A stretch of DNA of 22,626 bases from a virus. Positions 1-22,626 of the stretch are shown here, in pieces. The notes below the pieces were generated by a model, which was not told the origin of the DNA, did not search any database, and worked only from the letters and a program-made list of their open reading frames with translations. Every line of letters begins with the position of its first letter. Positions within the stretch are counted from its first letter, which is position 1. The translations under genes and the position numbers were made by a program. The stretch lies in IMG/VR virus record IMGVR_UViG_3300036850_000023, positions 1-22,626 of that record. One strand, written 5' to 3'.

Positions 1-314
1 TCGCTGTTGACCAGGGTATGGATCTGCTTCAGCTGGGCGTGCGTCTCCGAGACATCGGCCTTGGTCGCCGCCGCGACTGATCGAGCTACCTGAGCCGCCA
101 CAGCCGCCACCTCGTCAGCCTTCTCGATAGTCAGCCGCTGTGACGCTTGAAGCAGACTCGCCGTCTCATCCGCCTTTCTCGCCACCTGATCCTGCCGGGC
201 GATGTCCTCGGCCCTCTCCCTGGCCCTAGTCCGTCGCTCGATAAGCGCGACGATGATCGCTGGCGCAGGCGCCAGAACCCAGATAACAAAAATGCCAATC
301 CAAACGGGGTCCAC
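1..314 (-). CDS. Membrane-anchored coiled-coil protein (partial, runs off window start)
   Basis: I read this gene directly from the minus strand: a GTG at 314-312 follows the stop of the lipoprotein gene (318-316) after one base, with GGAG and AGGTAG stretches just upstream as possible ribosome-binding sites. The visible 104 residues begin MDPVWIGIFVIWVLAPAP, a single N-terminal membrane segment (about residues 4-25). A charged, Ala/Glu/Arg/Gln-rich stretch without prolines follows, predicted to be a long helix or coiled coil, and the frame stays open to the window edge (last residues QIHTLVNS). I do not recognise a named family. Its position next to a spanin-like pair suggests a lysis or envelope role, such as a holin-like or second inner-membrane component, but this is inference from context and topology. 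Confidence 0.72.
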   Translation of the reverse strand, partial: MDPVWIGIFVIWVLAPAPAIIVALIERRTRARERAEDIARQDQVARKADETASLLQASQRLTIEKADEVAAVAAQVARSVAAATKADVSETHAQLKQIHTLVNS

Positions 315-315
315 T

Positions 316-645
316 CTACCTGCTCTCCAGCCGCTCTTTCATCCATTGCACCTGCCCAGGAATATCGGGGTTGGGCTTCTGCTTGTCGATATCTCGCAAC
401 TCTGGCCGATGATTGACTGGTGCCCGTAGAGTTGGCGGCGGCGGCGCAGGCAGATATCTCTGATGCGATGTGTAGTATGACGCGGGAACCACACATAGCG
501 ACGGTGGCCCATCCGGGCACGCGGATGCGCATCCACTTAGGATCACCAAGAGTATCAAACCGACGAAATAGAGTCCTAGAGATACGCAAGCACCTTGAAG
601 ACAGGTTAAAGTGCATTCTACCAATTCAGACTTAATGCGACTCAT
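316..645 (-). CDS. Pro-rich outer-membrane lipoprotein, o-spanin (Rz1)-like
   Basis: The gene encodes 109 residues. The start ATG overlaps the stop of the upstream gene (ATGA at 645-642) and has a strong GGGAGGGAAGAA ribosome-binding site. The N-terminus has a hydrophobic segment (residues 21-36) ending in the lipobox L-S-G-C, so the lipidated cysteine would be Cys39 and the mature protein about 71 residues. The mature part has a PAPPPP run and further prolines. Outer-membrane spanins of phage lysis cassettes are short, Pro-rich lipoproteins encoded just after, or overlapping, an inner-membrane coiled-coil spanin, which matches this arrangement. They bridge the two membranes and drive their fusion at the last step of lysis. 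The function is inferred from the lipobox, composition and position. The n-region before the hydrophobic stretch is longer than usual. Confidence 0.75.
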   Translation of the reverse strand: MSRIKSELVECTLTCLQGACVSLGLYFVGLILLVILSGCASACPDGPPSLCVVPASYYTSHQRYLPAPPPPTLRAPVNHRPELRDIDKQKPNPDIPGQVQWMKERLESR

Positions 646-941
646 TTCTTCCCTCCCGGCTGAGCTGCCCGGATCGCATTCGACACCGCCAAGTCAGTCT
701 GGAGCCGGGCAAGCGCAGTCCGCATCTCGGTGGTGAACAGCTTGTCGTCGGTCTTCGCCTGCACGAACTGCGCCGTCAGATCATCGAACTTCGTCGACAG
801 CAAAACCTGCTTGGTAGATAGTTCGTTGAGGGTTCGCAGATCCTCGTTGCGCATGACGACTAGGCCGACCGCCGCCGACCCGATGATTGCGACGAGCGTG
901 CCAATGGTCGCGAGGTTCAGAGTGGTGTCTACTTTCAGCAT
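642..941 (-). CDS. Small inner-membrane coiled-coil protein, i-spanin- or holin-like
   Basis: The gene encodes 99 residues, starting 9 bases after the depolymerase-like gene and overlapping the lipoprotein gene by 4 bases. Residues 11-30 form one hydrophobic segment (ATIGTLVAIIGSAAVGLVVM). Residues 34-85 are polar and helix-prone with heptad-like Leu/Val spacing, and the tail is basic (GGKK). This topology, together with translational coupling to a Pro-rich lipoprotein, is typical of the inner-membrane half of a two-component spanin, which would place the coil in the periplasm. A single-segment holin or antiholin is the main alternative. No endolysin gene is visible in the window, so the lysis assignment rests on topology and gene order alone. 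Confidence 0.72.
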   Translation of the reverse strand: MLKVDTTLNLATIGTLVAIIGSAAVGLVVMRNEDLRTLNELSTKQVLLSTKFDDLTAQFVQAKTDDKLFTTEMRTALARLQTDLAVSNAIRAAQPGGKK

Positions 942-950
942 CGGCTGCGT

Positions 951-3698
951 TCATGCTGTATTCTGTAACGCCCAGCCGACACCATCGTCAAAGTCTCCGG
1001 TGAATTTCGCCATCGCCGCCGTATAGGCCGCATCGCTATTTGCTGCCCCGCCAAGGGCGACGGACGACAGGGCCATCGCCGCAATCGCGTTCGCCACATA
1101 GCCATCTGTCGCACTTGCATTATCCGCGCTGCCCGCCACCCCGGATGAGGGACAGGAGGTATCGTGCCACACACCGCCGACCCCCGAGGGACTGGTGGCA
1201 TAGGTAATCGCCGTTCCACCTGGAGTCGTCGCGATTTTGAACGTTTTGGCCCCGATATTCAGATCCCGGACATAATACCGCCGTCCCTGCGTCAACTCAG
1301 CCGGGGGTGTCGTCGCGGCAACCCCCGACTGCGTAAGGCGATCGTAGGCATAGAAGTGATCGCCATCGACAAGGGTAAAGAGCGCATCCGAGCCCGACCA
1401 TGTAATCGTCCCGTCAGTCGCGAACGCATACGAGGTATTGCTGCCGGGTACATTGCCAACATCGTCCCAGGAGGCTGCGTAATCGCTCTCGGTAAAGAGC
1501 GGCCCATACTCGTATCCTGTCCCAAAGAACGGGCAAAAGGTGCTGTAGATGTTCGCCATCCATGTATCGCAGAAGTTCGACAGAAACGTGTTGAGCGGGG
1601 TCGCAAGGTCCGGGTCGTCTCCGAGCAGCATCCCGGTATAGCCCAGCGTCGCCGCCGCGTACCAGCTCATGTAGTTCGACATGATTGTCAGATCGCGCCG
1701 GGTTGACGGAATGTCCGCGTCGAACACATAAAATCCCATCGTCTGGTAGTTGGTCCCTTTCGCCGCCCGGTCAGCGACATACCAGTCGAGGATATTCTTC
1801 AGCACTTGAATGAGGTACGCCTTCTCGTCCGACCCGTCCGGCGCGACGAAGGCGGCATAGGCGATATCCCGCAAGGCCCAGAACGCAATACGGAGATTCA
1901 ACCCCCCTTCGGTGATGACCAGCGCGTAATAGGTCGTGCCGGTTCCCCCGACCTGCCTATTGCGATTGGCAAGAAAGGACTTTTGCAAAATCCCGGCGTT
2001 CCCCGCGAAGTAAAGCATCTCCCGCAGATAATCCCCGCCCTCCATCAGCCACGTTGCGAAGATCGGGGCCGGTGTATGACTCGTATTCGGCGTGAAACTC
2101 TGCGTGAATTGGCCGCCGCCCCCGGTGAATGTCCCGGTCCCCGCCCCGATCTGCGTCGAACAGCTACCCCCAAGCGCGAACGCCGTTTCCAGTCCCGTCC
2201 CAAGTCCCGCCGGGAGTTGCGCGGTCGGCAGCAGACCAGGAATCTTTCCCGTCGCGCTATTCCTCCAAGCCCGCCCTATTGCCCCCATGCCATAGGCCGA
2301 AACCCGCGCCCAGCGTTGCGCCGCCTGGTCGTTCTTGACCAGCATCGCGGAGGACCATTCGGTCAGAAGGCCGATATCGTCTCTGTTTCCCGTGGCACCA
2401 AGATCACGGCAGATGCTCGCCCGCGCCAAGGGGCCACAGCAGAGCCGCACGAAAACGCTCGTCCCGGCACCGGTCGGGACTAACTTGCCGGTAGCGCCCC
2501 CCGCGATCGCGTTGGGCAGCGTGTCATAGAGTTGGAATGTGTTCGCGTCGATGAAATCCGCCCAATACACGTTACCGTCTGCGAACCCCGTACCTGACGG
2601 CAGCACCGTCCCTCGGAAGTCTATCGCGGTCGGGAACGCGGTCGAGTTCGCCCCGAAGATCGCCGTCATGTTCCCGGTAGAGGTCACGATCCCGGTGCTG
2701 GTGCTGATCGTACATGCCCACTCGGCCGCCTGCGTGTACACGAGCCCGGTCTTGAATGGCGGGATCTTCTTGGTCGCTCGAACGAGATTGTAGTCCTGAG
2801 TGACGACCAGCGACGGCTCGTTTGTTGACCAATCGCCCTGCCCGTCCACCCGGCATCCCGCCGCGATCGCGCCACAATGCAACTCGACCCCGACCCGAGT
2901 CCGCTGCGCCGCGCCACCACGCTTCCAGGTCATATCGAAGTTGAATCGGCTCGGATCGGTCAGATCCATCAGGGTGTTCTCGATAAACGGTCCCCTCGAA
3001 CGAACAGGGCCGAGGCTGGTGTCTGCCTTCTGGCAAACCCAATACTCCATGACCGCCTGGAGGAAGCGGTGCGTCGATCCGGTGTTGACGAAGGCAGCGC
3101 GGACCAGAACCTTGAGCCCACGCGGCCCCTGTCCCGTGATCGTGATCGTGTTGGTGCCGCCAGCATCAAAAGCCGCCGTATACGTCCCCGCCTTGTCCAT
3201 GTTGTTGCCGCTGGTGCCGGTCGTTGTCATGTTCGTCAGCTCGACCGTATCGACGAGCCCGGTCCAATCCGCATTGGTCCGCGCAGTCGTCGTGCTCCAG
3301 CTTCCGGCGGTCGATGTCAACACCAGATCGGAGCTTGCCGCAGCGGCCAGCGAGATGCCCGACAAGTCCACCAGCAACTCGGTCCAGGCGAGGGAGCCAT
3401 CCGCGTGGGTGATCGACCCGACGCCCTGCACTGGCACCGAGACGCCGCCAACCGTACCCGTAACGATGCTCCCACTCGGCACCTCGCCCTCGATGAACGG
3501 GTGCCCAATCGACCAGAACGCCGTCGCCGGCAGGGCCGACCCCGAGACGTTGGTAAATGTCCGTTCCAACGGGATCGTCGCCGGCGGCGGAGCGCTTCCG
3601 GCGGCCCCGCCACGCCAAAACAGCCGCGCACCAGCATCCGCTTGATACAGCGCCGCCCCCGCGACACCCCCAAGAAGCGCTCTCCGACGAGAAATCAC
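951..3698 (-). CDS. Large exported tail-fibre/depolymerase-like protein with Tat-like leader
   Basis: The gene encodes 915 residues. The GTG start overlaps the previous stop as GTGA (3698-3695). The N-terminus MISRRRALLGGVAGAAL has a twin-arginine-type S-R-R-x-x-L pattern, a hydrophobic core and an A-D-A-G-A end, so it resembles a Tat signal peptide. Residues 45-120 resemble the N-terminal RIFT-barrel domain of YetA/PcRGLX-type polysaccharide lyases (IGHPF, then VPxG, then THADGSLAW). Residues about 440-740 are aromatic-rich and helical and could be an alpha/alpha toroid. Two beta-type modules interrupt the chain (about 330-418 and 755-847). It has 11 cysteines, including a Cys-Cys pair at 420-421. 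The likely role is binding or cutting a host surface polysaccharide as a fibre or depolymerase. The family match is from memory of motifs, and no catalytic residues can be assigned. Confidence 0.8.
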   Translation of the reverse strand: MISRRRALLGGVAGAALYQADAGARLFWRGGAAGSAPPPATIPLERTFTNVSGSALPATAFWSIGHPFIEGEVPSGSIVTGTVGGVSVPVQGVGSITHADGSLAWTELLVDLSGISLAAAASSDLVLTSTAGSWSTTTARTNADWTGLVDTVELTNMTTTGTSGNNMDKAGTYTAAFDAGGTNTITITGQGPRGLKVLVRAAFVNTGSTHRFLQAVMEYWVCQKADTSLGPVRSRGPFIENTLMDLTDPSRFNFDMTWKRGGAAQRTRVGVELHCGAIAAGCRVDGQGDWSTNEPSLVVTQDYNLVRATKKIPPFKTGLVYTQAAEWACTISTSTGIVTSTGNMTAIFGANSTAFPTAIDFRGTVLPSGTGFADGNVYWADFIDANTFQLYDTLPNAIAGGATGKLVPTGAGTSVFVRLCCGPLARASICRDLGATGNRDDIGLLTEWSSAMLVKNDQAAQRWARVSAYGMGAIGRAWRNSATGKIPGLLPTAQLPAGLGTGLETAFALGGSCSTQIGAGTGTFTGGGGQFTQSFTPNTSHTPAPIFATWLMEGGDYLREMLYFAGNAGILQKSFLANRNRQVGGTGTTYYALVITEGGLNLRIAFWALRDIAYAAFVAPDGSDEKAYLIQVLKNILDWYVADRAAKGTNYQTMGFYVFDADIPSTRRDLTIMSNYMSWYAAATLGYTGMLLGDDPDLATPLNTFLSNFCDTWMANIYSTFCPFFGTGYEYGPLFTESDYAASWDDVGNVPGSNTSYAFATDGTITWSGSDALFTLVDGDHFYAYDRLTQSGVAATTPPAELTQGRRYYVRDLNIGAKTFKIATTPGGTAITYATSPSGVGGVWHDTSCPSSGVAGSADNASATDGYVANAIAAMALSSVALGGAANSDAAYTAAMAKFTGDFDDGVGWALQNTA

Positions 3699-4774
3699 TG
3701 CGGGTCGATCTCGAATGACCAGCGCATCCCGCGTGCGGTAGGAGTGTTGGAGGGCACGGAACGTACCGCCACAAGATCGCCAGCAGCAACATTCATCGCG
3801 TTTGCGCCGTTGGTGTCGTTACAGGCAGTCGCCGCATCAGCGACGGTGCAAGTCAGGAGCGTGCCCGGCGTGGCCGCATTGACTCGGATACTGAAGGCCC
3901 AGCTCGTCCCTGCCCCGGGCGATCCGCTGTTCAAGCCGATGTAGAGGTTCTTGAGCGTTGCGGCATACGGAATGATGATCTGGGTGACCGCCTCCGTCGC
4001 GCTGATCGTCATAATCCCGGTATAGTTCGTTGCCGAATTCGAGAGCGTTGTGGCGCCTGTGGCACCCGAGAGGGCCGCCTTGGACGTGCCACTCGTCCCG
4101 TTGCTGGCCGCCGTGATGCGGCCCTGCTGATCGACCGTAAGGTTCGTGCTCGTATAACTCCCCGGCGTGACCGCCGTATTGGCAAGGGCCGGTGCTGCGT
4201 CCGACCGCATGAACGTCGCGGCCGATCCGTTGACCGCGCTGCCGCTCACGGTGGCGCTTGGGTTTGCCGTCGCCACCGTTGGCAGACCGATTGCACAGTG
4301 ATAATTGGCTCCGTCCGACCAGCAATCGACGGTCTGCTGCGGACCGATCGCGATCCCTGTGGCCCCGGCAATTCCGTTGATGAGACTCGTCGTGGCGGTG
4401 AGCGTATTGCCAACACTCCGAGTCTTGTAGGTAAACCCGAACCCGGCCCCGAATCCTGGATCAGTCGCGACCGGGATAACATCGGTCTGCGTGATCGAGT
4501 TCGCCCGATCAATAATATTGCCAGCGTCTGTCGTTTGAATCGTGTAGGCGCTATTCGCACTCTGAAGTGCAGAAGCTGCCTTCGTCCCGACCGTGAACGT
4601 GCCAGTGCCTGGCGTCGGGTCAATGACGATATTCGGAGTCGCCGCTGTCACGCTGACCGAGCCACCCGCTCCCCCCGCGCCACCTGAGACCAATTGTGCA
4701 TATGCTGGTGCCCCCAAAAAACAACTCGTGAGGCATGCGAGTACGATCGCAATATGATATATCTTTATGCGCAT
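3695..4774 (-). CDS. Exported tail-fibre-like protein with Sec signal peptide
   Basis: From the chosen ATG at 4774 the product is 359 residues. It begins with a good Sec signal peptide (MRIKIYHIAIVLACLTSC, then FLGAPAYA, cleavage before Gln27). The frame is also open from a GTG at 4849, which overlaps the previous stop as GTGA, and from an ATG at 4816 preceded by GGAG. Both would put extra residues before the hydrophobic core, so the start is uncertain. The mature part is Gly/Ala/Ser/Thr-rich and contains the phage tail-fibre-type motifs NTAVTPGSYTSTNLTVDQQG and GRITAASNG, plus a SAVNGSAATFMRSDAAPAL stretch typical of fibre shafts. A globular beta-rich end has two cysteine pairs (DCWSDGANYHC and TCTVADAATAC). 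The likely role is an adhesin or receptor-binding fibre. A leader on such a protein is unusual. Confidence 0.8.
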   Translation of the reverse strand: MRIKIYHIAIVLACLTSCFLGAPAYAQLVSGGAGGAGGSVSVTAATPNIVIDPTPGTGTFTVGTKAASALQSANSAYTIQTTDAGNIIDRANSITQTDVIPVATDPGFGAGFGFTYKTRSVGNTLTATTSLINGIAGATGIAIGPQQTVDCWSDGANYHCAIGLPTVATANPSATVSGSAVNGSAATFMRSDAAPALANTAVTPGSYTSTNLTVDQQGRITAASNGTSGTSKAALSGATGATTLSNSATNYTGIMTISATEAVTQIIIPYAATLKNLYIGLNSGSPGAGTSWAFSIRVNAATPGTLLTCTVADAATACNDTNGANAMNVAAGDLVAVRSVPSNTPTARGMRWSFEIDPQ

Positions 4775-4845
4775 ATTATTTCTCACTGGCCCAAAAATGT
4801 CAGCATGGCGCATCATCGCATCAACTCCGTCTATGCGCGCTCCGG

Positions 4846-5718
4846 TCACTTGTATATAAACGTCATGTTGCCACCATTCGCCGTAGCTGTTACAACAGTT
4901 AATCCAGTCGCAAATGCCAACCCCGTAGTACCGAACGATAGCGTGACCGGGATCGTCGCCGTCGTAACCGCCGGGATGGCGATCACTGTCCCTGACCCAG
5001 CCGTATTGTCGTAAACGGTCGTGACGTTAGTTGCGGTTGCAGCCGAGTTGAGCACGATGGCATAGAGCGTCCCGGCACCTGATTTAACGACGGTGGTTGC
5101 CTGCCCCGCCACAACATTCAGAAAACTCGCACCAGCTCCCGTTGATGCCGTTGGAATGGCATTGACACCAGAGGTATTGCCGCGAAGCCGATCCCAGGTA
5201 GTTCCGTTGAAGACTATTGGTGCGACCGATAGCGACAGCGTGGAGTATCCACCAGCATTCGCCACCGCCGCCAATGCGGTATTTGCGACGGCATCGGCTC
5301 CTGTGAGCGTGCTTCCCACAAGGCGCACGCGAAAATTTGCGTTGGCATCAAGTTGTGCATCCCCGCGCTGCCCCGTCGTTATCGTCGGAGGCGACGTGGT
5401 AAAGACACCACCAATCTTCAGCGGATTGCCACTATCCGTCGCTCCCGATGCAACATTGCCGATCGCGACAACCGCGTTCGTCGTGCCCGGCGTGGTCTGA
5501 TCGATCGCGACGGTGCCACCAGAGGCGCCGGCCGCATCCGTTCTTAGCCTGCCATCAACGGTTAGCGTGAGAGGATGCTGCCCCCCATTTGCTATGGTCG
5601 GCGCCGTGCTGAGATACCGGCCTGAAACCAGAGTTTGCGCAGCAACCGGACCGGATGTGGCCGCGATCAGCAGCGCGGCTGCCCAAACGCCAGTCGCGGC
5701 GACATGACGCCTTGTCAT
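4846..5718 (-). CDS. Exported beta-rich phage surface protein with signal peptide
   Basis: The gene encodes 290 residues, with the ATG two bases after the preceding stop and an AGG stretch in front. The first 27 residues are a Sec-type leader (MTRRHVAATGVWAAALLI, then A-rich, ending PVAA before QTL). The mature chain is free of cysteine and rich in Thr, Ala, Gly and Val. It includes GQRGDAQLDANANFRVRL and a C-terminal beta-domain (VVKSGAGTLYAIVLNSAA, then TVYDNT, then a final FIYK). These patterns match a widespread class of phage structural proteins found near tail-fibre genes, with a linker repeat followed by a small beta-sandwich. No enzymatic motif is visible. It is probably a fibre or virion surface component, or an exported adhesin. 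Its stop overlaps the alternative GTG start of the next gene, so the two are likely co-translated. Confidence 0.8.
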   Translation of the reverse strand: MTRRHVAATGVWAAALLIAATSGPVAAQTLVSGRYLSTAPTIANGGQHPLTLTVDGRLRTDAAGASGGTVAIDQTTPGTTNAVVAIGNVASGATDSGNPLKIGGVFTTSPPTITTGQRGDAQLDANANFRVRLVGSTLTGADAVANTALAAVANAGGYSTLSLSVAPIVFNGTTWDRLRGNTSGVNAIPTASTGAGASFLNVVAGQATTVVKSGAGTLYAIVLNSAATATNVTTVYDNTAGSGTVIAIPAVTTATIPVTLSFGTTGLAFATGLTVVTATANGGNMTFIYK

Positions 5719-5720
5719 TA

Positions 5721-6092
5721 TTACCTAATCCCTTCCCGAATTGTCATCGGTTGAGACCCAGAGGCAGAGATAAAACAAAACCCGTCACGCGGCGCGGACT
5801 CTGCCGGCCAAAAGTGCAAAGTGCCTAAAGCAAGCGTCGTTGTGCCGGTGACTCCTATCGCAGCAGTACATGTAGCCCCCTGGCAATACCCGATATTAGC
5901 AGCTGACCCCGTCGCATCCAACGTAAGGGATGAGCGCGCGGTACGCGCGGCCAGACAATTGCCGGATGTTACAGTAATTGTTGCTGCTGTCGTAATAATG
6001 CTTACGCCAGCCGCTATCCCCGGCAACGCCACCAACGTCAGCATTACTACAGCGAGCAGCCCTTCCACCAATAGTTTTCTCATATTGCTCAT
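5721..6092 (-). CDS. Small secreted protein with four cysteines
   Basis: The gene encodes 123 residues. A GGAGGG site sits upstream of the ATG and the previous gene ends 6 bases earlier. Residues 4-28 form a signal peptide (MRKLLVEGLLAVVMLTLVAL, then PGIAA). The mature part of about 95 residues is Thr/Ala/Gly-rich and beta-like, with four cysteines (46, 70, 75, 106) that could form two disulfides, and it ends in TIREGIR. The C-terminal segment (LGTLHFWPAES, then GFCFISASGSQPMTIREG) resembles small beta-sandwich proteins encoded beside tail-fibre genes in other phages, but I cannot name the family. The position between two exported fibre-type proteins suggests an accessory subunit or chaperone for them outside the cytoplasm. 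Confidence 0.75.
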   Translation of the reverse strand: MSNMRKLLVEGLLAVVMLTLVALPGIAAGVSIITTAATITVTSGNCLAARTARSSLTLDATGSAANIGYCQGATCTAAIGVTGTTTLALGTLHFWPAESAPRDGFCFISASGSQPMTIREGIR

Positions 6093-6098
6093 TCCTTT

Positions 6099-6359
6099 TT
6101 ACCCTCCGAACGGATGCCAAAGCCGCCAATCGCGCAGCATACACCGCCCGTTACGCGGCTTCCAGCGGCCCACCTCTTGCCCATTCCGATCCTGATCGAC
6201 AGCGACGCACTCGGTGCCGTTCCTCGCCACCATGAGGCTCGATGCCATGTAGGACGAGATGTAAACCCCTCCGACGACCCCCGCTATAAAGAGTCCCGCA
6301 CCGAGCAGAAGAATGCGACCTATATCTCTTGCTCCGGCATATAAAGCCCAATCGCTCAT
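6099..6359 (-). CDS. Single-pass membrane protein with small Cys-paired domain
   Basis: The gene encodes 86 residues. Its ATG overlaps the stop of the tailspike-like gene (ATGA, 6359-6356), so it is translated together with it. Residues 14-45 are strongly hydrophobic (ILLLGAGLFIAGVVGGVYIS), giving one membrane segment. The remaining 40 residues are polar, basic and Trp-containing with two cysteines (51 and 73), and they end in WHPFGG. With the N-terminus inside, the Cys-containing domain would be in the periplasm. I do not recognise the family. Coupled synthesis with a leader-bearing tailspike-like protein suggests a membrane partner in its export or assembly, or an envelope effector such as a superinfection-exclusion factor. 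Both ideas are inference. Confidence 0.72.
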   Translation of the reverse strand: MSDWALYAGARDIGRILLLGAGLFIAGVVGGVYISSYMASSLMVARNGTECVAVDQDRNGQEVGRWKPRNGRCMLRDWRLWHPFGG

Positions 6360-8350
6360 CGGATCTGATACCTCCCGAACAGATCAACTCTCATATCCGT
6401 CGTACTCGCCGGGAAACTGGCAACCCCCATGAGGCCGCTCGCGGCTCCCGAGACAAAGGTTGGGAAGGTCCAGTCTACCGTTCCAGCCGTTCCCGCGATA
6501 TGACACATAGCTTGCACCGCACCCGCCAATGACACTTTGCTGAACAGGCTCGGAGTACAGCCCGAGTGCATGGTTGCCGGGTTGCTCGGGCTTGGTAATG
6601 CGGTACTCAGCGTAAACGTGCCCGCCGCCGTTGTGTAAGCGTTGGTATCAAATTCGTAAGACAGCTTGTATTCGGCATGGTCCCCGCGCAACCACCATCG
6701 GCCAGCCGATACGATGTTTGCCGGTACAAAGTCGCCCAGCGTCCCGAAGGACGGGGTAATCGTCCCCATCGTGAACGGGACATCCGGGAGGTCATAAAAC
6801 CCATCCGTTGTCGTGTAGCACCATCCCCCGGTCGTGGCGCCACACCCCAGCGAAACCGGCCATCCACCAAACTTATTACCGGTGATCCAGTTTCCAGCTG
6901 AATCCAGGGTTGTCTCCAAGACGACGCCTGTCTGTCCAGCGTTGGTAGTCACAGAATTGTTCTGGAAAACTAGGTTCCCGCCAGTTTGCTTAACTACCGC
7001 GATCGTTCTATTTGTGCCTCCTGTTGCAAAGTTGACATTCCGTATCCGCGCAGTGCCGCTTGTCACCAATACACTCGCAACGTCTACGCCGGGGCTTGAT
7101 ATACTGCCCCCTTGGAGATTTAAAACGCCGCCGCTGACACCTATAGCCGGCACCGCTGTTATATGATTCGGTCCAACGTTGGAGAGATTGAGCAGACCCC
7201 CCTGGACATCAATCAGGTGAGGATACGCCGGAGTAGGCCCCGCCGAACCGCTGAAGTTGCTGATCTCAAGATGATCGGTGTCTTCGATAATTAGGCTGCC
7301 GTGGTCGAGGCTGACATTCGACCACTCTCCGACCAACGCGAATGGCGCCAACGCCTCATTCAAAAACTGCGAGGAAACTGTGCGGATCGCCGTGTCATGA
7401 CAGAAGATATTGGTAAACAACGAACCGTCCTGCCGACCGATATTGATGCAGTCAGTATCGCCGTCCGCCATAATCGTCATCAGGCCGAGATGCGTTCCGT
7501 TCATGCCGAATGTCCAGAAATGGAACCCGGAGATCATCGACTGATCGGCTACGCCATCAATCCAGAGTCCTTTATTGAGCGCCGAGATTTCCAGGTTGTA
7601 GATTTGATAAATCTGATTACCAAACCCATTGGGGCTGTTCACAGTCCCGACAGCATCGCCCGCAATCCCGTCCCAGGCCCGCTCGATCCGTAGATCATTA
7701 AACGTATTCCGGCCGCCCGACCCCGCCGCCGTGCCAAGCATCAAGATGGCCGGCGGATACTTGCATCCCGGCCCACCCGTAATGCTACATCCTGTAGTAA
7801 CATTTACAAATCCCGCCCGTCCGCCGGATGGCGTGGGCGGCTGGTCAAAAGTGATATACAAATCGCGAATGGTTTCTCCAACCCCATAGTGCATGGCGGT
7901 AGTTCCAAGAACGAACACGCCACGAGCGGTTGGACTGAATGTATCTCGCACCCGAATACCTGTTAAGCCGCGCCCATCTCCGGCGAAAACCTGTGATCTG
8001 TCCAGCAGGGTTTCGTTCGTGACGTAATAAAGTCCTGCTTGAAGGCGCACCTCGGGGGCCGCACCATTGACAATGACCGCAGCCGCAAGGTTGATCGCCG
8101 TCGTGCAATCGTGCGCGATCGGCGGGGTAAGCGCGATTTCCGCCTCGGTCGTCTGACCGCCACATAGCGCATCGTAATCGACGGGGGCCACGATGTTGCC
8201 CGAACCGCCCAGCGCCTTGTTCAGCTCAGCCGCCGGCAGTGGGCAATTCGCCTCGAATGGATAGGTATTGGTTGCAGGGCAGACCGCACGGGCCGGCGAT
8301 GCCAGGACCAGCAACGCAGCGGCGAGGATCGACACGGCGACATTTCTCAT
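6356..8350 (-). CDS. Exported tailspike-like parallel beta-helix protein with signal peptide
   Basis: The gene encodes 664 residues. An AGGAG site lies 10 bases before the ATG. Residues 1-22 are a classic Sec signal peptide (MRNVAVSILAAALLVLAS, then PARA, cleavage before Val23). Residues about 95-500 have the pectate-lyase-like, right-handed beta-helix pattern of phage tailspikes: repeated short strands with Asn, Gly and Val, such as RSQVFAGDGRGLTGIRV, TFNDLRIERAWDGI and ISGFHFWTFG. A C-terminal beta-domain follows. It has 12 cysteines that fall in close pairs (24/36, 63/82, then GCSITGGPGC, DCINIG to FC, GCGATTGGWC, and GC to MC). The family role is binding or degrading surface polysaccharide. 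The leader and the paired cysteines argue for a periplasmic or extracellular fold, which is unusual for a tailspike. It is the first gene after the divergent intergenic region. Confidence 0.82.
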   Translation of the reverse strand: MRNVAVSILAAALLVLASPARAVCPATNTYPFEANCPLPAAELNKALGGSGNIVAPVDYDALCGGQTTEAEIALTPPIAHDCTTAINLAAAVIVNGAAPEVRLQAGLYYVTNETLLDRSQVFAGDGRGLTGIRVRDTFSPTARGVFVLGTTAMHYGVGETIRDLYITFDQPPTPSGGRAGFVNVTTGCSITGGPGCKYPPAILMLGTAAGSGGRNTFNDLRIERAWDGIAGDAVGTVNSPNGFGNQIYQIYNLEISALNKGLWIDGVADQSMISGFHFWTFGMNGTHLGLMTIMADGDTDCINIGRQDGSLFTNIFCHDTAIRTVSSQFLNEALAPFALVGEWSNVSLDHGSLIIEDTDHLEISNFSGSAGPTPAYPHLIDVQGGLLNLSNVGPNHITAVPAIGVSGGVLNLQGGSISSPGVDVASVLVTSGTARIRNVNFATGGTNRTIAVVKQTGGNLVFQNNSVTTNAGQTGVVLETTLDSAGNWITGNKFGGWPVSLGCGATTGGWCYTTTDGFYDLPDVPFTMGTITPSFGTLGDFVPANIVSAGRWWLRGDHAEYKLSYEFDTNAYTTAAGTFTLSTALPSPSNPATMHSGCTPSLFSKVSLAGAVQAMCHIAGTAGTVDWTFPTFVSGAASGLMGVASFPASTTDMRVDLFGRYQIR

Positions 8351-8454
8351 GATCGGAAGACTCCTGTCATCGCCGAATTAACCATATCGCAGGCTTGCGC
8401 CGCCGCCCAAGGCGACGTATCTAAAATTAAATTTACCGTTGAGCGGAGCCGCCG
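8351..8454. promoter_or_regulatory. Divergent intergenic region, candidate promoter for the exported-protein operon
   Basis: These 104 bases separate the start of the minus-strand tailspike-like gene from the start of the small plus-strand gene. They are the largest gap without a gene in the window. On the minus strand TTGGGC (8410-8405) and TATGGT (8386-8381) are spaced by 18 bases, a partial match to a sigma-70-type promoter, with AGGAG at 8365-8361 in front of the ATG. On the plus strand the segment is AT-rich (8421-8439) just before GCGGAG. A weak inverted repeat (8402-8416) overlaps the possible -35. The promoter is a guess from position and partial consensus. Confidence 0.25.
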
Positions 8455-8634
8455 ATGATCTGGGCAGACCGAGTTGGCGTCATGTGGATGATCTTCGCCG
8501 CAATTGCCTCCCTCGGGGTCGGCAATCCGCCCTTCCGTGGCGACGCCGTCTTCTGGATAGGCTTCGGCCCATGGATGGCGATGCGTGCCCTCGATTGGAT
8601 TTTCAGCGGCGAGTTCCGACACCATTTTTGGTGA
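8455..8634 (+). CDS. 59-residue membrane protein on the opposite strand
   Basis: I read this from the plus strand. The ATG at 8455 is preceded by GCGGAG with 6 bases of spacing, and the TGA is at 8632-8634, five bases from the convergent end of the ejection protein gene at 8640. The product begins MIWADRVGVMWMIFAAIASL, continues with a short polar loop (GNPPFRGD), then a second hydrophobic Trp/Phe-rich stretch (AVFWIGFGPWMAMRALDWIF), and ends in EFRHHFW. Two membrane segments, seven or so aromatic Trp/Phe positions and a real ribosome-binding site make it more convincing than the competing minus-strand frame. It could be a holin-like or small envelope protein, possibly controlled apart from the late operon. 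The function is unknown. Confidence 0.55.
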   Translation: MIWADRVGVMWMIFAAIASLGVGNPPFRGDAVFWIGFGPWMAMRALDWIFSGEFRHHFW

Positions 8635-8639
8635 TCGCG

Positions 8640-10163
8640 CTAGAATGCGCCGAACGACCGCTGCGGCTGCTGTTGGTTCGCCATCAGCCCAGGCAACAGC
8701 GCGCGCAGCATAGCCACGTCGCGGGCGTTTAGGCCATTTGCCGCCTGCTCCTGATAGAGCGGCGAGCGCTGACGAACCATCGTATCAACCCCGCGCATGT
8801 CGCGACGCGCCAGGGCGTTTTCGAGTGCCTTCGCCGCCGTGCCGACGACGATCGGCGCGACCATTGCGGCTCCCACCTTGGGGCTCCCGGCCCCCGCCAC
8901 AGCTGCTCCGCCACCCGCAGACATCGCAGAGAATAGTTGCGCGAACCCCCCGCCGCCACCCAGGAAATTGCCAACTTTCCGAGCGGCGTTTCGCGCAGGG
9001 CCGCCCTTACGGAGACCTTCCAGCGCAGCAATCTCGGCGTCGGAGAAGCCGAACACATTTTTGTCCTGCTCCAGAAACGACGCTACTTTTTGCCGGAGTA
9101 GGTTATCAAAGTTGCGACCGGAATTTGAGGCTTCTGATCTGGCTTCGGCGCGCCCGAAGATCCCTGTATTGCCCCGGTCGAGTTCCCCGGTGAGATCGTT
9201 CGATCGCTGCGCCGCGGCCCAATTCCCTCGCGCCTGGCGATAGGTGTCCGCGACGGCCGCCACGTCTCCTGGCGTGCCCGCCAAGACGTGCTTCGGCTGG
9301 AGGTCGTCAAAAAATTTATCAATGCTACGAACAGCGAGGCCAGCAGCCTTGCGCTCCGCCTTAGGTTGGCCGAAGTCCGAACGGACCTCGTTAAGACGGA
9401 CACGCATCGCCTCAATTTGAGGGATGGTAACCATCTTGATCGCGCCGGCGGGAGGAGGAGTGGCGGCATCCTTGGCGACCTCACTCAAAATATCGTATGT
9501 GACGGGCGCAGCTTTGTTGAGAATAAGGGTTTTTTGCAGGTCCGCAACGATGCCGTTCGCCATGTCGGCAACAGCCTCGGGCCTCACATCGATCTTGAAA
9601 CCCTGCGCGGTTTGGTAGGCTTCTGTACCAGCATCCTTTATCTGTTTTGCCGATGGCGCCGACGCGCCTCTCATGGCGGAAATAGCCAAACCAGGAGTAA
9701 ATCCGGCAGCCGCAGCAAGGCGCTCGGTGTTCTCCGATAGAGGCAGCAACTCCCTGACGGCTTGTGCCGCGCCGCCGCCTGCCGCAGATGCCGCAGCGCC
9801 CAAAGGCCCCAGAGGTAGACCAGCGACACCCCCCGTTGCCGCGTTCAACCCTATACGCCCAAGCGGCGACGTCGGCTTGTATTCCAGCACACCGGTTGCC
9901 CCGAACAGGGCGCCGCCTGGATCCGCAGAACCACTCTCGATCCGCTCAAGTGACGGACTGATCATGTGCCGCAGGGGTGCGAGCGGATCAGCGACAGCGC
10001 CAACAAACCCCGTCGCGCCGCGCACCCCCATCGTCATAGCTGCGCGAAGCGCCTGATTGAGTGCGCTTTCCTGCGGCTCAAGATTAAAGTCGGGCGGTAA
10101 ATTCGATGCATCCACACGCGGGGTGGCCGGCTCAAGAACAAAGCCAGGAGGCAGATCACTCAT
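8640..10163 (-). CDS. Large ejection / internal virion protein
   Basis: The gene encodes 507 residues. I chose the ATG at 10163 because it overlaps the previous stop as ATGA and has GGGAG 8 bases before it. A second ATG five codons upstream lacks this support. The N-terminus has two tandem short motifs (LPPGFVLEP and LPPDFNLEP), then Gly/Ala-rich amphipathic or membrane-prone segments (about 40-60 and 105-140). A helical centre follows (IPQIEAMRVRLNEVRSDF, RQARGNWAAAQRSNDLTGEL), then a C-terminal Gly/Ala-rich hydrophobic stretch (about 395-450). There are no cysteines. This composition and the position after the lysozyme-domain protein fit DNA-ejection proteins of podoviruses, which leave the capsid and form a trans-envelope conduit. 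The family is inferred from style and context. Confidence 0.78.
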   Translation of the reverse strand: MSDLPPGFVLEPATPRVDASNLPPDFNLEPQESALNQALRAAMTMGVRGATGFVGAVADPLAPLRHMISPSLERIESGSADPGGALFGATGVLEYKPTSPLGRIGLNAATGGVAGLPLGPLGAAASAAGGGAAQAVRELLPLSENTERLAAAAGFTPGLAISAMRGASAPSAKQIKDAGTEAYQTAQGFKIDVRPEAVADMANGIVADLQKTLILNKAAPVTYDILSEVAKDAATPPPAGAIKMVTIPQIEAMRVRLNEVRSDFGQPKAERKAAGLAVRSIDKFFDDLQPKHVLAGTPGDVAAVADTYRQARGNWAAAQRSNDLTGELDRGNTGIFGRAEARSEASNSGRNFDNLLRQKVASFLEQDKNVFGFSDAEIAALEGLRKGGPARNAARKVGNFLGGGGGFAQLFSAMSAGGGAAVAGAGSPKVGAAMVAPIVVGTAAKALENALARRDMRGVDTMVRQRSPLYQEQAANGLNARDVAMLRALLPGLMANQQQPQRSFGAF

Positions 10164-12157
10164 CGCACAGGCTCCCATTTGCCGTTGCGCAGGATCAATC
10201 TCTCATTGGTACTGGGGTTGATGGCAGTCCGCCCATCCTCGATAGCAGGCACCTCATCCACATCGGAATAACGATTTTTCTCACGCCGAGCTATCGCGGC
10301 GTCAAACTGTGACCTACTAAGTTTCCCCTCTTTCACCGCCTTTTCCAGGTCAGCAGGAGCGCCATTGATGACATCCTGGAAGAGATTGGAAAGCCGCTTG
10401 AGCGTCGTTTCAAATTGCGCGCGGCTCTGCGATTGCTCAAGGCTGCCCATCGTTGATTGCAGCAGATTGATATCCCGGTCTGACACCGCACCGAGCGCAG
10501 CACCAGTCTGATTGGAGTTTCGCATTTGCGTAATGCGATCAAACGCTGTATTTGCCTTGATCGAGTCAAGCATTAGCCGCAAATCATATGCAGCCGTACC
10601 GGGAACACCTTGAAACAAGGCCCCCTGCACGCCGGTAGACCTGAACATTCCACCTGCGTTATTAGAGAGAGTCAGCGCCCGGCTAATATCCTGTTTCATG
10701 ATATCGGCAGCCTGCTGCCGTTCCCCCTGCGCCTGCTCTCCAGCCTGTGCCGCTGGGCTGCCAGGGATCCGCTCTTGCCGGGTGCCCCCACCACCCGGCG
10801 GCGTCACCAATTGATAACCCTCTGGCGTCGGACCTATCCCAACAGGTTTCCCGAAGATGCCAGTGCCAAACGGCGTCGGCTGTGCGCTCGGAACTGTTGG
10901 TGTTGCGCCCGCCCCGAGTTGCGGTGCCGGAGCGACCCGCCCCGCCAATTCCGCGCGGGTAATCGGCCGCTCGACCATACTGCCACCAGGCAGCCGCTCG
11001 GTAACAGTCGTCACGTCAAGCGTTGCTGCAAGACGCTGCTTCTGATCATCGTTCGCCCGATCAAGCATCGCCTGCTTCTCTTTCAGAGAAAGGTCGATGC
11101 CGCCTTGCACCTGCTTCAACTGCGTCTGCGTGAATAACTCCGGCGCGACCTTCGCCCACCCCTTCGTCGCCTCGATCGCGGCGATATACTCTGGCGACAT
11201 CGAGCCGCCGGGCGCCATCTTGACGCCCTCCTCGGCCCACGTCGGCATCTTCTTGCCGAGAATGCCGTACACGTTCTCCATACTGCGGGCACGAGCAAGA
11301 GAGGCATCGTCGAGGCGTGGCATACCGCCCGCCAACCCTTGCGGCACAGCCGGCATGGACGGCGGCATACCCGGAGCAAGCGACATAGGGGCGCCGCCGA
11401 CCGGCGCACCGCCGATAACGGCATCCGGCCCTCGCACGACATCGGCAGTCAGATGCTCGCCGCGCGCTAGCGCCGCCGCCAGCTTCGGATTGTATGGCGC
11501 CCACGGCTTGACGCCCTGATCAAGATACGCCGCACGCGCCACCGCATCCTGTGACTCTTTCGAGAAATCCTTGATCCCGAGCGGGGCCGCATATTGCCGC
11601 CATGTCGCGGGCTGGAACTGGTAGGCGCCAGCCGCGTGGCTGTTCCCTTTGCCCTCCCAAATCGGGAAACCGAATTCATCACGAGGTGCCCTGGAAAGGT
11701 CGGTTCCCCCGGTTCCGACATTGTAATCGTCACCGCTCTCATATTTCCTGATCGTCGAGAATATGCCGCCGCCTGACGGATTAATGTCTGGCCCCTCTGC
11801 CGGGGACGGCCCGGCGAGTGATCCCCATGCACTCGGCGCCGCCGGCGGTGCCGCTCCGCCCGTGGTGTAAGTCGGCCCCGTGCCGCCCAACTCCACTGCC
11901 GTCTTGAACAACCCCGCCGTTGCCCGCGCCTGTTCCGCCTGCGCCTCGCGAAGCTGGTTCTCATACCGCGCATTACCGATCGCGGTCAGCGCGTTCATCA
12001 GCTCGGCGGGGCTCGACAACGGCTGCCCCTTCGGCGGCGCCACACCTGGAATGCCAGTAGATGTCGCATTGCTCTGCGCCTTCGGCAAAATCGGGATCGT
12101 TGGTCCACCGAACATCGGCTGAACGATGTACCCGAGCATTTCGGCGAGAGAGGGCAT
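10160..12157 (-). CDS. Ejection protein with N-terminal lysozyme-like domain
   Basis: The gene encodes 665 residues and starts 12 bases after the S74-domain gene behind a GGGGA site. Residues about 130-225 resemble a lysozyme/transglycosylase fold: IRKYESGDDYN with a likely catalytic Glu140, then SHAAGAYQFQPATW (residues 173-186), then AAYLDQ. The middle is Pro/Gly/Ala-rich and low complexity. The last 200 residues are helical, with the pattern IKANTAFDRITQMRNSN, then GALGAVSDRDINLLQSTMGS, that recurs in phage internal virion proteins. There are no cysteines. The likely role is local cleavage of peptidoglycan during genome entry, together with DNA ejection. It overlaps the next ejection gene (ATGA), so the two are probably made in a fixed ratio. 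An endolysin role is less likely given the size and the neighbours. Confidence 0.85.
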   Translation of the reverse strand: MPSLAEMLGYIVQPMFGGPTIPILPKAQSNATSTGIPGVAPPKGQPLSSPAELMNALTAIGNARYENQLREAQAEQARATAGLFKTAVELGGTGPTYTTGGAAPPAAPSAWGSLAGPSPAEGPDINPSGGGIFSTIRKYESGDDYNVGTGGTDLSRAPRDEFGFPIWEGKGNSHAAGAYQFQPATWRQYAAPLGIKDFSKESQDAVARAAYLDQGVKPWAPYNPKLAAALARGEHLTADVVRGPDAVIGGAPVGGAPMSLAPGMPPSMPAVPQGLAGGMPRLDDASLARARSMENVYGILGKKMPTWAEEGVKMAPGGSMSPEYIAAIEATKGWAKVAPELFTQTQLKQVQGGIDLSLKEKQAMLDRANDDQKQRLAATLDVTTVTERLPGGSMVERPITRAELAGRVAPAPQLGAGATPTVPSAQPTPFGTGIFGKPVGIGPTPEGYQLVTPPGGGGTRQERIPGSPAAQAGEQAQGERQQAADIMKQDISRALTLSNNAGGMFRSTGVQGALFQGVPGTAAYDLRLMLDSIKANTAFDRITQMRNSNQTGAALGAVSDRDINLLQSTMGSLEQSQSRAQFETTLKRLSNLFQDVINGAPADLEKAVKEGKLSRSQFDAAIARREKNRYSDVDEVPAIEDGRTAINPSTNERLILRNGKWEPVR

Positions 12158-12169
12158 CGGCGTTATCCC

Positions 12170-13363
12170 CTAAGCCGTCGCGCGGCCGTAATCAACGACC
12201 TTCATCCCGGCGAGATGCCCGAACGCCGGCGGCAGCGTCGCCACAGCCTCGGGATGCACGTCCTCAACCTCATCCGCCATCACACCAATATGCTTCATCT
12301 CGCCAGGATCATCCTTGTAGCGGTAAGAGTAGACCATCAACCCGTTATCAAGCTTCCCGACCTTGCGAATATCGTCCTTCATCCGCCGATCGGAGCCTCC
12401 GAACAATCCGAACAGCGACGACAACACCCCGACACCCTGCCCAATCTGACTGAGTGGGGAAGCGGACGGCGGAGCAAAATACGGCTGCGTCAATTGCGAG
12501 TTGCCGCCATAATTGCCGCTCACCGCGCCGAGGTACTGATTGAGTTTCTGGTAAGGCAACTCCTGCCCAAAATTCCACCGGGCAACGGCATCGTTAATCG
12601 CCTGCTGTTGCCATTGTTGATGAGCGCCACCCGCAGCGAGTTGCCGATCATAAGGCGCATAGGCTGCCGCATCCGTCGCTGGAGCCAATGCGAGCGCTCG
12701 CAGCATATCGTTCGTGTCACCGGCCCACGTCGTTTGCAGCCCCGTCCCAGCCGCCTGTCGTCTCTGTCCACTTTGCTGAGCCGCCGCGATCTGGTTCTGC
12801 TCTTCCTGCTGCTGTTGAGCGAACAGCAACGGCGCCAGCGCCGACGTAGCACCCGCCGCCGTTGCGCGTGCTGCCTCCGGACTCGACAGTGTACCACCAC
12901 TGATGAATTTTGATTGTATGCCCGGCACCACCCGCGATATCACGCTCTGGCTTAACGCATCGGTATAAGGATTTCCCGCGCCCCCAAGCCGCTCGCCGCT
13001 CATATATGATTTTAACGCCTGCCCTTCCGGGCTTGCATCAGATGCCAATGAGCCGAACGTCGCGTATGCCGGATTATATTTGAACCAGTCGCCACGGAGA
13101 AGCCCGGCACTCGTATTGCTAGCAATTCCCGGTAGAGCGTCTTGCTCCGGCCGCATCATTATATCTGTGGCAGCTAACTGTGCCCAATTTGGCCCCTGTA
13201 CCGTTGAGCCTAGCGCATATTGCGGCGTGTACCCGTGATATAGGTTCGACGCGCTGGAGAAAACGTCCTTCAGATATTCCTGCTGCGGCCCCCACGGTTC
13301 GGTATTCGCAGTAGATGTAGTAGTGCCGGACGGACCTCCGCCACCTTTGCCGCCGCCTGGCAT
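12170..13363 (-). CDS. Virion protein with C-terminal S74 intramolecular chaperone
   Basis: The gene encodes 397 residues behind an AAGGA site. The N-terminal part (EPWGPQQEYLKDVFSSASNLY, split by short linkers, then Gln/Ala-rich helices at about 180-260) resembles podovirus internal or DNA-transfer proteins. Residues 324-397 match the peptidase S74 (endosialidase-type) domain: SDRRMKDDIRKV, then YSYRYKDD, then HIGVMADEVEDVHPEAV. Ser324 and Lys329 have the five-residue spacing of the catalytic Ser-Lys pair that releases the chaperone after trimer folding. These domains usually sit at the end of tailspikes and fibres, whereas here it ends a protein between a GNAT-like and a lysozyme-domain gene. 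It may be a trimeric tail component or an unusual ejection protein. Confidence 0.85.
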   Translation of the reverse strand: MPGGGKGGGGPSGTTTSTANTEPWGPQQEYLKDVFSSASNLYHGYTPQYALGSTVQGPNWAQLAATDIMMRPEQDALPGIASNTSAGLLRGDWFKYNPAYATFGSLASDASPEGQALKSYMSGERLGGAGNPYTDALSQSVISRVVPGIQSKFISGGTLSSPEAARATAAGATSALAPLLFAQQQQEEQNQIAAAQQSGQRRQAAGTGLQTTWAGDTNDMLRALALAPATDAAAYAPYDRQLAAGGAHQQWQQQAINDAVARWNFGQELPYQKLNQYLGAVSGNYGGNSQLTQPYFAPPSASPLSQIGQGVGVLSSLFGLFGGSDRRMKDDIRKVGKLDNGLMVYSYRYKDDPGEMKHIGVMADEVEDVHPEAVATLPPAFGHLAGMKVVDYGRATA

Positions 13364-13364
13364 G

Positions 13365-13748
13365 CTATAGGTTCCTTTCCCACGTAGGGCCGGTCTGACG
13401 CCACTCCGCGCCTATGACGCGCAGCCAGCCATGACGCCCGCCGCTTGCCATCATCGCGCACCCTTTGTCGCGTGCAAACTCAGCAATCAGCGCCTCAGCG
13501 TCAGCAAACCACGCCTTCATGTTGCGCCCTCCGACCAACCAGATACGCAACTCACGCAAGCGCGGATATTGAATAATCTCGGTCACGATCGCTGCGTCAA
13601 CCTGCTTTTCTTCATCGTTCCACGACACCCATAATCGCACTTTGCCATTCAGCAACAAATCGAGCACATCCCCGGCGAGGAACCTCCCGCCGGTACGAAC
13701 AAGCGCTGCATCAATGAATGCTCTGACCTGCGGCCAGATAAAGTGCAT
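13365..13748 (-). CDS. GNAT-like small phage protein
   Basis: The gene encodes 127 residues, starting 26 bases after the Gly/Met-rich gene with only a weak ribosome-binding site (GGTTGAG). The order of elements recalls N-acetyltransferase folds found in phage virion regions: WNDEEKQVDAAIVTEII, RELRIWLVGGRNMKAW, then a helix (DAEALIAEFARDKGC), then SGGRHGWLRVIGAEW. Related small proteins occur among the internal-protein genes of T7-like phages (gp13/DUF2833 type), which I mention from memory. The canonical acetyl-CoA loop (Q/RxxGxG/A) is not evident, so it may be a structural GNAT relative rather than an enzyme. Its gene sits between structural and ejection genes, which favours a virion assembly role. 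Confidence 0.7.
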   Translation of the reverse strand: MHFIWPQVRAFIDAALVRTGGRFLAGDVLDLLLNGKVRLWVSWNDEEKQVDAAIVTEIIQYPRLRELRIWLVGGRNMKAWFADAEALIAEFARDKGCAMMASGGRHGWLRVIGAEWRQTGPTWERNL

Positions 13749-13774
13749 GTGCTCAACCGGAACGCAGCAAATAC

Positions 13775-14248
13775 TCAGTAGCCGCCTCCTCCCCCACCGC
13801 CAAACAGACCCGACAGCAAACCGGGATTTGGCCGCGCGGACCAGTCACCCATCGGAGGCGCGCTCTGAGGAGTACCGAGACCCAATTTTGCCATCAGATC
13901 CTGTAACTTCGCCGGATCCATTTTCGTCAGCATATCCATCAGGTTCGGCTGTGCTGCTGCAGGCATCGCAGGCATCGCGGCAGCTGGCGCGGCTTGTGGT
14001 CCCGGCACGGGCGGGATCTGCGGCATCGCCGGACCACCCATACCACCCCGCGCAGGAAGCGCTGGTAGCTGTGGCCCGGCCATCATCGGACCACCCATCC
14101 CGCCGCCAACTCCCCCACCGCCGAACATCGCCATCAGCGCAGCGAGAGATTGCGGATTCATGCCGGGAGACGTGAGGCCCGCCGCGCCTCCGCTCATTCC
14201 CATGCCTGGTCCCATCCCGGCGCCGCCGTTCATCTTGTCGAAAAACAT
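13775..14248 (-). CDS. Gly/Met/Pro/Ala-rich low-complexity virion-region protein
   Basis: I chose the ATG at 14248 (157 residues) because GGGAG lies 7 bases ahead of it. An upstream ATG would add nine residues and overlap the previous gene. The chain is almost entirely Gly, Met, Pro and Ala, with about 20 methionines, for example GMGPGMGMSGG and MGGPMMAGP. It has one short amphipathic helix (LMDMLTKMDPAKLQDLMAKL, residues 103-122) and ends in seven glycines and a tyrosine. It is expected to be disordered, with the helix as the only likely docking site. No family is recognised. The position suggests a flexible scaffold, linker or packing component of the particle. Confidence 0.7.
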   Translation of the reverse strand: MFFDKMNGGAGMGPGMGMSGGAAGLTSPGMNPQSLAALMAMFGGGGVGGGMGGPMMAGPQLPALPARGGMGGPAMPQIPPVPGPQAAPAAAMPAMPAAAQPNLMDMLTKMDPAKLQDLMAKLGLGTPQSAPPMGDWSARPNPGLLSGLFGGGGGGGY

Positions 14249-14261
14249 GGCTATCTCCCGT

Positions 14262-14930
14262 TTAGGCCAACACAATTAGGCGAAATGCACGGTCGCTCTG
14301 CGTGTTATTCGCATGCGTGATCGTTGCTTGCCCCGTCTTCTGCGCGCTCACATACATGGTGCCTGCCGCCTGCTCCGCTGCTGCATTTGCGCTCAGCGGC
14401 ATGAACACCAGCGCCGAGAATGCGCTGATCCGCGCGTCCAAAATGATTGTCGAGCCTGCATTTGCCGTCAGCGTCACGCCCAACGTCACATTGAGCTTGC
14501 CGCGCAAACTGTTATTAACAGTATCGACAATCCTGCGCACCCATCGCTCGCTGGCTGCATATTGCAACGTGCCGGGCGGAGCCTCGGAGAGCGGCGCCGG
14601 GCGATATCCAATCGCGTCCGCACCGCCAACTGGTGATACCAGCTCTCCCGGACCACTTGCCCCGCCGCCTATCCCCGCGCCAGGCGCACCGATAGCAGCC
14701 CCATGAAGGGCTGGGCTGCCACGCCTTCCTACGCCGACAAAACCCCTGATCGCCGCCAACTTGGTAGCAAGCGACATTCGCAATTCATTGCCACTTGCAA
14801 CCGACAGCATCGCCGCCCCAGATTGCGTAGCGCCGCTACCAAGCCCAAAACCGCCGCCGACGCTGCGCAATCGGCGCATCCCGTGCATGGTCGGCACAAA
14901 GGCCGACCGGACTGCGACCGGTATGAGCAT
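14262..14930 (-). CDS. Beta-rich phage structural protein
   Basis: The gene encodes 222 residues, starting 18 bases after the previous gene with GGGGATGG ahead of the ATG. The first 110 residues are Gly/Ala-rich and probably flexible. The last 100 form a conserved phage-type beta domain (LRGKLNVTLGVTLTANAG, then STIILDARISAFSALVFM, then TITHANNTQSDRAFRLIV). The DxRIS, TANAAAE and ITHANN pattern recurs in short proteins of many phage structural modules, where the function is not established. There are no cysteines. It is probably an outer virion or tail component. I would not assign a more exact role. Confidence 0.72.
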   Translation of the reverse strand: MLIPVAVRSAFVPTMHGMRRLRSVGGGFGLGSGATQSGAAMLSVASGNELRMSLATKLAAIRGFVGVGRRGSPALHGAAIGAPGAGIGGGASGPGELVSPVGGADAIGYRPAPLSEAPPGTLQYAASERWVRRIVDTVNNSLRGKLNVTLGVTLTANAGSTIILDARISAFSALVFMPLSANAAAEQAAGTMYVSAQKTGQATITHANNTQSDRAFRLIVLA

Positions 14931-14948
14931 GGTCGTCGACCATCCCCA

Positions 14949-15509
14949 TCAATACAACACGTTAGATTGCGCCTCGAACTGCTGTAATGTGATTGCGTTG
15001 GCCGCATCGGACACAGAGAACTTGGCGAACAGATCGAGTTGCATTGCCGCTGTCGCATCGAAGTTGGTCCCGACAGCCGGCGCGGTATTGGGCGCAAGGA
15101 CGATCGAATGTCCCGTTGTCGGGTCAGCACCTGAAATGCTCACCGCCTGCGAGATGAACTTACTCTGCCCCATGAAATTCGCTGCGCTGCCAGCCGCCCG
15201 TAGGGTCAACTCTACCTCCCACCACCACGGCACGCTGGTATGCGCCGTCGTGGACAGTTGCATCGCCGCGCCGTTGAAGACAACGGTACCGCCGAGCCGT
15301 AGATCGAGGATCAGCGTGCCCGGCGTCGTGACGATATTCGATATCTGCCCTTGCGCCGTGATCTTCATACGGCGGCCAACATAATCAAAATAGTTGGCCG
15401 GAAACGTCAATTTCGCCTGCGCCGGCAAGATCGAGGTCGCCGATGTAGTGGCGGAGAGCGTAGACCCCGCTACTTGCGCGGAGATTAGCGATTGTACAAG
15501 ACCCGGCAT
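14949..15509 (-). CDS. Beta-rich phage structural protein (jelly-roll-like)
   Basis: The gene encodes 186 residues, with the ATG one base after the ADP-ribosyltransferase-like gene and an AGGAG site 10 bases upstream. The sequence alternates strands (LTFPANYFDYVGRRMKITAQ, LILDLRLGGTVVFNGAAM, WWWEVELTLRAAG) and has no cysteines. Phage structural modules often carry proteins with this arrangement, in which an FDYVGRRMKI-type strand is followed by a TLILDLRLG strand, next to tail genes. They look like small jelly-roll decorations. The role in the tail or capsid is inferred from position only. Confidence 0.75.
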   Translation of the reverse strand: MPGLVQSLISAQVAGSTLSATTSATSILPAQAKLTFPANYFDYVGRRMKITAQGQISNIVTTPGTLILDLRLGGTVVFNGAAMQLSTTAHTSVPWWWEVELTLRAAGSAANFMGQSKFISQAVSISGADPTTGHSIVLAPNTAPAVGTNFDATAAMQLDLFAKFSVSDAANAITLQQFEAQSNVLY

Positions 15510-15510
15510 T

Positions 15511-16836
15511 CTATCGTTCTCCTGTGTATGCCGGCGCGAGTGCGCCAGGCGCGGCCAACCCCGCCAGCCCGTACTTGCGGATGATGTCGATCAGCTTGTC
15601 GTCGAACACGACGTAGTTGCTCGTCTGCGTCGGCCCCACTAGCTTTTCAGGATCTAGCGCCCGCATTCCCGCTAGTTTCTCGCCAACATTCGGTAGAACT
15701 GCCTTGTTTCCGCGCGCGAGTGCGTCGGCTGATTGCTGATAATTCTCTATCAACTGCTTAAGCAGCGTATACGCATCAACTTCCCATCGGCGTGATTGTC
15801 CCGAAGCATTGAGCGCATCCAATCCAGCCCGTTGCTGCGCAGTCAATTCACCTGTGTATGTCGCCGGTCCCATTGGCGTGCGGCTGCTCTGATCAAGATA
15901 CCGGCTGCCGGGGATGCCCGCTTCCCAAAGACGCGCGGATACATCCGCGTCAGTCATGGTTAGCGGCTCGCCTCCTCGATTGAATAAATCACTTGCAGTA
16001 TACCGATTACGTCCTGCCTGTCTGATAAAATGACCAAGAGGCATGCCACTATTACCAATATAAGAAGCGGCACCCCCAGCATTCTCAAGTGCCGATCGTA
16101 CCGCCTCGCTTTGTTGAACGAGCGGCTTGTCCCAATCCAAGAACTGCTCCGGCTCGGCGTTGATCCGCGCCTCGTACATGCGACCAGGCTTCATCTTCTC
16201 GGCCATCAAACGATCATATTCAGCCACAAGCTCATTGCCTCGCGGATCAGTGAACTCGCGGAGCGTTCCCGGCTTGCGCAACGGGTCCATTTGACGTGCC
16301 AATTCAGACATCCGCGCATTCGCCGCCGCAATCGCCGCCATGTCTTTGACCTGATCACGATAGACCCGCGCTACGTCCTCACTCTCGGCCAGATACAACC
16401 CATGCCCGTAAGCCTGCGCCCCCTCGCCGGTCCCGATCTTGCTCATGTCGAACCGCTCGAAGTCGTAGGGCGAGCCGTGAAAGGCCCGAATAGCCCCGCG
16501 CGTGTCCGCCAGAACGCCGGGGACCGCTCCCAGCGCCTCACGGCCCGCCGTCATCGCTCCCCGCGCCACAGGCGCTCCCAGCGCGCCCGCACCCAGCACT
16601 CCGAACGTCATCTGCCCCAACCCCGGCAGATACTCGCCCCGGCCCATTGCCTGCGCGCCCGCCTGAATGTCCGGTATCCCTGTCATCCCATATAGCGCCG
16701 CCCCGGCTTCCTCCGCCGTGCCCCGCGGTATCGGGATAATCCGATTGTCGTAGAGCGATGCCAGCGCCCTAGCCAGCACCCCGTCCTGCGCCAGCGCGGC
16801 AGGGAACGCCCCAGCGGGCTCGTCCCAGATCCCCAT
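15511..16836 (-). CDS. ADP-ribosyltransferase-domain virion-region protein (ART-PolyVal-like)
   Basis: The gene encodes 441 residues, starting 3 bases after the gp10-like gene. Residues about 40-110 are Gly/Ala-rich and possibly membrane-active. An ADP-ribosyltransferase-like domain follows: RAFHGSPYDFERFDMSKIG with His120, AQAYGHGLYLAESEDVARVY with Tyr148, a GIPGSRYLDQSSRT strand at 308-320, and NYVVFDDKLIDIIRKYG with Asp412/413. This His-Tyr-(Asp/Glu) order and wording match the ART domains of phage polyvalent proteins, which are packaged and injected to modify host targets. A segment of about 75 residues separates the last two motifs. There are no cysteines. The likely role is modification of a host protein or nucleic acid upon entry. 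The target is unknown, and activity would need the acidic residue to be catalytic. Confidence 0.82.
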   Translation of the reverse strand: MGIWDEPAGAFPAALAQDGVLARALASLYDNRIIPIPRGTAEEAGAALYGMTGIPDIQAGAQAMGRGEYLPGLGQMTFGVLGAGALGAPVARGAMTAGREALGAVPGVLADTRGAIRAFHGSPYDFERFDMSKIGTGEGAQAYGHGLYLAESEDVARVYRDQVKDMAAIAAANARMSELARQMDPLRKPGTLREFTDPRGNELVAEYDRLMAEKMKPGRMYEARINAEPEQFLDWDKPLVQQSEAVRSALENAGGAASYIGNSGMPLGHFIRQAGRNRYTASDLFNRGGEPLTMTDADVSARLWEAGIPGSRYLDQSSRTPMGPATYTGELTAQQRAGLDALNASGQSRRWEVDAYTLLKQLIENYQQSADALARGNKAVLPNVGEKLAGMRALDPEKLVGPTQTSNYVVFDDKLIDIIRKYGLAGLAAPGALAPAYTGER

Positions 16837-16839
16837 TGT

Positions 16840-18318
16840 TCAGCGCGAGCCCTGCGGAACCACGTCTAGCTCAATCCCCGAAATATTCGACCAGGTTGTC
16901 GCATCGGCAGGCACGGTAATCCGACCACGCACCAAGCGCCCCGAACGGCGCACAGGGCACATTCCCATCGCGTTTAGCGCTACAGCAGGACTAAACGAAA
17001 CAGCATCCTGAAGCCGCTCGCGGTGACCAATGGCAACCGTTGGAGCCGACGACAGTCCATCAACCATCGGGCGGGAATTCCTTATGAAAACCCGTCTTCC
17101 GGGGACCGGCTGCAGCTCCTGCGTATCCACCGTGGCGGCGAGCGCTCCGCCGGTAAAAAAGTTCATCTTATGCGTGGCATCGAACAGCGCTATCTGTAAT
17201 TTGCTACCAAGCGTCGCATCAACCGATAACAACCGGAAGATCGTCTCGCATGTCAAAAGCACTAACGAGAAGCGGCCAAGCTCCCAGCTATAGCAAAGCA
17301 GTCGATCAGGATTGCCAGAACTCGCAGTAGACGGATACGCCCACCAGATCAACTTATTCAACGCATCGGCAGCACCTACCACACGCTTGATATGCGCCAT
17401 GTTGACATCGCCAACTTGGTTCCCGTCCCCCAATAGGAACTTATCTACCTTACCGGCACCAATTGGCTGACTGCTTCCCCCATCAAACGCATATATTCCG
17501 TCTTGCCCCCAATAGTACGCGATGCCGCCCTGTACGACGATCGAGCTAGGTGCCGGCGTCCCGCGCGCATTCTCGACCGGTAAGAACGAGAACACATCCG
17601 GCGGCCCCGCATACATCATGCGACGCAAGCCGTATTCCATGAACACTACCGCATCCGCATTGATCAAATCCGGGGCAAAGCCTTGTACGTCGCCGCCGCC
17701 GCCAAGCAGATCAACAGCACCGGATTGCACCTGTGCCGCCTCATCAGTACCAAGCACCGGCCAATTTTCTGGATCACCGGCCGCGCTCCACCACACGCGC
17801 TGCGGCATCTCCCCATTTACATCATCGTAGGTATTGCCCAAAGCAAGAAACGCATTCTTCACAACCGCTATGTATTTAGCGCGAGGGACTGCGTGTGCCC
17901 CACTAAGAAAGCTGAATACGCTACTCTCCGGCGACAATATATAATGCTGCGGTATTGCCGTATAATTTGTAGTAATTACCTGTCCGTTAAAATATACAAA
18001 GTTCCAAACATTAACGCCGGTATCGTAAAACCCAGGCGCTACGGATTTGTTAACCCAATCCGTCCCGCCAGCTTTAAGCAGATACAGATCGCTATTCGAT
18101 CCAGCAAACATGAACACATTGCCGAATTTGTCGTGGACCCCAAAGCCGCCCCGGCAACGACTATTGAGCGCATTGTAGACCGCCACCGGCGCATTAATAC
18201 CGCCATAACTGGCCAGGGTGCGCGGGAACACGTTTTGGATAACAGCCGATCCACTCGCCGGCTGATCCGGCTGATCCGGCATGAATTCGGCAACAGGAAG
18301 AACGAGAGGAGCAGCCAT
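16840..18318 (-). CDS. P22 gp10-like tail accessory / DNA stabilization protein
   Basis: The gene encodes 492 residues, and the ATG shares a base with the previous stop (TAATG at 18320-18316). The chain shows repeated beta-propeller-type blades (VFMFAGSNSDLYLLKAGG, FVYFNGQVITTN, QRVWWSAAGDPENWPV, IAYYWGQDGIYAFDGG) and ends in a beta domain (GRLVRGRITVP). The WWSAAGDPENWP and YYWGQDGIYAFDG wording is characteristic of the gp10-type hub proteins that follow the gp4-type adaptor and plug the tail tube in P22-like podoviruses. The gene upstream fits that adaptor. The product is expected to bind the adaptor ring at the portal vertex and keep packaged DNA in place. Confidence 0.85.
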   Translation of the reverse strand: MAAPLVLPVAEFMPDQPDQPASGSAVIQNVFPRTLASYGGINAPVAVYNALNSRCRGGFGVHDKFGNVFMFAGSNSDLYLLKAGGTDWVNKSVAPGFYDTGVNVWNFVYFNGQVITTNYTAIPQHYILSPESSVFSFLSGAHAVPRAKYIAVVKNAFLALGNTYDDVNGEMPQRVWWSAAGDPENWPVLGTDEAAQVQSGAVDLLGGGGDVQGFAPDLINADAVVFMEYGLRRMMYAGPPDVFSFLPVENARGTPAPSSIVVQGGIAYYWGQDGIYAFDGGSSQPIGAGKVDKFLLGDGNQVGDVNMAHIKRVVGAADALNKLIWWAYPSTASSGNPDRLLCYSWELGRFSLVLLTCETIFRLLSVDATLGSKLQIALFDATHKMNFFTGGALAATVDTQELQPVPGRRVFIRNSRPMVDGLSSAPTVAIGHRERLQDAVSFSPAVALNAMGMCPVRRSGRLVRGRITVPADATTWSNISGIELDVVPQGSR

Positions 18319-19064
18319 TAAAAATGAGTCGCTCGTACCCGTCTGGTCGATACGCGGCGCGTTGTCTCAGCCTTCAGGCTATAGAGATACCCTCGATCGC
18401 TCGGTAGCGCAGGATCGCCGTAAATCGCTATTTTCATGCGCCGCGCCAGATCATCGTCGTGTAACACCTCCTGCGCAAGTATGAGTTTCGCCTCAGTACG
18501 AATCAGGTCATATGCATAAGATGACCATACACCGGTTTCACCAGGGGCGAGAACCTCGGTTCCATCAAGCAAACTCTCATCTAGGATGAATACATGCGGC
18601 AGAATATCCAGGCGGCTCGACCGAATTGGATAGGCCCCATTCGGGATCGGGTGGAGGCGGATCGTCTGCCCCAGATACGCCCAATCTGTTGGCTGACCCC
18701 GCTCTGCCGGATTGGTCGCAATCTCCTCCATCCAGTCCCATGTCCGTTTCGTCAATGGCCACCGATTGCTGTTTATCAGCGCATGAAGGCTATAGATATA
18801 CGGCGAGGACGCTATGCGGGAATTATCCACCGACGTATAAAGTTCCTGATTTGCAACCGTCGTAAACAATGGCGTGGCGCTGTCGTAAATCTCGTTGAAA
18901 AAGAACTGCTCGCGTTCCCACTTCGCTATGGCAGACTGGATAGCGTTTTCAATGGGCGACAAAACAAGCCCGCTATCGCTAAGCGGTTCAAGCAAGTCCG
19001 TGCGGTTGCCGAGTTCGTCGGCAATGGTTTGCTGGAGGACCAAATATGTGACAGATACCGGCAT
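18318..19064 (-). CDS. Head-tail adaptor-like protein (gp4/tail tubular A-like)
   Basis: The gene encodes 248 residues, and its ATG directly follows the stop of the glycosyltransferase gene (TAGATG). The N-terminal helix pattern (LQQTIADELGNRTDLLEPL, then IENAIQSAIAKWEREQFFFN) and the end (YLYSLKAETTRRVSTRRVRA) recur in adaptor proteins that sit between portal and tail hub in podoviruses. The middle has DWMEE and the strand-rich RLHPIPNGAYPIRS. Adaptors of this type form a ring under the portal. The call is supported mainly by the neighbour that looks like gp10. No lytic motif is present, so the alternative is a general connector protein. Confidence 0.75.
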   Translation of the reverse strand: MPVSVTYLVLQQTIADELGNRTDLLEPLSDSGLVLSPIENAIQSAIAKWEREQFFFNEIYDSATPLFTTVANQELYTSVDNSRIASSPYIYSLHALINSNRWPLTKRTWDWMEEIATNPAERGQPTDWAYLGQTIRLHPIPNGAYPIRSSRLDILPHVFILDESLLDGTEVLAPGETGVWSSYAYDLIRTEAKLILAQEVLHDDDLARRMKIAIYGDPALPSDRGYLYSLKAETTRRVSTRRVRATHF

Positions 19065-19787
19065 CTATTCGGCGCCCTTTTGCATCAAGGCACGCTCAGC
19101 CAACCAGCGACCAGCGTGGGGGCTGTTGTTGCACCCCGGCATCGTCGGGACGCCGAGCGTGAAATGAATGCCGGCAGGCACCTTGCCAACGTCCGGACTT
19201 ATGCCTGACAGCCAATTCCATTCGATCGGCAGCGCCCCAATCTCATCATTGGTCAGCCAGTTGAACGCATGCAGCCATTGCCCGGCGAACTCGTTGACCA
19301 TGTACCCGGTTAGATTACCGTTCGAGGGGTGCCCACAGTTATAGAGGGTGAGGCTCGACCAGTTCTTTCGGCGATAGCGGCTTTGCACGATGCCACCCAT
19401 CTTACTCGTCTCAGCCGGATCGTGGTCATGCTTGACGCACATCACCGCGTATCGGTCATCGGCAAGCGCAAACAGCTTCGCGACATCATCGGTAAACAGG
19501 AAATCTCCATCACAGAACAACGCCCACCCGTCATACAGCGACAGCGCCGGTACCAGGAACCTGGTAAATGCAAACGCGGTGCTAAATGGTTTAAGGTCGC
19601 CTAGATCAACCATTTGACCCTCAACATGCCGCCATTCGCGGCGATACCACCCCGCGCGCCGCAGCGCCGCTTGGTCCAGCCTGACGATATGCAGCGGCTC
19701 CGAGGTATGGCGTAGCAGCGAGGCGCGGCAGACGTCGAACGCCTCGGCCTCGCGCTCGTCGTATCCAATGAAAATCGGTAACGTCAT
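19065..19787 (-). CDS. DxD glycosyltransferase (GT-A fold)
   Basis: The gene encodes 240 residues, overlapping the Ntn-hydrolase gene as ATGA (19787-19784), with AAGGA 9 bases before the ATG. The N-terminus IFIGYDEREAEAFDVCRAS is typical of nucleotide-sugar-binding Rossmann-like GT-A enzymes. The metal-binding DGD is at residues 93-95 within WALFCDGDFLF, followed by a predicted acceptor region (NWSSLTLYNCGH, residues 142-153) and WLSGI. The enzyme should transfer a sugar from an activated nucleotide donor in the cytoplasm, with phage DNA, a virion protein or a host glycan as possible acceptors. It may work with the TPR-glycosyltransferase of the same operon. The acceptor and donor cannot be told from sequence. 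Confidence 0.85.
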   Translation of the reverse strand: MTLPIFIGYDEREAEAFDVCRASLLRHTSEPLHIVRLDQAALRRAGWYRREWRHVEGQMVDLGDLKPFSTAFAFTRFLVPALSLYDGWALFCDGDFLFTDDVAKLFALADDRYAVMCVKHDHDPAETSKMGGIVQSRYRRKNWSSLTLYNCGHPSNGNLTGYMVNEFAGQWLHAFNWLTNDEIGALPIEWNWLSGISPDVGKVPAGIHFTLGVPTMPGCNNSPHAGRWLAERALMQKGAE

Positions 19788-20296
19788 GCTGCCGCGTCCT
19801 TTGGAATGGCCGCGCCGCCAGGCATCTTCGGCTCCAATCTTGAGCGAGGCAGCACGCCCGCATGGCTTAGCCGCTCCACCTGGATTTCACCGCCGCAATG
19901 CGCGCTATACCGGATCGCGATTTCAACCGCTTCCTCGGCCGATGCGCCCGCGGCCATTGCGCCAATCAGCATCGGGTGAGCTGACCCATCAGCATGGAAC
20001 GGCGCGCGGGATAAGCTGCGCCCAGTCTCATCCCATTCCCATACGAGACCATCGGGCATAACCACGATCGCGCTAAAACGAGCCTCGCCTACGATTGTTG
20101 GCCGCCAACCGCCGGCATTTATACCCTCGCGCCACAACTCCAGAAATTCATGGCATAGCGTTGTGTTGCCTGCCGCCCCGGCCAATGATCCATCCGGCCC
20201 GCGCGCGATCTTTGTGGTGAAGCCCTGGAGCGTCTCGCCCGCATAGCAGGCGGTATCGGCCGCCATTACCCCGTCACGATAGGCTAAAGCAGTCAC
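19784..20296 (-). CDS. Proteasome/HslV-like Ntn hydrolase
   Basis: The gene encodes 170 residues from a GTG at 20296. I chose this start because GTGA overlaps the methyltransferase stop (20296-20293), a GGGAGAGGCGAG site precedes it, and the chain then reads M-T-A-L-A-Y. Removal of the initiator leaves Thr2 as the N-terminal nucleophile, as in proteasome beta and HslV subunits. Asp14 in GVMAADTACYAG and Lys29 in FTTKIAR are at the spacing of the conserved Asp and Lys of HslV. AGAAGNTTLCHEFLELW and SAEEAVEIAIRYSAHCGGEI match the later HslV helices and strands. No ATPase partner (HslU, ClpX or similar) is in the window. Possible roles are prohead processing, cargo maturation or counter-defence. 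It could also hydrolyse a non-peptide substrate. Confidence 0.85.
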   Translation of the reverse strand: MTALAYRDGVMAADTACYAGETLQGFTTKIARGPDGSLAGAAGNTTLCHEFLELWREGINAGGWRPTIVGEARFSAIVVMPDGLVWEWDETGRSLSRAPFHADGSAHPMLIGAMAAGASAEEAVEIAIRYSAHCGGEIQVERLSHAGVLPRSRLEPKMPGGAAIPKDAAA

Positions 20297-20823
20297 CTCG
20301 CCTCTCCCACACACACGAAGTATCCGTTGCGGTCCTGAAACTCCTTGATCCGCCAACGTAGCGCCAGCTTAGGGAACCACCACTCGGCCGGCTCGACGAT
20401 CAGGTGTGTGTTGCGCCCGTCCGCCAGCGTCTTGCTCGCCGGCACCGTAGCCACGATCAGCAGCACTCCTTTGCGCGCGAGGTCGCGGATGTCGTCGAGC
20501 ACCGCGTACAGGCACTCGGGCTCGATATGCTCCAGCACGTCGCCGCAGACCACCAGGTCGGCCCGGTTCGGCCGTGCGTCCTTGCCCTCGATGGCCGGGT
20601 CATACTCGGCGCACAGATATATGGCGGGCCATCCGTCCGCAATCTTCAGCAGCGTATCCCGAAGCGTCCCGCGACCACAGCCATAGTCGAGTACAGACCG
20701 CGCCTCATACTGCCGCGCCAGCCGATGCACCTTACCCGCCCATTTGCCGCCCGAGGTGCCGTAGGCCGGATTGCTAACGTGCAGCGCGGCGTTCAACTCG
20801 CGGTACGGTTCAGTTATGAGCAT
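20293..20823 (-). CDS. Class I SAM-dependent methyltransferase
   Basis: The gene encodes 176 residues from the ATG at 20823, which shares one base with the stop of the preceding gene (TGATG). An open frame extends 16 codons upstream, but the overlapping start and an AGGAG upstream favour this ATG. Motif I is VLDYGCGRGTL (44-54), followed by AEYDPAIEGK (72-81) and ADLVVCGDVLEHIEP (88-102), which is a standard Rossmann SAM-binding set. No DPPY/NPPY or Cys-loop motif of DNA methyltransferases is present, so a small-molecule, glycan or protein substrate is more likely than DNA. Its place in an operon with two glycosyltransferases suggests methylation of a sugar or of a nucleotide-linked precursor. 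Confidence 0.82.
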   Translation of the reverse strand: MLITEPYRELNAALHVSNPAYGTSGGKWAGKVHRLARQYEARSVLDYGCGRGTLRDTLLKIADGWPAIYLCAEYDPAIEGKDARPNRADLVVCGDVLEHIEPECLYAVLDDIRDLARKGVLLIVATVPASKTLADGRNTHLIVEPAEWWFPKLALRWRIKEFQDRNGYFVCVGEAR

Positions 20824-22226
20824 CACAAGCGTTCCAACTCCTGCGCCACCCGCACGATCGGCCCAGACCAATCTCCGTCCGTCTCCTGACGGAACAGTCG
20901 CGCGCTACCATACCACGGAAGCCGCTCGCCCTTTAGCTGATACCGCCAGCTCGGGCGACTCGGCACTAGCGTCCAGACTGGAACGCCGATACTCCCGGCG
21001 AGATGGTGAACCGTCGTGCAAACCGTGATCACCAGATCAAGCGACGAGACAAACGACGCTGTGTGGTCGTAATCGAAACACTCAACCCATCCCGGATAAT
21101 GCGAAATACGAAGACCGGTGCGCTCCTCAAGCTCGCATACCTGCCGCGCCGCGTCCGGCTGGTTCTCCGCCTTGTCCGGCGTATATTGCAGCGAGAACCA
21201 TTGCGCGTCCGGCCGTGCCCGCAAGATCGGCTCAAGCATCTCAATTGGGATGCTGCGCAGGTCGGATCGCGTCCGCTTTGTGCCTCCCGTCCAACTGATG
21301 CCGATACGCGGCGAAAACCTTGCGCCAACAACAATCCCTGGCGTTTCTGCCTTCAGATATGCTCGCCCGTCTCCCCACTCGGCATCGGTGTTCCGAAAAT
21401 GCCCCGGCAAATCAGCCAGCGCCACCGCCGCCTGCGCGCCGCAATCCCGCAGCCACGGCAACTCGGTCAGATCCTTACGCGTTCCGTATACCTCGAATTC
21501 CGGGAACGACCGCGCGAACAGCTTGTCGAGGCGCGGATGGCAATCGAGGATCACCTTGCGGCAAACCTCCGCCATGTCCGCCAGGCACGAAGCGTAATAG
21601 ATTTCATCGCCCACGCCCTGATCGCCATAGACGATGACAGTCTGCCCCATCGCCCCCGTCCATTGCGGGATGTTCTCGCCGTAGTTCCGGTGCCGACGAT
21701 CGTGCGAAGCATATGTATGCCGCCAGCCTTCCCATCCCTCACGCCAGCGCCCCAATTCAAGGCACGCCATCCCACGTTGCGTCGCGGCCGCATGACATCC
21801 CGGATCTTCCTTGAGCGCCCAGTCGCACCACTCGATCGCCCGCTCCGGCTGCCCCTCGTTGACGTAGAGCCCCGCCATGTTTGACATAATGATGGCCCGC
21901 CGGCGTGGCTGCTGCTCGCAACTCAACGCCTTAGCCCAAATCCGCTCCGCCATATCATTCTGGCGCCCCGCCTTATACGAGCCGCCAAGGTTCAGCAGCG
22001 CCTCGGGGAATTGCCCGCCTCGTGATGCCCGCGCGTCGATCGCCGCCGACGTAACGACAGCCGCCAGCCCATGCATCCCACCAACATTGAAGCAGTTACC
22101 GAGCATGAAAAGTGCTTCGTCGTTGAAGAAGTCGCCGTTCAGGAATTCCGTGCATTTGCGCATCGCGGCGTCAATGTCGCCCTTGAGAACGAGCGCCTTC
22201 GCCTCATCGAGTAATGTCGGAACCAT
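20823..22226 (-). CDS. TPR protein with C-terminal GT9-like glycosyltransferase domain
   Basis: The gene encodes 467 residues. Residues 1-180 form TPR helices (MLGNCFNVGGMHGLA, LLNLGGSYKAGRQNDMAE, IMSNMAGLYVNEGQPERAIE, ATQRGMACLELGRWREGWE). Residues 195-460 match the glycosyltransferase part of TPR-GT9 proteins: VIVYGDQGVGDEIYYASCL, RIGISWTGGTKRTR, and DLVITVCTTVHHLAGSIG followed by PVWTLVPSRPSWRY and WYGSARLFRQ. The TPR half probably holds a protein or sugar acceptor and the C-terminal half transfers a sugar. The operon with a second glycosyltransferase, a methyltransferase and an Ntn hydrolase points to a dedicated modification system, acting on virion proteins, phage DNA or a host glycan. 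It starts 33 bases after the capsid-type gene with AAGAAGGG ahead. Confidence 0.88.
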   Translation of the reverse strand: MVPTLLDEAKALVLKGDIDAAMRKCTEFLNGDFFNDEALFMLGNCFNVGGMHGLAAVVTSAAIDARASRGGQFPEALLNLGGSYKAGRQNDMAERIWAKALSCEQQPRRRAIIMSNMAGLYVNEGQPERAIEWCDWALKEDPGCHAAATQRGMACLELGRWREGWEGWRHTYASHDRRHRNYGENIPQWTGAMGQTVIVYGDQGVGDEIYYASCLADMAEVCRKVILDCHPRLDKLFARSFPEFEVYGTRKDLTELPWLRDCGAQAAVALADLPGHFRNTDAEWGDGRAYLKAETPGIVVGARFSPRIGISWTGGTKRTRSDLRSIPIEMLEPILRARPDAQWFSLQYTPDKAENQPDAARQVCELEERTGLRISHYPGWVECFDYDHTASFVSSLDLVITVCTTVHHLAGSIGVPVWTLVPSRPSWRYQLKGERLPWYGSARLFRQETDGDWSGPIVRVAQELERL

Positions 22227-22259
22227 GAACGGCGACCCTTCTTCAGTTGAAACAACTCA

Positions 22260-22626
22260 TCAGACGTTGGCCGGCCCCTCGAACCGATATAGGAGGCTGA
22301 ACGCCCCCGATACCGAGATCGTGAACGTACCGCTCGCCGCTTTCCCGATCAGCACGGCAAAGCCGGTCGGATCGAGATCAGACAGCGAGATCGTCAGCGG
22401 CCCCCCATTCGGCGATGCCGCGAAGGCGAGGCGATTTTCGGTCGCCACCGCGCCCCCGGAGATGAGGCACGACGCATTGGCGCCGCCACCCGCTGCAATG
22501 CCGCGGTTGAAGCCCCAATCCATCGCTGCCGCCGTCTGGCCGTTGGAGTGGTATTCGTGAAAATCGACGATGCGTGCTCCATTCGGCACCTTGGCCGCAT
22601 AGATGATATCGCCGACTGACCCCGCC
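22260..22626 (-). CDS. Capsid-associated small structural protein (partial, runs off window end)
   Basis: The frame is open to the window edge, with the stop at 22262-22260. The visible 121 residues include AGSVGDIIYAAKVPNGARIV, a middle Gly/Ala-rich stretch (FNRGIAAGGGANASCLISGG) and a C-terminal FTISVSGAFSLLYRFEGP. Small beta-type proteins with a GDxxYxxKxPxGARxxD strand pattern occur directly after the major capsid gene in many tailed phages, often as decoration or capsid accessory subunits. No enzymatic motif is seen. The first listed methionine-like start at 22589 is a GTG inside the frame and is not the true start. Confidence 0.7.
   Translation of the reverse strand, partial: AGSVGDIIYAAKVPNGARIVDFHEYHSNGQTAAAMDWGFNRGIAAGGGANASCLISGGAVATENRLAFAASPNGGPLTISLSDLDPTGFAVLIGKAASGTFTISVSGAFSLLYRFEGPANV

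Follow-up and report, generated by a model that had tools for sequence, protein, structure and literature searches.

A phage-encoded proteasome homologue of the PPH family, with a predicted N-terminal threonine nucleophile and a probable accessory role

The window analysed here is an entire IMG/VR record (IMGVR_UViG_3300036850_000023), 22,626 bases of a tailed phage from soil; contig L001, 100% identical to it over 9,444 bases, reaches further upstream, into the major capsid gene. A gene of 170 codons on the minus strand of the window (19784..20296) encodes a protein resembling HslV and the proteasome, which raises the question of whether the product is built to be an active hydrolase and what it does for the phage. 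The literature searched contained no report of enzymatic activity for any protein of this family (PPH) and no function for any viral proteasome homologue. The reading proposed here is that PPH is probably an accessory enzyme of the late operon, an ATPase-independent hydrolase with an N-terminal threonine and a non-essential late task. The window contributes a clean case with respect to start codon, catalytic triad and lack of an ATPase, and the isolated phage phiM5, which has a PPH homologue, permits a direct genetic test.

Family identity and fold

The gene extends from a GTG at 20296 to a stop at 19784, and the plus strand of the same interval contains many stops. The sole PHROG match of the protein is phrog_1040, "peptidase HslV family" (E 4.7e-26). 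It matches homologues of Brevundimonas phages at 38%, and homologues are found in phages of Brevundimonas, Caulobacter, Rhizobium, Bradyrhizobium, Sinorhizobium, Klebsiella and Pseudomonas, among others. Single-sequence queries of Pfam and NCBIfam returned nothing useful, and a phmmer search of PDB with the single sequence returned no match; profiles alone succeeded. A profile of 56 sequences matched HslV (2.1e-9), BPH (5e-8) and proteasome beta5 (2.5e-6) in PDB. An AlphaFold2 model of the monomer (mean pLDDT 89.8, pTM 0.82) was matched by Foldseek to proteasome beta subunits in PDB (E 8.6e-8, probability 1.00) and also to a Caulobacter phage "proteasome subunit beta". The initial annotation of the gene as an HslV/proteasome-like Ntn hydrolase is thus confirmed at the level of profiles and predicted structure, with probable placement in the PPH family.

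In the model, residues 1-143 form a proteasome-beta core that lacks helix H2: a single helix (residues 45-56) followed by a loop stands where the proteasome and HslV have H1 and H2. The C-terminal tail of 25-30 residues is modelled with low confidence. Absence of H2 is a trait of PPH and RPC in the study that described phage PPH in 2021 (Fuchs, Alva & Lupas, PMC8665760). The published PPH proteins and the window protein have in common a core of ~140 residues, no propeptide, a Thr/Asp/Lys triad, no H2, a phage-encoded gene and no ATPase partner, whereas the window protein adds its low-confidence tail and lacks the equivalents of proteasome Asp166 and Ser169. The window gene is a further member of a known family, and in itself an ordinary one. 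HslV (ClpQ), the nearest solved structure by profile, shares the fold, the triad (Thr1/Asp17/Lys33) and a Met-Thr start with the window protein, which differs in its shorter core, in having no H2 and in having no HslU gene in the (partial) record. BPH (PDB 5OVS) is, like the window protein, a Group I homologue with no known unfoldase, but it is longer and has H1, H2 and an acidic pore loop. RPC, which has a C-terminal domain, is listed for proteobacteria only and not for phages (PMC8665760); the tail of the window protein is short. Long C-terminal extensions were nevertheless observed on the PPH proteins L004:3001-3915 (304 aa), L085:4016-4822 (268 aa) and L040:4706-5323 (205 aa), which resemble the described RPC type, yet come from viral records.

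Start codon and exposure of the threonine

The reading frame begins VTALAYRDGVMAADTACYAGETLQGFTTKIARG, and its GTG overlaps the TGA stop of the upstream methyltransferase gene as GTGA (20293..20296, minus strand; CGAGGTGACT). The initial annotation held that this overlap fixes the start. The overlap is real, but it is insufficient on its own because the frame is open upstream of the GTG, with an in-frame TTG at 20356. What does fix the start at GTG is the combination of a Shine-Dalgarno-like GGAG 7 nt ahead of it (20304..20307, minus strand; GTGTGGGAGAGGCGAG-GTG), the position of the start throughout the family, and the presence of a different gene upstream of PPH in the nearest relative, L010. 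Among 86 PPH genes, a start codon (ATG, GTG or TTG) lies immediately 5′ of the Thr/Ser codon in 84 and ATA lies there in the other two; the residue that follows is Thr in 80 and Ser in six, and an in-frame stop is immediately adjacent upstream in 5/86. Translation from the TTG, which would leave Thr2 internal or behind a propeptide, is allowed by the open frame, but no Shine-Dalgarno motif precedes that codon, and this alternative can hardly be reconciled with the start sites of the relatives.

Methionine aminopeptidase is well established to remove Met ahead of Thr. The sequence supports the earlier claim that the start lies where loss of Met alone would expose Thr2; the exposure is a rule of the family, however, and not a peculiarity of the window's overlap, and HslV chains also start with Met-Thr.

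In Brevundimonas phage Kabachok (L003:3001) and in L037:6001, the PPH frame seems to begin at an ATA that adjoins the codon of the conserved Thr and has a purine-rich, Shine-Dalgarno-like stretch upstream. The annotated start of the Kabachok gene is 27 nt downstream and cuts off the catalytic Thr. These two cases are either rare ATA starts or misannotations.

Catalytic and accessory residues

Residues of the window protein are numbered with Met as residue 1, and conservation was counted over 72 non-identical PPH sequences, relatives having been sought with patterns that excluded residues 2, 14 and 29. The presumed N-terminal nucleophile, Thr2 (codon 20291..20293, minus strand as for those that follow; Thr1 of the mature protein), is Thr in 67 and Ser in five. 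Asp14 (20255..20257), equivalent to proteasome Asp17, is Asp in 70 and Glu in two, and Lys29 (20210..20212), equivalent to proteasome Lys33, is Lys in 72/72. The triad that the initial annotation pointed out is therefore present as described and conserved as T/S, D/E and K in every sequence; had these residues varied, or the fold been other than that of an Ntn hydrolase, the assignment would have fallen, and neither was the case. Ratios of dN/dS between near PPH pairs, where defined, are 0.05-0.18, indicating purifying selection.

In proteasomes, Ser129, Asp166 and Ser169 surround Thr1. The family profile aligns them to residues 105, 131 and 134, which in the window protein are Ser, Ser and Cys. 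Ser105 (19982..19984; Ser in 52/72) is kept, whereas the equivalents of Asp166 and Ser169 are lost: codons 131-134 (19895..19906) read SAHC where many relatives have DxxS. These replacements imply that peptide hydrolysis by the window protein may be weak or its chemistry different. On the other hand, HslV likewise has no equivalent of Asp166 in the alignment, so that this loss alone need not mean inactivity. In the family as a whole, retention or loss of Ser105 mostly goes with that of Asp131, with loss in about a third of members. Asp131 is present in 44/69 aligned rows, of which 43 have Ser105, and the 25 rows lacking Asp131 have Ser105 in only six. The association is strong by a Fisher test (7e-11), and the losses require about seven changes on the tree, but a tree-aware independent-pair test has too few independent pairs, so the covariation remains a hint.

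Search for an ATPase partner

The initial annotation noted that no ATPase partner is nearby, and this holds beyond the window: no AAA_2 domain (Clp/HslU type) was found in the window (a partial record), L001 or L010, nor in 50 PPH-bearing phage records, the control genomes being positive in 14/14. Fuchs et al. similarly reported no co-occurring AAA+ partner for PPH (PMC8665760). An HslU supplied by the host is possible for the window protein. Helices H1 and H2 lie on the outer face, where HslU docks, and with H2 missing from the model, docking of host HslU would be unlikely.

Neighbourhood in the window and position in other phages

Four genes of the minus strand overlap tightly, PPH being the third. 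The run opens with a TPR-containing protein of 467 residues (20823..22226), overlapped at TGATG by the ATG of a methyltransferase gene (Methyltransf_23; 20293..20823), which overlaps PPH at GTGA; the stop of PPH overlaps the ATG of the next gene at ATGA (19784..19787). That next gene, of 240 codons (19065..19787), had been labelled a glycosyltransferase, a label that is not sustained by its assignment to PHROG 28018 (unknown function) and its lack of any Pfam match. Two head/tail-completion genes follow on the same strand (16840..19064), encoding proteins of 248 and 492 residues, the latter matching PHROG 3287, virion structural protein. When the 248-residue protein alone was used to look for relatives, only the overlapping contig was recovered.

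The published survey of the family reported no informative gene context (PMC8665760). Here, the site of PPH was found to differ between the window and its relatives. In L010 (about 53%), the order is portal, a 110-aa gene, PPH, scaffold and major capsid protein (MCP), and the pair of TPR-protein and methyltransferase genes is present as in the window with PPH elsewhere; a functional tie of PPH to this pair was accordingly rejected. PPH lies between a terminase-like gene and a DNA methyltransferase-like gene followed by portal in L047, between portal and a head morphogenesis gene in L025, and, in L027, between portal and a 110-aa gene that is itself preceded by terminase. In Sinorhizobium phage phiM5 (MF074189), the homologue (gene 03, annotated as "putative peptidase"; 37% identical over 132 residues) is found between terminase and portal, in contrast to the window copy between the methyltransferase and 240-aa genes. 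This isolated phage has a particle proteome, in which portal, scaffold and capsid are annotated as detected; PPH carries no such annotation. In L011, PPH belongs to a lysis cassette, flanked by an amidase gene and a spanin-like one, and phiCbK and EL have it among other genes, unrelated ones in the case of phiCbK. In tallies that count family matches rather than loci, from gene calls by a home-made caller, PPH neighbours are often head and packaging genes. In the 28 records where terminase could be matched usably, PPH is within 8.5 kb of terminase in 18, versus 11.0 expected (p 0.004), and within 3 kb in 10, versus 4.8 expected (p 0.0085).

The gene orders of L010, L047 and phiM5 suggested that PPH occupies the slot of a prohead protease, a proposal weakened by two further comparisons. 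Record L110 has portal (54%), scaffold (36%), MCP (about 60%) and the 248- and 492-aa tail genes (59% and 54%) of the L010/window type in one uninterrupted run, and no PPH was detected in it by HMM (positive control, 1.7e-49). A search with the L010 portal type yielded 80 loci (1.1 Mb), of which one, L010's own contig, bears PPH, these contigs being fragments, some with short flanks, so that PPH may sit elsewhere in some of the genomes. PPH is not a fixed part of the L010-type head module.

Tad2-like and Acb2/Tad1, both anti-defence families, are matched by single genes upstream of PPH in the loci of alignment A2, so accessory or anti-defence islands may house some PPH genes.

Predicted role

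In the mechanism that probably applies, host methionine aminopeptidase would strip Met1, leaving Thr2 as a free N-terminal nucleophile with no need of a propeptide. PPH, as a monomer or a small oligomer, would then work with no unfoldase of its own and may cut peptides or unfolded segments. Its task late in infection would be useful rather than essential, such as the clearance or trimming of proteins or an effect on a host protein, and would not be obligatory capsid maturation.

The location of the gene had been taken to suggest maturation of a phage product, an interpretation undercut by the displaced PPH of L010, the absence of PPH from L110 and the single bearer in 80 portal loci. More specifically, PPH could trim scaffold, portal or capsid protein in prohead assembly as a prohead protease does. 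The gene is set amid portal, scaffold, MCP or terminase genes in five phages (L010, L047, phiM5, L025, L027), and its significant proximity to terminase would fit an assembly role also, which counts against an accessory one; the prevalence of head and packaging genes among its neighbours points the same way. A head-maturation protease is nonetheless quite unlikely given that 79/80 loci with the same portal type show no PPH, that record L110 lacks it beside 54-60% identical portal, MCP and tail genes, that PPH resides in the lysis cassette of L011 and among unrelated genes in phiCbK, and that the phiM5 scaffold is itself in the particle. An obligatory role of PPH in maturation is improbable. 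Since the gene changes place within the late operon and relatives seldom have it beside the same head genes, looking for a substrate that PPH must mature is probably the wrong course. Its accessory distribution and wandering position are what would be expected of a moron that disables a host protein at a late stage of infection, and such a host-directed or counter-defence enzyme has a small but appreciable chance of being the correct description; the Tad2-like and Acb2/Tad1 neighbours favour it, but they are single cases among 105 proteins, and no defence system or target is known.

It is doubtful that PPH rings take the place of host HslV on HslU and redirect proteolysis, even though HslV chains are the nearest solved relatives and no phage-encoded ATPase was found, because the model lacks a helix of the docking face and Fuchs et al. 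found no AAA+ partner co-occurring with the family. Joint loss of Ser105 and Asp131 in many members raises instead the alternative of a pseudo-enzyme or of other chemistry, such as that of a small-molecule amidase or a connectase-like transpeptidase/ligase, connectase being another proteasome-like homologue that is a ligase (PMC8665760). This alternative is unlikely, since the invariance of Thr/Ser2, Asp/Glu14 and Lys29 argues against loss of catalysis and the tree-aware test is underpowered. A narrower version, confined to core-only PPH proteins that keep Thr/Asp/Lys and have wholly or partly lost the Ser129/Asp166 pair, would have these carry out specific ATPase-free protein processing or ligation late in infection, as a viral counterpart of connectase; it is about as improbable as the head-maturation protease. 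An accessory N-terminal-threonine hydrolase is therefore the preferred prediction.

Other features of the window and of L010

The TPR-protein and methyltransferase genes, which adjoin in L010 as in the window while PPH moves, are possibly a cassette for modification of the virion or of surface glycans. A 441-residue protein of the virion module (15511-16836, minus strand) has a weak match to ART-PolyVal (ADP-ribosyltransferase; E 6.7e-6, under the Pfam cut-off) and a 74% match over 50 residues in L010. A DNA-ejection-like protein (12170-13363, minus strand) ends in a Peptidase_S74 (endosialidase chaperone) domain, which is better known from tail fibres. In L010, the major capsid gene (6196-8147) is interrupted by an HNH-endonuclease orf (7107-7712), in the manner of an intron or an intein-like insertion.
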